From: Prochlorococcus sp. AG-409-O23
GTDB lineage: Bacteria; Cyanobacteriota; Cyanobacteriia; PCC-6307; Cyanobiaceae
DNA length: 64,000 nt
NCBI GenBank assembly: GCA_003215355.1
Contig: QCKL01000002.1
Location: forward strand, 46,531-110,530
Reading direction: 5' to 3'
Numbering within the stretch: the first letter of the stretch is position 1; each line of letters opens with the position of its first letter. The notes under the pieces were generated by a model, which saw only the letters and a list, made by a program, of their open reading frames with translations, made no database searches and was not told the origin of the DNA. Below, piece by piece: positions 1 to 64,000 of the stretch. A program made the position numbers and the translations under genes.

Positions 1-623
1 ATATTTACTTCTATTGGGACTTTTAATTCTAAAATTGGGTTTATCTCTGCAAGTGCTCGATAGATCTTTTGAAGTGTGCTTTTCCCGCTACTCCTATCTC
101 GGAAAAGTGCTGAAAGCTTTGCCCGACTATCTTTTTGACGTGCACACACTAGAAGACCTGAGGTGAATCTTCCTAGCCTATGTACTGGCCTGGGGATTGA
201 TGTCTTGTCAGCTGACTGAAACTGGAGGCTTAGAAGCTCGGTTAAAGTATGCTTTAAGAAGCCTCCACCTGGTACTACTGGTAGTCCCGCAGGCTTGTTT
301 ATAATAAGGATGTCATTATTGTCAAAGAGTGTTTCCCATCTTGCGGGCACAGCATCCTCTATCCATGGAGGACGTTCCCAGGTAACTAAGTCCCCCATGG
401 TTAGATTTTTATTCATCTTTATTGTTGAATTATTTAGTCTTAACTGGCCTTGCTTTAATCTCTCTGACCACTCTAGCCAGCTTGAATGTTTATAACTCGA
501 ACTAAGGATTTCCAATAATGATTTGCCGTCATCTTTTTTCGTGAGCACTTGCCTATATGTCCAACCATTGTTTTTATTAGCTGGAATTAATTCACTAGTT
601 TCAGTGGCGTTACGTGTAGCCAT
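1..623 (-). CDS. RluA-family RNA pseudouridine synthase, 3' part cut by window edge
   Basis: Reverse-strand reading from ATG at 623 stays open to the window edge: MATRNATETSELIPANKNNGWTYRQVL...NNDILIINKPAGLPVVPGG...INPQASTLYRLGRFTSGLLVCA. It carries the RluA-like 'INKPAGLPV' and 'LYRLGRFTSGLLV' motifs. Missing from the ORF track because it has no stop in the window. Confidence 0.8.
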   Translation of the reverse strand, partial: MATRNATETSELIPANKNNGWTYRQVLTKKDDGKSLLEILSSSYKHSSWLEWSERLKQGQLRLNNSTIKMNKNLTMGDLVTWERPPWIEDAVPARWETLFDNNDILIINKPAGLPVVPGGGFLKHTLTELLSLQFQSADKTSIPRPVHRLGRFTSGLLVCARQKDSRAKLSALFRDRSSGKSTLQKIYRALAEINPILELKVPIEVN

Positions 624-625
624 TC

Positions 626-1348
626 CTAAGTTACAAGATGATTCTCAAGGGCATAACGCACTAACTCAGTTCTACTAGAGGTGCCAGTTTTTATAAAAAG
701 TCTGCTCACATATTTTTCAACATTTCGTATAGAGGTTTCAAGCTTTCTAGCGATTTCTTTATTCATTAGGCCTTCGGCAACTAGTTGTAAGACGCTCGCT
801 TCACGTGGAGTGAAGTTGGGAATCTCTATATCTTTAGCAGGAGTTGCATCAACTTGTGTAAGCATTGAACGAATTTCAGTTATTTGCCTAGCCATTTGAC
901 CAACATCTGCATCTGCAAAACGGGCTGCCTCTGCTAGCAATCTTTCTTGTCTTTGTAAAACATTGCGCACTCTTGCCACTAATTCGTCAGGATCAAATGG
1001 CTTAGGGATGTAATCATCAACACCTGCTTGATATCCCTGGATGCGATCAGCGGTCATCCCCTTCGCTGTGAGAAAGATAACAGGTGTGCCACTTAGCCTT
1101 TCATCTTCTCTTAGTCGCTTAAGTAGCCCATAACCATCACATCTAGGCATCATTACATCGCTTATGACTAGATCAGGAATTATTTGCTGGGCTTTTTGCC
1201 ATCCTTCTTCTCCATCTACTGCAGTAGTGACATCGAAACCCTCGTCTTGCAGATATGCCTGCACAGCATTCCGAAGCCCTGGCTCATCGTCAACAAGTAA
1301 TAAGCGTGATGGGTTGGTTATTTCCTTGTTAGGGAGGGAGTCACTCAT
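626..1348 (-). CDS. NarL-type response regulator (receiver + LuxR HTH), Ycf29-like
   Basis: Receiver motifs LLVDDEP, DLVISDVMMP, KPFDPDEL; C-terminal FTPREASVLQLVAEGLMNKEIARKL LuxR HTH. Confidence 0.85.
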   Translation of the reverse strand: MSDSLPNKEITNPSRLLLVDDEPGLRNAVQAYLQDEGFDVTTAVDGEEGWQKAQQIIPDLVISDVMMPRCDGYGLLKRLREDERLSGTPVIFLTAKGMTADRIQGYQAGVDDYIPKPFDPDELVARVRNVLQRQERLLAEAARFADADVGQMARQITEIRSMLTQVDATPAKDIEIPNFTPREASVLQLVAEGLMNKEIARKLETSIRNVEKYVSRLFIKTGTSSRTELVRYALENHLVT

Positions 1349-1703
1349 AGCTGTCTAAGCTTCACTAGTTATAAATCTAGAAGCGATATAGGTGCAAAGG
1401 TTGATCTATTTGTGCTGCTCCTGCAAAAGTTTGAAAAGGAAAATATACGAATCGATTTAGAGCATCTGTCAAAAAGTCATTTCAAGATGGGTTCTCGCTA
1501 TAAATAAATTCATATTCAGAACATTCTTCCCTTTAATTGAATTCAAAATTAACCGATGCCTGCTTTTGTGAGCTTGGTTGAAGAAAACATTGCCTATGGC
1601 CTTTACCAAAGACGCGCTTGAGAAACCTGATATGAACGAAGAAAGCGACAAAGCTCTCAGCTTTGATAAAGGGCGTTCTTCTCCCTCCTTCGAAGCTCGG
1701 CCA

Positions 1704-2837
1704 ATGGAATTTGATTATCAATCCACAACACCTTGTGACCCGGCAGTCTTGGCGGCTATGGAGCCTTACTGGAATCAATATTGGGGGAATGCGTCAAGTC
1801 GGCACAGTCGAATGGGCTTGCACGCTTCAGCAGCAGTTAGCCTTGCGAGAGAGCAATTGGCTGCATTTCTAAAAATTCAGCCTGAAAGATTGATATTCAC
1901 TAGCGGAGCCACTGAGGCAAATAATTTAGCCTTGCTAGGTCATGCTCGAGCAAGGGCATTAGAGCTTGGTCGTCCTGGTCATTTAATCACGCTTGCTACA
2001 GAGCACCATGCTGTATTAGATCCTCTGCGGCAGCTTCAAAGGGAAGGGTTTCGTTTGACGGAACTTAGACCAGGTTTGGACGGACTGTTGTCAGCAGAGA
2101 AGCTATTACAAGCCTTTGAAAAGGATACTTTTTTAGTGAGTGTGATGATGGCAAATAATGAAATAGGGGTCGTGCAACCCATATCTGAATTGACAGGCTT
2201 ATGTAAAGAGCGAGGTGTTGCTTTTCATAGTGATTTGGCACAAACTTTTGGTCACTTACCTATTGACCTCAATCAGCTTGGATTGGACTTTATGAGTGTA
2301 AGTGGCCATAAATTGTATGGTCCGAAGGGCATTGGAGCACTTGTCATAAGTTCTGAATTTTCATTAATGCCTTTGCAGTGGGGAGGAGGGCAAGAGCAAG
2401 GCCTTAGGCCTGGGACGATTCCTGTTCCTTTGGTCATTGGCCTTGTAAAGGCGGCAGAACTGGCCATGCAGGATTTGCATAGTCGATATCACAGACTTCG
2501 TGAGCTGCGCAATCAACTTTGGGAGGGGTTACTAGAGCAAATCCCAAATTTGATAATTAATGGATCTATGGAGCAACGTCTACCAAACAATTTGAACTTC
2601 ACTGTCCCTGGTGTGAGGGGCAATCAATTACATCGAGAGTTGCGTTCATATTTATCTTGTAGCAGTGGGTCTGCATGTAGCAGAGGGGCTCCTTCTCATG
2701 TGCTATTAACTCTTGGGAGGACTCCCAATGAGGCAGAAGCTTCTCTAAGGATGAGTCTTGGGAGAGATACCACTTCTGAGGAGGTTGTTAAAGCTGTTAG
2801 GTCAATTACGAAAGTCGTAAATGAATTAAGGGAATAG
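1704..2837 (+). CDS. Cysteine desulfurase, NifS/IscS family (class V aminotransferase)
   Basis: ATEANNLALLGHARA, SGHKLYGPKGIGAL (PLP Lys), SCSSGSACSRG active Cys loop. Track ORF begins at 1578; the MEFDYQSTTP start at 1704 fits the family better. Confidence 0.88.
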   Translation: MEFDYQSTTPCDPAVLAAMEPYWNQYWGNASSRHSRMGLHASAAVSLAREQLAAFLKIQPERLIFTSGATEANNLALLGHARARALELGRPGHLITLATEHHAVLDPLRQLQREGFRLTELRPGLDGLLSAEKLLQAFEKDTFLVSVMMANNEIGVVQPISELTGLCKERGVAFHSDLAQTFGHLPIDLNQLGLDFMSVSGHKLYGPKGIGALVISSEFSLMPLQWGGGQEQGLRPGTIPVPLVIGLVKAAELAMQDLHSRYHRLRELRNQLWEGLLEQIPNLIINGSMEQRLPNNLNFTVPGVRGNQLHRELRSYLSCSSGSACSRGAPSHVLLTLGRTPNEAEASLRMSLGRDTTSEEVVKAVRSITKVVNELRE

Positions 2838-2916
2838 TTGAATCAGGAATTTCGACTATAGATGTCCTTTTATAAGCTTTTGCCGACATATTTTCTCCTT
2901 CTTGAGGCTTTTGTCC

Positions 2917-3828
2917 CTAAGCGTTTCGCTGGGCGATACGACACTTTGCACTGCGGCTACGAGCATTTGTCAAAATCTCATCATCACTAGCTATGAGTGG
3001 TTTTTTAGTAACACGTTTTAAGCGACTATCTAATTGAAAAGCATTTTTAACGCGCCGATCTTCAAGAGAATGAAAGCTAATTACTATAAGTAGTCCTCCT
3101 GGAACCAGCCAAGTGGGAGCTTTTTTGAGAAAACTATCAAGAGCTTTTAGCTCGTTGTTGACAGCAATTCTTAAAGCTTGAAAGGTTCGTGTGGCTGGAT
3201 GAATACGACCATGGCGCATTTTGGGGGGGTAGCAACCTGCTATGGCGTAAGCCAAATCTGCTGTTCCGGAATAAGGACCTTTTTCTGAGAGGTCGCTTTT
3301 TATCTTTCTAGCAATTCGCCTGGACAATCTTTCTTCTCCATTGACATAAACCAGATCCGCTAGTTCTTTTTCATTCAGGCGTTCAATTAGTTCAGCAGCA
3401 GTATCACCATTCTCTGGGTTCATTCTCATGTCAAGAGGTCCATTAAGTCGAAAACTGAATCCTCTATTTGGATTATCTAGTTGAGGACTGCTTACTCCCA
3501 GATCAGCTAGAACAACGATTGCCGGTTCTGGGGGTGTGAACTCAGCAAAATTTGCTGAAAGAATTTTTACTCTTGATCCGAAAGCTTTTAAATGTTCTTC
3601 GGCAGCAGCTGTTGCATTGGGATCTTGATCCAAGCCAATGACACGTACCTTGGGATTTTCCTTAAGGATTAAGGAACAGTGGCCACCTCCACCAACAGTG
3701 GCATCAATGATCAAGCCTCCATCTAATAGCTTTGACGATAGGTTGTTGTTGATTGCCTCGAGTACTTCTTCATGCAGCACAGGTAAGTGTTTGAAGCTTG
3801 AAATAGAGATAGAAGATTTTTCGGGCAT
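2917..3828 (-). CDS. rsmH: 16S rRNA (cytosine1402-N4)-methyltransferase
   Basis: [47 protein letters not shown]. Confidence 0.95.
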
Positions 3829-3858
3829 GAGTTCTTCCTAAGATCAGGAAACAGCACT

Positions 3859-5058
3859 TTGCCAACTGGGCCTATGACGCAACTGGAAACGCGCACGGAG
3901 CCAATGGTTGTGAACTTTGGCCCCCATCATCCTTCGATGCATGGTGTGTTGAGATTGGTTGTGACACTGGATGGAGAAGACGTTGTTGATTGCGAACCTG
4001 TTATTGGTTATCTGCATCGGGGGATGGAGAAAATCGCAGAAAACCGTACAAACGTCATGTTTGTGCCATACGTCAGTCGCATGGATTATGCGGCTGGCAT
4101 GTTTTATGAAGCGATAGTTGTTAATGCTCCAGAACGACTGGCCAATATTTCTGTACCAAAGAGAGCAAGTTATATCCGAGTGCTGATGCTTGAATTAAAT
4201 CGCATAGCTAATCATCTCCTTTGGTTAGGTCCATTTCTTGCTGATGTGGGTGCGCAAACTCCTTTCTTTTATATCTTTCGAGAAAGGGAAATGATATATG
4301 ACCTTTGGGAAGCTGCTACTGGCCAACGATTAATTAATAATAATTACTTTCGAATAGGTGGCGTGGCTTGTGATTTGCCATGGGGATGGCTTGAGAAATG
4401 TAGAGACTTTTGTGATTGGTTTGGTCCCAAGATTGATGAGTACGAGAAATTAATTACTAATAATCCGATTTTTCGTCGCCGTATTGAGGGTTTGGGTTCT
4501 ATTGGACGTGAGCAAGCTATTAATTGGAGCCTTTCTGGACCAATGCTTCGAGCTTCTGGCGTCCCATGGGATTTGCGCAAGATTGATCACTATGAATGCT
4601 ATGACGACTTTGATTGGGAGGTGGCATGTGAGAAGGAAGGTGATTGTTATGCCAGATATCGGGTTCGTATAGAGGAAATGCGGCAGTCCTTAAAGATTCT
4701 TAAGCAGGCTTGCGAAATGATCCCTGGCGGTCCAACAGAAAACCTTGAGGCACTTCGTACCTCTGAGGGTAAGGCGAGTTCTTTTACAGGTTTTGATTAT
4801 CAATACGTTGCCAAGAAAGTTGCGCCTACTTTTAAGATCCCTGATGGTGAGTTGTATACCCGGTTGGAATCGGGAAAAGGTGAAATTGGTGTCTTCATTC
4901 AAGGCAAGAATGACGTCACTCCTTGGAGATTCAAAATTCGTGCTGCAGACTTAAATAACCTGCAGATTCTTCCTCATATTTTGAAGGGGGCCAAGGTTGC
5001 AGACATCATGGCTATTCTTGGGTCAATTGACGTCATTATGGGTTCAGTGGACCGTTAA
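3859..5058 (+). CDS. ndhH: NAD(P)H-quinone oxidoreductase subunit H (49 kDa)
   Basis: [46 protein letters not shown], typical NdhH. Confidence 0.97.
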
Positions 5059-5066
5059 AAGTTTTC

Positions 5067-5534
5067 TTGTCTACAAAACAACCAGGCTCTTGGCTTCAAT
5101 TGAAACGCGTAGTTCGTTTTGGGGATACTGATCCTGCTGGAGTAATTCATTTCCATCAGTTGTTTCGTTGGTCTCATGAAGGTTGGGAAGAAAGCCTTCA
5201 GCTGTTTGGGTTGCCTGCCGCAGAAGTTTTCCCAGGTGCAAGCAAAACTGACCCTGCCCCTCCGATTGCTTTGCCAATCGTGCATTGTCAAGCTGATTTC
5301 CTTTCACCGATTAAGACTGCCGACAATTTGTCTGTACAGCTTTCACCAGAAAGAATTGACCTGAGTAGTTTTGTGGTGCGAACTCAATTTTTTCGTGGAA
5401 GTGAAGAAGTCGCTAATTCAGTACTTCATCATCTTGCGATCAATGCCCAAACACGTAAGCGTTGTGATCTACCTGTGGGCATTTGTCGTTGGCTAGAAGC
5501 CTCTTCTTTGTATTTAGGGGTTCAGCCTGTGTGA
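5067..5534 (+). CDS. menI: 1,4-dihydroxy-2-naphthoyl-CoA hydrolase-like hotdog thioesterase
   Basis: VRFGDTDPAGVIHFHQLFRWSHEGWEESL hotdog motif; men genes are nearby. Confidence 0.8.
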   Translation: MSTKQPGSWLQLKRVVRFGDTDPAGVIHFHQLFRWSHEGWEESLQLFGLPAAEVFPGASKTDPAPPIALPIVHCQADFLSPIKTADNLSVQLSPERIDLSSFVVRTQFFRGSEEVANSVLHHLAINAQTRKRCDLPVGICRWLEASSLYLGVQPV

Positions 5535-5654
5535 AGAGAAATGTTAATTCGTTGCCGCTACCTTCTTAATGAGGTTTTGAATAAGGCTGCTTATCTTGTC
5601 CGCTTGGCCAACTAATATTGTTGAGCATGGGAATTTCTTTCGGTCTTCTTATCT

Positions 5655-5984
5655 ATGTCAGAGCCCAAAGCTCTATATGTATTGTTAGCCCCTGTTGGCC
5701 AGCTGACTGGTAATGGTCAGTTGCGTGAAACAATCAGCGAGCGTCGGAATCGAAAGGGTTCAGATGTCCTCTTTTGGTATCTTTCGCCTGAGTTGGTAAA
5801 GAAATTTGATCTTCCTGGAACCGGAGTTGAAGCAGTAGTGGCAGATGAACTTACAGCAATTAATTGGTTGAAGATGCGTTTTGGGGGTGAAAGCAGCACT
5901 TTTCAGCTAGACATTGAACAACTCCGTGAGCATGCAAGTGCCTTACCCCCTGCACCGACAAACAGAAATATCAGTGCTTCATAA
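5655..5984 (+). CDS. Hypothetical protein (109 aa)
   Basis: Open frame, coherent globular composition; family not recognised. Confidence 0.7.
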   Translation: MSEPKALYVLLAPVGQLTGNGQLRETISERRNRKGSDVLFWYLSPELVKKFDLPGTGVEAVVADELTAINWLKMRFGGESSTFQLDIEQLREHASALPPAPTNRNISAS

Positions 5985-6120
5985 ATTATTTAGCTAATGT
6001 AGTTTCTCAATTTTCCAAAAATAATAAGCCTTTAATTAATATAATTAAAGGTGTTCAAACGCTCTCATCTCAATTATTTCATCCTAAAACTTACATGGAA
6101 TTCAATTTAAGGATACTTAT

Positions 6121-6486
6121 ATGAAACCTCTCCACAAGGTCACAATCCATCACAGGAAGGCTGGACGTACTATTTCTTTTGATGTTCCAGAGGGTGAATA
6201 TATTTTGCGTTGTTTTGAATCTCATGGAGAGGAGCTTCCTTTCTCTTGTCGAAATGGTTGCTGTACCACATGCGCTGTAAGGATTTTGTCAGGTGAGATG
6301 GATCAAACAGCTGGAATTGGGCTTTCGGCAGAAATGCGAGCACAAGGCTATGGTCTTCTTTGCGTGGCTAAGGCAATTGGTCCACTTGAGGTTGAGACTC
6401 AGGATGAGGATGAGGTATATGAAATGCAATTTGGGAAATATTTAGGACAAGTTAAAGCTCAGGCAGGCAGCCCATTTGATATTTAA
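6121..6486 (+). CDS. [2Fe-2S] plant-type ferredoxin with C-terminal extension
   Basis: CRNGCCTTC plus downstream YGLLCVAKA Cys ligand; ~35 residues after the last ligand. Confidence 0.9.
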   Translation: MKPLHKVTIHHRKAGRTISFDVPEGEYILRCFESHGEELPFSCRNGCCTTCAVRILSGEMDQTAGIGLSAEMRAQGYGLLCVAKAIGPLEVETQDEDEVYEMQFGKYLGQVKAQAGSPFDI

Positions 6487-6559
6487 TCTGAATGATAATT
6501 ACTATAATTATTGAAGGCAAAAAAAGTTTTTGCTGAGACTGTCTCTTGGTATCAATGGA

Positions 6560-7609
6560 TTAACCGTATCTAACAGCATTTGTTTTCTCCATTGGGAGTA
6601 AAAACTGCTGAAGAATTAGTGAGACGAATTTGCCAAGAGCTAACGGTTTTGCCAGTCCAGTACTTTCTCTCCATTTGCGGAAGGCATTCAATATCTGTAC
6701 GCGCATTTCAAGGAACTTGCCGTCATCAAATTTATAAACCCAAGGGAATGCATTGCGTGATGTGTTATTAGTTTGGATGATTACTTCTTCGTCAAAGAGA
6801 ACGGGGTCTATACCAAGAAGGTTGTAAAACTCACCTCTTTCACAAACAGTGAGGGTATGGGTTAGGAAAACAGTCCACAGGAAGAACCGGCTAAGTAGCT
6901 TACCTCGTAAACCTTTAGTCATTCCTGGCCAGCAGCGCATCATCAGATTGATGCAATCTCCGTGACGATTTTCGTCCTGACACCATGGTTCAAAGAAGTC
7001 AAATAAGGGAGCACATGCTTTTTCAGGATTGTCATTCAGGTGACGATTAATGAGGATATAGCGCCAATATCCAATCTTTTCTGAGAGGTATAACGAGTAA
7101 AGAACCCAGCTTAGGGGGAAGAATGTAGCGGCTCTTTTATTCCCTAAATTTGGGAGGTCAACGTTGATGCCTTCTGCTTTTAAAGCTCGGCCTAGGAACC
7201 CAGCATGGCGAGCTTCATCTCTGGCTAAAAATTGAAAGAATTGACCAAGTTCTTTCCTCCCAGATTTCTTAAATCTATTAGAGATCTCCTTAAAGAGTAA
7301 AAATCCTGAGAATTCAGATACTACTGATCGAACAAGGTAGCTTTCATAAACTGCCTTATCTTCTGGTGAAAGCTCATTTAGGCGGTCAAGTGAAGCTTTG
7401 CGATCGAAATGTTTGAGGTTGTAGTCAGCCTCCATTTCCTTGAACATTGCCTCGAAATCTTGCCTTGCTATATCGAGGTCGGTTTTGGCAGCTTTATCGA
7501 ACTCAGTGGTGTAAAACCTTGGAGTTAGTAGGTTCTCGTCAAGATGTGGGGGGAGTTCATTCCTCCCAGCTCCTCGTAGGGCAGGGGCAGTAGTAGCAGT
7601 AGCTGTCAT
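6560..7609 (-). CDS. acsF: Mg-protoporphyrin IX monomethyl ester oxidative cyclase (di-iron AcsF/CHL27)
   Basis: FYTTEFDKAAKTDLDIARQDFEAMFKEMEADYN, ARDEARHAGFLGRALK, DENRHGDCINLMM di-iron motifs. Confidence 0.96.
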   Translation of the reverse strand: MTATATTAPALRGAGRNELPPHLDENLLTPRFYTTEFDKAAKTDLDIARQDFEAMFKEMEADYNLKHFDRKASLDRLNELSPEDKAVYESYLVRSVVSEFSGFLLFKEISNRFKKSGRKELGQFFQFLARDEARHAGFLGRALKAEGINVDLPNLGNKRAATFFPLSWVLYSLYLSEKIGYWRYILINRHLNDNPEKACAPLFDFFEPWCQDENRHGDCINLMMRCWPGMTKGLRGKLLSRFFLWTVFLTHTLTVCERGEFYNLLGIDPVLFDEEVIIQTNNTSRNAFPWVYKFDDGKFLEMRVQILNAFRKWRESTGLAKPLALGKFVSLILQQFLLPMEKTNAVRYG

Positions 7610-7723
7610 TGCCTTTATCTAACCGATGAGTGATTCTATGTCTTTGACTTAAGTCTTGGACGTTTGCTTAGGAACTCGAAGTCTTCTGAATGAATTAGCA
7701 AGGTTATGCACTTGATTTGAGGA

Positions 7724-8956
7724 CTAGTGTTTTGCCTTCAGCCAAGTTGTCCAGCGTGCTCTTTCCCACTTCCCTGCTGAATTAGGAGCAAGTGTGGGGC
7801 AATGAATCCAATCGACGGGCTTTTCTGCAGGTTGCCAATTTGCGACTAGTTTTTGAAGTTCTATAAATGCTTCTGAGTTGGGATCGGTTTCTTGCTGGTT
7901 CCGAAAACGCACTAAAGCAACTATTCGCTCTCCCCATTCTGGGTCTTGAATGGGTAAAAAAATAAGTTCTTCTATGGGCAATTTAGTAGCGCTAATAGCC
8001 TTTATTAATCTTGCTTCTAGTTGCTCTGGGAAAACTGTTTCGCCCCCAGAGTGAATTGCATTATCGACTCTTCCAGTAACCTTTAGTTGTAAGAGTGAAC
8101 TCTCAGATATTAATTCTGCAAAGTCTCCTGAGCGCCACCATCCAGATTTGTTGCTTAGGCCTTTGAGTGCTCCCTCTTTGCAAAGAGCGATTGCAAGTCT
8201 TGGGGTTTTTACTTCTAAAGCTCCATTTGCATCTAGTCGCAATTGAACATCGATTAAAGGTGCCCCACAGGTATTGTTGCCTGAGAGAAATTCTCTAGGA
8301 GAGAGGGCCGTTACCATTGCTGCCGTCTCAGTAGATCCATAGCACGGTGCAAGGTTTAGTTTTTTTGCTCTAGAAGTTGTTTTTAAGTCTTCTGCAATTG
8401 CTGCACCACCAACCCAGATTATGGAAAATCTCTGTAAGAACCTTATACCTTCGTGGTTGTTAAGTAATCTTCGCAATTGAGTAGGGACTAATGAAATAAG
8501 GACAGGTTTTTTATCTTGCTCAAAAACAACTTTGCAAGCTTGATCTAGTTCAATTGGATTGTGCATGAGAGATGGCATTAGCCATTTATGTTCAGCACCC
8601 CAAAAGCGACTGCGCCACCAAGGCATCAATCCACTGACATGATGAATTGGTAACGGGTTAAGAACTATGCAGTTTTGAGGTTCTATTCCCTGCGCTTGTA
8701 GCCATTGTCCAGTTGCTTGAGCAGATTGATTGAGATGAAGGCAGGGTTGTAAACATTGCTGTGGCCCTCCTGCCGTGCCACCACTTGAGAGAATAACTCC
8801 AGGACCTTTTGGTAAAAGTGATTCTGGAATTAATACTTGTTGCGCTCTAGGTGGCAATAATTCCACCCATGAACCGTGTAAAAGATAATTTTCAAGTTTG
8901 CTAGAGCATTCTTTAGCGTTGATTGGGTTGCAATGAAGAGTTCTTAGTGCATTCAT
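7724..8956 (-). CDS. menE: o-succinylbenzoate-CoA ligase-like AMP-binding enzyme
   Basis: ILSSGGTAGGPQQC, CYGSTETAAMV, WWRSGDFAEL acyl-AMP ligase motifs; adjacent to menC. Confidence 0.85.
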   Translation of the reverse strand: MNALRTLHCNPINAKECSSKLENYLLHGSWVELLPPRAQQVLIPESLLPKGPGVILSSGGTAGGPQQCLQPCLHLNQSAQATGQWLQAQGIEPQNCIVLNPLPIHHVSGLMPWWRSRFWGAEHKWLMPSLMHNPIELDQACKVVFEQDKKPVLISLVPTQLRRLLNNHEGIRFLQRFSIIWVGGAAIAEDLKTTSRAKKLNLAPCYGSTETAAMVTALSPREFLSGNNTCGAPLIDVQLRLDANGALEVKTPRLAIALCKEGALKGLSNKSGWWRSGDFAELISESSLLQLKVTGRVDNAIHSGGETVFPEQLEARLIKAISATKLPIEELIFLPIQDPEWGERIVALVRFRNQQETDPNSEAFIELQKLVANWQPAEKPVDWIHCPTLAPNSAGKWERARWTTWLKAKH

Positions 8957-9921
8957 GCAGCCTTCCAGACCAACAATGGATCGTTCCGAAATAGATTCCC
9001 ATTAGGACAGCAGCCAGGTGCTAATCCTGGAGCGGTTGGCGTGGGCCCTTGTTGTTGTAATGCTGCTAGGTGGTGAAGCCAACGGCGGCCAATGCCTGTT
9101 TCAAATGCAGTGCTGACAACCCTCAAACTCATTCCCTGCTGAAGCTCTTTTAGCAAAATTCTTGGATCGCCATCTAATGCAGGTCGACGGATTTGCCAGC
9201 CTGTCCATTCTTGTCGCAACATAGGCTTTACAGCTAGTGACTCGTCAAGTGCGATGGGTACTTTTTCCGATAATTCTTTTAGGCCGGCAATATCTTCTGC
9301 GGGTAAGGGTTGTTCAAGCCATTCTAGACGTGGGTCGTGAAGAAAATGCTGGGCCCAAAGATGAGCCTGTTTTCTATCCCAACCGCCATTGGCGTCGAGT
9401 CGAAGACGTGCGCTAATAGGAACCTTATGTAAAACTTCCCTTAGGAGACTCTCTTCATGCTTAATGGGGTCAATCCCAACTTTCCATTTAAAAGTTACTG
9501 GCTGATTTATATTTATAGATGATTTCAATACAGCATCAATAGTAGTTAATAATGACTTGCCATAAGGCAGTAAAAATGCAGATTGTGGAGCTTTTAACCA
9601 GCCTATCTTTGTCTTGCAGCCAATTAAGCAATCCAATTCTGCTAAAGCTGCTCCCATGCCAAAGGCTAATGCTCCAGGCCATGTACTTATCTCTGTTTCC
9701 AGGCTTTCTCTGGAGGGATGTGTCCCTAACTTCTTTAAAATACTTTCACATGTTTTGAGCTCCTGTGGATTTAAAGGAGATACTTCTCCCCACCCTGAGT
9801 CTCCATTTGATCTTTGCAGATGTAATAACCACCCTTGCTTTTTTTTGAGCAAGCCTTGTGAAGTACGAATAGGTCGAATTAGCTCAAAAGAAAATGGTTT
9901 TAGATCAAGTGTGAGGAGCAT
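8953..9921 (-). CDS. menC: o-succinylbenzoate synthase
   Basis: Enolase-superfamily RLRLDANGGWD and IALDESL motifs, FKWKVG; overlaps menE by 4 nt. Confidence 0.85.
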   Translation of the reverse strand: MLLTLDLKPFSFELIRPIRTSQGLLKKKQGWLLHLQRSNGDSGWGEVSPLNPQELKTCESILKKLGTHPSRESLETEISTWPGALAFGMGAALAELDCLIGCKTKIGWLKAPQSAFLLPYGKSLLTTIDAVLKSSININQPVTFKWKVGIDPIKHEESLLREVLHKVPISARLRLDANGGWDRKQAHLWAQHFLHDPRLEWLEQPLPAEDIAGLKELSEKVPIALDESLAVKPMLRQEWTGWQIRRPALDGDPRILLKELQQGMSLRVVSTAFETGIGRRWLHHLAALQQQGPTPTAPGLAPGCCPNGNLFRNDPLLVWKAA

Positions 9922-9924
9922 GTA

Positions 9925-10884
9925 TTAATTGAGTCCTAGAACAGGCGCTAGAGCTAGTCCAATACTCATACCTAAACCATTGAGCGCTTGAAATCGCAAT
10001 GCTAAAAACTTACTTCCACTTATTAATTCAGGATGATTGTGATGTTTTTTGAGTAAACGTATTAATTTCATCGCCGAAGGTAAACCAATGGCCCCCAGCA
10101 AAGTGCTGATAGGCCAAGCCCCTTGCATCACAGGAATCCATTCCAGTGCAATTGTTAGCACTATTAACCATGGCACCAATGCGGCTGCCCTTTGAGTCCC
10201 TAAGCGGACCAATGGTGATTTTTTGCCATGAGCGGCATCTTCAGCTACTTGGTGAAAATGTGAACAGAAAAGGACCAGTGTTGTGGCTAGGGCTGGACCT
10301 GCTCCAAGTGTTGTTGCTGTCGCCCAGGGAATACCGGAATTGCTAGATACGCTTGGCGAAAGGACTAATAAGGCAGCAGCAGTTGCAAAAGGACCAAAGG
10401 CAAGCCAGCAAAGAGGCTCTCCTAATCCTTGGTAACCAAGTCGAAACGGTGGCCCTTGATATAGATAACCAAGACAACAACTTCCTAAAACTAAGAAAAA
10501 TACTGCTGAATTGCTTCTCAAGGCCAACCAGAGAATGAGCAGCAATCCCAAAAGAAGTACGACATATGCCATGCGTTGAATAGGCTGCCGTCTTCCAAGA
10601 AGGGCGACTACTGAATGAGGCTTTGCAAAAGTATCTACCCCAGTATCTGCGTCAAATAAGTCATTCGTTAGGTTCTCCCATAGCAAAAGCATGACCGAAG
10701 CCAAAAGGAAGCCGATTAATTGGTCCATGCGAACTACTTGACCTGTCCCGTGCTTCCATCCAGCCGCTAAAAGTACTGGCATGACTGCGACTGAGTACAA
10801 CGGCCATTTGATTGCGGCCTTCCAAAGCTTGCGTCTGTTGGCTTCGGAGGAGTAAAGGGATGCAACAGCCTGTTGGTCTTGCAT
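9925..10884 (-). CDS. menA: 1,4-dihydroxy-2-naphthoate phytyltransferase (UbiA family)
   Basis: NLTNDLFDADTGVD prenyltransferase motif, multiple TM segments, operon with menC/menE. Track ORF extends to 10923; MQDQQAV at 10884 is a likely start. Confidence 0.87.
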   Translation of the reverse strand: MQDQQAVASLYSSEANRRKLWKAAIKWPLYSVAVMPVLLAAGWKHGTGQVVRMDQLIGFLLASVMLLLWENLTNDLFDADTGVDTFAKPHSVVALLGRRQPIQRMAYVVLLLGLLLILWLALRSNSAVFFLVLGSCCLGYLYQGPPFRLGYQGLGEPLCWLAFGPFATAAALLVLSPSVSSNSGIPWATATTLGAGPALATTLVLFCSHFHQVAEDAAHGKKSPLVRLGTQRAAALVPWLIVLTIALEWIPVMQGAWPISTLLGAIGLPSAMKLIRLLKKHHNHPELISGSKFLALRFQALNGLGMSIGLALAPVLGLN

Positions 10885-10923
10885 GGAATTAGGCCCCGTT
10901 AGTGGAGAAAACGGTTTATACAT

Positions 10924-12369
10924 TTGAACAGTTCATTTGATCGGCTCACAATTCGAATGACTGCTGGTACGAGTTTCAGCGATATTTTGACTGCAGCATC
11001 AAAGGGTTGGTGCGTGAAGAAGGGGGATGAAGGCTTTTTGAGCATGGCACTGCCTGTGCGAGAAGTTGTTGATCCACTGCATGAGTTGCATTTAATAGCT
11101 GAAGATCAGGAATTTCGTTTTATTTGGGATAGTGCTCCTGGTCTTTGTATAGCGGCAGCAGGCCAATGCCAAAAATTGGATTTAGCTGGCCCTCGGAGAT
11201 TTGAGCTTGCTCAGAGATTTAGTGACGCTACGTTTGCTCGTCTGAATGATGTAAGCCCTGAAGCACCAGATCAGGCACGCCCTCGAATTTTGTTTGCATT
11301 CTCATTCTTTGAACAAGAGTCAGAAAGATTAAGAACTTTAGGTGCTCCTTCTGCTGTTCAAGCGTTACTCCCTAGATGGCAATTAACACGTCAAGGAAGT
11401 ATTAGTTGGCTGCGTCTTAATGGAGTAGCTACCGATGAGGCAGAAGCAAGAGAACTTGCTGAACAGTTATGGTTAATGCGTGAACGCTTATGTAATAAAT
11501 CTGCTCCATGGAAATCTATTGGGGCCATTAATTTTTCAGGGCTTTCAGCTGATCAGAAATGGCAGGATTGTTATAAGCCAGGTTTAAGTAGAGGAATTGA
11601 CTTAGTTAATAGCGGCATCCTTGACAAATTGGTTTTAGCTGTTCGGCAGTCAATTTTGCTTGAAGATGCATTAGACCCTCTCGCGATGCTTTTGCGCCTG
11701 AGGAAGCAACAAGCAGGCAGTTGTCGTTTCTTATGGCAGCGTCAACAAGATGATTCTTTTTTTGGCGCCTCACCAGAAAGATTGATTTCTTTACGAAGTG
11801 GATTTTTGCGCAGTGATGCTCTTGCAGGAACTACGTGTCTTAATCAAGATTACGACTCCCTTCTTAGATCTGAAAAAGATTTGAGAGAGCATGAGTTAGT
11901 TGTTGGATCAATTACCAATCAACTATTGGGTCAAGGATTGCTCCCAAGAAGACCAAGAAAACCTCAATTGGCACGACATGGCCATCTTGTGCATTTGCAC
12001 ACTCCAATTACTGCTGATGCTCAAGGGAAACAGCCTTTGCACTTGGCGGATGCATTGCATCCCACTCCAGCAGTTGCAGGTTTACCTCGTAGAGACGCTA
12101 TGAAGTGGATAAGGACTCTTGAAAGATTTGAGCGAGGAGGCTATGCAGCTCCTATGGGCTGGATAGATAGTGTTGGAAATGCAGAGTTCAGAGTTGCGAT
12201 ACGTTGTGGCAAGTTAATTGGTAAGAAGCTTGAATTAACCGCTGGAGCTGGTCTTGTGAGAGGCTCCATTGCTGAGAGAGAATTGCAAGAAGTTGGGATG
12301 AAGCTTTCAGTCCTTGCCAATCAACTTGACCTTCAACCAAATTCATCAATTAAACAAGTTATAACTTGA
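10924..12369 (+). CDS. menF: Isochorismate synthase
   Basis: Chorismate-binding motifs [46 protein letters not shown]. Confidence 0.92.
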
Positions 12370-13259
12370 TCTGCCAAAGGAATAGCCATAAGCCTTTCAA
12401 CTTCTCGAATACCTGTAGGGCTAGTGACATTGATTTCACTCAACATGCCTCCTATTACATCTATTCCAACGAAAAAGAGCCCTTGATCTTTCAAGGAAGG
12501 TGCAAGCTCATTACATATTTCATACTCTCGATCTGAAAGTGTGGTTGCTTCAGGTTCTCCACCTAAAGCAAGATTGCTTCTGAAATCTCCTGACTTCGGG
12601 CGACGATTAACAGCTCCAAGGGGCTTCCCATTCACTAGGAGAATTCTTTTGTCTCCTTTTGATACTGCTGGAAGGAATTGCTGCATCATCACAGGTAGTT
12701 GTTCTTGATTAGTCACTAATTCCAGCAAAGCTTCTAGACCTGGCGCTGCTTTGGCGACCCTAATAACTCCTTGACCGCCTTTGCCTCCCAGTGGTTTTAA
12801 AACTACTTCTCCTTGTTCGCGAGCGAAGGCTGAGAGTTCCTCGACTCTGCTTGCCACAAGAGTAGGGGCCATTAATTTGCTGAAACGCAGGGCCCCGAGC
12901 TTTTCATTCCAAGCTCTTAAAGATGCTGGCTTGTTGAGAATGAGTACACCATCCCTTTCTGCTACCTCAAGCAAATGGGTTGCGTAAAGGAACGCTTCGT
13001 CAACAGGAGGATCCTTCCTCATCCATATGCAGGTGAAATCAGCCAGTGGTCTGCTTTGAGGTTCCTTCACATTGATCCAGGGCTCTGGGGATACAGGCCT
13101 AGCAACAACCCATGCTTTTTCGCCTCTGGCTTGCAGATCTGAGGGTGTACAAACCCAAACCTCGATTGAGGCTCTTTGGGCGGCTTGCATTAATGCCGCT
13201 GAGGAATCTTTCTTAGGATTTATCTGCTCAATAGGGTCGAGTACGAAAAGCTGTTTCAT
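12333..13259 (-). CDS. gshB: Glutathione synthetase
   Basis: [38 protein letters not shown]. Confidence 0.95.
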
Positions 13260-13263
13260 GGGT

Positions 13264-13527
13264 TTAGTTGGCGAGGCCTAAAAGATCATCTAGTTGCTGA
13301 GCTTGTTCAAGTGCATAGAGCTCATCGCAGCCACCAATGCTTTCGTCATTGATAAAGATTTGGGGCACTGAAGTACGTCCGTGCGCTTTTTCGCTCATTG
13401 CGGCACGTCCTACTTGGTCACCATCAATCTTGTGCTCAAAATATTTGATTCCCTTTTTCTCAAGAAGGGCTTTTGCTCGGATGCAGAAGGGGCAATACTG
13501 CCAGGTGTAGATCTCAACTTTTGCCAT
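13264..13527 (-). CDS. grxC: Glutaredoxin 3 type
   Basis: [41 protein letters not shown]. Start set to 13527; the track's upstream extension is not family-like. Confidence 0.93.
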
Positions 13528-13606
13528 TGAGCAATGATTAATTGATGATGATCTTATGCAGGCTTGTTCTGCTTTAGCGTCAATCCTTTGAAGGGACTTA
13601 TCACCA

Positions 13607-14735
13607 TTGTTGGATCTTGTAGATTTCAAAAGAGACCTTTCAGTGCTCACTGATCGCCTGGGCAATGCTCAGGACTGTCTTTGACGTTCCTGCTTTAACT
13701 GCTCGCAAGAATGATCTCGAGCAACTCGCAGCTCAACCAGATTTTTGGAACGATCAGCAGAATGCTAAGAAGCAGATGCGTCTGCTGGATGAGGTAAAGG
13801 CTCAGTTGAGTCAATTGATGCGATGGAGTAAAGCGGTGGATGATGCCCAAGCAGTTATTGAGCTATATGACCTAGATCCAGATGAAGAGATGCTTGGAGA
13901 AGCTCGGTTTGGATTAGAGCAGTTGCGTCTCGAGCTAGATCGCTGGGAGCTAGAGCGCTTGCTTAGTGGCCCTTATGACAAAGAAGGAGCTGTGTTGTCT
14001 ATAAATGCAGGAGCAGGGGGAACTGACGCCCAGGATTGGGCTCAGATGCTTGTAAGGATGTATTCCCGCTGGGCAGAGGATCATGGGATGAAAGTTTCCG
14101 TAGATGAACTCTCTGAAGGGGAGGAAGCAGGAATAAAAAGCGCCACAATTGAGATTGAGGGAAGGTATGCATATGGGTATTTACAGAATGAAAAAGGAAC
14201 ACATCGTTTGGTAAGAATTTCTCCTTTCAATGCCAATGGCAAGCGTCAAACCAGCTTTGCAGGAGTTGAGGTTATGCCCAAGCTTGATGATGAGGTCGAG
14301 TTGGATATTCCTGAAAAGGACCTTGAAGTGACTACTAGTCGATCAGGAGGGGCTGGTGGTCAGAATGTAAACAAGGTGGAGACAGCGGTCCGCATTCTTC
14401 ATATCCCGACTGGCTTGGCTGTGCGATGTACTCAAGAGCGATCACAGTTGCAGAACAAGGAGAAGGCTATGGCTTTATTAAAAGCAAAGTTGATGGTTAT
14501 TGCGGAGGAACAAAGAGCTGCTGAAATTGCTGATATTCGTGGCGACATTGTGGAAGCAGCATGGGGGAATCAAATCCGAAACTATGTTTTTCATCCATAC
14601 CAAATGGTTAAAGACTTAAGGACTAATGAAGAGACAACAGATGTTCAAGGTGTGATGAATGGAGAATTAGATTCATTTATTCAGAGCTTGTTGCGTAAAG
14701 GTGTAGATCGTCCAGGCATTGATTCGGAAACCTGA
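13607..14735 (+). CDS. prfB: Peptide chain release factor 2, expressed by programmed +1 frameshift (13607..13681 joined to 13683..14735)
   Basis: Track ORF (13665..14735) lacks the RF2 N-terminus. The other frame encodes [24 protein letters not shown] ending at CTT TGA C (TGA 13682-13684), and shifting +1 gives [27 protein letters not shown] motif: [20 protein letters not shown] start (13607 or 13610) is inferred. Confidence 0.92.
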
Positions 14736-14745
14736 TTTAAATCCA

Positions 14746-14937
14746 ATGACAACTGATTCAACCACTAAGCAGAAAGCTACTAATCAGCTACCACCTCCAA
14801 GCTTTGTCAAATTGGCAATGCGAAACATGGTAAGGAAAGGCGGGCAGAGTCTTTTTCATTTTGGTTTAACAGCAATTGGTTTGATTGGCTTCATTTTGCT
14901 AATTGCTTGGTTTGGAAGGCCAACGCTCCCTCATTAA
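14746..14937 (+). CDS. Small membrane protein, DUF3188-like
   Basis: 63 aa with one hydrophobic segment (LTAIGLIGFILLIAWFG), immediately downstream of prfB. Confidence 0.6.
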   Translation: MTTDSTTKQKATNQLPPPSFVKLAMRNMVRKGGQSLFHFGLTAIGLIGFILLIAWFGRPTLPH

Positions 14938-14944
14938 CGTGAGC

Positions 14945-15514
14945 ATGAATGAACAGCTACCTGACGTATTAGATCTTGAGCTAGACCTGACTTTTGAGGG
15001 TGCTTCGGAAGATATTTGTTCAGGAATTAAGGATATGCCTACTAAGTGTCGACTTACTCAGGCGGATCCTTGGCATGATGATTTAAAAGCCTGGATTCAA
15101 GTTTTACGCAGTGATTGCTCTTTAAGTTGTCCTGATGTTGTAAGAACAACTTCCTTTTTGAGTATGGGATTACAACTTACGGATGATCAAACCATCACTG
15201 CATTGAATCTCAGTTGGCGTCAGAAAAATGAAAAAACAGATGTTTTGTCATTCCCTGTCCTTGATGAAAGCATTCTCCATCCAGTAGACCAATGTGTGGA
15301 ACTGGGGGACATTGTTATTTCGGTACCCACAGCTGAACGTCAAGCGAACGAAATGCAGCATGCATTATCAAAAGAGCTTCGATGGTTGGTAAGTCATGGC
15401 CTTCTACATTTGCTGGGTTGGGATCACCCAACTTCACATCGCCTGAGTGAGATGCTTAGCTGTCAGCAGCAACTCCTTGGTTGCAACGTTAATCTTCAAT
15501 CCCATGGAGATTAA
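14945..15514 (+). CDS. ybeY: Endoribonuclease/rRNA maturation factor YbeY
   Basis: SWRQKNEKTDVLSFPV, LGDIVIS, HGLLHLLGWDH. Confidence 0.92.
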   Translation: MNEQLPDVLDLELDLTFEGASEDICSGIKDMPTKCRLTQADPWHDDLKAWIQVLRSDCSLSCPDVVRTTSFLSMGLQLTDDQTITALNLSWRQKNEKTDVLSFPVLDESILHPVDQCVELGDIVISVPTAERQANEMQHALSKELRWLVSHGLLHLLGWDHPTSHRLSEMLSCQQQLLGCNVNLQSHGD

Positions 15515-15526
15515 AAGAAGAGATTA

Positions 15527-15988
15527 TTGATGTCCCCTCCGATCACGAACTTGGTGCCCTCAAAGATCACCCCCTTTGCAAGTAATGGGCATAGAGCTTC
15601 TCGCCGGGGTGCCTGGAAAATAGCTAGTGATTTACCTGCAAGTTTTCGCTACGCCGCTCAGGGCTTGGTTTATGGCTTCTTAAGTCAGAGAAATTTTCGG
15701 ATACATGTCTTTTTAGGAATTGTTGTTTTAGGACTTGGCTTTTGGTTGGAATTGACGCCTGTCAACTTGGCAGTATTGGTTCTTACTGTGACTGCAGTCT
15801 TGGTTCTTGAGTTGCTAAATACTGCTATTGAAGCAGTCGTAGATCTTGCCATTGGCCGTCGCTTTCATTCATTAGCTCGAATTGCAAAGGATTGTGCGGC
15901 TGCGGCTGTACTTGTTGCTTCTATCAGCTCTTTGCTGATAGCAGTGCTTCTTTTGCTGCCACCCCTTTTGCTACGAATAGGGATTTAA
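15527..15988 (+). CDS. dgkA: Diacylglycerol/undecaprenol kinase
   Basis: [42 protein letters not shown]. Confidence 0.92.
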
Positions 15989-16002
15989 CTCACTGCAGAT
16001 CA

Positions 16003-16599
16003 ATGCTTTTGGTTATTGACAACTACGACAGCTTTACTTTTAACCTTGTTCAGTATCTGGGCGAGTTGGCTGCAGTTCATCCAGTTGCAGCAGATGTAAG
16101 AGTAGAGCGTAATGATGCGCTTCTTTTCAGTGAGATTAAAGAACTTAAACCAGAAGCGATTCTTTTGTCCCCGGGGCCTGGAGACCCCAATCAATCTGGA
16201 GTTTGCCTCGAGATATTGGCTGAGCTTTCACCTGTTGTCCCGACTTTGGGAGTTTGTTTAGGACATCAGGCGCTTGCTCAAGTTTATGGATCTAGCGTAG
16301 TTAGAGCGCATGAATTAATGCATGGGAAAACATCTCAGGTTTTACATCATGGTGAAGGTATTTTTGCTGGACTACCTCAACCTTTAATTGCAACCAGGTA
16401 TCACAGCTTGATGGTTGACCGGGATAGCTTGCCGGACTGCTTGGAAGTTACTGCTTGGCTTGAAGACGGCACAATTATGGGTATAAGACATCGAGAGTAT
16501 TTGCACCTGCAAGGAGTGCAGTTCCATCCTGAAAGTGTTCTCACAGAATCTGGCCATCAATTACTCAGTAATTTTTTATCTATGGCTGAAATTAGCTAA
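16003..16599 (+). CDS. trpG: Anthranilate/aminodeoxychorismate synthase glutamine amidotransferase component
   Basis: [55 protein letters not shown]. Start at 16003. Confidence 0.94.
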
Positions 16600-16636
16600 T
16601 GCACTGCTAGCTTCCACAAGCTGAAGGCTCTTTCCA

Positions 16637-17377
16637 ATGTCAGCTAAATTTCAGGTCTTCAAAATCCTCGGTCAGTTTCTTGTTTCTACCGTAGGAGTTT
16701 TTTGTTGCTCTGTTTTGCCTGCTTGCGCGGGCGGTGTTGGTATTACTAGCTATGGACACAGCTCACTCTTAATTAAAGGTGGGGGACATTCAGTGCTAAT
16801 TAACCCTTTCAAAGCTGTGGGGTGCGCATCAGGGTTGAAAGAGCCGAGGGTGAGTGCAAATGTGATTCTTGCTAGTTCTGAGCTGGCTGATGAAGGCGCC
16901 AAAGTCGCTCAAGGAAAATTTCTGGTTCAACCAGGTTCATATCGAATAGGTGGTTTAGCCCTGGAGGGTTTTACTGCTCCGCATGATCGATTGGGAGGCA
17001 GACGCTTTGGTAATGCCACGCTTTGGCAATGGACTCAGGGTGGGCTGAGATTTGCCCATCTGGGAGGTAGTGCTGCCCCTTTAACTGGAGAGGACAAGGT
17101 CTTGCTTGGACGACCAGATATTTTGATCATCGCTGTGGGTGGTGGTGCGAAGGTATACAACGGCGTGGAAGCAGCAGAAGTAGTGAGGGCTTTAAAGCCA
17201 AAGCGTGTTATACCTGTGCAATTTTCGAGAGAGGTTGAAACACCACGCAATTGTGATCAGACGGGTGTTCAACCTTTCCTTGATGCTATGCAAGGGATTG
17301 AAGTAAAAGAAGTTGGTATGTCTATTGACTTTCCTAGAAAGCTGTCCGATGAGACAGTCATCAACGTAATGCGATGA
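16637..17377 (+). CDS. Secreted/exported metallo-beta-lactamase-fold protein (UlaG-like)
   Basis: Signal-peptide-like N-terminus; ITSYGHSSLLIKGGGHSVLINPF, FAHLGGSAAPL. Confidence 0.75.
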   Translation: MSAKFQVFKILGQFLVSTVGVFCCSVLPACAGGVGITSYGHSSLLIKGGGHSVLINPFKAVGCASGLKEPRVSANVILASSELADEGAKVAQGKFLVQPGSYRIGGLALEGFTAPHDRLGGRRFGNATLWQWTQGGLRFAHLGGSAAPLTGEDKVLLGRPDILIIAVGGGAKVYNGVEAAEVVRALKPKRVIPVQFSREVETPRNCDQTGVQPFLDAMQGIEVKEVGMSIDFPRKLSDETVINVMR

Positions 17378-17378
17378 G

Positions 17379-18503
17379 CTATTTCTCCAAATGTTCATGT
17401 TTTGAGAAGGCTGCCCAGAACGTTTTCATTTGAGTGATTGTGCCAATACTTACTCTTAGTGAGTTATCTATTAGTGCCTTTCCTGTCATGTTTCTAACTA
17501 GAATACCTTCTTCTTTAAGAGCAGCTTCAATCTCATCAGGCTTTCGTTTTGGCCAGATTAGAAAGTAATTGCCTCCTCCGAGATGGTAACGAGTTCCACT
17601 ACTTATTAACTGCTTGTTAATCCAATCACGAGCATGTAAGACTTCTGCTACATAGCTATCTATAAATGCTTTGTCTTTTAATGCTGCAAAAGCTGCAGTC
17701 ACGGCAAAGCTGTTTATGTCGTAGGGACCAGTAACACGACTAATTTTTTCAATTACATCAGCATTGCCTATTGCAAACCCAATTCGCAGGCTTGCTAAGC
17801 CCGCTGTTTTGGAGAGAGATCTCAGGAGCAAAATGTTGGGTATTGAATCAAAGTCAACGAGTGGCAAGAGGCTACTCCCGCAAAACGCTTCGTAGAGCTC
17901 ATCCACTACTATTAATGTTTCAGGGGCTTCAACTGCTAACTGAAGAATCGTCTCAGCATTAAGTATGGTTCCCGTTGGATTATTTGGATTGCAAATAAGT
18001 AAAAGTTTTGGTTTGTGTTCTGTTAAAGCTGTGCGGATTTTTTTTAGGGGGAATTCAAAAGTCTCCCCTTCATAGGGAATTGCGATTATGTCCATACCTT
18101 GCATAGCGGCACAAGGTGTGTAATAGCCAAAGGTGGGTGTAGTTGTAAGGAGTCGATTGCCTCGATCACCGTAGGCATGAAAAGTTGCATGGATTGCTGC
18201 ATCGACACCATTGAAGAGCCCCACTTGCGAGGGTTTTAGGCTGACGGTGCACATGTCGGAAGAGCAGTGGTCTACGACTGCCTCTCGGAGGCCATCATAT
18301 TCTGGATAAATTGATAGATGACTATCCGGGATAGCCTTTAGAGCTGCAATGACTGAAGGACTTGGGCCGATTGTGTTTTCATTAAAGTCAAGGCGCAGGA
18401 AATCTCGTCTTCCTTCCAGTGGCGCCGTATAGGCATGCATTTGCTCTACCTCTTGACGAGGCAGTGGGGGACTAGAGGTTAGTGATTGTTGATTAGGCTT
18501 CAT
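17379..18503 (-). CDS. hisC: Histidinol-phosphate aminotransferase family
   Basis: LDFNENTIGPSPSV, ICNPNNPTGT, VVDELYEAF, LRSLSKTAGLASLRIGF. Confidence 0.85.
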   Translation of the reverse strand: MKPNQQSLTSSPPLPRQEVEQMHAYTAPLEGRRDFLRLDFNENTIGPSPSVIAALKAIPDSHLSIYPEYDGLREAVVDHCSSDMCTVSLKPSQVGLFNGVDAAIHATFHAYGDRGNRLLTTTPTFGYYTPCAAMQGMDIIAIPYEGETFEFPLKKIRTALTEHKPKLLLICNPNNPTGTILNAETILQLAVEAPETLIVVDELYEAFCGSSLLPLVDFDSIPNILLLRSLSKTAGLASLRIGFAIGNADVIEKISRVTGPYDINSFAVTAAFAALKDKAFIDSYVAEVLHARDWINKQLISSGTRYHLGGGNYFLIWPKRKPDEIEAALKEEGILVRNMTGKALIDNSLRVSIGTITQMKTFWAAFSKHEHLEK

Positions 18504-20314
18504 TACATCCTATCCAGTGTTGGGATGCCAAGTAAGCTCATGCCTAGCTTGAGTGTATTGGCGGTAAGTCGACATAAGACCAGCCTGGAGCTTTTATATG
18601 GCTCACTAGCTTTTAAAATGGGTAGATGATCATAAAAACGATTGAAGACTTGGCTAAGTTCAAATAAATAATTGCAAAGACGATTTGGCAGTAATTCCTC
18701 TTCGACTTCTACGATCACTTCATCGAATTTAAGTATCTCTCTCACAAGATCCCATTCTTTGTGTTCACTGAACTTCAGCTCATTATCAAAATTATTCAAG
18801 TCTCCTCCTTTTCTAGCTATGCCTGCGATACGGACTAACGCATAGAGAAGGTAGGGCGCTGTATTGCCTTGTAGTGCGAGCATTCGATCAAAGCTGAATT
18901 GATAATTAGTGATTCTGTTTTGACTTAGATCGGCATATTTCACTGCTGCAAGGCCTATTGCCTTGGATACTTTTTCAATGAACTCTTTGCTCTCTTGACG
19001 TCCCTCTTCATTTAGTCGCCTTTGAAGGTCTGCCTTAGACCTTCTGATGGCTTCATGTAAAAGTTCACTTAGGCGAACAGTTTCTCCTGAACGAGTCTTG
19101 AGCTTTTTCCCATCTTCTCCTTGGACGAGCCCAAATGGTACATGTTCCATTCGACCTCCTTTGGGGATCCAATTTGCACGCTGCGCTATTTGAAAGACCC
19201 CTCGAAAATGATTAGCCTGACCGGCATCGGTTACGTAGATCAAACGATGTGCTCCGTCTCCTGATGGGGGAGTATTAAAGCGGTAACGAATAGCGGCAAG
19301 GTCAGTTGTTGCGTAATTGAACCCGCCGTCACTTTTCTGAACAATTACTGGAAGTGGTTTGCCATCTTTCCCATTTATGTCGTTAAGAAACACACATTTA
19401 GCACCATTATCGACGACCAGAAGGCCTGATGATTCAAGCTCTTCAATGATGTCGGGTAAAAATTGGTTATAGAATGACTCCCCACGCTCGCTAAGTCGAA
19501 TATCAAGAAGGTCATATATCTTTTGAAATTCTTTGCGAGATTGGCTGCAGAGTAATTCCCATGCGTTTAGGGAGAGTTGATTACCACTTTGAAGTTTAAC
19601 TACCTCCTCTCTTGAGTCTGCTTGAAAAACCTCATCTTGGTCAAAGCGCCTTTTTGCTTGACGATAGAAGTTCACAAGATCTCCGAGGTCTACAACATTC
19701 TCTTTAGTTAAGGCTTCTGGAGCAGCCTGCTTTAGGTACTTGATAAGCATGCCGAATTGTGTCCCCCAGTCACCAACATGGTTAAGCCGTAGTACAGGGT
19801 GACCTCGAAATTCGAGCACACGAGCGATCGAATCACCAATAATCGTGGAACGTAGATGGCCTACGTGCATTTCCTTGGCGATATTTGGGCTAGAGAAATC
19901 AACTATTACTGGCGCAAGCGTTTGCTCATTCCCATTACTCCTGACTAGTGGGACACCAAGACGTTCATCTTGAAGACGGGCTTGTATTTCTTGAGTCAGG
20001 CATTCTGTTCGAATAGTTAGGTTGATAAAACCAGGGCCTGCAATTTCTGGAGGCTCGCAAATCCCTAAGAAGTCTTCATCGTTTTCTAGTTGGGCAATTA
20101 TCGCTAAGGCAATTTCTCGAGGTGGTTGCTTTAGATGCTTAGCAAGAGAAAGAGCACCGTTGATTTGGAAGTCACCGTATTCAGGCTTGCTTGCTGATAC
20201 AAGTTGTGCATTAAGTGGTGCCCCAGATATTCGTGCAGCCTTTGATGCTTCAGGGAATGCTCTCTCGAGGGCGCCTAGAAGTTGTGCTCCAAGTGAACTG
20301 GACAGATTAAGCAT
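18503..20314 (-). CDS. argS: Arginyl-tRNA synthetase
   Basis: [25 protein letters not shown] (HIGH), [17 protein letters not shown] (KMSK-like). Confidence 0.97.
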
Positions 20315-20371
20315 TGGTTCTAATTGGCCGCTGACTGATTTCTGGGAATTTGATCATTTTTAGTTGGCGCA

Positions 20372-21244
20372 TTAACTAGTGAGTTCGAAACGCATACTGA
20401 AGTCGATCCATGAACTTTTTGTTATAGGAGCACTTGTGGAGATTAAATCCACTCCTGTGGCTGCGTAGGCTTTTAAATCCATAGGATCTACTCCAGAGGC
20501 TTCAAGCACAATTTTGTTAGAACCTCGATGCTGGGCTTCATTTGAAGCCAACTCCCGTAAGTCAGGGACCAAATTATGAAGCACCTCGGGAGAGATTTCA
20601 TCCAAAAGAATTCCGTCTGCTCCTGCTAGTAGTGCTTCCTTCGCTTGTTCTGGAGTCTCAGCTTCTACGATTATTCGTGTAGGCCATGGCGCTGTTTTGC
20701 GCACAGCCTGAACTGCAGTATCAATATCGTTGACCCAAGCGAGGTGATTTTCTTTAAGCATCGCTGCATCATCCAGGCCAAGTCGATGATTTATTCCACC
20801 ACCACATCGCACCGCATATTTTTCTAGAATGCGAAGTCCCGGTGTTGTTTTGCGAGTATCAGCAAGGCGGACTCCCGTTCCTTCTAGCATTGCAACTAGA
20901 GCCGCTGTAGACGTGGCAATGCCAGAAAGATGCATGGCTAAATTTAAGGCTGTCCGCTCTCCTGCTAAGAGACTTTTTCTAGGACCGTTCAGCTTTAAAA
21001 GTTTTTGATTGGCTTCGAAATGTGCGCCATCATTAATTAGTAATTGAATTTCGACAGAATCATCGAGTCGTTGGAAAAGACGTTCTACTAGGCCCCCACC
21101 ACAAAAGACACCCTTTTGTTTTGCAATCCATTGAGCAGAACCATAGGAGTTCCCAAGTAAAACACTGGTCAGGTCACCGCGCCCTAGGTCTTCATCTAGC
21201 CATGCATCCAGAAGGTGATTAAGTGAAGGAGTGTTGAGATCCAA
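20372..21244 (-). CDS. nadC: Nicotinate-nucleotide pyrophosphorylase (quinolinate PRTase)
   Basis: DEDLGRGDLTS, LADTRKTTPGLRILEKYAVRCGGGINHRLGL. Confidence 0.96.
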   Translation of the reverse strand: MDLNTPSLNHLLDAWLDEDLGRGDLTSVLLGNSYGSAQWIAKQKGVFCGGGLVERLFQRLDDSVEIQLLINDGAHFEANQKLLKLNGPRKSLLAGERTALNLAMHLSGIATSTAALVAMLEGTGVRLADTRKTTPGLRILEKYAVRCGGGINHRLGLDDAAMLKENHLAWVNDIDTAVQAVRKTAPWPTRIIVEAETPEQAKEALLAGADGILLDEISPEVLHNLVPDLRELASNEAQHRGSNKIVLEASGVDPMDLKAYAATGVDLISTSAPITKSSWIDFSMRFELTS

Positions 21245-21315
21245 GTTGCTCTAGCAGCAGAAAGCTTTATAGATGAGCCTATGCAGATAAGGGCAGGAGA
21301 GCCAATATCGTGACC

Positions 21316-22710
21316 CTACTTGCCAATACAAAAGCGTGAAAAAATGCGATCTAGGATTGATTCTGTGATCTCGTCGCCTGTGATTTCCCCTAAGTTGTGA
21401 ATTGCTTGTCGTAAGTCAATTGTCCAGAAATCCCAAGGAAGTTTCTGTGAAGCAACGTCTTTAGTTCGCTCTAAAGCTGCTAGGGCTGCAGTTGCTAAAT
21501 CGAGTTGCCTTTCATTTAATGCTGTCATTACACTATTTGAGTCACTAGCTCCGCAGACTTCTAATAACCTTTGAATTAAGGTTTCTTCTCCCAAGCCTGT
21601 AAGGGCGCTAATTCTTAAGGCATTAGAGATGTCAGTGGCTTCACTACCTTGCGCATTGAATGCCTCCTTTTGAGGAATATCAGCTTTATTGCCTACAAGA
21701 ATTTTCCGGGAATTCTGTGGGATTTGTAAAAGTAGCTTTTGATCATTTTTGGTCCACCCTAAAGACAGATCAAAGATCAAGAGGACAACATCGGAACTTA
21801 TCAGTGCCTCATGAGTGCGAGCGATACCAAGTTTTTCCACTTCATCTTTGGTCGTTCGTATTCCTGCGGTGTCAATGAGATTAATTGGCACCCCTTCCAG
21901 GATGACTTCACTCTCTAGTAAATCTCTTGTAGTTCCTGGCAAGTCAGTGACAATTGCTTTCTCTCTTCTGCTGAGTCGATTCAGTAAGGAACTTTTCCCG
22001 ACATTTGGGGATCCAATAAGCGCCACGTTGATGCCTTGGCGAAAAAAAGCTCCGCGATTAGCATCTTCAATTAGTACTTTTAATGCTTGCTGGACTGTCT
22101 CAATTTTATTTAAGACCATTATTTCATTAAGTCTAGGCAGCTCATCCTCAAAATCGACTCTCGCTTCAAGCTCGCTTAATTGATCTAATAGCGTTTCTCT
22201 TAAGGCAGTAATTCGATGCTGTATTCCACCGTCTAACCCTGCCATGGCAAGCTCGGCAGCCTTACGGCTTCTGGCCGCTATCAGTTCACTTACTGCTTCA
22301 GCTTGAGTTAGGTCCATTCGGCCATTGAGTACGGCCCTCAGACTGAATTCCCCTGGCAATGCGCGCCTAACTTTTGGATGGATAAGTACTCTTTCAAGGA
22401 CCCGCTGTACAGCGATTAAGCCTCCATGGCAATGGATCTCGACAATGTCTTCACCTGTAAAGCTTCGTGGGGCATTCATTATTAAGATCAAGACTTGATC
22501 AATACGCTCTTTTCCTTTTTCATCCGTTACATATCCATAGAGCACGCTGTGACTAGACCAACGTTGCTTCCCAGGGACAGTTACGACACTTTGTGCAACT
22601 TCTTTGGCGGCTTGCCCTGAGAGTCTTACGACGGCAATGCTTCCTTGACCAGGTGCAATTGCAGTAGCGATTGCAGCGATTGTTCCTTCGCGATTGGAAG
22701 ACACAGTCAT
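21316..22710 (-). CDS. mnmE: tRNA modification GTPase MnmE/TrmE
   Basis: GSPNVGKSSLLNRLSRREKAIVTDLPGTTRD, C-terminal RIFSRFCIGK. Confidence 0.97.
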   Translation of the reverse strand: MTVSSNREGTIAAIATAIAPGQGSIAVVRLSGQAAKEVAQSVVTVPGKQRWSSHSVLYGYVTDEKGKERIDQVLILIMNAPRSFTGEDIVEIHCHGGLIAVQRVLERVLIHPKVRRALPGEFSLRAVLNGRMDLTQAEAVSELIAARSRKAAELAMAGLDGGIQHRITALRETLLDQLSELEARVDFEDELPRLNEIMVLNKIETVQQALKVLIEDANRGAFFRQGINVALIGSPNVGKSSLLNRLSRREKAIVTDLPGTTRDLLESEVILEGVPINLIDTAGIRTTKDEVEKLGIARTHEALISSDVVLLIFDLSLGWTKNDQKLLLQIPQNSRKILVGNKADIPQKEAFNAQGSEATDISNALRISALTGLGEETLIQRLLEVCGASDSNSVMTALNERQLDLATAALAALERTKDVASQKLPWDFWTIDLRQAIHNLGEITGDEITESILDRIFSRFCIGK

Positions 22711-22782
22711 TAAAAGATCATCCTTGAACTTTTCTTTGCGACCTATCCCAGTTTGTAGCCTCGTTGTACTAGACGCTCCTTA

Positions 22783-23241
22783 ATGCTTCAAATTCTTCGG
22801 AGCCTTGGCTTGCGACTTCGTTTTTGGCTCGCCTGGGTTTGGCAACAAGAAGGGACCCCTGGCCAGCGTGCATTGGGCCTTGCACTAGGCATCTTTAGTG
22901 GATGCTTCCCCTTGTTTGGCCTTCAGAGTGTTTTAGCAATTATCCTGGCCAGCTTATTCAGAGGCAATCGATTACTTGCAATTATAGGAACTTGGATTAG
23001 TAATCCTTTTACATATGTTCCATTATATTGGTTTAATTATCAGCTTGGTTGCTATTTCTTGGGAAGCGGAGAAGGGCTTCTAGATTTTAAGAAATTAACA
23101 CTTGGCACTTTTTTGGAAAGCGGTTGGATATTTATTAGCCGCCTGTTATTAGGGTCATCATTGGTTGGTTGTGTCTTAGGGATAATTGCAGGCGTAATTA
23201 TCTATGCTTTCATTAAAGATGGCCCAAGAAATAGGCAGTGA
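22783..23241 (+). CDS. DUF2062 membrane protein
   Basis: ALGLALGIFSGCFPLFGLQSVLA...WISNPFTYVPLYWFNYQLG. Confidence 0.8.
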   Translation: MLQILRSLGLRLRFWLAWVWQQEGTPGQRALGLALGIFSGCFPLFGLQSVLAIILASLFRGNRLLAIIGTWISNPFTYVPLYWFNYQLGCYFLGSGEGLLDFKKLTLGTFLESGWIFISRLLLGSSLVGCVLGIIAGVIIYAFIKDGPRNRQ

Positions 23242-23309
23242 GAATATTTTCAGCTTGAATTCGCAAACTCTTCAAGATCGAATTCGAATCACATGAATTA
23301 CTAGCTTAC

Positions 23310-23617
23310 TTAATCCAGAATTACAAGCTTAAGCCACTTTTCTGGCTTGTTCCAGTCTTCATTTTGATCTATTGCTTCCCAGGTTTGTTGAATTACTTTT
23401 CTTCTGGAGATTTCGTGAAGATTCAATCTCTTTAGTCTGATAGGAATTGCACCTATTTAAGCCGAATCAATTATCATTGCAGAATGTTGTTGCGACCACC
23501 AATTGTCTCTCCACTGAATCCATTCTTCGCGAGGTGCTGGAGGGGCTCGAACTCTAGAAATAGTAATGAATTGTCCAAATCATCACCCGCAGTACAGTTT
23601 TGTTCGGCTGCACTCAT
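23310..23617 (-). pseudogene. Decayed small protein gene (in-frame stop, likely upstream frameshift)
   Basis: Reverse strand 23579->23310: FGQFITISRVRAPPAPREEWIQWRDNWWSQQHSAMIIDSA*IGAIPIRLKRLNLHEISRRKVIQQTWEAIDQNEDWNKPEKWLKLVILD*. Protein-like composition continues through one in-frame TAA (23457-23459). An ATG at 23617 opens in a different frame. Confidence 0.6.
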
Positions 23618-23632
23618 TAAGAGTGATGATTA

Positions 23633-25972
23633 CTATCCAAATCCAACGCGTGCAATATCAAGAACATCAGCCATTGAGCGAATTTGATTCATTGTTGTTT
23701 CCAGTTGGACAGAGTTATTGAGCTCTACTCTTAAATCAATACAGGCTGGTTTTCCATAGGCAGTCTTCACTCTTGCGTCGCTTACGTTGATTTGACTGTC
23801 GGAAAGACGCATAAGGATGTCCTTTAGGATCCCTACGCGGTCAATCACCTCAATTCTTAGTTGAATTGGAAATCTTTCAAGCTCCATGCAATTACCTTGA
23901 TTCCAATGAACAGGTAGCCTTCTCTCGTTTGGCATTGATGTGATATTGACGCAATCTTGTCGATGAATGGTTATACCGTGATTGCCCAAGGCAACTGTTC
24001 CTAGGATTGGCTCTCCAGGAAGTGGGCTGCAGCATCCTCCTAGTCGATAGTCAAGGCCTTCAACTCCTAGGATTGGAACTCCTTCTGATGAGGGTGTCCT
24101 TTGAAGGTCAGACTCTGATTGGGCAACTAGTTGCTTCGCTACATCAATATTGTTGAGAGATTGTTTTGGAGCGTCATTTTGTAGTCGGAACTCTTCTCTT
24201 AATCGATTGATTACTTGTTGAAGTGTGATAGCGCCAAAACCTAGAGCTACTAGTAAATCTTCTGTTGTTTGAAGATTGCAGCGCTCTGCAACCTTGGTGA
24301 CTGCTTCACTATTTAATAATGCATCAAATCCATTACGGCCTAACTCTTTCTCTAAAAGCTCCTTGCCACGTTGAATAGTTTCATCTCTATGACTCCTTTT
24401 GTACCATTGACGAATACGATTGCGTGCAGTTGGGGTGGCTACAAAATTGAGCCAATCGAGACTTGGATGCGCAGTTTTACTTGTAAGAATTTGTACAAAA
24501 TCGCCATTATTCAAGGGTCTCGATAAAGAGCATAGACGATCATTAATACGAGTTCCGTGACAATGATTCCCAACTTCGGAGTGGATTCGATATGCAAAGT
24601 CTACAGCTGTAGAGCCTTTGCGGAGCCCTACCACATCTCCTTTAGGAGTGAATACAAAGACTTCTTCGTCAAATAAATCTTCCTTGATTGATGCTAGGTA
24701 GTCATTGTGATCATCATTCCCTCCCTCTTGTTGCCACTCGACTAGCTGGCGAAGCCAATTAAATCTCTCCGTGTCTCCTGTGGCTGGAGATCCACCCTCC
24801 TTGTATTTCCAGTGTGCTGCGATACCAAACTCTGCCACTCTATGCATTTCTGTAGTGCGGATTTGAACTTCAATCGGTCTATGACGACCAATGACCGCTG
24901 TATGCAACGACTGATATCCATTTGGCTTGGGTAAGCCTATGTAATCCTTGAAGCGTCCTGGAATTGGCCTGAAAGTGTCATGTACAACAGCTAGAGCTCG
25001 ATAACAGCTCTCGACATTTGGCGCAATAATCCGCAAGGCTGCCACATCAAAAATCTCATGAAAGGCTTTTTGTTGCCGTTGCATTTTGCTCCATATGCCA
25101 TATAGATGCTTAGGCCTACCACTGACTTCGCAACTATCTAAACCTACAGAAATTAGTCGATCGTGAAGTAATTGCACAGTCACTTCTAGACGATCTTCTC
25201 TCTCACTACGCTTCGTTGCTACTTGTTGTTGAATTTCACGGAACTCTTCAGGTTCTAGAAGTTTAAAAGCAAGATCTTCAAGTTCCCATTTAAAACGCCC
25301 TATCCCAAGCCGGTTAGCTAATGGAGCATAGATCTCTCGAGTTTCTCGAGCAATTCTTTGTTGCTTGTCATTTTGAAGAGAGCTCAGCGTCCGCATGTTG
25401 TGGAGCCTGTCAGCGAGCTTCACAAGAACAACCCGAATATCACTAGCCATAGCCAGGAACATTTTGCGTAGGTTCTCCGCTTGAGCTTCAGTGCGATTTG
25501 TGAAATGAATACCGCCAAGTTTCGTGACCCCTTCTACTAGCCCTCTGACTTCGTTGCCGAAAAACCCTTCTAATTGTTCAGGTGTTGCATTCGTATCTTC
25601 TACAACGTCGTGAAGCAATCCTGCAGCTATAACGCTTGTACTGGCTCCAATGTCGTGTAGTAAATCTGCTACTGCCACTGGATGGACAATGTAGGGTTCT
25701 CCACTCGCACGAAATTGGCCTTCGTGCAGTTGGAAGGCCAAGTCAAAAGCTGATGCGAGCAATGCTTCTGAATCTGTAGGACAACTTTGCCCTATCCCAG
25801 GAGGAATTTGTTCAATGCAATCTTTTAACCATTCCGGTAATTGGATGCCATAGTCATCACTGCTGCCTATGGGCTTTGGCCTAAGTTGAGGACCGCCAGA
25901 CAGCTCCATTTCACAGACCGGATCGGCCTGTTTTGGATTAGGAGTAGAGGTGGCGTTAAGCATTCGACCCAT
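23633..25972 (-). CDS. spoT: Bifunctional (p)ppGpp synthetase/hydrolase Rel/SpoT
   Basis: HD domain LLHDVVEDT, KLADRLHNMRTL; synthetase RFKDYIGLPKPNGYQSLHTAVIG; TGS and ACT domains. Confidence 0.96.
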   Translation of the reverse strand: MGRMLNATSTPNPKQADPVCEMELSGGPQLRPKPIGSSDDYGIQLPEWLKDCIEQIPPGIGQSCPTDSEALLASAFDLAFQLHEGQFRASGEPYIVHPVAVADLLHDIGASTSVIAAGLLHDVVEDTNATPEQLEGFFGNEVRGLVEGVTKLGGIHFTNRTEAQAENLRKMFLAMASDIRVVLVKLADRLHNMRTLSSLQNDKQQRIARETREIYAPLANRLGIGRFKWELEDLAFKLLEPEEFREIQQQVATKRSEREDRLEVTVQLLHDRLISVGLDSCEVSGRPKHLYGIWSKMQRQQKAFHEIFDVAALRIIAPNVESCYRALAVVHDTFRPIPGRFKDYIGLPKPNGYQSLHTAVIGRHRPIEVQIRTTEMHRVAEFGIAAHWKYKEGGSPATGDTERFNWLRQLVEWQQEGGNDDHNDYLASIKEDLFDEEVFVFTPKGDVVGLRKGSTAVDFAYRIHSEVGNHCHGTRINDRLCSLSRPLNNGDFVQILTSKTAHPSLDWLNFVATPTARNRIRQWYKRSHRDETIQRGKELLEKELGRNGFDALLNSEAVTKVAERCNLQTTEDLLVALGFGAITLQQVINRLREEFRLQNDAPKQSLNNIDVAKQLVAQSESDLQRTPSSEGVPILGVEGLDYRLGGCCSPLPGEPILGTVALGNHGITIHRQDCVNITSMPNERRLPVHWNQGNCMELERFPIQLRIEVIDRVGILKDILMRLSDSQINVSDARVKTAYGKPACIDLRVELNNSVQLETTMNQIRSMADVLDIARVGFG

Positions 25973-26006
25973 CGGTCAAATACATGCTATTCAGGCTTAA
26001 CAACAC

Positions 26007-27638
26007 TTGCTACTTCCTATGCCCAGTTCTTTAGGGCATTTACTCGAGATTGAACAATTACGGATGCGCTATCCCAATAGCGCTAGCTGGATATTAGATG
26101 GGTTGAATTTGAAAGTCGCTGCTGGAGAGAAGCTGGCTTTAGTAGGTTCTTCTGGCTGTGGTAAAAGTACAGTCGCACGGGTTGTATTGCAGTTACTGCC
26201 TTCAGGTTGCGTCAGTAAAGGGAGATTGTTGCTAGCGGGTAAAGACCCAAGAAAAATGACTCAATCAAGTTTGAGGAGGTTGCGCGGAGAGTCTGTGGGG
26301 CTGGTGTTTCAGGACCCGATGACTCGATTGAATCCACTTATGACAATTGGAGAACATTTGCTAGATACTTTGAAAGCTCATAAATCAGAACAAAGTTCTA
26401 TATGGAGAAGGGAAAAAGCAGAAGAATTGCTTGATCGTGTTGGAATTAATTCAGCACGTTTTGATGCTTACCCTCATGAATTTAGTGGTGGCATGAGGCA
26501 GCGTTTGGCAATTGCATTGGCTATTGCTTTAAATCCACCTTTGGTAATTGCTGATGAGCCAACAACAAGTCTTGATATGGCTGTAGCCAATCAGGTGATG
26601 GATGAATTAAGGGCTCTTTGCGATGAACTTGGGAGTGCACTTTTGTTGATTAGTCATGATTTGGGAATAGCAGCTAGATGGTGCGATCGAATGGCGATTC
26701 TTGATAACGGACAAATAGTGGAGACAGGTTCTAGTCGTGAGGTTCTTCTGGCCCCTAATTCATTTATAGGGAAGCGTCTTATCAAGGCTGCGCGTGCGAG
26801 AGAAGGAAGAAAGTCATCGGCAGGACTTCAATCGCCAGTTTTATTAGAAGTTAATAACTTGCGATGTTGGCATGAGTTAGGAGGCTGGCCATGGCAAATA
26901 AATTGGCTTAAGGCCGTTAATGAAGTTAGCTTTTCTCTTCATAGTGGAGAGTGCCTTGGAGTAGTAGGTCCGTCTGGTTGCGGTAAAAGCACACTTTGTA
27001 GAGCCCTTTTGGGACTTAAATCAATCAGAGGTGGTGAGGTGAAATTGTTAGGTAGAGATCTTCTTAAACTGGACCGTCAATCTTTAAGGAATGCTCGAAA
27101 GGCTTTGCAGATGGTCTTTCAAGATCCATTGGCTTGTTTAAATCCCAAAATGACTGTTGGCGAAGCTATTGCGGATCCACTTTTAATTCACGGTGTTTGT
27201 AGCAGAACAGAGGCAAATGAAAGGACTCGTGAGCTGCTTAGGCAGGTGGGCCTCACTCCTCCAGAAAGTTTTCAGAACCGAATACCTAGAGAGCTCTCAG
27301 GAGGCCAGCAGCAACGAGTAGCTATTGCTAGGGCAATTTCTTTACATCCAAAAGTACTGATTTGTGATGAAAGTTTGAGCATGCTCGATGTTGAAACACA
27401 GTCGGAAGTATTGGTGTTGTTGAAGTCCCTACAAAAAAATCTTGGCTTGGCAATGTTGTTTATTACCCATGACCTTTCTATTGCAACAGGATTTTGCAAT
27501 CGTGTGATTGTTCTAGATCAAGGGAGAATAGTTGAGGAAGGCTGCGGAGAGCAGTTAATAGATGAGCCTAAAGCTGCAATTACTCGCAAGCTTGTGAATG
27601 CTTGTCCAAGACTGCCACTAGCAACAGAACTTTTATAG
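26007..27638 (+). CDS. Fused dual-ATPase ABC transporter (oligopeptide/dipeptide DppD-DppF type)
   Basis: Two complete ATPase modules: GSSGCGKST/SGGMRQR/VIADEPTTSLD and GPSGCGKST/LSGGQQQR/LICDESLSMLD. Confidence 0.93.
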   Translation: MLLPMPSSLGHLLEIEQLRMRYPNSASWILDGLNLKVAAGEKLALVGSSGCGKSTVARVVLQLLPSGCVSKGRLLLAGKDPRKMTQSSLRRLRGESVGLVFQDPMTRLNPLMTIGEHLLDTLKAHKSEQSSIWRREKAEELLDRVGINSARFDAYPHEFSGGMRQRLAIALAIALNPPLVIADEPTTSLDMAVANQVMDELRALCDELGSALLLISHDLGIAARWCDRMAILDNGQIVETGSSREVLLAPNSFIGKRLIKAARAREGRKSSAGLQSPVLLEVNNLRCWHELGGWPWQINWLKAVNEVSFSLHSGECLGVVGPSGCGKSTLCRALLGLKSIRGGEVKLLGRDLLKLDRQSLRNARKALQMVFQDPLACLNPKMTVGEAIADPLLIHGVCSRTEANERTRELLRQVGLTPPESFQNRIPRELSGGQQQRVAIARAISLHPKVLICDESLSMLDVETQSEVLVLLKSLQKNLGLAMLFITHDLSIATGFCNRVIVLDQGRIVEEGCGEQLIDEPKAAITRKLVNACPRLPLATELL

Positions 27639-28595
27639 TCTTCGCCTTAAAACCATCATGAGATTCTCTAATGATTTTGGGAGAGGAGCTTTGAAGCTCA
27701 TTCGCAAGCTAGTTACAGGATGATTTAACTCAAGCTGTAATGCATGCAGTGCCTGCCCAGGTAATTCTGTTGGTAATTTCTTGCAACGGCTGTATATCGG
27801 ATCGCCAATAATTGGATGCCCTATGTGTGCACAATGGACACGAATCTGATGGGTTCGTCCTGTATCGAGTTTGAATTTAAGAAGTGAATAATCTCCAAGC
27901 CTTTCTATCAAGCTCCAATGAGTTCGTGCGTACCTGCCTGAGTCATCATTGACGACGGCATATTTTTTACGATCCTTTGGGTGTCGTCCAATGGCCCCAA
28001 CTATTACCCCGGCTTCACCTTCTGGCACTCCATGAACTATTGCTATGTAATTGCGAGAGGCGATGCGTTTTTGAATCTGCAATTGGAGCTTCACAAGTGC
28101 TTCTTGGGTTTTGGCGACGACAATGCAACCTGTGGTGTCTTTGTCGAGGCGGTGCACAATCCCAGGGCGTAGCTTGCCGCTGATTCCAGGTAGGTCAGAG
28201 CAATGATGCAAAAGACCATTTACTAATGTCCCGTCTTTATTTCCAGGTGCTGGGTGCACTGTCAGGCCTGCAGGTTTGTTGAGAACTATTAGATGCTTAT
28301 CTTCAAAGAGGACATCAAGCGCCATTTCCTGAGGCTTTAGATAAGCAAGGGGCTCTGGTGGTGGGACCCATAACTGCACTTCATCTCCTTCTCTCAACGC
28401 TGTTTTGGCTTGCCCTTCAATCCCATTAACACGGACAAAGCCTGCTTCTATGAATTTTTGAATGCGTGCACGACTTTGTTCAGATCTCTGGCTAACTAGC
28501 CAGCGATCAAGCCTCATGGGCAATGGCTTGGGGTAATGGAGTGTAAAAAGTTCGCCTTCTCCTTCCCCGAATGATTGCTTGAACGGCTCCGTCAT
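27633..28595 (-). CDS. rluD: RluD-like 23S rRNA pseudouridine synthase
   Basis: S4 domain RLDRWLVSQ..., HRLDKDTTGCIVVAKT, GRTHQIRVHCAHIGHPIIGD. Confidence 0.9.
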   Translation of the reverse strand: MTEPFKQSFGEGEGELFTLHYPKPLPMRLDRWLVSQRSEQSRARIQKFIEAGFVRVNGIEGQAKTALREGDEVQLWVPPPEPLAYLKPQEMALDVLFEDKHLIVLNKPAGLTVHPAPGNKDGTLVNGLLHHCSDLPGISGKLRPGIVHRLDKDTTGCIVVAKTQEALVKLQLQIQKRIASRNYIAIVHGVPEGEAGVIVGAIGRHPKDRKKYAVVNDDSGRYARTHWSLIERLGDYSLLKFKLDTGRTHQIRVHCAHIGHPIIGDPIYSRCKKLPTELPGQALHALQLELNHPVTSLRMSFKAPLPKSLENLMMVLRRRL

Positions 28596-29482
28596 ATTGG
28601 CAGCTCAAGAGATATAGGCCCTAAAAAAGCTTTTCTAAAGTCATCTAGGAGTCTTTGCGCCATCCTTTCGGTGCTCCCCGATGTATGAAGGTCTGCCACT
28701 TCAGTCAACCATTTTTGAGGGTCTTCAGAGTTTCTTCTTCCCCATGGGAATCCGTAGCGCTGTTCAAGAAGATTTGGATTCACCCCAGCGGCACTATTCC
28801 TTTCCAAGGTCAATAGCATTTTCAACAGTTCAATTGCAACTGACTCAACTTCATAAGCAGCCTGCCCAATGTCATCGCAAAGAGCTAGATGCAATGCAGC
28901 TTGCTGATTGTCCAGCATTGGAGGCAAAACTCCTGGGGCATCCAGCAGATCCAGCTCTTGTCCTACTCGAATCCAGCGCAGGGACCTGGTTACTCCTGCT
29001 CGACGAGCACTCTCCACAACCTTTCTTCTAACTAGCCTATTGATGAGAGCTGATTTGCCGACATTGGGGAAGCCAAGGGTAAGTGCTCTAACGGGACGAC
29101 CTTTCATTCCTCTCGATTGACGGCGCGCATTTAGTGCTTTACCTGTTTGGATTGCTGCTGTCTGTAATTGCTTAACTCCTACTCCTGACTTTGCATTACA
29201 CCACCAAGGTGAATCACCTTGCTTACGAAACCATTCATCCCATTTTTGAAGGGCTTCGGGACAAATCATGTCTCGACGATTGATGACTAATAAGTGATGC
29301 TTGCCGTTAATCCAGCGTTGAAGATGTGGATGGGAAGTGGCAAGTGGGATGCGGGCATCTCTTACCTCAATGACTAAATCAACTTTGTCGAGGTTCTTGT
29401 AAAGCTGTTTTTCTGCTTTGGCGATGTGGCCTGGATACCACTGAATTTTTGGTGTGCTCACGGCACCACTAGCACTGGGCAA
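28592..29482 (-). CDS. rbgA: Ribosome biogenesis GTPase YlqF/RbgA
   Basis: QWYPGHIAKAEKQL, circularly permuted GTPase motifs GFPNVGKSALINRL and DAPGVLPP. Confidence 0.93.
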   Translation of the reverse strand: MPSASGAVSTPKIQWYPGHIAKAEKQLYKNLDKVDLVIEVRDARIPLATSHPHLQRWINGKHHLLVINRRDMICPEALQKWDEWFRKQGDSPWWCNAKSGVGVKQLQTAAIQTGKALNARRQSRGMKGRPVRALTLGFPNVGKSALINRLVRRKVVESARRAGVTRSLRWIRVGQELDLLDAPGVLPPMLDNQQAALHLALCDDIGQAAYEVESVAIELLKMLLTLERNSAAGVNPNLLEQRYGFPWGRRNSEDPQKWLTEVADLHTSGSTERMAQRLLDDFRKAFLGPISLELPI

Positions 29483-29841
29483 GGGGCTAGTTGGATAACA
29501 CGAGCTGCGGTGCTCTCATTATTTTCATCCAGGTTTATGCCCCTTGTCCCCATAACAATTACATCCACATTTAATTCATCCGCTACATCGCAGATGACAA
29601 AGGCTGGTTTCCCTTCTCTTTCAATGACTTCACAAGAAACGCCAGCTTGTTCTGTTTTCGTACGAGCAAGATCTAGGAGTTTGGTAATTGATTCGTGATT
29701 ATTCATTTCAGTTTTTTCAGGCTGAGCAACAGAAAGAATGATCATTCGACTGCCTTGACTTTGAGCTAGCTCAATAGCTTTGCTTGCGGTTGCTAGAGCT
29801 TCTCTGCTCTGGTCAATTGGGAAAAGTAAGGTCTCAAACAT
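29458..29841 (-). CDS. Universal stress protein family
   Basis: ETLLFPIDQSREALATASKAIELA; VIVMGTRG...STAARVIQLAPCPVLVVP. Confidence 0.9.
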   Translation of the reverse strand: MFETLLFPIDQSREALATASKAIELAQSQGSRMIILSVAQPEKTEMNNHESITKLLDLARTKTEQAGVSCEVIEREGKPAFVICDVADELNVDVIVMGTRGINLDENNESTAARVIQLAPCPVLVVP

Positions 29842-29968
29842 CTAGTGCCTCGCTCTAACTGAATTCCATGCTGCCTTAGCAACTGTTGGATAGGTAGCTC
29901 TTTCGTTAAATGAGTCAAGAATGCAGTCCAAGGGTTAACCTCACCGCGTTTGCATCCTTAAGGCACCC

Positions 29969-31177
29969 ATGGCGAAGCGTTCCCTGTCTACTCTCAGCGC
30001 AGAGGACCTACGCGATAAGCGTGTATTGGTGAGAGTGGATTTCAATGTGCCTTTAAATGATGAAGGTGCAATCACTGATGACACAAGGATTCGCGCGGCT
30101 CTTCCTACTATTAATTATCTCATTACTAAGGGAGCAAAGGTTGTACTTGCTGCACACTTTGGGCGTCCAAAGGGTCAGGTTAATGAGGCCATGCGACTCA
30201 CGCCTGTTGCTGCAAGGTTGGGCGAATTACTAGGGCAAAAAGTGATCAAGACAGAAAGTTGTATTGGCTCAGATGCTGAGGCAAAAGTGAATGCTTTGGT
30301 TCAAGGAGAAGTGTTGCTTTTGGAGAATGTACGATTTTTCGCTCAAGAAGAAAATAATGACGCGCAATTTGCTAAGGAGCTTGCTTCTTTAGCTGATGTT
30401 TATGTCAATGATGCATTTGGAGCCGCGCATCGTGCTCATGCATCAACAGAAGGAGTCTCTAAGTTTTTGAGCCCTAGTGTTGCTGGCCTTTTAATGGAGA
30501 AGGAACTTCAGTACCTTCAAGGTGCAATTGATCAACCAAGTCGTCCTTTGGCTGCAATTGTTGGAGGTTCGAAAGTAAGTAGCAAAATTGGCGTTCTTGA
30601 ATCTCTAATAGACAAGTGCGACAAGGTGTTAATAGGGGGTGGAATGATCTTTACTTTTTATAAGGCTAGAGGCCTATCTGTAGGTAAAAGCCTTGTTGAA
30701 GAAGATAAACTTGAGCTAGCAAAATCCCTAGAGGCCAAAGCAAAGTCAAAGGGCGTGCAATTGCTTTTGCCAACTGATGTTGTATTGGCGGATAATTTTT
30801 CTCCAGATGCAAATAGTCAGGTTTCTTCAATTAACTCTATTCCTGAGGGCTGGATGGGTTTAGACATTGGTCCTGACTCGGTCAAGGTTTTCCAAGAACA
30901 ATTAGCTGATTGCAAAACTGTTATTTGGAATGGACCAATGGGCGTATTTGAATTCGATAAATTTGCAAACGGAACTAATTCCATTGCTACAACCTTGGCT
31001 GACTTGGGAAGCACAGGTTGTTGCACAATTATTGGAGGAGGAGATTCAGTAGCTGCTGTAGAGAAGGCTGGCTTAGCTGAAAAGATGTCCCATATCTCCA
31101 CTGGAGGTGGAGCAAGTCTTGAGCTTCTCGAAGGGAAAGTTCTCCCTGGCGTAGCGGCTCTTGATGAAGGACTTTGA
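29969..31177 (+). CDS. pgk: Phosphoglycerate kinase
   Basis: [36 protein letters not shown]. Confidence 0.98.
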
Positions 31178-31347
31178 AGCCCTTTTAGAACACTTAATTG
31201 GTGGGCGGACAAATGCTTAGTTGCTAAGATGATCAAGCGATTTTTAGAGCCCATAGTTACTAATAGAAATTTAAACTTTTTAGGATTAAATATTGAATAG
31301 TATTTGCCCATCTAAATGCTATCCAATTGATCTTTAGTAAATTATAT

Positions 31348-32091
31348 TTAGGGATTTTTTTCATCCTCATTTGAAATTATCCTGACTCTCTTGGTCACCA
31401 TGATGAGTCCATCTGGATGCGCAAGCATTGCGGCCCAAGTTTGAGACCCGGGCTTTAGAGGGGCTTGAACAGACTTGAATAAACCACCGCCGCCCATTGG
31501 CTTAATTTCTATATAGGGATTAGTTTCACTAAGGATCTGCTGCTCGGTAATATTAATTAAACCTCCCGCAACTATTGCATCACCTAGAGGTTCTTTAAGG
31601 ACCAGATCTATGTCATAGCGAGTACCAGTGAGAACGACATCAGGGATTCCCAGCTCTATTTGTAAGGGCTTTTGGCTATTCCTAAGTATTGAGTATTCGC
31701 TGAGGATCTCTTGATTGATAATTCTCCCTGCATTAGTTTTGACCGCTAGTTGTTGTTGGGACTTGAGAAAATATTTGTTTCCCCCTGATTCTCTGGTCCC
31801 AGTAATTCCGATATTTAATAATGTTCTCCCATCTTTAAGAAGCGTTGATTTGTCAACAGTCCACTTTGCATTAGGGAACCGGTTCGCGAAGTCTTTATAT
31901 CGATTTTTAAGGCCTAAGTTGTCATTCTCGAAAAGAAAAAGATCTAAGGCGGAGTTATTGGCTGTATTTAGAGCGTGTTCTAGTCGGATATCAAGAGCCT
32001 GACTAGTTAGATCCTTTGCATGTAGTGCATGGACAGACGAAAAAGAGAAAACGAGTCCAGAAGCTATAGCCATTGTTGCCAAGTTATGCAC
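31348..32091 (-). CDS. Hypothetical exported protein
   Basis: Signal-peptide-like N-terminus (MAIASGLVFSFSSVHALHA), long open frame. Confidence 0.7.
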   Translation of the reverse strand: MHNLATMAIASGLVFSFSSVHALHAKDLTSQALDIRLEHALNTANNSALDLFLFENDNLGLKNRYKDFANRFPNAKWTVDKSTLLKDGRTLLNIGITGTRESGGNKYFLKSQQQLAVKTNAGRIINQEILSEYSILRNSQKPLQIELGIPDVVLTGTRYDIDLVLKEPLGDAIVAGGLINITEQQILSETNPYIEIKPMGGGGLFKSVQAPLKPGSQTWAAMLAHPDGLIMVTKRVRIISNEDEKNP

Positions 32092-32150
32092 CTTGGGCTT
32101 CCTCGGAATCTCGATAAGTTAGGCGCAATAATATTTTATTGCTTGTTTTT

Positions 32151-33224
32151 ATGCCCAGGCTTTTAATTGCCGCTAGTGGCACAGGAGGCCATTTGTTTCC
32201 TGCGCTGGCAGTTGCCGAGTCACTTCCCTCACATTGGAAGGTGAGTTGGCTAGGGGTGCCTGATCGTTTGGAGACTCAACTAATACCTAGTGAATATCAA
32301 TTATTTCTGGTGAGAGCGGGAGGTTTACAGGCTCATGGTTTTAAAAGGCTTTTGCAATTGCTTCAGTTGCTCTTCTCTACTCCAAGAGTTCGCAGCCTGC
32401 TAATTGACCTAGATATTGATGCTGTCTTCACTACAGGTGGATATATTGCGGCACCAGCGATTCTTGCAGCAATCTGGTGCGGACTCCCCGTGGTATTGCA
32501 TGAATCGAATGCTTGCCCAGGAAAGGTCACACGGTTGCTTGGAAGATTTTGCAAAATAGTCGCCATTGGTTTCCCTTCCACTGCTACTTCACTTTCAGGC
32601 TGTAACAGCGTATTAACTGGTACTCCTGTGAGGCCTTCCTTTTTGATCCCCCAGGGCTTGCCTTCGTGGGTGCCTTGTGGACCTGGGCCATTAATTGTTG
32701 TTGTTGGAGGCAGTCAGGGTGCTGTAGGGCTCAACCGTATGGTCCGACCAATTGTGCCTTCTTTGCTTAAAGCAGGATGTCGAGTGGTCCATTTAACAGG
32801 AGAGAATGATTCTCAATTGACCCAGATTTCTCATCCCAACCTTGTAGAGCGAATATTTAGTGATGAAATTGCTTCATTACTTCAACATGCTGCCCTCGTA
32901 ATTAGTAGAGCAGGTGCAGGTGCTATTAGTGAATTGGCTGTATGCGGCACCCCTGCAATTCTTGTGCCTTATCCTCAGTCAACGGATCAGCATCAAGATG
33001 CCAATGCTCTTCGCGCTGCTGAGCTTGGTGCAGCTGTGATTGTCCATCAACATGCACCCGCTCATAGAGCTTTGCGTGATGCAATTTGGCGGATATTAGG
33101 TAATTATTTGGTTGGTAATGATGAGAATTTTGATGTTCTTTTAGAGATGAAAAAAGGGATGGAAAGACTTGCAATATTAGGTTCTGAGGAGAAATTAGTT
33201 GATATACTTAATAAGATTATTTGA
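32151..33224 (+). CDS. murG: UDP-GlcNAc:MurNAc-pentapeptide GlcNAc transferase
   Basis: [57 protein letters not shown]. Confidence 0.95.
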
Positions 33225-34302
33225 GAATTTTTTTAAGGGCTGAAATAATCCTTCGATTTCCTTGTCTTGTTTGAAGACTCAGGCGCAAATAGCTTGCCCC
33301 GAGCTCTGGGAATGAACGACAATCTCTAAGTAAGATTTTCTGTTCAACTAATTTTTCACGTAAGGGGATTAGAGATTCTTGATGATCACTTTCTATTAAA
33401 AGGAAATTTGCAGATGAAGGATGTGGAATTATTCCTTTTATGCACTTTAACTCTTCAAAAATCCAAGCCCCTTCTTTTGATACCCAGCTTTGAATTTTAG
33501 TTAGCCAATTGTTTAGCATTACTTTGTTACTCATTAGTAGAGTCCCTGCTTCTATTGCAAGGCCATTTATCGGCCATGGGTCACGCCATTTCCCCCATTC
33601 ACTTAGTCTTGCTGGAGTACCAATTGCATAGCCAAGTCGTAAACCGGCTATTGGGAAAAGTTTAGTGAAGCTTCTTATGACAATCAAATTTGAGTGATTG
33701 GAGACTAGAGGTAAAAGAGATTGGCTTTCGCCATCAGGCACTAAAGGTAGAAATACTTCATCGCAGATCACTAATTCATGAGTGGCTAGTAAAAGCTTGA
33801 TTGAATCTTTAGTCCATAATTGCCCTGTGGGATTGTGTGGATTTGTAATCCAGATCACGTTTGTTTTGGGCAATAAAGGGAAGGGTTGAGGACTTTTCGA
33901 TGTCCACCTCAAAGGTAATGGAAGGTTGATAAAGTGAGCGTTCCAGCATTGCAGTGCTCTTTTGTAATCATGAAAGCCTGGTGTTGGCAAACCACTTACA
34001 CCTAGATCTGCGGCATTACGTGCGGCCCAAGTAAAAAGTTCAGAAGCACCATTGCCTGGAATTACCATGGATGAATCAACTCCATGCCAATCGCTAATGG
34101 CTTCTTTTAGAGATTGATGTGTGCAGTCTGGATAGTTCCTAATAGAGTTATTGTGGATAAGCTTGATAAGACTGTCATTAAGTGCTTTTGGCTGTTTAAA
34201 AGGCACAATTGATGCGCTTGCATCGAGAATTTCATCCGGTCGAATCCCTCGATGCCTGGCTTCCTCAATAATGTTACCGCCGTGGATAGGAGGAGAATTC
34301 AT
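33217..34302 (-). CDS. PLP-dependent aminotransferase, CobC/CobD (L-threonine-O-3-phosphate decarboxylase)-like
   Basis: [55 protein letters not shown]. Confidence 0.82.
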
Positions 34303-34450
34303 ATCAATTAGTGCAAATAAAAAATATCAATTTAGGGAGATAAACGCAGCTGTTTGCGAGGGTTGTAGCTTGCAATTTGGAGTTGATCAAAATCTGTTCT
34401 TAAAAACTTTTTAAGTTCACCCTATGTCTTCGGGACTAAAGACTTGAGAG

Positions 34451-35629
34451 CTAAGTCCATGGGACTTCGCTGCCGATTGCTTCGGAGATATCTCTGAAGC
34501 CATGTCTGTCGAGTTGAGTAAGAAGCCCTTCAAGGATGAGTGGCACTAAGGCAGGGCCTTGAAAAATCCAGCCGGTGTAAATCTGTAAAAGAGAGGCTCC
34601 AGCTGCAAGTCTTTCCCAGGCAGCCTCAGGAGAGTCGATACCTCCTACACCTATCAGGGGTAATTCTTTGCCAGCAACAGCTCTCAACCTACGTATGACT
34701 TCTACTGCTCTGGCTCTCAATGGGGCGCCACTGAGGCCACCCGTTTCTTCTTTAAGACTTAGTCCAGTTTTGTGGATCACTCGATTTTCAAGTCCTAGTC
34801 GATTAATGCTTGTATTCACGGCTATTACTCCAGCCAAGCCTTCTTCAAATGCGACTCTCGCCAATCCATCAATGGAGTTGTTGTCTAGATCTGGCGCAAT
34901 TTTTACAAGCAAAGGTGGACAACCTTCTAGCCTCCTTAGCCGTTCAATCAATCTCCTCAATTGAACTGTGTTTTGTAGATCACGAAGACCAGGAGTATTT
35001 GGTGAACTGACATTAATAACTACGTAATCAGCTAAAGGTGCAAGTACTTGTAATGATGATGCATAGTCATCTGGTGCTTCTTCGAGAGATGTGACCTTGG
35101 ACTTCCCTAGGTTTAGTCCGATGATTGCAGCTCTTTCGCCTGGCTTGGGAAGTAATTGCTTATCAAGGGTACGAAGCATTTCTGCGGCACCTTTGTTGTT
35201 GAAGCCCATCCGGTTAAGTGATGCTTGTTCAGCCGATAGCCTGAACAATCTGGGACGAGGGTTGCCTGCTTGTGCATGCCAGGTAACTGTGCCAAGTTCT
35301 GCAAACCCAAATCCAAAGTGATCCCATATACCTGCAGCAACTCCATCTTTATCAAAGCCTGCTGCAAGGCCTACTGGATTTTTGAAATGACATCCAAATA
35401 GCCTTTGTTCAAGCCGTTCATCTTGTCTTTGTAGGTCTTCTGATATCTCACCTAACAACGAAGATATGACTGGCCATTTTCGATGAAGTGACGCTTGTTT
35501 AAGAGTACTTAATGCAATTTGGGTCATATCTTCGGCATCAAAGCCTCCATCTTTCGAAAGGATGGGGCCCAATAATTGTTTGTAGAACCGTCCAACCTGA
35601 GAACCCTTTGTTGTTGGTGATTTAGTCAT
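34451..35629 (-). CDS. pyrD: Dihydroorotate dehydrogenase (quinone, class 2)
   Basis: [66 protein letters not shown]. Confidence 0.96.
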
Positions 35630-36410
35630 CTCGATCTTCTCCTGAAATCACCTTGCTTTGGTTTAAGCAGTGCATCCTCCAACGGTTGTTGCTAATTGGT
35701 TCTACTATCCAGTCGCGCCATTGCCAGGCATCTTTTTTTTGTTTTAGGTCCTGAACAGGTTGGTTTACTAGTTGAGCTAGCTCATTGGAGGTAAGGCTAT
35801 ATCCACATTTGGCGAATTTATCTGCCATCTCTAATCTTGAGAGCAGCTTTTGAAGCTTTTGAGGTCCTGGTTGAGTGTCTTGGGTAGATGAGCTGTAAGC
35901 AGGATTTGGAATTAATTCAAGAGGCTTTGATTTCTCATGGCATTGGCTTGAGATATCAACGCCTCTTGAAAAGCTCACAGCAATTTTGTCGACTCTTTCA
36001 TTATCTGGATCACCACTATGGCCTTTTACATATTCTAGAGATACATCTGAAAGCTTAGCTTGATCTAATGCTTGCCATAAGTCTTTATTCAGGACTGGTT
36101 TTCCAGCACTTGTTTTCCAGCCCTTAAGCTTCCAATTAGATATCCATTGTGTTAGTCCATTAATCAAATATTTGCTATCGGTTCTTATTTTTAGCTCTGG
36201 AAGTCTTGGCAGCTCTTTTAGCTTTTCAAGAGTTTTTAAAGCTGCTTTCAGTTCCATTCGGTTGTTAGTTGTATGGGGTTCAAATCCGCCTAGCTCTTCA
36301 ACGGTGCCATCTTCAAATCTGATTAAAGCTCCCCAGCCTCCTGGGCCGGGATTGCCACTACATGCTCCATCAGTTGCAACCGCTATTACTCGTCCTCTCG
36401 TGTCACTCAT
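35622..36410 (-). CDS. rnhA: Ribonuclease HI with ~100-aa C-terminal extension
   Basis: [53 protein letters not shown]; extra C-terminal domain. Confidence 0.92.
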
Positions 36411-36731
36411 CAGATAAGGCTCCAATATTTAGGTAGTAAAGCTTTGGCAAGTTTTTGAAGGTACAGGTGTTGTTTACTTGAACTTAACTCTGCTTGATTC
36501 TCTTTTGAAGGTAGAGAGGTGAATCTCATTTGGCATTTTTATAATTACTAGCCAATTTGATATGAAGCCAAATTTTCAGAGCTTGATTAATAGTTGCTAG
36601 TAAATTACTTTTATAATCTGATTATTTTTTCCTCTCTTAGGGATGCAAGCAAATTGGCTTATATGACAGTTGTAGGAGCGGCATGAAAGAAATTCTTTTG
36701 GCTTTATAGAAGATATATTTATTTTGTGTGA

Positions 36732-36822
36732 GGGGTGCGGATACTTCTTTCAGGGTCGAAACAAGGAAAGACTCCTGAATAGTCTCCACCCATTTAAGCC
36801 CTGCCTTAGGCAGGGCTTTTTT
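36732..36822 (+). ncRNA. Candidate structured small RNA with intrinsic terminator (Yfr2/Cyano-1-like architecture possible)
   Basis: GGGTGcGGATAC...GTCTCCACCC and TTCAGG...CCTGAA nested stems enclosing GTCGAAACAAGGAAAGAC, then GCCCTGCC TTA GGCAGGGC TTTTTT terminator. The T-run is only on the + strand, and no + strand CDS lies upstream. TATATT at 36714 is a plausible -10. Confidence 0.6.
36799..36822 (+). terminator. Rho-independent terminator of the putative sRNA
   Basis: GCCCTGCC-TTA-GGCAGGGC followed by TTTTTT. Confidence 0.8.
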
Positions 36823-36823
36823 A

Positions 36824-36875
36824 ATTCCTTTTCAAAAAAAAGCCGGTCTTATTACCGGCTTTTTTGAAAAGGAAT
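36824..36875 (-). terminator. Long terminator for the ribosomal-protein operon, potentially bidirectional
   Basis: ATTCCTTTTCAAAAAAAAGCCGGT-CTTATT-ACCGGCTTTTTTGAAAAGGAAT; T-run after the GC stem on both strands; 3' of rplL. Confidence 0.85.
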
Positions 36876-36907
36876 CATTGGTGTGAATAATTCAACTGAG
36901 GAGTTGT

Positions 36908-37306
36908 TTATTTAAGGGTGACTTTGCCACCAGCTTCCTCGATTGCTTTTTTGAGACCTTCGGCTTCATCTTTCCCAACTCCTTCTTTAATAGTTTTGGG
37001 AGCTGCTTCTACCATTGCCTTTGCATCTCCAAGTCCTAGTCCAGTAGCTTCGCGAACAGCCTTCAGGACTTTGATCTTGGCAGATGCCTCAAAGCTTTCA
37101 AGAACTACATCGAATTCGGTCTTTTCTTCGGCAGCATCACCACCGCCACCAGCGCTAGCTCCTGCCCCTGGAGCAGCCATTACTACTCCTGCAGAAGCGG
37201 CGGCTGAGACATCAAACGCTTCTTCGATTTGCTTGACAAGCTCTGAAGCTTCAAGCAGGGAAAGTTTTTTGAGTGATTCGAGGATCTCGTCAGTTTTTGT
37301 AGACAT
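36908..37306 (-). CDS. rplL: 50S ribosomal protein L7/L12
   Basis: [42 protein letters not shown]. Confidence 0.98.
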
Positions 37307-37355
37307 GATTGGAATTCAGCAACGAATTTGGGAGGAAAAGTTCAGTCGATTAAGT

Positions 37356-37883
37356 TCAGCTTTCGCTGCTTTCAGAGTGTTGTTTGAGCGAGCGAGCGAG
37401 ACCAGATGGAACCTCGTTGATTCCAACTGCAACTTTGGTTGCAATTGAATTAAGGGCACCTGCCAGTTGTGCCATAAGAGTTTCCTTAGAAGGGAGACTT
37501 GCAATGGCTTTGATTTCTTCCTGAGAGAGAAGCTTGCCTTCGAAAAGGCCGCCCTTTGTCTCAGACTTCTTGGTTTCCTTCTGAAAGGTTTGTAAGGCCT
37601 TAACGGATCCACCAATATCGCCCTTAATTAGAACGAATGCGTTGGCTCCACTCAGTAGGGATTCAAGCCCTGACCAGGTATTGTCCCCATCAATAGCTTG
37701 ACGCATTAAGGTGTTTTTAGTCACCTTGCAGACGCCATTGTTTGATTGCAGACGGTTCCGCAGATCAGACATTTCTTTGATGGATAGACCTTTGTAATCG
37801 AGGACTAATGCCATTTCTGCCTCGCCTAAAAGCTCTTTGAGCTCATCGACGATCTTTTTTTTGCTCTCCAGCGTGCGGCCCAT
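37356..37883 (-). CDS. rplJ: 50S ribosomal protein L10
   Basis: [45 protein letters not shown]; start at 37883 (track ORF runs into the leader). Confidence 0.95.
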
Positions 37884-38110
37884 AGGTTTTGGATCGAGTC
37901 GGGTGAAGGAGCTGGACAACGACCTTTGAATACTCCAGGGGGAGTCTCGAGGCCACAATCCGACTGATCCAATAAGGGAAAAACGGTTGCTTATGCCTCG
38001 GCAGGAATTAAACAGTCTTACTTGATGCAAATTAACTTCAAGTAAGTTTTGATACCTGCTGTCTTTGGCCGGGTTCATGCCCGTGGCTTACGCCATTAAC
38101 AAAGATACAG
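37884..38110 (-). promoter_or_regulatory. Ribosomal protein L10 leader (autoregulatory mRNA structure)
   Basis: ~230-nt untranslated rplA-rplJ spacer. Minus-strand RNA contains GCAGG ... CTTACTTGA-N12-TCAAGTAAG ... CCTGC nested stems (38001-38059), in the position expected for an L10 leader. Confidence 0.7.
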
Positions 38111-38120
38111 TAAAAGGGGG

Positions 38121-38828
38121 TCAGCCTTCCTCTTGGATATCTTGTAGAGCGGTTACATCTATCTCTACTGAAGGCCCCATAGTTGAGGTGACGTAAAGGC
38201 TCTTCCAGTATCGACCCTTCGCACCACTTGGCTTGTTGCGATCGATGGTCTCTTGCAAGGTTTTCAGATTTTCAAGTAGTGCTTCTGCAGAGAAGCTCGC
38301 TTTTCCAAATCGTACGTGAACAATGCCTGCGCGGTCGGCTCTGAACTCGAGCTTGCCTGCTTTGAATTCTTTAATTGCTCCGGCTAAATCCGTTGTAACA
38401 GTGCCTGCTTTGGGGTTAGGCATTAGGCCTCGAGGACCAAGCACCCTGCCTAGTTTCGCGACTTTGGGCATCATGTCAGGAGTTGAAATCAGGAGATCAA
38501 ACTCCATTTCACCCTTATTGATCTTTTCGACCAGATCGTCGTCGCCTGCAAGCTCGGCACCTGCGGCCTTGGCTTCAGCGACTTTTTCTCCACTTGTGAT
38601 GACAGCAATTTTTATGCTCTGACCAGTCCCCTGAGGAAGGGCGACTGTTGTCCTTAATTGTTGGTCTGTGTACTTTGGATCAATGCCTAGGCGGGCATGG
38701 GCCTCGATTGTTTCATCGAATTTTGCGTTGGCACAATCTTTTACAAGCTTAATAGCTTCAAGGGGCTCATAAGCTCGATCCTCGATTTGGCCTGAAATTT
38801 TAAGCAGTCGTTTGGAAAGTTTTGGCAT
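38121..38828 (-). CDS. rplA: 50S ribosomal protein L1
   Basis: [28 protein letters not shown]. Confidence 0.98.
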
Positions 38829-38914
38829 GGCAAATTAGGGGTACAAGCGACAAGATTTGTCTCCCCCGATAAAGGGTTGAAAGGCTTGATGAGGGTAGAA
38901 ACTCGAGAGGAGTT

Positions 38915-39340
38915 TCAATCACTGATGGAAACACCCATATTGCGGGCGGTGCCTTCTATAACACGCATTGCAGACTCAACATTGGAGCAGTTGAGATCGG
39001 GCAATTTGGTTTTGGCAATTTCCTCAAGCTGCGCACGACTAATCGTACCGGCCTGACCTTTTGCTGATTCTCCTGAGCCTTTCTCAATTCCCGCTGCCTT
39101 TGTTATTAACACAGATGCAGGCGGCGTTTTGGTGATGAAGGTAAAACTACGATCTTCAAAGACCGAGATTTCAACAGGAATTACAAAGCCAGATTTGTCT
39201 TGGGTTCGAGCATTGTATTCCTTGCAGAACGCCATGATGTTTACCCCGTGTTGGCCTAATGCGGGGCCTACAGGGGGAGCAGGGTTTGCTTTGCCAGCTT
39301 GGAGGGCCAGCTTGATCACAGCTACGACTTTCTTAGCCAT
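38915..39340 (-). CDS. rplK: 50S ribosomal protein L11
   Basis: [37 protein letters not shown]. Confidence 0.98.
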
Positions 39341-39450
39341 CGGCGAGTGGAATTGGACGACTGCGGATCACCTGGCTCGGAAGACAGATGTGGCGAGGAT
39401 GCAAACTTACCTCTTCGGCCGCCCTCCGCAGGGAGACGGCCACCGCTGAC

Positions 39451-40083
39451 TTAGTTCTGCTTATTGATTTGAGAGAACTCAAGCTCGACGGGTGTTTCTC
39501 TTCCAAAAATAGAAAGAAGGGCTTTTAGCTTATTGCGCTCGCCAGAAACTTCGATTACTTCCCCTTGGAAGTCTTTAAAAGGACCTGCGGTAACAAGGAT
39601 TTGATCGCCCTCACTTAGATCAAGCTTGACAACGGTTTTCTTCTCAGCGGCTCGCTTGAAGATTCTGTCTACTTCTTGCCTGCTTAGTGGTCTTGGTTTG
39701 ATGTGACCTCTAGCTTTGCCGGTGGCTCTGCGATCTTCTGCTCCAACAAAGTTGATGACATTAGGCGTGCTGCGAACAGCCATCATTGTGTCTTCATCTA
39801 GGACCATGCGAACTAGCACGTAGCCAGGGAAAACTTTTTCTTCAGTTGATTGCCTGCTTCCATCTTTTTTTAATTTCACTGCAGGGGTTTGAGGAATCTC
39901 AATTTCTAAAATCCTATTGCTTACCCCCAGGGTTACAGCTCTTTGTTCAAGAGTTGCCTTTACTTTTTTTTCACAGCTAGAGGCAACCTGAACTGCATAC
40001 CAGCGGGCAATAGTGGTTTTGGCAACTGCTGAGGTTGATGTTGTGGATACCTCTTCCCCGTCATTGGGAGCAGGAAGATCCAT
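39451..40083 (-). CDS. nusG: Transcription antitermination factor NusG
   Basis: WYAVQVASSCEKKVKATLEQRA, FPGYVLVRM, GDQILVTAGPFKDFQGEVIEV (KOW). Track ORF to 40308 overlaps secE; start at 40083 is inferred. Confidence 0.93.
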   Translation of the reverse strand: MDLPAPNDGEEVSTTSTSAVAKTTIARWYAVQVASSCEKKVKATLEQRAVTLGVSNRILEIEIPQTPAVKLKKDGSRQSTEEKVFPGYVLVRMVLDEDTMMAVRSTPNVINFVGAEDRRATGKARGHIKPRPLSRQEVDRIFKRAAEKKTVVKLDLSEGDQILVTAGPFKDFQGEVIEVSGERNKLKALLSIFGRETPVELEFSQINKQN

Positions 40084-40177
40084 CACCTCTGATGATTCTT
40101 TGGGTGTGGGATCGAACTCTGGCACAGGCTGTATGGGAGGCGAACGATTGTGATTAGTGGACTTGAACTTTATGCAA

Positions 40178-40429
40178 TTACCTGAAAATTTGGGAAGCAC
40201 CCCAACCGTAAAAGCGACTAACGGCTGCAATGGCAGCAGCGGATAGCATGACCATAAGTATGACCGCAATAGATTCGCTGAACAGTTGTTGGCGACTGGG
40301 CCATACAACTAGTTTCAGTTCCTCAAAGGTTGCGGTAAGAAATCCACTCTTGGCTGGAGTGGGCTTCTCCTCAATAGGAGGTGTTGGTGAATCTGTGGTG
40401 TCTTTTGGTGTGGGGTTTGTCACGGACAC
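40178..40429 (-). CDS. secE: Preprotein translocase subunit SecE
   Basis: FEELKLVVWPSRQQLFSESIAVILMVMLSAAAIAAV directly upstream of nusG. Confidence 0.9.
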   Translation of the reverse strand: MSVTNPTPKDTTDSPTPPIEEKPTPAKSGFLTATFEELKLVVWPSRQQLFSESIAVILMVMLSAAAIAAVSRFYGWGASQIFR

Positions 40430-40500
40430 TAAAGCCGGAGGCTAACGCCGGTGCTTTTGCACTCGCCGGCAAGCTGCCACCCTACTGGATACTCATTTCT

Positions 40501-43296
40501 TTAGTCTTCTGCAATAAATAAAAGAGAGTCTGATTCTGAGGCTCCAGGCTTCACTCTTACAGCACGAACACCAGTGAATTGTTCTTCCAGCAACTGAGTA
40601 GCGAGAGGATTCTCAAGTTGCCTTCTAAGGACGCGTCTTAAAGGTCTAGCCCCATATTCAGGCTCGTACCCCTTCAAAGCAAGCTTTTCAACAGCTTCAT
40701 TGTCTACGCGTAGCTCAATTCCTTGCTCGGCCAGAAGTACTGCAAGATCTGCCAATTGGAGTCGAACAATTTGCTGAAGATCTTGTTCTTTAAGAGGACG
40801 AAATCTGATTAACTCATCAATGCGATTAAGGAATTCGGGACGAAATTGTTTCCGTAAGGCCTCATCAATTTGTTGAGCAAGGTTTTGATCTAATGCTTGG
40901 ACGTCACTTTCAAATTGTTGAGAAACTCTTGCTTTTTCAAGGATGGCTCGACTTGCCAGATTGCTTGTCATCACAATTACTGTGTGGCGGAAATCAACAG
41001 TTCGACCTTGGGAGTCGGTTAGTCGACCATCGTCAAGTACTTGAAGAAGCACATTGAATACATCTGGATGAGCTTTCTCAATTTCATCGAGGAGTAAGAC
41101 CGCATAGGGTCGTCTTCTGACTGCTTCAGTTAGTTGGCCACCTTCTTCGTATCCGACATATCCAGGGGGTGCTCCAAGCAGTCTTGCGACTGCGTTTCTT
41201 TCCATGAATTCACTCATATCTAATCTGACTAGTGCCTCTTCTTCGTCGAAGAGGGAGGCAGCTAGTGCTTTTGCTAGCTCAGTTTTTCCAACGCCAGTAG
41301 GGCCCAAAAATAGAAAGGATCCAACTGGCCTTTTGGGGTCCTTCATGCCTGCTCTGGCTCTACGGATTGCTGCAGAAACGGCTTGAACTGCTTCAGATTG
41401 GCCTATCACTCGCTCGCCTAATTCGGCCTCAAGACTCAACAACTTTTGCCTCTCACCAGCCAGAACTCGTTGAACAGGTATGCCTGTCCAACGAGCTACT
41501 ACATCAGCTATATCTTCAGCCTCTACCTGATCTTTCAGAAGTGCTGTCCCTTCAGATTGAGAAGTGGCTAATGTCTCCTCAAGGTCTGAACGACGATGTT
41601 GAACACGATGCAGTTGATCGTATTGCAGTCTTGCGGCTTCTTCTAAATCACCAATGCGCTCGGCCTCAGCAATTGCATTGTGAATATCCTCATCTTGTTG
41701 AAGCAAATCTCGGAGTTCTTCACGCTTAGAGCGCTCAGCATGCCAGCGTTCCAGTAGATCAGATAAATGCTTGGAAGCTATAGCCTGTTCTTTCTGTAGT
41801 TGGACTCTGTCGTTACTGTTGTCTTTTTCATCTGATAGTAAAGCTAGCTCCAAGCTCTTTATCCTTGACTCTGCATCCTCAATGATTTGAGGCTTGGAAG
41901 TTGCCTCCATCTTGAGCTGAGCAGCAGCTTCGTCGATCAGGTCTATCGCCTTGTCAGGCAGACAACGATCACTGATGTAGCGGTCAGCCAAACGATTAGC
42001 CGCTCTTACCGCTTCATCTGTAATGGTTACACCATGGTGAAGTTCATATCGCTCTTTGAGCCCTTGCAAAATCTCTACGCTTAATTCAAGACTTGGCTCT
42101 TTGATTAACACCTGTTGAAACAGTCGATTAAGGGCCTGGTCTTTCTCAACAGTTCTTCGATAATTCTCTGAAGTTGTTGCACCTATGCAGCGAAGATCGC
42201 CACGAGTAAGCAAAGGCTTTAACAAGCTACCTGCATCCATGCTTGGACGATCCGTATTGACCACTGTGTGCAATTCATCTATGAAAAGAACCACCCCGGC
42301 GTCTGGATCACTCACTTCTGTAAGAACTGAGCGAAAACGCTCCTCGAATTGGCCTCGAAATTTAGCTCCTGCAATAAGAGCACCTATGTCTAGAGCTACT
42401 AATTTCAGTCCTTTGAGAGAATCTGGCACTTCTCCAGTGACTATTCGCTGCGCTAACAATTCAGCAATAGCAGTTTTGCCTACACCAGGAGCACCGATTA
42501 ATACAGGATTGTTTTTCCCCCTGCGGGATAAGACTTTGATTAATCGACGTATCTCCGGATCTCTCCCAATGACAGGGTCTAATTGTCCAGCTTCCGCTGC
42601 AGCGGTGAGATCGCGCCCGAAAGTATCTATCGCTTTGGGCTCTTCTGGTTGAAGCTGTAATGGGATAGGTTCAATTGAATTAAAGGGGTCGCGGTTCGAA
42701 TCAGTTTGTTTTGCGAGGGGAGGGGAGGAAGTCTTTACTAGTGACGAAGTACTAGAGGATGTGCTAATTGCCAGGTTGTTACTTGAAGCTTTTTGAAAGC
42801 TTTCCTCGGTTCGCCGAGCAGTAGTTGTTGGAAGTCGTCTTAATTCAGCCTCAAGCCGTTCAATTGGTAAACCAAGTTGTTCAAATAGTTCAGCTCCGAT
42901 TCGGTTGTCTCTACCTAGAGCGAAAAGAAGATGGGATACCTCTATTAGACGAGATCCCCACCTACCTCGGAAGCGTTCGGCTGTTTCAAGAAGGTCTTCA
43001 AGATCGTCGCCAATGTACAAATCACCTCCACGTGACATGGGTTGTTCTGCAAGAAAACTTTCAAGTCGATCCAGTAGAAGCGAATGATTTATTGGTAGAC
43101 CTTCAACAAAATTCGAGTAAGTCTGATCAGTGAAGAGCAGCTGAAGCAGGTGCTCTACATCCAGTTGCCCATGTTTCCATCTCCTGGCGACGTCTTGGCC
43201 ACCCACTAAGAGATTCCATGCATCGTCACTAAAACGATCAGGATCGTTTGTAAGGCTTCCTTGCATGGAGTCAGCGTTAGCAGTCTCAAAGGACAT
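40501..43296 (-). CDS. clpB2: ClpB-type AAA+ chaperone (second paralogue type)
   Basis: Two AAA modules GAPGVGKTAIAE and GPTGVGKTELAKALA, ClpB middle coiled coil, C-terminal D2 domain; divergent N-domain. Confidence 0.9.
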   Translation of the reverse strand: MSFETANADSMQGSLTNDPDRFSDDAWNLLVGGQDVARRWKHGQLDVEHLLQLLFTDQTYSNFVEGLPINHSLLLDRLESFLAEQPMSRGGDLYIGDDLEDLLETAERFRGRWGSRLIEVSHLLFALGRDNRIGAELFEQLGLPIERLEAELRRLPTTTARRTEESFQKASSNNLAISTSSSTSSLVKTSSPPLAKQTDSNRDPFNSIEPIPLQLQPEEPKAIDTFGRDLTAAAEAGQLDPVIGRDPEIRRLIKVLSRRGKNNPVLIGAPGVGKTAIAELLAQRIVTGEVPDSLKGLKLVALDIGALIAGAKFRGQFEERFRSVLTEVSDPDAGVVLFIDELHTVVNTDRPSMDAGSLLKPLLTRGDLRCIGATTSENYRRTVEKDQALNRLFQQVLIKEPSLELSVEILQGLKERYELHHGVTITDEAVRAANRLADRYISDRCLPDKAIDLIDEAAAQLKMEATSKPQIIEDAESRIKSLELALLSDEKDNSNDRVQLQKEQAIASKHLSDLLERWHAERSKREELRDLLQQDEDIHNAIAEAERIGDLEEAARLQYDQLHRVQHRRSDLEETLATSQSEGTALLKDQVEAEDIADVVARWTGIPVQRVLAGERQKLLSLEAELGERVIGQSEAVQAVSAAIRRARAGMKDPKRPVGSFLFLGPTGVGKTELAKALAASLFDEEEALVRLDMSEFMERNAVARLLGAPPGYVGYEEGGQLTEAVRRRPYAVLLLDEIEKAHPDVFNVLLQVLDDGRLTDSQGRTVDFRHTVIVMTSNLASRAILEKARVSQQFESDVQALDQNLAQQIDEALRKQFRPEFLNRIDELIRFRPLKEQDLQQIVRLQLADLAVLLAEQGIELRVDNEAVEKLALKGYEPEYGARPLRRVLRRQLENPLATQLLEEQFTGVRAVRVKPGASESDSLLFIAED

Positions 43297-43301
43297 GGTT
43301 G

Positions 43302-43703
43302 TTAGACCGATTTATTGCGAGAGGCCATTTCAATTAGCTCAATTTTGTACCCATCTGGGTCTTTGACAAAAGCAATTATTGTGTTGCCGTGCTTCATAGG
43401 GCCTGGTTGTCTGATTATTAGGCCACCGCTATCAGCAATTGCCTTGCAAGTTGCGTAAATATTGTCCACTCCCAAGGCGATATGGCCGTAGCCCTCACCA
43501 AGATCGTAGTGGTCTTGATCCCAATTATGGGTTAATTCCAATACGGCACTTTCGCTTTCGAGGCCGTAACCAACAAATGCCAGTGTGAAACGTCCAGAGG
43601 GATAATCCTTGCGCCTAAGTAGTTGCATCCCTAGGACCTCGGTATAAAACCACAGGGATTTATCTAGGTCTCCTACTCGAATCATCGTGTGCAGTATTCG
43701 CAT
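43302..43703 (-). CDS. gloA: Lactoylglutathione lyase (glyoxalase I)
   Basis: [59 protein letters not shown]. Confidence 0.95.
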
Positions 43704-43779
43704 CTGTGACTTTTTAGTGAACTTGTACAAGTAAGTTCATTCTGGGTGCAGATGCGTTCTCTTTCAGTTTCTGAAATAG

Positions 43780-45147
<1,368 letters not shown>

Positions 45148-45177
45148 AATAAAGGATATTTATTGACTGCTTACTTA

Positions 45178-46857
45178 TTAATTCTTCCTTGGGATTCGAT
45201 CTATACGCGCATCTCTTGACATCTTTACTTGTAGCTTTATCCAACTTAATCCTATTGGGAGAGCTGCAAGGATTGGTAGGAAAGCCCATGAAGGTTGATT
45301 ACTCGTTCTCAGAAGCGCAGCTGCAATTCCAAGAGACCCAAGCAAAACTGACTGGCTCATTGCTTGCTGGGCATTAACCATTCGGCGAAGTTGTCTATCA
45401 GACTCCCCCATGCGAATTTGTAATTGCAAGTCACCTTGTTCAAGCTTCTCCAGGCTCTCGTCTAAGCGCTTTGGAAGTCCAACTGCCTTGCTACCAATTG
45501 CACCTACTTGACGTCCGATCTCATTGATTAAATCATTTGGATTGGAACCACTTGAAGTCATGAGTGGAAGGAGGTATGGCTGGGCTATAGCCATCAAATT
45601 AAAGCTTGGATCAAGACTTCTTCCCACCCCTTCAAAAGTTGATAGAGCCCTAATTACAAATATCAGTTCAACGGGGAGTCGAAACGGTTCCCCATAGACC
45701 AGGTCATAAATATCCCCTGAAAGCTTTTCGATGATATTTCCTTTGAAGGGTGGGGTTAATGCTTCTTTCAACATGATGCGCACAAGTCGGCGAACTGGCC
45801 CTAGATCTATGCCTTCATTGATCAGGCCTGCATCTTTAAATTCCTCAACTAGTGCTCGAGCATCTCTTGCCGCAGCTGCACGGACCATCGAACCTAATCT
45901 CTTCCGTAGACCATCAGAGATCAATCCCATCATCCCAAAGTCGTAGTAAATAAGTGCTCCATCACTTGCTACAGCTAGGTTCCCAGGGTGAGGGTCAGCA
46001 TGGAAAAAACCAAAATATACAAGTTGTTGAAGGTAGCTTGCTGCCCCAATTTCTGCTACTGCTGATGGATCTATGCCTTTGTCCATCAAGGCTTCTAGAT
46101 CATTAATTTTGATTCCTGGTAGATAGTCAAGACATAGAACTCTTTTAGTACTTAGCTCCCATATCACTCCTGGGATACGAATACTTGGATTGTCCAAAAA
46201 TTGTTGTCGGAATCTTGCTGCATATTGCGCTTCTATCTGAAAGTCCAGTTCGCGAAGTAATACCCGTCGACACTCTCTAGCCATAGCAACCCAGTCGCGT
46301 CCTTGACTCCAGTTGGGATTCTTTTGAAGTACCGAAGCAACTTGTTGCAATATCTCGAGGTCTAGGCGAAAAAGTTTTTCAAGTTTTGGACGCTGGATTT
46401 TTAGAACAACTTGACGACCACTTCTTAAGATCGCTCTATGAACTTGGGCTAAAGAAGCCGCACCAAGGGGCCTTTCATCAATATCAATGATTTCTGCGCA
46501 TCTTGAACCTAGTTCTTGCTCAAGTAGTGTTTGAGCCTTTTGAAAACTGAAGGGCGGAACCCTATCTTGCAAACCTGCAAGTTCTATAACCCACCCTGCA
46601 GGAAGCACGTCTGGTCTGGCGGATAGCAGCTGGCCAAGCTTGATGAAAGCAGAGCCGAGTTCAATAAATTCTTTAGTGAGCCATTTTGCTCTAAGCCTTT
46701 GTCTTGCATTGAGCTGTTCTTTTATAGGGCCTTTTGGATATGTCCAAGATTGAGAGTCCCACCAAAGGATCAATAAGAGTTTTATGACTAAAGACCAAAT
46801 GCGAAAGGCACGTATCCCTCTTCTTAAAAGATCTAGCTGTGTAGGCAAAGCCATCAA
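45178..46857 (-). CDS. ABC1/UbiB atypical kinase family protein
   Basis: FIKLGQLLSARPDVLP, PLGAASLAQVHRA, VLKIQRP, GFFHADPHPGNLAV, DFGMMG. Confidence 0.93.
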   Translation of the reverse strand: MMALPTQLDLLRRGIRAFRIWSLVIKLLLILWWDSQSWTYPKGPIKEQLNARQRLRAKWLTKEFIELGSAFIKLGQLLSARPDVLPAGWVIELAGLQDRVPPFSFQKAQTLLEQELGSRCAEIIDIDERPLGAASLAQVHRAILRSGRQVVLKIQRPKLEKLFRLDLEILQQVASVLQKNPNWSQGRDWVAMARECRRVLLRELDFQIEAQYAARFRQQFLDNPSIRIPGVIWELSTKRVLCLDYLPGIKINDLEALMDKGIDPSAVAEIGAASYLQQLVYFGFFHADPHPGNLAVASDGALIYYDFGMMGLISDGLRKRLGSMVRAAAARDARALVEEFKDAGLINEGIDLGPVRRLVRIMLKEALTPPFKGNIIEKLSGDIYDLVYGEPFRLPVELIFVIRALSTFEGVGRSLDPSFNLMAIAQPYLLPLMTSSGSNPNDLINEIGRQVGAIGSKAVGLPKRLDESLEKLEQGDLQLQIRMGESDRQLRRMVNAQQAMSQSVLLGSLGIAAALLRTSNQPSWAFLPILAALPIGLSWIKLQVKMSRDARIDRIPRKN

Positions 46858-47168
46858 TGCATTGCCTCGAGCTTGCTCCCTATCTCGGCAACTTTTGCTC
46901 GCAGGAGATCAATTTTTTCTTGAGTTTGAAAACTTTTAGAACCTTCTTCTTGTGGTTCAACATCTATTCCTTTCTCTTCATCCTCTTTGTCTAGCCTCTC
47001 AGCTTCTTCAATAACCTCTTCTTGAAAAAGGTTCCATTCCTTTTGAAGTTTTTCAGGAGTTTCTCTTGCGATCGCTTTTAGCTCGGCTGCGGCATTGACC
47101 AGCCGTTCCTCTATACGTGCACCCAAACGATTGAGCGCTGCTTTGATCAAGTTGTCAGAAGGGCTCAT
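46854..47168 (-). CDS. Hypothetical protein (104 aa, helical)
   Basis: Overlaps the ABC1 kinase start by 4 nt, same strand; charged helical composition. Confidence 0.75.
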   Translation of the reverse strand: MSPSDNLIKAALNRLGARIEERLVNAAAELKAIARETPEKLQKEWNLFQEEVIEEAERLDKEDEEKGIDVEPQEEGSKSFQTQEKIDLLRAKVAEIGSKLEAMH

Positions 47169-47210
47169 TTTCTATTTCAGCGGATTCAATCTTTGGCAAG
47201 ATATTTTTCC

Positions 47211-47789
47211 TTAGGAAGGGTCAGGTAACTTCTGGAAGATTTTATTGAAAGTTTTTGGAGAGAAAATTTCTTCTCGGCTTTCAGGTGGAATTTGAGGAGT
47301 GCTCAATCGCATTAATCCTGACTCAAGTTTCAACCAAGATTGCTCGACCTTTACTCCTAAATTAGTGTCTAGTGCCTCTAAGGCCTTTTGAATTTCTTTT
47401 TCTTTTGTTGCATATAAGGCCCTGAGTTCCTTGCTTTCTGTTTCGGCTTTGCGCTGAGCTTCGAGCTTGGCTTGTGTTTCGGCTTTGCGCTGAGCTTCGA
47501 GCTTGGCTTCTTGTAGAGCTATATCGGCTAAAAGGCTTGATTTGGTGGAACCATTTTTCGCCCTAAGACTTCTTAAAGAACTGCCTGGGAAAGGCTGTTG
47601 ATATTGAAATAACTCAATAGTTGGCTCTTTCCAGTTGTTGTGAAGAATCAACAGCCTTTGCGTTACTCCATATCCAGTTGCCAAGCAACCCCCTGCTACC
47701 AGTGGAGCTAACCAATAGCCAGAAGGTTTTTTGAGTTTTCTCTCTTCCCCTTTGGGAGATCCCACTGGCGCGGTAGAGCATTTGTTCAC
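47211..47789 (-). CDS. Hypothetical membrane-anchored coiled-coil protein with internal repeat
   Basis: N-terminal TM-like WLAPLVAGGCLATGYGV; AKLEAQRKAETQAKLEAQRKAETE repeat. Confidence 0.7.
   Translation of the reverse strand: MNKCSTAPVGSPKGEERKLKKPSGYWLAPLVAGGCLATGYGVTQRLLILHNNWKEPTIELFQYQQPFPGSSLRSLRAKNGSTKSSLLADIALQEAKLEAQRKAETQAKLEAQRKAETESKELRALYATKEKEIQKALEALDTNLGVKVEQSWLKLESGLMRLSTPQIPPESREEIFSPKTFNKIFQKLPDPS
47441..47509. repeat. Two-copy 36-bp tandem repeat inside CDS
   Basis: tttcggctttgcgctgagcttcgagcttggcttgtg at 47441 repeated from 47477 (first 33 nt identical). Confidence 0.95.
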
Positions 47790-48013
47790 GAGTCTGTCAG
47801 CACTCTTAAGCGAGTTTGATCTTTGAAATCCTTTAAGGATCTAGTTATGAGTCTGGAAATTTGAGAATTCCCCCCCCTTTTTCACTAAAGTCCTAAAAAG
47901 CGTTCTTTACGAAGTTCAGCTCCAATTAGGTTGTTTTGCAATCATTGGGCTTCCCCTGAGCTTCATATGCTTCTTAAGGCAGAAGTGAACACCTTGAAGG
48001 AGATCCAAATCCA

Positions 48014-48970
48014 TTGGAAACTATCGAATCAGATGTAGTGATCGTTGGAGGTGGGCCTGCAGGTTGTACCTGTGCGCTCTATGCCTCAAGGGCTGACTTG
48101 AAAACGGTCATTCTGGATAAAAATCCCTCTGTTGGGGCGTTGGCAATTACCCATCAGATTGCGAATTATCCTGGAGTCTCAACTGAGATGAGTGGTGAGG
48201 CTTTGCTCACATTGATGAGGGATCAGGCTGTCCAGTACGGGACTGACTATCGCCGAGCTCAAGTTTTTGGTGTAGATGTTAGTGGTGACTGGAAAACGGT
48301 TTTTACACCTGAAGGGACGTTTAAGGCACGTGCGCTTGTTCTGGCAAGTGGTGCAATGGGACGTCCGGCGTCATTTAAGGGGGAAGCTGATTTCCTCGGG
48401 CGGGGTGTCAGCTATTGCGCCACTTGTGATGGGGCCTTCTACAAAGGTAGAGAGGTCGCGGTTGTTGGTGTCAATAAAGAAGCCATCGAGGAGGCCCAAG
48501 TACTTACGAAGTTTGCATCCACTGTGCATTGGATTACTTCAAATGACCCAAAGAAAGACGATGCTCATGCTCAAGGCTTGCTAGCTAGCCCAAACGTGCA
48601 GCATTGGAGTCAGACAAGACTGATGCTGATAGAAGGTAATGAGTCAGGAGTTACTGGAATAAGATTGAAGTCTCGTTCTAAAGATAATGAAGAAGGATTG
48701 ACTGTAGAAGGTGTTTTTGTATACATGAGCGGCTCAAAGCCAATAACTGACTTTTTAGGTGAGCAAGTTGCTCTTAAAGAAGATGGAGGAGTTGTTGTAG
48801 ATGATTTCATGGCTACAACATCTGAGGGGGTTTGGGCTATTGGAGATATAAGAAATACCCCTTTTAAACAAGCAGTAGTTGCAGCTTCTGATGGATGTAT
48901 TGCAGCAATGTCTATAGATCGCTTTTTGAATAGCAGGAAAGTAATTAGAGTTGACTGGGTTCACTCCTAA
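48014..48970 (+). CDS. trxB: Thioredoxin reductase-like flavoprotein
   Basis: VVIVGGGPAGCTCALYASRADL, YCATCDGAFYKG redox CxxC, VWAIGDIRNTPFKQAVVAASDGCIAA. Start codon appears non-ATG (~48014 TTG) or nearby. Confidence 0.9.
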   Translation: METIESDVVIVGGGPAGCTCALYASRADLKTVILDKNPSVGALAITHQIANYPGVSTEMSGEALLTLMRDQAVQYGTDYRRAQVFGVDVSGDWKTVFTPEGTFKARALVLASGAMGRPASFKGEADFLGRGVSYCATCDGAFYKGREVAVVGVNKEAIEEAQVLTKFASTVHWITSNDPKKDDAHAQGLLASPNVQHWSQTRLMLIEGNESGVTGIRLKSRSKDNEEGLTVEGVFVYMSGSKPITDFLGEQVALKEDGGVVVDDFMATTSEGVWAIGDIRNTPFKQAVVAASDGCIAAMSIDRFLNSRKVIRVDWVHS

Positions 48971-49039
48971 ACAGGAAATCTTTTTAACCTCATTCAGCTA
49001 TTTTTTGACCACTAAGAACAATTAGAATAGAGAAATTAG

Positions 49040-49321
49040 TTACAGTGGTGTTGCTTCGGATACATACGCAACACCTCCATAATAATTAAGAAGTGGCTCG
49101 ACATTTTTTTTGATCTTCTGCAATAACTCCTCTTCACAAAAAATAATTACGTGTGCATTAGCTCCTAAGCCAGTAAATTCCATATCTTCTGAGACAACTC
49201 TTTCTGGGCCTCTACCAGTAACATGCTTCATGACTGTGTAGCCAGGAACCTGAGCTTTCTCAAGGGACTCGAGCATCGCGTCCAACTCGCGTTCGCCAAA
49301 GATAAGGTCCAGACGCTTCAT
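49040..49321 (-). CDS. sbtB: PII-like carbon-signalling protein SbtB
   Basis: 93-aa PII-like protein (GYTVMKHVTGRGPERVVSEDMEFTGLGANAHVIIFC) directly downstream of an SbtA homologue. Confidence 0.8.
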   Translation of the reverse strand: MKRLDLIFGERELDAMLESLEKAQVPGYTVMKHVTGRGPERVVSEDMEFTGLGANAHVIIFCEEELLQKIKKNVEPLLNYYGGVAYVSEATPL

Positions 49322-49325
49322 TTAT

Positions 49326-50318
49326 TTATGCTGCAAGAGGAATCAATTTATTTACTAGTCCCATATACAAAGGTATTCCAATAACAATGTTGAACGGGAA
49401 AGTCAGCCCAAGTGTAGTTGATATGTAATAACTAGATTTTGCTTCCGGGACTGTCATTCTCATTGCAGCTGGAACAGCAAGGTAAGACGCACTTGCGCAA
49501 AGTACAACAAACAACAATGCATTGCCTGGCCCTAATCCAAGTGCTTTTGCTACAAGAACACCCAAAAATGCATTCAGCAGAGGCATCGCTATTGCAAATC
49601 CAATGAGAAATGATCCAGCCTTTTTTAAGCTTGGAAGTCTTTGTGCTGCAACTATTCCCATGTCTAGGAGGAAGAAGCACTCCGCACCATAAAATAATTT
49701 CCCTGTAAATGGCTGCATTTTTTCTACTGCAGCAGGATTATTTGCTGTCATGAAGCCAATTACAAGGCTTCCAACTAGAAGGTAAGCAGAACCATTTAAA
49801 ATAGCCTCATGAAATATTTCCCTTAATCGCATTCTTTTAGATTGGGCTCTTGATCTTGGAGCGGCAAACTTGACTAGTAGAAGGCCCACAATAATTGCTG
49901 GCGATTCCATGAGGGCTAGAGCTGCGACCATAAAGCCGTCAAAATCTATGTTTTGGTTCTCTAAGAAGCTCTCTGCTGTAATAAACGTCACTGCACTTAT
50001 GGATCCATAAGCAGCTGCAATTGCTGCTGAATTAAAAACATTTAGCTTTAGGCGGAGAATTACAAAGCAAATCAGTGGGATTAGGAGAGACATGCAAACT
50101 GCTGCTCCTACTGTTGGGATTACAAGGCCTCCTAAACCACTTCTTTGAAGCTCTAGTCCCCCTTTGAAACCTATAGCTAAGAGAAGGTATAGAGAAAAAA
50201 GCTTTGGAAGTGGAGCTGGTATTTCAAGATCAGACCTTACAAAAACAGCAATTGTTCCCAGGAAGAAGAAAAGGACTGGAGGTGTTAATACATTTTGAAG
50301 GATGAGACTGGTTTCCAT
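49326..50318 (-). CDS. sbtA: Sodium-dependent bicarbonate transporter SbtA family
   Basis: Multi-TM protein with FRSD-like 'VRSDLEIPAPLPKLFSLYLLLAIGFKGG' and 'LLDMGIVAAQRL'; paired with sbtB. Confidence 0.87.
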   Translation of the reverse strand: METSLILQNVLTPPVLFFFLGTIAVFVRSDLEIPAPLPKLFSLYLLLAIGFKGGLELQRSGLGGLVIPTVGAAVCMSLLIPLICFVILRLKLNVFNSAAIAAAYGSISAVTFITAESFLENQNIDFDGFMVAALALMESPAIIVGLLLVKFAAPRSRAQSKRMRLREIFHEAILNGSAYLLVGSLVIGFMTANNPAAVEKMQPFTGKLFYGAECFFLLDMGIVAAQRLPSLKKAGSFLIGFAIAMPLLNAFLGVLVAKALGLGPGNALLFVVLCASASYLAVPAAMRMTVPEAKSSYYISTTLGLTFPFNIVIGIPLYMGLVNKLIPLAA

Positions 50319-50384
50319 TGCACCTCCTTCGATTAGTTGATTACTGTTTTGATCTGAGTCATAGGCTTGTAGATAGTCATAAGG

Positions 50385-52067
50385 CTAGGTATTTAGCTCT
50401 CTTATTGCTGTTTCAAGAGCTTCTTTCCTGCTATCAATTAGACAATTTACTCCAAATTTAGATAGTCGATCTCTTACTCGACCACTTGCACCTGCTACAT
50501 AAGCTGTGCGGGAATTTGTGATTGCTTCTTGGACCATGTCCTCAAGAGCAAGTGTTGCTGTAACTCCTAATCTTGGGACATCAGTGATATCAAGTATCAG
50601 GACTTTGTAATTTCGGACGAGCATCATTCGCTCTGTAATTCCTTTGGCTGCTCCAAAACTCAGTGGTCCTTTTAACCGAAATAACATTACTTCCCCTCCG
50701 CAACGATCTAATAATTCTTGCTCTTCTGGAGGTAAAGGGATGTCGGAACCCGAAGTTGAATCTCCAAATGGATTATCAGCCTCCATTCCCTCTAATTGTG
50801 TCTGCGTTATTGAATCAATTGTGAGCATATTTGCAATAAACACTCCTACCAATACAGCCCAAATTAGATCCCAAAAAACTGTCATCAAAAGAACGCTGTA
50901 CATAACTGCAGCGGTCTTTAGTGAAAGCTTATGAGCTCTCCTAAGGAAACCCCAATCAATAATATCTAGGCCAACCTTGATAAGGATTCCTGCTAAGAGG
51001 GCTGTCGGAATTTCCGCAGCCAGAGGGCCTGCACCTAGCAAGACCAACAGCAGAACTATGGAATGAACCATTCCAGAAATTGGCGTCCTACCGCCAGATT
51101 TGATATTGATTACTGTTCGCATCGTGGCGCCTGCTCCAGGTAGTCCTGTGAGCAGGCCTGCAAGGCTGTTGCCCAGTCCTTGACCTATTAGTTCTCTGTC
51201 TGAGTTGTGACGTGTTTGTGAAATGTTGTCAGCAACAAGTGAAGTAAGCAACGAGTCAATTGCGCCTAATACTGCAAGTACTAATCCAGCTTTAAATATG
51301 ACAGTGGAATGTTGATTCCAGTTGGGCATAGTGAAGGCAAGCCCTCCTTCTGGAATTGCGCCAATACGTGGTAAAGGATCTAGTCCGCGAGCTTGAAGTG
51401 CTGCATCGCCAAAGAGAATTACTGATAGAGGAGTGACTATTAATAAAGCCAGCAGAGGGGAAGGGAGCCATTGACTGATGCGCCTAGGAGTTAGGAACAC
51501 AATCGCTAGGGTCATGACAGCTACTGCCACTGCAGCCCCGTTAGGTTCAAAATTTGCAGTGAGAGTTTTCAGTGATTCGATTACACCACCTCTAGTACTT
51601 ATTCCTAGGAGTGGACCAAGCTGTAGGGCAAGAATGATTACCCCAATCCCTGACATGAAGCCAGAAACCACCGAATAAGGAACCAACGTGATGTATTTCC
51701 CAAGCCTTAGGACACCAAATAGGACTTGAAATAGTCCACCAATTACAACAGCAGCCATGACCAGTGGCAAAATTTCTCCTGCACCTAGATCTCTAGAGAC
51801 TCCTACTGCTGCCAGGCTTGCTACAACACCAGCCACCGTGACACTCATTGGCCCAGTAGGACCACTGACCTGTGCAGGAGTACCTCCAAACAAAGCAGCA
51901 ATGAATCCAACAACTACTGCCCCATACAGTCCGTAGATGGCCCCGCCTGGCCCTAAGGCTGCATTGCCGAAAGCTAAGGCAAGTGGTAATGCGACAACTG
52001 CGGCTGTAATGCCGCCAAGGACATCTCCTCTAAGGTTTTTGAGGTGGAAACCATGGATTAAGGCCAC
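50385..52067 (-). CDS. SulP-family anion permease with STAS domain (BicA-like)
   Basis: NLRGDVLGGITAAVVALPLALAFG, TPAQVSGPTGPMSV, STAS 'GPLSFGAAKGITERM...VLILDITDVPRLGVTATLALEDM'. Confidence 0.9.
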   Translation of the reverse strand: MALIHGFHLKNLRGDVLGGITAAVVALPLALAFGNAALGPGGAIYGLYGAVVVGFIAALFGGTPAQVSGPTGPMSVTVAGVVASLAAVGVSRDLGAGEILPLVMAAVVIGGLFQVLFGVLRLGKYITLVPYSVVSGFMSGIGVIILALQLGPLLGISTRGGVIESLKTLTANFEPNGAAVAVAVMTLAIVFLTPRRISQWLPSPLLALLIVTPLSVILFGDAALQARGLDPLPRIGAIPEGGLAFTMPNWNQHSTVIFKAGLVLAVLGAIDSLLTSLVADNISQTRHNSDRELIGQGLGNSLAGLLTGLPGAGATMRTVINIKSGGRTPISGMVHSIVLLLVLLGAGPLAAEIPTALLAGILIKVGLDIIDWGFLRRAHKLSLKTAAVMYSVLLMTVFWDLIWAVLVGVFIANMLTIDSITQTQLEGMEADNPFGDSTSGSDIPLPPEEQELLDRCGGEVMLFRLKGPLSFGAAKGITERMMLVRNYKVLILDITDVPRLGVTATLALEDMVQEAITNSRTAYVAGASGRVRDRLSKFGVNCLIDSRKEALETAIRELNT

Positions 52068-52346
52068 TTAGCGCTCTCCATTCAGCGACTATTTTTAAAA
52101 GCCTATATGTCGATGGGTATTTTTTAAATGCTCGCTTCAAATTGGAGGATTGACCAGCTTCATTCAATATTGGAAGTTCACTTGTGCATTACTGGCAAGT
52201 TGTATTTTTGGGTTCAATGAAAACATGAATAAAATTTTAAAAGTTCAGCTTTTTAGACCGTTCGGGGTTCCCTACATATTTGAAGAGTCAGTACTTGATT
52301 GGAACTGGGAGACTACATGTGATGTGGTTTGCACCTAAGCAACTGT

Positions 52347-53312
52347 ATGGGAGATAGTGGTTATCGGGATTATTTCAAGGTTCTTGGCGTTGAACGTAAT
52401 GCCAATACTGAAATGATCAAAGCAGCGTTTCGAAAGTTGGCGCGTAAATACCATCCAGATGTGAATCCAGGGAATCGGCAAGCAGAAGCAAGGTTTAAGG
52501 AGCTCAGTGAGGCTTATGAAGTGCTGTCCGACCCAGAGAAACGAAAGCGCTACGAACAATTTGGAAAGTATTGGAACCAATCGACAGGAGTGGGAGGGAG
52601 ATCAAGATCTTCTGCAGGACCAGGGATGGATGTGGATTTTGGAAGTTATGGAAGTTTTGATGAATTTATCAATGACCTTTTAGGGAAATTTGGAGGTGCT
52701 ACAGGAGCGACTGGATTTGCAAGTGGTTTCCCAGGCTCAGCTGGGTTCTCTCGTAATGCATCTAATAAACCTTTGAATTTAGATGCAGAAGTTCAGGTCA
52801 AAATCAGCTTTTCTGAAGCATTCCATGGCACTGAACGCACCCTTTCTGTTAATGAGGAGCGAGTGCAGGTTCGTATTCCAAAGGGCATTAAATCAGGATC
52901 TAGGCTTCGCCTTAAGGGCAAAGGAAATTTGCAGCCAGGGACGGGGCGGCGAGGTGACTTATATCTCAATTTAGAGGTTGAATCTCATGCGATTTGGAGT
53001 CTTGAAGGTAATCAGCTTCGAGCAAAATTGCCAGTCACTTTGGATGAACTGGCCTTGGGTGCAACTGTTACAGCTGTTACCCCAGATGGAGAAGCTCAGG
53101 TTTCAATCCCTGAGGGTACGGCTCCAGGTACAAGCCTCAGGCTGAAAGGTAAAGGTTGGCCGCTAGATGATGGCCGTGGGGACTTGATTTTCACTCTCAG
53201 TATTCAGGTGCCTGAGCAATGGTCATCAGAGGAACTTCATTTACTGCAGGAGTTAAAGCGCGTCCGATGCAATGATCCTCGTGAAACCTGGTTTCAGGCT
53301 GCCCATTTCTAA
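52347..53312 (+). CDS. dnaJ: DnaJ/CbpA-type J-domain chaperone without Cys-rich zinc domain
   Basis: DYFKVLGVERNANTEMIKAAFRKLARKYHPDVNPG (HPD), SEAYEVLSDPEKRKRYEQFG, C-terminal DnaJ domains. Confidence 0.93.
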   Translation: MGDSGYRDYFKVLGVERNANTEMIKAAFRKLARKYHPDVNPGNRQAEARFKELSEAYEVLSDPEKRKRYEQFGKYWNQSTGVGGRSRSSAGPGMDVDFGSYGSFDEFINDLLGKFGGATGATGFASGFPGSAGFSRNASNKPLNLDAEVQVKISFSEAFHGTERTLSVNEERVQVRIPKGIKSGSRLRLKGKGNLQPGTGRRGDLYLNLEVESHAIWSLEGNQLRAKLPVTLDELALGATVTAVTPDGEAQVSIPEGTAPGTSLRLKGKGWPLDDGRGDLIFTLSIQVPEQWSSEELHLLQELKRVRCNDPRETWFQAAHF

Positions 53313-53342
53313 GGCCGATCTACGATCAACAAAAGCTTCGCT

Positions 53343-54353
53343 TTGGCCCTGATGGATCTCACCTATCGTCCTCGTCGCTTGCGCCGTTCACAAGCTCTAA
53401 GGAGCATGGTTAGGGAGCACACGCTTAATGCAACTGATTTCATCTATCCGTTATTTGTACATGAGGGAGGCGAAGTTGAGGGCATTAGTGCAATGCCAGG
53501 AGCGAATCGTTGGACTCTAGATACGTTGGTTAATGAAGTAGAAAGGGCTTGGGGACTTGGGATTCGATGCATTGTGCTTTTCCCAAAGGTTGCTGAGTCT
53601 CTTAAGAGTGAGGATGGAGCAGAGTGCTTTAACGAAAAAGGTTTAATACCTCGGGCAATTAGACGTTTAAAGGAAGAGATCCCTGAGATGACTGTGATGA
53701 CTGACGTAGCTTTAGACCCTTACTCTTGTGATGGGCATGATGGAATAGTCAGTCCCGATGGCATTGTTTTAAATGATGAGACGATTGAATATTTATGTCG
53801 TCAGGCAGTTGTCCAGGCCCAGGCGGGCGCAGATCTTATTGGTCCCAGCGATATGATGGATGGCCGTGTTGGAGCGATTCGTGAATCTCTTGATGAAGAG
53901 GGATTTGAACATGTAGGAATAATTAGCTACACCGCAAAATATTCTTCTGCATATTACGGGCCATTTAGGGAAGCTCTTGATTCTGCCCCCAGAGCAGCAT
54001 CTGAAAAATTAATTCCTAAAGATAAGTCCACTTATCAAATGGATCCAGCCAATGCAAGAGAGGCGATTACAGAGGCTCAGTTAGATGAACAAGAGGGTGC
54101 AGATATATTGATGGTCAAACCTGGGCTGGCTTATTTAGACATTATTCACCGATTAAGGCAGGAATCTGAGTTGCCTATCGCGGCTTATAACGTTAGTGGA
54201 GAATTTTCAATGGTAAAGGCTGCTGCAGAGCGAGGGTGGATAGATGAGAGATCAGTGGTCCTTGAGACTTTGCTGAGTTTTAGGCGTGCAGGTGCTGATT
54301 TAATACTCACTTACCATGCATGCGATGCAGCTGAGTGGCTAAGACAAGGATGA
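53343..54353 (+). CDS. hemB: Delta-aminolevulinic acid dehydratase
   Basis: FIYPLFVHEG, TDVALDPYSCDGHDGI, YNVSGEFSMVKAAAERGW. Confidence 0.97.
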   Translation: MALMDLTYRPRRLRRSQALRSMVREHTLNATDFIYPLFVHEGGEVEGISAMPGANRWTLDTLVNEVERAWGLGIRCIVLFPKVAESLKSEDGAECFNEKGLIPRAIRRLKEEIPEMTVMTDVALDPYSCDGHDGIVSPDGIVLNDETIEYLCRQAVVQAQAGADLIGPSDMMDGRVGAIRESLDEEGFEHVGIISYTAKYSSAYYGPFREALDSAPRAASEKLIPKDKSTYQMDPANAREAITEAQLDEQEGADILMVKPGLAYLDIIHRLRQESELPIAAYNVSGEFSMVKAAAERGWIDERSVVLETLLSFRRAGADLILTYHACDAAEWLRQG

Positions 54354-54449
54354 ATTACTTTGGATATTTGATATTTAACTTTCCTGCACTTTTTAATATG
54401 CAAACCCAAATTAAATCTCTTTATTAGTAAGGTCTAATTAGATTTAAGA

Positions 54450-54860
54450 ATGGTAGAAAGACTTTTGGAATCTCAACTGGCAAATGTCACAAGGCTTGGT
54501 CACTTAGCCATTCGTGTTCAGGATATTGAGCGAGCTAAGAACTTTTATATAAGACTTGGGTTGAAGCTAGTTTGGGATGATGCCGATTGGTGTTATTTAG
54601 AAGCTGGCCCTGGGAAAGATGGCCTTGCTCTATTAGGTCCTGGATATAAAGCAGCAGGGCCTCATTTTGCCTTCCATTTCACTGATAAGGCTGATGTACA
54701 AGATGCGCATATAAAATTAAAGGATTCTGGTGTCCATGTTGGACAGGTGCATGAACATCGAGATGGGACTGCTTCTTTTTATCTAAAAGATCCTGAAGGG
54801 AATTGGTTAGAGATGCTTTATCACCCCCCAGGCGGTATCCCAGGCAATCAGCAACCTTGA
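54450..54860 (+). CDS. VOC-superfamily (glyoxalase-like) protein
   Basis: RLGHLAIRVQDIERAKNFYIRLGLKLVWDD, FYLKDPEGNWLEMLYHP. Confidence 0.88.
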   Translation: MVERLLESQLANVTRLGHLAIRVQDIERAKNFYIRLGLKLVWDDADWCYLEAGPGKDGLALLGPGYKAAGPHFAFHFTDKADVQDAHIKLKDSGVHVGQVHEHRDGTASFYLKDPEGNWLEMLYHPPGGIPGNQQP

Positions 54861-54889
54861 GGGAGCTTGAAGAGATTAGTCCTTCATTA

Positions 54890-57292
54890 ATGGACGCAGA
54901 AATTTCAGGTACTAGTGATGCCTTTCAAGAGACCCTTGAGTTGTTGGAATGGCCACGACTTTGCGACCACCTCTCGACATTCGCAAGTACAAGTCAGGGT
55001 TGCGTTCATTGTAAGAACTTACCTTTGCCTTCTGACTTGGCTACTAGCCGATTGCGTTTGGCAGAGACATTGGAAATGCATGCTTTAGATGCAGCTCATG
55101 ATGGAGGCGTTACTTTTCAAGGAATCCATGATTTAGAAGCTCTTTTGGCGCGTTGCGTGAAGGGAGGGATCGCTTCTGGTGAGGAGCTATTAAAAGTTGC
55201 GGAGACTCTCGCAGCTGCAAGGCGGTTACGAAGGCAAATTGATGATCCTGAGATGCGGCCTGTTACTACCTTCCTCTTGTTTGATTTGGCAACTCTTCCT
55301 GATTTGGAAAAACTCTTGAGGTTTGGCCTTGAAGAAGGAGGTCGAGTTGCAGATCGAGCCAGTGAAAGGCTCGCTCGATTGCGTGGGCAATGTCAACGCT
55401 TATTTGTTGAACGAAGGGATCTTTTGCAGGAGCTTGTGCGGCGATTTGGTTCAAAATTGCAGGACACAGTGATCGCGAATAGAAATAACAGACCTGTTTT
55501 GGCTTTGAAGGCAGGTGCTGTTGCTCAGCTCTCTGGGATTGTGCATGACAGCTCGGCATCAGGCAGTACAGTTTTTTTTGAACCTCAGCCTGTTATTCCA
55601 CTTGGTAACCGAATAGCTGAACTTCAGGGATACATTCTTGAAGAGGAGCAACTACTTCTCACTTTGTGGAGCCAGAAAATTGGTGAGAATTATGACTCGT
55701 TGCAGCATCTTGGCAAAGTCATGTTGCAACTTGATGTTGCATTGGCTCGTGCTCGTTATGGCGAATGGTTAGGAGGTGTGCCTTGCAGGTTTGATGAGAA
55801 TCCCAATGCTTCTTTTACCTTTGATGAATTACGCCATCCTTTACTAGTTTGGAAGGAGCGCCATAAGCATGGGGAGATAGTCATTCCAGTCACTTTAGGA
55901 GTCCCTTCCAAGGTAAAAGTAGTTGCGATTACAGGACCTAATACTGGGGGTAAAACTGTCACTCTTAAGAGTGTTGGGTTGGCAGTTCTTATGGCTAGGG
56001 CTGGACTCTTAATGCCATGTATTGGTACACCCACTTTGCCTTGGTGTGATCAAGTTTTAGCTGACATAGGAGATGAGCAATCACTGCAACAGAGCCTTTC
56101 AACCTTTAGTGGCCATCTAATTCGTATTAATCGAATTCTTCACGCAGTCGCTGCAACTCCTGGAACAGTTCTAGTCCTCTTGGATGAAATTGGCGCAGGG
56201 ACTGATCCCTTAGAGGGGACCGCCTTGGCCATAGCACTATTAAAGACATTCGCTGATCGAGTAAGGCTGACTATTGCGACAACTCACTTTGGGGAACTGA
56301 AGACCTTGAAATATAGCGATTCACGTTTTGAGAATGCTTCTGTTTCTTTCGATAGTGAGACTCTCTCTCCTACGTACTCACTTCAATGGGGAATACCTGG
56401 TAGGAGTAATGCTCTCGCAATCGCTGGAAGATTAGGACTTGACTCTGTGGTACTAGAGAGGGCACAAGAGTTGCTTAGGCCTACTGGCGGAGAAGACGTT
56501 AATAACGTAATTGCAGGTTTGGAAAATCAAAGGATTCGCCAGCAGGCAGCGGCTGAAGCTGCTGCAGAGTTATTAGCGCGAACTGAAATTCTCCATGAGG
56601 AGTTGTTAATGCAGTGGCAACGTCAATCTAAGCTCTCAGAAGAAGCGTTCGAAGGTAGACGTAGACAACTTGAAGCCTCCATTCATGAAGCCCAGCAAGA
56701 GGTTAGTGAATTGATTAAGCGCTTAAGGACTCAAGGAGCTGATGGTGAGACGGCTAGACGAGTAGGACAACAGTTACGCCAAATGGAAAAAGAGAATTCT
56801 CCTAAGCTCCGACAAAGAACCCCAGACGGCTGGTCACCACAGGTTGGGGAACAAATAAGGTTGCTTGCTTTAGGTAAGGCTGGTGAGGTGCTTTCCATTT
56901 CTGAAGATGGCTTGCAGCTCACTGTGCGTTGTGGAGTTTTTAGGAGTACAGTCAATTTGAGTGGGGTGGAGAGCCTTGATGGACGGAAGCCAATTCCTCC
57001 AGACCCTGTAGTAAAGATCAATTCCCGCACCATTTTCGGGCTTGGCACAAAGATTCGGACAGAAGCTAATACTGTTGATGTGCGTGGGTTAAGGGTTCAT
57101 GAAGCGGAAGTGGTAGTTGAAGAGTATCTGCGGAAAGTGAATGGCCCCTTGTGGATTATTCACGGGGTCGGGACTGGCAAGCTCAAGCGAGGATTGAGGC
57201 AATGGCTAGAGAGTCTCACCTATGTTGAAAAAGTCAGCGATGCCAATTCAAAAGACGGTGGAGCAGGTTGCAGTGTGGTTTTGCTGCGTTAA
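54890..57292 (+). CDS. mutS2: MutS2 family ATPase/endonuclease
   Basis: ITGPNTGGKTVTLKSVGLAVLMARAGL, LLDEIGAGTDPLEG, C-terminal Smr domain VDVRGLRVHEAE...IIHGVGTGKL. Start at 54890. Confidence 0.95.
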   Translation: MDAEISGTSDAFQETLELLEWPRLCDHLSTFASTSQGCVHCKNLPLPSDLATSRLRLAETLEMHALDAAHDGGVTFQGIHDLEALLARCVKGGIASGEELLKVAETLAAARRLRRQIDDPEMRPVTTFLLFDLATLPDLEKLLRFGLEEGGRVADRASERLARLRGQCQRLFVERRDLLQELVRRFGSKLQDTVIANRNNRPVLALKAGAVAQLSGIVHDSSASGSTVFFEPQPVIPLGNRIAELQGYILEEEQLLLTLWSQKIGENYDSLQHLGKVMLQLDVALARARYGEWLGGVPCRFDENPNASFTFDELRHPLLVWKERHKHGEIVIPVTLGVPSKVKVVAITGPNTGGKTVTLKSVGLAVLMARAGLLMPCIGTPTLPWCDQVLADIGDEQSLQQSLSTFSGHLIRINRILHAVAATPGTVLVLLDEIGAGTDPLEGTALAIALLKTFADRVRLTIATTHFGELKTLKYSDSRFENASVSFDSETLSPTYSLQWGIPGRSNALAIAGRLGLDSVVLERAQELLRPTGGEDVNNVIAGLENQRIRQQAAAEAAAELLARTEILHEELLMQWQRQSKLSEEAFEGRRRQLEASIHEAQQEVSELIKRLRTQGADGETARRVGQQLRQMEKENSPKLRQRTPDGWSPQVGEQIRLLALGKAGEVLSISEDGLQLTVRCGVFRSTVNLSGVESLDGRKPIPPDPVVKINSRTIFGLGTKIRTEANTVDVRGLRVHEAEVVVEEYLRKVNGPLWIIHGVGTGKLKRGLRQWLESLTYVEKVSDANSKDGGAGCSVVLLR

Positions 57293-57362
57293 AGAAAATA
57301 GATCAGGAAGAGGGTACAGGACTAATCCTTCCCTTGAGATCCTTTATCACCACTAGGAGAAA

Positions 57363-58346
57363 ATGCAGTTCATAGATCAGGCACGAATTACGGTTAAAGC
57401 AGGCCAAGGAGGCGATGGGATCGTTGCCTTTCGGCGAGAGAAATATGTGCCTGCAGGGGGTCCATCAGGAGGCGATGGCGGTAAAGGCGGTCACGTGGTA
57501 CTTATGGCAGATGCAAATCTTCAGACCCTTTTGGATTTCAAGTTCAAGAGAGTGTTTCTGGCTGAGGATGGTCGTAGAGGTGGGCCAAATAGGTGTAAAG
57601 GAGCGTCTGGGAAAGAGTTATTGATTAGGGTCCCTTGCGGTACTGAAGTAAGGCACTTGAATTCGGGAATAATTCTTGGCGACCTTACAGAAAATGGAGA
57701 AAAGCTTGTAGTTGCTTTTGGAGGGCGAGGTGGTCTTGGTAATGCTCATTACCTCAGCAATCGCAATCGTGCTCCAGAGAAGTTCACTGAAGGTCGTGAT
57801 GGGGAAGAATGGCAATTACAGCTGGAATTGAAGTTATTAGCAGAGGTTGGAATTATTGGCTTGCCAAATGCAGGGAAGAGCACATTAATCGCTGTTCTTT
57901 CTTCTGCCAGACCAAAGATTGCTGATTACCCTTTTACTACATTGATACCTAATCTAGGGGTAGTCAGAAGGCCAAGTGGTGATGGGACTGTTTTTGCAGA
58001 TATCCCTGGGCTAATTGCTGGAGCGGCTCAAGGAGCAGGCTTAGGCCATGATTTTCTGAGGCATATTGAGCGAACTAAGCTCCTTATTCATCTTTTGGAT
58101 GGCGGTGCTGAAGATCCTCTGGCAGACCTATTAGTGGTTGAAAAAGAATTGAAGTCCTATGGACAAGGACTTATTGATAGACCCAGACTTTTAGCTGTCA
58201 ACAAACAGGAGCTTTTGGAGGAGGATCAACAGGCAGATTTGGTTAAGTCTCTTGAGGTAGCAAGTGGAATAAAAGTTTTGCTGATTTCAGCAGCTATGGG
58301 TAGAGGCCTGGACGAGCTTCTTGATCAGATTTGGGACAAGCTTTGA
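57363..58346 (+). CDS. obgE: Obg GTPase (ObgE/CgtA)
   Basis: [72 protein letters not shown]. Confidence 0.97.
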
Positions 58347-58424
58347 TTTGAGCGGAAGCAGGCTTAAATACCTACTTGTGCATGGCGCATTGATTGGTCA
58401 TAAATGGATTGCTTTCTTTGAGTT

Positions 58425-58607
58425 ATGACCTTTTACAGTTGCTTCGATGGGCAAGGTGCAGTAATTGCGCGCTGTCAAACCCATCAAGAGATTGAAGTTC
58501 TTCGTCGAATGGGAAGACCAATTGTTGAAGTTCGGGAGATGAAGAATGAAGAAGCAATTGTTTGTTCACTGACCAGTAGTCCATCTGACTTCAATCTTGA
58601 TTATTGA
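58425..58607 (+). CDS. Small hypothetical protein (60 aa)
   Basis: MTFYSCFDGQGAVIARCQTHQEIEVLRRMGRPIVEVREMKNEEAIVCSLTSSPSDFNLDY; protein-like composition, co-directional with obgE. Confidence 0.7.
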   Translation: MTFYSCFDGQGAVIARCQTHQEIEVLRRMGRPIVEVREMKNEEAIVCSLTSSPSDFNLDY

Positions 58608-58629
58608 AGTCAGATGGACTACTGGTCAG
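58569..58629. repeat. Perfect 27-bp inverted repeat with 7-nt loop overlapping the 3' end of the 60-aa CDS
   Basis: CTGACCAGTAGTCCATCTGACTTCAAT (58569-58595) - CTTGATT - ATTGAAGTCAGATGGACTACTGGTCAG (58603-58629). Confidence 0.97.
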
Positions 58630-58711
58630 GCCCAGTTGAGTTGTCGAAGAGTAGAGCGCGGTGATATCGCTCTACTTCCTCTTGCTCGACCATTAAATTG
58701 GATCGATTAAA

Positions 58712-58930
58712 TCAATCGTCGTATACGAGGCACTCTGGCTCATCTGGATTTGCATCACAGAAGAGTTCCAATGCATTTGGATCATGCTTGTCTTCTGGAT
58801 GGTGTTCCTTGTATTCCTCAAGAGAATGAAGCTCATCAGTTAAGTGACGAACCTTGGCGTCGTTGCCTTGGGCTTTTGCGGACTGGATCTCGGATTGATC
58901 CTTCTGGATGTGATCGTCGATGGTTTTCAT
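58712..58930 (-). CDS. CP12-type Calvin-cycle regulatory protein (C-terminal CP12 motif); frame open upstream to 59098
   Basis: MKTIDDHIQKDQSEIQSAKAQGNDAKVRHLTDELHSLEEYKEHHPEDKHDPNALELFCDANPDEPECLVYDD; C-x8-C CP12-like tail. Confidence 0.8.
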   Translation of the reverse strand: MKTIDDHIQKDQSEIQSAKAQGNDAKVRHLTDELHSLEEYKEHHPEDKHDPNALELFCDANPDEPECLVYDD

Positions 58931-59431
58931 GCGTTCTTGGCCTGCTCTGGCCTTTGTCGACTGCCACACCATACGGCCGTTAGGCAGTTGTGCCATGGGT
59001 GTAAACGACACTTGGTTTGCTTTACAACACCATTGCCAAGACTGCATATCCCTGCTTGCCCGCTGAATAGGGAGTTTTGGGTGAAATGAATGGTACACAT
59101 TTTTGACCGACAGAGCTGCTGTTTAGCCAATGATTCTTGCGATGTGTTCTAGGTCAATGGTCAAAAGGTCTTAGCTGTCTCTCTGAACAGTATCAATGCC
59201 TCGTTAGGTTGACTGCTTTGGACGTTGGGTATGGCCGTAAAGCGCTTCGTTTGATTGCTTCCACTAAGTGATTTGGTTGTATAACTTTTGTCTCCATAAT
59301 ATGGAGTAGATAGATAATTATCTCGTTCAAGATTGCTCTGATTTTGACTGGCTTAGGTCGACTAAATTATAATTAGTTAAGAGTGTTGAATTGAATAGAA
59401 ATATCGTAAATATAGTTTGAAGATTTAGAAT

Positions 59432-61375
59432 TCATGGCTTGAGTTCACTAAGCTCTAACCACCTTTCCTCAGCATTTTTAATTGTTTCGACAAGCTTTGC
59501 CAACTCTTTACTTAAAAGAGTCAAATCACCACCTTCTCTGCAAAGAGATTCTTCTAAACTTAGCCTCTTGGCTTCAAGTTTAGGCAAATCAGTTTCTATT
59601 TTGATAAGCTCTTTTGCCTCCTTGAAATTGCGACGTCGAGATGTTCCCTGGGCTCTCCCTTCTGCATGGGAGGATTGCGTATCAATGTTTTTTGAGGTTG
59701 ATTTAGAAATTATCTTGGTTTGATGTGTTTTCGAAGATTGCAGGCTATTTTTTTGCTCTTTAAGTCTTTTTTGTTCTAGTAAGTTGCTATAGTTTCCCTC
59801 AAATTGTTTAAGTAGGCCATCTTCGAAACTGAATATCCTATCCACTGTTCGATCAAGGAAATAACGGTCATGGGAGACAATGACAACACAACCTCGGAAA
59901 TCTTCTAGAAAATCTTCCAGTACGCTAAGAGTTTGAATATCGAGATCATTTGTTGGTTCATCTAATAAAAGTACATTTGGAGCTTGCATAAGCATTTTGC
60001 ATAATGTGAGGCGTCTCTTCTCACCTCCAGAAAGTTTCTTTATCGGGCTATGTTGTTGGGCAGGTGGGAATAGAAAGCGCTCTAAAAGCTGCGAGGCAGT
60101 TACTTTTTTGCCCCCTAGACTTAAGACTTGTGCAACTTCTTGCACGAAATCTATTACTTTCTTCTCTAAGCTTTTTTTGCTAGTTAATTCTCCGGTATGT
60201 TGGTTAAGATAGCCGAGATGAACTGTTTCTCCTATACGTATAAGACCACCGGTTGGCTTACGTATTCCTGCTATTAAATCAAGTAGGGTTGACTTGCCTA
60301 TCCCATTGGGACCAATAACCCCAACACGATCTTCAGGGCTAAAGCTGTAATTGAAATTTTTTAAAATTAAATCCCCATTCTTGCTCCCATCTGCAGTCAT
60401 AGTTAGATCATCTGCTTCAATTACTAGCTTGCCAATTCTTCTACTTAGGGATTGCATATCTAAGGTTAAAGGCTTTGCTTTCACATCCTTCTCCCGCATT
60501 ATTTCAATTCTTTTGAGGCGTGCTTTTTGTTTAGTGCTTCTTGCTTTAGGCCCTTGCCGTAACCAAGCGAGCTCTCGCCTAAGTATTCCTTTGAATTTCA
60601 GAGTACTTGAGACCTCGGAAGTCTCTTTCTCAGTCTTGTGCTTAAGAAAAGTGCTGTAGTTGCCCTCATAAAATGAGGCTTTTCCGTGACTAATCTCAAC
60701 CATTTTGTTTGTTATCTGATCTAGTACATAGCGATCATGAGTCACCAGTACTATTGCTCCTTGATAATTCTCAAGCCAGCCTTGAAGCCATTCAACAGAA
60801 GTTGCATCGAGATGGTTAGTTGGTTCATCTAATAAAAGTACATCTGGTTTAGAAACTAAGGCTGAAGCAAGCCCTACTCGTTTGCGATAACCACCTGAAA
60901 GTTCTTGTACAGACTTATTTAAATCAGTAATTCCAAGCCGTTGCAAAACTTCTTTGCATTGTTGCTCTAAATTCCAGGCCTCGGCATCATCCATTCTTTG
61001 ACTAAGGGTACCTAACTCGGAAAGCAGTTTGGAATCATTAGGGCTCTTAGCGACAGCTTGAGTAAGTGATTTAAATTTGAGGAGTAGTTCTCTCTTTTCT
61101 CCGCACCTAGCAAGGACTTCTTCGATAACTGAATGACTTGGGTTTAATGATTGTTCTTGACTTACCAGCTCTATTCGAAGTTTTGAGGAGCAAATTCTTT
61201 CACCTTTTGCAAGTGGTTCTTCTCCTAATAGCACCTTTAATAATGTTGATTTCCCAGACCCGTTAGGTCCAATTAATCCTAGTCTTTCTTTTTCATTGAT
61301 ATGAAGGGTGAGATTTGAAAAGAGGGTTTTAATTCCGAAGTCTTTAGAGGCTTCGGTAAGACTTATAAGGCTCAC
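59432..61375 (-). CDS. ABC-F family ATPase (Uup/EttA-like)
   Basis: Two ATPase modules GPNGSGKST/LSGGYRKRVGLA/LLDEPTNHLD and GPNGIGKST/LSGGEKRRLTL/LLDEPTNDLD; no TM segments. Confidence 0.95.
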   Translation of the reverse strand: MSLISLTEASKDFGIKTLFSNLTLHINEKERLGLIGPNGSGKSTLLKVLLGEEPLAKGERICSSKLRIELVSQEQSLNPSHSVIEEVLARCGEKRELLLKFKSLTQAVAKSPNDSKLLSELGTLSQRMDDAEAWNLEQQCKEVLQRLGITDLNKSVQELSGGYRKRVGLASALVSKPDVLLLDEPTNHLDATSVEWLQGWLENYQGAIVLVTHDRYVLDQITNKMVEISHGKASFYEGNYSTFLKHKTEKETSEVSSTLKFKGILRRELAWLRQGPKARSTKQKARLKRIEIMREKDVKAKPLTLDMQSLSRRIGKLVIEADDLTMTADGSKNGDLILKNFNYSFSPEDRVGVIGPNGIGKSTLLDLIAGIRKPTGGLIRIGETVHLGYLNQHTGELTSKKSLEKKVIDFVQEVAQVLSLGGKKVTASQLLERFLFPPAQQHSPIKKLSGGEKRRLTLCKMLMQAPNVLLLDEPTNDLDIQTLSVLEDFLEDFRGCVVIVSHDRYFLDRTVDRIFSFEDGLLKQFEGNYSNLLEQKRLKEQKNSLQSSKTHQTKIISKSTSKNIDTQSSHAEGRAQGTSRRRNFKEAKELIKIETDLPKLEAKRLSLEESLCREGGDLTLLSKELAKLVETIKNAEERWLELSELKP

Positions 61376-62046
61376 AAAGCCCCTGCAGTTTTCTGATTCT
61401 CAAGGTAATTAAATACACTTTTATCACCTACATCAGACCCTGCATCCATCCCGAACTTACGAAGTGCTAATACCATTAGTAAAAGAGCTGAGCAGGTTAG
61501 CAAGGTCATCACGCTTGCCCCTCCTAGAAGTCCGCTGAGATGCCCTAGAAGTGCTATCGGTATCAAAAGGGTTAGTCCAATCGCTTCTGGTCGTCTAAAG
61601 CAGAAGAATTCTTTGAATCCAATACCTGTAATTGCTGCAAATAAAGGGCCAATTGGCCAAAGTAATATCGGTTCGGAGGAAATATTGGTGAGTATTTTTA
61701 TAGTCCCAAGTTTTAGGGTTAAGAGAAAGATGCCTATGCATCCCAGTAACCAGAAGATTTGGAGAGCTCTATGCAGTGGTTTTAAGTAAATGTGGATCCA
61801 ATTTAGAGCTAGTCCTATGCCGACAGCCAAAGGGATGATCCATAAAGAAGCCCATTCAGGACCTATCAACAGCCAATGACTAATTCCCGCTAAAAAAGTT
61901 AATCCGCATAGCAGTAGTGAAAGACGGTAAAACCGAACTTCTAATGCATCCTCTTTTGTAATTCGGTAGCGGCCATATATTCCTTCAAATTCTTCCTCCA
62001 CACGAGAAGGATTGCCTTTTTCCAATTCTGATGTTTTTGTGTTCAT
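61372..62046 (-). CDS. Integral membrane protein (DUF2301-like)
   Basis: Multiple TM segments; EEEFEGIYGRYRITKEDALEVRFYRLSLLL; overlaps neighbours by 4 nt on both ends. Confidence 0.75.
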   Translation of the reverse strand: MNTKTSELEKGNPSRVEEEFEGIYGRYRITKEDALEVRFYRLSLLLCGLTFLAGISHWLLIGPEWASLWIIPLAVGIGLALNWIHIYLKPLHRALQIFWLLGCIGIFLLTLKLGTIKILTNISSEPILLWPIGPLFAAITGIGFKEFFCFRRPEAIGLTLLIPIALLGHLSGLLGGASVMTLLTCSALLLMVLALRKFGMDAGSDVGDKSVFNYLENQKTAGAL

Positions 62047-63062
62047 CGAAGTTGAGGCATTGAAGCATTTACCATTTTGACTAGATCTGGGCCCGATGGA
62101 ACAATTCCGCTTGGATTTAAAGGAAAAAGAGCACCAAAATAATCTTCTCTCCAACTTAAAGAATCACAGGTCTCGGAGACTGATGGGAAGGCCATAAGCC
62201 TTTGACGCCATTCCCAAACCTTAGGGAAATGCCACAAGGGATGCTTACTGCATCCGAATAGGGGCATATAAACAACCTCCCAACGAATCATTGTTGGGAA
62301 TAGCCTTAAATCTGCAATTGTTAGTTGTTCGCCGCAAAGCCAAGGACCTTTGCTTGTAAGGCTTTTTTCCACTTCATTAAGGGCGCCAAAAAGATCGTTA
62401 GAGGCTCTTTCATAAGCAGCTTGATTTCTCGCAAAGCCGCAGCGATAAACCCCATTGTTGACAGTAGGTTGGAGCAGCTTTTGCCAGTTGTAGATTTCTT
62501 CCCTCAATTTTGAAGGGGCTAAGTTGGGAGCCTCTTTTGGTGCTGGCCAATCGTTAAGTGTCTCGACGAGCTGGGCGCTTTCGTTGCCAAGGATTTTGGG
62601 CCTGTAGGGCTTCTCTTGGCCAGGGTCAATGATTACAGGTACTGTTGCTCGATGACTTGGCGGTGTTCCACAGGCTTTGTAAAGGTCGAGAAGAGAATCG
62701 CATCCCAGCCAGGGAGGATTTAAAACCCAACGTCCTGCTTTGTGGTCAGCATGCGCAACTAATAAAGTTAAATTGCTCTTTAGATTGCGAAGTTTGTATA
62801 TCAACCATGTGCGGTGAGCCCATGGACAACTGCGCCCAACTATTAAATGAGGAAGATTTTCTGGCGCTCTCTTTGTGATGCTCTCTATATTTGGAACTGA
62901 GGATTTTTGATGTTGGCTAATAGGGCGTTGGTAGTTGCCGTCTTTATCTACAGGTGCCAGGCCATTCATCAATTGATTCCATTGCCATTTCCAACCCAAA
63001 CGGGCAGAGGCAACAACATAGGGTGGGATTGACATTGAATTTGCTTTTACAGTTATTTTCAT
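62043..63062 (-). CDS. Glutathione S-transferase, ECM4/YqjG (glutathionyl-hydroquinone reductase)-like
   Basis: VGRSCPWAHRTWLIYKLR, LCGEQLTIADLRLFPTMIRWEVVY. Confidence 0.83.
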   Translation of the reverse strand: MKITVKANSMSIPPYVVASARLGWKWQWNQLMNGLAPVDKDGNYQRPISQHQKSSVPNIESITKRAPENLPHLIVGRSCPWAHRTWLIYKLRNLKSNLTLLVAHADHKAGRWVLNPPWLGCDSLLDLYKACGTPPSHRATVPVIIDPGQEKPYRPKILGNESAQLVETLNDWPAPKEAPNLAPSKLREEIYNWQKLLQPTVNNGVYRCGFARNQAAYERASNDLFGALNEVEKSLTSKGPWLCGEQLTIADLRLFPTMIRWEVVYMPLFGCSKHPLWHFPKVWEWRQRLMAFPSVSETCDSLSWREDYFGALFPLNPSGIVPSGPDLVKMVNASMPQLR

Positions 63063-63086
63063 TCAAGTTGATTATCGCTAGCAATT

Positions 63087-63998
63087 TTGATGAAAAGCCT
63101 TCAGGTGCTTTTGGTTGCTGGGACGCATGGCAACGAAATTAATGCGCCTTGGCTGATTGATCAGTGGGCGAAGAGTCCAGATCTTATCGAAACTAATGGG
63201 GTAAAAGTAACTTGGGTGATTGGCAACCCAGCAGCGAGAAAGGAAGGGAAGAGATATTTGGATTCCGATTTAAATCGAAGCTTTAGTAATGATTTTTCTT
63301 CCCTTAATGATCGGGAGCTGCTTCGAGCAAATGAGCTTAGTTCTACTTATGGCCCTAAGGGCACTAATCCTTGTCAAATAGCTCTGGATTTTCATAGCAC
63401 TACATCTGCTATGGGGAGCAGTGTTGTTGTTTATGGTCGAAGACCCTCTGATTTGGGCTTGGCTTCATTGATTCAGGCCCGTCTTGGCCTACCTATTTAT
63501 TTGCATGAAGGTGACCAGTCTCAAACTGGTTTTTTAGTTGAGTCATGGCCCTGTGGATTGGTCATTGAAATTGGGCCTGTTTCACAGTCATTGCTTCATT
63601 CCAGGATTGTTAGGCAAACGCAAATAGTTTTAGAGACTTGTCTCGAATTAATAGCAAAGGCTAGTTCTGGATTGTTGAATTACCCGGATCGATTAGTGAT
63701 ACATAAGCATTTGGGAAGTATAGATTTTCCTAGAGATTTAAGTCGTCATCCTTCAGCGACTATTCATCCACAATTACAGGGCGCTGATTGGAAACCAATA
63801 AAGAAGGGATCGCCCCTATTCTTATCCGCAGATGGAGATGTCGTTAGTTATCAAGGTAATGACTCTCCAATCCCTGTTTTTATAAATGAGGCTGCCTATG
63901 CAGAGAAAAACATTGCCATGAGCCTTACAAAGAGGGAGGTTCTTCGATTTGAAAAAGGATGGGGGAAGGAACTCAATTATCTTCTTGGCTCTCAGTAA
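63087..63998 (+). CDS. Aspartoacylase / AstE-AspA family zinc carboxypeptidase-like
   Basis: VLLVAGTHGNEINAPWLIDQW, DSDLNRSF, ALDFHSTTSAMGSSVVVYG. Confidence 0.85.
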   Translation: MMKSLQVLLVAGTHGNEINAPWLIDQWAKSPDLIETNGVKVTWVIGNPAARKEGKRYLDSDLNRSFSNDFSSLNDRELLRANELSSTYGPKGTNPCQIALDFHSTTSAMGSSVVVYGRRPSDLGLASLIQARLGLPIYLHEGDQSQTGFLVESWPCGLVIEIGPVSQSLLHSRIVRQTQIVLETCLELIAKASSGLLNYPDRLVIHKHLGSIDFPRDLSRHPSATIHPQLQGADWKPIKKGSPLFLSADGDVVSYQGNDSPIPVFINEAAYAEKNIAMSLTKREVLRFEKGWGKELNYLLGSQ

Positions 63999-64000
63999 TT

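Follow-up and report, generated by a model that had tools for sequence, protein, structure and literature searches.

The gap between rnhA and rplL in Prochlorococcus sp. AG-409-O23 contains a gene for Yfr2, an ordinary member of a known family of small RNAs. When the window (the whole 64-kb stretch of DNA that was analysed) was scanned with Rfam, a single gathering-level match was obtained, RF01701 (Cyano-1), at 36722-36790 on the plus strand, with a score of 49.6 bits against a gathering score of 41 and with the full model (1-69) covered. The initial annotation had guessed at Cyano-1, which is the Yfr2 family, and the covariance search bore out that guess. Yfr2 is a small regulatory RNA, known already across nearly all cyanobacteria. 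What the analysis shows directly is the family match, the conserved structure and location, the terminator, the upstream box and the complementarity of the 5' end to the genome's own Yfr1. The best explanation of the whole, to which I assign a probability of roughly 0.9, is that of a Yfr2 gene for which drive by a GntR regulator, titration of Yfr1 and Yfr10 and mRNA binding by the loop may be carried over from work on MED4 and Synechocystis. Other weak Rfam matches (MIR1514, csRNA, rimP and others) lay far under their gathering scores, mostly on terminator hairpins, and were set aside. The features of the locus are as follows.

36665-36682, plus strand: conserved upstream box GACAGTTGTAGGAGCGGC, a candidate GntR site; 14 of 16 box positions matched, 45 nt ahead of GTGAGG
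36714-36719, plus strand: candidate -10 element TATATT, from inspection of the sequence; the same place is AT-rich in relatives
About 36724-36821, plus strand: predicted yfr2 transcript of about 98 nt; RF01701 match, 5' end by analogy with MED4, 3' end at the T-run of the terminator
36725-36736, plus strand: 5' motif TGTGTGAGGGGT, complement of the Yfr1/Yfr10 motif; GTGAGG.GT hardly varies among the 23 sequences, and a duplex with the Yfr1 of this genome is predicted
36733-36791, plus strand: outer stem GGGGT/ACCC plus GGAT/GTCTCC, from the fold; 72% of cells paired
36749-36780, plus strand: inner hairpin TTCAGGGTC/GACTCCTGAA with the 12-nt loop GAAACAAGGAAA; 95% of cells paired, both-sided changes in 5 of 9 pairs
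36796-36821, plus strand: intrinsic terminator of yfr2, GCCCTGCC-TTA-GGCAGGGC-TTTTTT, from a pattern scan and covariation
About 36823-36876, no strand assigned: long and almost perfect inverted repeat, each strand of which has a T-run, from inspection

The spacer is about 480 nt long and lies between rnhA (PF00075) and rplL (PF00542/PF16320), as initially described, and the flanking genes, rnhA and rplL-rplJ-rplA, are all on the minus strand. The stems and the terminator that had been read from the sequence are all present by sequence, fold and pattern scan, and the terminator is indeed confined to the plus strand, the minus-strand stem running into TTAAATGG. The element itself was rightly recognised; its start, however, was set about 8 nt late, the RNA being expected from near 36724, and a start at 36732 therefore cuts off part of the functional, conserved 5' end UGUGUGAGG. 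The revised start is an analogy with MED4, to which one of the sampled genomes (G151) corresponds by coordinates: its RF01701 matches coincide with the published Yfr2-Yfr5 genes, and all four model starts fall 2 nt ahead of the 5' ends printed for these genes (PMC1242208, Table 2). The MED4 members are 89-95 nt long (PMC1242208), and the window RNA, which likewise ends in a Rho-independent terminator, is predicted at about 98 nt for a family length of about 90 nt. The window genome (1.38 Mb, 69% complete) contains two more RF01701 matches, one of 47.3 bits on contig C21 and one of 33.2 bits, below the cut-off, on contig C4, and is thus multi-copy, as is usual in the family.

Two other readings of the spacer were rejected. 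A mechanical ORF at 36724-36867 (47 aa, TTG start) spans the RNA and both hairpins, and a cis-acting leader is discounted because no plus-strand gene comes after the RNA. The exposed Yfr1/Yfr10-type motif ACUCCUCACAC was not found in the window RNA, which carries its complement; the genome's Yfr1 is located elsewhere.

The predicted fold of 36731-36822 has an energy of -40.5 kcal/mol (z = -4.65), and none of 200 shuffled sequences was equally good. The terminator supplies much of this energy. Folded alone, the 5' domain is only moderately stable (z = -1.5), and the case for it is therefore carried by covariation and the Rfam score, not by energy. Since its minus strand folds about equally well, it is the Rfam match, together with the terminator and the upstream box, that decides the strand. 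Conservation was assayed by scoring an alignment of 23 sequences from the rplL-rnhA site against the window's own structure. Overall, 88% of cells were paired, and double changes occurred in 13 of the 28 pairs, in contrast to a mean of 7.6 in shuffled alignments, only 1 of 500 of which reached that number. The covariation score was 0.276, as opposed to 0.164 after shuffling (0/500) and to 0.143 at most when the structure was slid along the alignment, a control that somewhat favours the structure because the latter derives from the window itself. The conservation and covariation of the stems on which the initial annotation had made its proposal depend are therefore found in these 23 sequences. 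Support is unequal among the three helices: the terminator (97% of cells paired, both-sided changes in 5 of 10 pairs) and the inner hairpin (95%) are recovered by RNAalifold when no structure is given, and the outer stem, the weakest-supported (72%), is not found by this procedure in the same alignment. Written over 36722-36822, the outer stem reads GGGTG.GGAT/GTCTCC.CACCC. The inner hairpin displays a purine-rich loop of 12 nt on a bulged stem, with a single bulged base beside the third closing pair, and in the 23 sequences the loop and its closing GTC/GAC are almost invariant. Length, single-stranded 5' UGUGAGG, 12-nt loop, bulged stem, terminator and multiple copies per genome are all shared with the Yfr2 family (RF01701; MED4 Yfr2-Yfr5).

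Directly past the yfr2 terminator, the inverted repeat may end transcription from both sides and so serve yfr2 as well as the convergent rplL operon. A possible bi-directional terminator of rplKAJL was described in MIT9313 and WH8102 (Axmann 2005, PMC1242208). Two T-run hairpins standing back to back, together with the fact that all linked copies, among the matches listed, are convergent with the rplL operon, could mean that the element only insulates transcription, as a pair of terminators separating two convergent units, and yields no RNA itself. That is very improbable: conservation and covariation reach well past the terminator into the 5' motif, the loop and the inner stem, the upstream box is conserved as well, and with rnhA on the minus strand nothing upstream but this Yfr2 RNA needs a plus-strand terminator.

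The upstream box has the consensus GACAGTTGAANNAGCGCC (GACAGTTgaa..AGCGcc) and lies 44-48 nt upstream of GTGAGG in most same-site copies; this consensus was derived from the very copies that were scored with it, and the box scores are therefore descriptive. A clear box was not found in three of the relatives (L034, L135 and L143). Promoters of marine picocyanobacterial Yfr2 genes carry the CGRE1 motif, which is bound by the GntR regulator PMM1637 (PMC6778093), and the window genome encodes one GntR-domain protein. The box at 36665-36682 is a likely candidate for the place where the GntR regulator of yfr2 binds, and I infer by analogy that it may correspond to CGRE1. A search of the window genome with a loose form of the box gave three occurrences, two of them ahead of yfr2 copies, one of which had been in view when the loose form was chosen. 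The third occurrence, GACAGTTATATCAGTG, is on the minus strand of contig C5 at 56718-56733 (L170), where no yfr2 match was reported, and may be due to chance.

The window genome has its own Yfr1 gene (RF01116, 58.7 bits). The stretch GUGUGAGGGGU of the window RNA can form a duplex with ACUCCUCACAC, the Yfr1 motif, in which a single pair is G-U, the window motif reading GGGGU where a perfect complement would read GGAGU, so that G-U takes the place of A-U. The predicted gain on binding Yfr1 is -14.7 kcal/mol, in contrast to about -8 for shuffled 5' ends (equalled in 0/300 in one run and 3/200 in another). In the predicted fold the 5' motif is mostly unpaired as far as 36732, and the final 4-5 bases of the conserved stretch UGUGUGAGGGGU are paired in the free RNA. 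As this 3' part sits in the outer stem, pairing with Yfr1 requires the stem to open.

What such pairing might achieve is suggested by work on MED4, in which Yfr1 and Yfr10 were pulled down with Yfr2, RNase E cleaves Yfr2 unless Yfr1 or Yfr10 is bound, and the level of Yfr2 increases in nitrogen starvation and at high light; in E. coli, Yfr2 restores the expression of a Yfr1-repressed reporter (PMC6778093). By analogy, a GntR-family regulator would drive the window yfr2, probably in nitrogen starvation and high light. The single-stranded 5' end would bind Yfr1 and Yfr10-type sRNAs at their CUCCUCACAC motif, titrating them away from their mRNA targets, the stretch GUGUGAGG being the part proposed to act against Yfr1-dependent repression. 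RNase E may clip the 5' end, and the exposed loop GAAACAAGGAAA might bind mRNAs in trans, as the MED4 pull-down data suggest. The most likely role, again by analogy, is that of a GntR-controlled sRNA that would titrate Yfr1-type RNAs and also act in trans through its loop.

The comparison of rplL and its flanks covered 29 relatives, each standing for one genus of the same family. In 21 of them the spacer between rplL and rnhA contains a yfr2 copy that converges on rplL: 18 were found by Rfam and three (L137, L140 and L143) by motif, and the latter also match a model built from the same-site copies, to which, however, they had contributed. Synechococcus lacustris (L034) has a copy at this site too. 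In G070, which is Prochlorococcus MIT9313 by coordinates, a copy at 2204960-2205028 on the minus strand converges on rplL (2204429-2204821, plus strand) at the same site; unlike that of the window it has the loop GAAACAAGGCAA, and at 40.2 bits it lies just below the Rfam cut-off. No copy was found at the rplL-rnhA site in the other 8 of the 29 or in Prochlorococcus sp. AG-402-N21, the closest by identity (75%) among the loci found with the window rnhA, and the spacer there is usually just 60-80 nt; nor does G151 (MED4) have one beside rplL. Loss in these streamlined relatives implies that the rplL-linked copy is not essential there. Among 20 more distant cyanobacteria, Rfam gave no gathering-level match beside rplL. 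One of these genomes, G261, from outside the family, carries both motifs in a copy next to rplL that scores 40.1 bits, just under the cut-off; nothing convincing was found at that place in the other 19. In about ten relatives (L122, L129, L131 and L136-L142), with rplL-rnhA spacers of about 1 kb, yfr2 and rnhA are 700-970 nt apart instead of 130-400 nt, and an extra gene therefore probably lies between them.

The copies fall into two types according to the closure of the loop. Whereas all 23 same-site copies are closed by GUC/GAC, the 32 other copies inspected (L002-L033), none of which is near rplL, are closed by GUG/CAC, as is usual in the family; 30 of these 32 are among the best Rfam scorers, which makes them a biased sample. 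A Yfr1-type motif, CTCCTCACAC, lies upstream on the same strand in 24 of the 32, within 200 nt in 23 of those 24, an arrangement already known from the MED4 tandems Yfr10-Yfr2, Yfr12-Yfr4 and Yfr18-Yfr5 (Steglich 2008, PMC2518516). By contrast, the window copy is solitary at rplL, with no tandem Yfr1-type motif. On the minus strand of contig C21, at about 4850-4925 (L147 1442-1514), the Yfr1-type motif ACTCCTCACAC is found in the hairpin CGACACTCCTCACACAAGTTTGTCG, followed by a terminator-like GAGGGCGCCCTTTTT, and the second yfr2 copy of the genome comes directly after it on that strand. Judged from its sequence this element is probably an sRNA of the Yfr10 type, arranged in tandem as in MED4, and it is predicted to bind the window Yfr2 with a gain of -14.8 kcal/mol. 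Among the matches listed, and in those sampled genomes where the listed position of the yfr2 copy could be set against that of rplL, at least 72 GUC-type copies in at least 71 genomes converge on rplL from 83-330 nt away; at least 22 GUC-type copies are located elsewhere.

The lower Rfam score of the window copy relative to many others, together with the loss of the rplL-site copy in relatives, could be taken to mean that it is decayed or silent. I give this very little credence, since every helix is intact, as are the two motifs, the terminator and the upstream box, and the lower score follows from a loop of GUC/GAC type where the Rfam consensus has GUG/CAC. Another possibility is that the rplL-linked copies, while of Yfr2 type, form a separate, positionally fixed lineage that regulates mRNAs mainly through the loop and does not titrate Yfr1. 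The strict partition of loop types, the many convergent copies beside rplL and the solitary layout all point that way, but the Yfr1-complementary 5' motif is conserved as well as the loop at the rplL site, GUC-type copies also occur away from it, and the GUG/CAC set is biased towards top Rfam scorers; I therefore consider it unlikely. The GUC/GAC form recurs in Synechocystis PCC 6803, where the RACE primers for Yfr2b and Yfr2c (GAGTCGAAACAAGGAAA) match the loop of the window, although those genes lie upstream of slr0199 and sll1477, with shared start sites, and not at rplL (Voss 2009, PMC2662882). This suggests, with no tree behind it, that GUC/GAC is the older form. A tentative extension, less likely than not, is that one Yfr2 orthologue of the picocyanobacteria has been inherited vertically at a fixed place between rplL and rnhA (GUC/GAC, also beside rplL in G261), and that it differs in function from the GUG/CAC copies, which would be mobile and move together with Yfr10-type RNAs.

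The ordinary Yfr2 gene identified here fills an otherwise empty rnhA-rplL spacer. In the papers searched, Yfr2 was not found mentioned together with rplL or rnhA, though the 2009 article by Gierga et al., reportedly a survey of the Yfr2 family, may record the location. What is mildly new is the conserved rplL-side address of one copy, Yfr2 itself being known; fixed location and loop subtype are a modest refinement on the family. The Rfam Cyano-1 model leans to GUG/CAC, and the scores that it gives to the GUC/GAC form are close to the cut-off or lower, as with the 40.2 bits in G070 and the 40.1 bits in G261. Published statements place yfr2 genes at unconserved loci (PMC6778093, PMC1242208), a view that fits the GUG/CAC copies but not the rplL-linked copy. 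Contrary to that view, one line of Yfr2 genes can be followed through the genes that flank it, which would allow orthologous Yfr2 copies to be named across Prochlorococcus and Synechococcus and the question to be asked of which copy does what.

Follow-up and report, generated by a model that had tools for sequence, protein, structure and literature searches.

A perfect 27-bp hairpin between convergent genes in Prochlorococcus, probably formed by template switching from the coding end of a small gene

Introduction

Quasipalindrome template switching, in which a pre-existing short inverted repeat allows the reverse complement of a sequence to be copied off the adjacent strand so that a perfect hairpin forms in one step, is established in E. 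coli reporters (PMC7202029) and has been proposed, from reconstructed histories, as a source of perfect RNA hairpins (PMC8794818). How long perfect stems arise is an open question; step-by-step mutation should rarely build them (PMC8794818). At the 3′ ends of bacterial and plastid transcripts, two kinds of strong stem serve as points of comparison. Bidirectional intrinsic terminators lie between two convergent stop codons and are symmetric on both strands, while the 3′-stabilising hairpins of E. coli REP-type ends (PMC13289151) and the inverted repeats of plastid 3′-UTRs are strong stems without a U-tract. In bacteria without Rho, most transcript ends are unexplained (PMC13289151).

We analysed a 64,000-nt stretch of a Prochlorococcus genome (hereafter the window) that carries a long perfect hairpin between two convergent genes. 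The hairpin shares the features of quasipalindrome template switching given above, and differs in three respects: a bacterial gene supplies the template with its conserved coding end, two convergent genes share the 3′ end at which the product lies, and the event is deduced by comparison rather than seen as a mutation. It resembles a bidirectional intrinsic terminator, the form found in most orthologous spacers, in position, stem strength and symmetry, but has no A or T tract on either side, one coding arm, and a stem longer than most. Like the U-tract-less stabilising hairpins it is a strong 3′ stem, but it is neither a repeated nor a homologous element, and stabilisation is predicted only. 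The part of the literature covered by our search contained no report of template switching creating 3′-end hairpins at bacterial genes.

Results and discussion

Gene order around the hairpin

The hairpin overlaps the end of a conserved 60-aa open reading frame (ORF; 58425..58607, + strand) that has no assigned function and belongs to no family in Pfam or NCBIfam. The ORF follows obgE (GTPase Obg; 57363..58346, + strand; PF01018 and PF01926) and faces a convergent CP12-domain gene (58712..59098, − strand; PF02672, E 2.5e-18), whose start codon is uncertain. The order obgE, 60-aa ORF, convergent CP12 is conserved in picocyanobacteria, and the ORF was present in 165 of 300 genomes of the family. 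In the search of genome contigs, 34 of the 35 ORF loci were labelled Prochlorococcus or related cyanobacteria, and the remaining one (L037) was a weak partial match in a Caldisericia MAG. The end of the ORF faces a CP12-type end in all 90 distinct orthologous loci, window included. The 89 other loci, all from outside the window's genus, formed the comparison set; the closest obgE protein among loci with flanks was 80% identical.

Geometry and uniqueness of the inverted repeat

A repeat search confirmed the perfect inverted repeat at 58569-58629 reported in the initial annotation, with 27-nt arms that are complementary at 27 of 27 positions and lie 7 nt apart. The left arm (58569..58595, + strand) consists of exactly nine in-frame codons, codons 49-57 of the ORF (LTSSPSDFN), as had also been stated, and the loop (CTTGATT, 58596..58602, + strand) holds the codons for L and D and the first base of that for Y. 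The right arm (58603..58629, + strand) had been described as an exact inverted copy outside the gene; the copy is indeed exact, but it does not lie wholly outside, since it opens with ATTGA (58603-58607), which is made up of positions two and three of the Tyr codon followed by the TGA stop codon (58605-58607).

This hairpin was the longest perfect one in the window and the second longest in 1.085 Mb of the genome, behind one of 29-30 bp described below. The palindrome occurs once in the assembly (G000; 1.38 Mb, 55 contigs, 69% complete), even with 3 mismatches allowed. Three triplet shuffles of the genome sequence gave no stem longer than 12 bp, and shuffles of genome and spacers together gave none above 13 bp; chance origin was thus ruled out, in line with the earlier judgement that the repeat is unusually long and perfect for a chance hairpin. 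RNA folding of the 141 nt around the hairpin gave z = −9.0, that is, 9 standard deviations below shuffled sequence, and the stem alone amounts to about −49 kcal/mol on either strand. No T-tract follows the stem on either strand, again as annotated: the + strand reads GCCCAGTT and the − strand TGAACAAA. Elsewhere in the window, positions 35916-35970 form an imperfect palindrome with 27-nt arms that are 85% complementary around a 1-nt centre.

The right arm is derived from the coding arm

The right arm was absent from 89 of the 89 other distinct orthologous loci, in which the left arm is present as coding sequence and pairing at the position of the hairpin extends over at most 10 bp. When the spacer of the window was compared with the loci with flanks, the right arm matched only the reverse strand of the ORF, at 23 of 24 nt in L056 and 22 of 24 nt in L008, L015 and L016, while the final 30 nt running up to and into the CP12 end aligned normally to L008 (29/30). 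As the left arm is coding in relatives and the right arm either absent or matched only by the reverse strand of the ORF, the left arm is the ancestral one, from which the right arm was later copied in inverted form. The direction of copying, which can rarely be read off, is readable here because coding constraint acts on one of the arms.

The short inverted repeat TCAAT-N7-ATTGA (58591..58607, + strand), which we propose as the seed for snap-back priming, is encoded by the codons FN-x-D-Y-stop and was found at the same codons in 13 of the 89 other loci, thus in some relatives and not in all; the longer TTCAAT-N7-ATTGAA occurs in seven of them. L005 carries a 10-bp version of this inverted repeat with an identical loop length.

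Template switching (quasipalindrome mutation) is very probably the origin of the hairpin: the derived arm is the exact reverse complement of its ancestral neighbour, and a short inverted repeat is available as a priming seed. As replication passed the 3′ end of this gene, the newly made strand would have folded back at TCAAT-N7-ATTGA over the last codons and the stop, used some 22 nt of its own coding sequence as template, and then rejoined the original template. The LTSSPSDFN codons would thereby be repeated, exactly and in inverted orientation, around and past the stop, with protein and stop unchanged. The spacer between the ORF and CP12 measures 104 nt in the window and 101 nt in L008, so the copied stretch replaced existing sequence or later losses trimmed the spacer. 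A recent snap-back (templated inverted) duplication, which the initial annotation had offered as one possibility, is therefore well supported by the missing right arm in 89 loci, its reverse match to the coding DNA of relatives and the seed in some of them. The hairpin looks like a snapshot of a single replication error building such a structure. The mechanism itself is already known; the origin is clear, and the consequence is modest unless the wider pattern described below holds.

Hairpins in the orthologous spacers

A perfect stem of at least 8 bp was present in 79 of the 89 other spacers, compared with 6% of shuffled spacers, and stems of at least 20 bp were found in 16. A or T tracts occur at the stem ends in 61 of these spacers, on both sides in 50; the scan covers stem ends, and some loci counted as having no tract (e.g. 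L013) have one inside the stem. The hairpins of relatives are unrelated in sequence to that of the window and lie outside the ORF. In the comparison across relatives suggested earlier, the right arm is indeed absent, but the rule that absence means duplication only was too strict, as unrelated hairpins occupy the same place. The comparison supports the view that the new perfect hairpin sits at a site usually taken, in this gene pair, by a terminator-like hairpin.

In seven related loci, the arms differ and yet pair, with 96.8% of cells paired and five pairs changed on both sides. Every slid control scored lower in this paired-change test, which used only these seven related sequences and a structure drawn from one of them, while the count of double-changed pairs was not extreme relative to shuffles (62/500). 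We therefore treat the paired changes in this one clade as supporting evidence only. In L133, a 24-bp perfect hairpin in the spacer extends as far as both convergent stop codons.

Possible role at the 3′ ends

The hairpin has the stem-loop of a canonical intrinsic terminator (27 bp, 7-nt loop, about −49 kcal/mol) and lacks the U-tract directly after the stem; it is thus not a canonical intrinsic terminator, and the initial annotation was correct on this point. Its other proposal, a hairpin acting between convergent transcripts, is plausible since most orthologous spacers have some hairpin there. If the transcripts of the 60-aa ORF and CP12 extend that far, both would carry the hairpin in their 3′ ends, where it would most likely act as a two-way structure, a barrier to 3′-to-5′ exonucleases that also slows read-through or ends it weakly. 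The left arm is translated, so that a ribosome would keep it melted up to the moment of leaving the ORF. A template-switch origin and a use of the hairpin are not alternatives, one being the origin and the other a possible use. Granted the origin, a 3′-end role is somewhat favoured; taken together, template-switch origin and two-way 3′-end role make a reading that we consider likely.

In cyanobacteria a hairpin role cannot be taken for granted, as transcript ends without U-tracts are mostly unstructured in S. elongatus (PMC13289151). Downstream, a second hairpin (58649..58677; 10 bp, 9-nt loop), with a T-rich but interrupted tail on the + strand, could be a working terminator, possibly a weak one. 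No known structured RNA family matched above the Rfam gathering threshold. Sub-threshold matches were mostly to microRNA models, and the weak similarity to the plastid psbJ 3′-UTR model among them is of the kind that long stems tend to give. A promoter-like match on the minus strand (58629-58600) was no better than in shuffles.

Long perfect hairpins elsewhere in the genome

In 1.085 of the 1.38 Mb of the window's genome, eight perfect stems of at least 20 bp were found, at gene ends or between genes. Seven of the eight lie outside called genes, though about 88% of the DNA was called coding, the exception being the 27-bp hairpin; these counts are approximate because genes were called by a simple ORF heuristic. 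The longest perfect hairpin (L090:17159-17219 on contig C4; 29-30 bp, loop of 1-3 nt) follows a gene that we take from its translation to be fba, faces the presumed purQ, and has no U-tract. At the fba end of relatives, long perfect stems of unrelated sequence are present (24 bp in L189, 23 in L193, 22 in L196 and 26 in L204), several of them without a U-tract after them.

The stem in L204 (1422-1493, in the purQ/fba spacer of G051) is a second case in which a coding end forms one arm: 20 nt of the end of purQ (EALIAK, the conserved PurQ C-terminus, and the stop) and 6 nt of spacer make up one arm of a 26-bp perfect hairpin, and the other arm is an inverted copy that was not seen in the other purQ ends compared. 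G051 is a one-contig genome listed as 100% complete, and the 0.8 Mb examined contained four stems of at least 20 bp, a density similar to that in the window's genome.

Alternative explanations

The alternative closest to the preferred reading keeps the template switch and drops the role: the hairpin would be a young, functionless by-product, and both transcripts would end at the hairpin at 58649-58677 or by a noncanonical pathway. We regard this as possible but the less probable reading. The perfect arms suggest youth, the 27-bp hairpin has no U-tract, a second hairpin lies nearby, and most transcript ends in S. elongatus are independent of hairpin terminators (PMC13289151); however, a hairpin is kept in most orthologous spacers, with paired changes in one clade, and long perfect hairpins avoid coding interiors genome-wide. 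The opposite idea, that the hairpin is an old canonical or RNase III-processed structure selected since before the genus arose and not a recent copy, is very improbable: the spacers of most relatives are occupied by hairpins, but these lie outside the ORF and show no sequence relationship to that of the window, and no relative has its right arm.

An artefact, either a chimeric join from single-cell whole-genome amplification or an assembly error as raised in the initial annotation, is improbable. The draft assembly looks like that of a single-cell genome, as guessed from size and fragmentation, inverted joins are common among amplification chimeras, whose overlaps peak at 6 nt (PMC4595205), and no independent copy of the palindrome was found in the viral contigs searched. 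Against this, a palindrome with normal flanks requires two switches within 27 nt, the other long perfect stems of the assembly lie outside genes in spite of the high coding fraction, and hairpins of this kind are not explained by single-cell amplification, because the one-contig genome G051 shows the purQ case and a similar stem density. Some doubt stays, as overlaps of about 6 nt serve in the formation of chimeras as well. Least probable of all is a mobile repeat element, REP-like sequence or protein-binding operator. Palindromes of similar size are known in such elements, but the repeat is present in one copy only at up to 3 mismatches, which led us to reject a REP- or MITE-like element, and its left arm is conserved host coding sequence.

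Possible renewal of hairpins at gene ends

Apart from the origin at this locus, we tentatively raise the possibility, doubtful as it is at present, that Prochlorococcus-type cyanobacteria keep renewing long perfect 3′-end hairpins, many of which have no U-tract, through template switching where genes end, such that the sequence turns over fully between species, the position persists, and the coding end of the gene can be one arm. Should the same process supply 3′-end hairpins throughout the picocyanobacteria, replication errors would be connected with the way transcripts end in bacteria that, to our knowledge, lack Rho (cyanobacteria, Prochlorococcus-type included). Sets of closely related strains would make such renewal directly testable. 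The literature that our search reached, which is incomplete, held no description of long perfect hairpins at the ends of Prochlorococcus genes.

Three further observations concern individual hairpins. In L204, the fba reading frame beside the hairpin ends earlier than in relatives. An 18-bp perfect hairpin (L119:4285-4327, on contig C19 of the window's genome) lies inside the coding part of a gene for a recC-like exonuclease V subunit, which is unusual given that long stems are otherwise outside genes. A 19-bp perfect hairpin in L017 (1433-1474) is apparently located within a minus-strand open reading frame.
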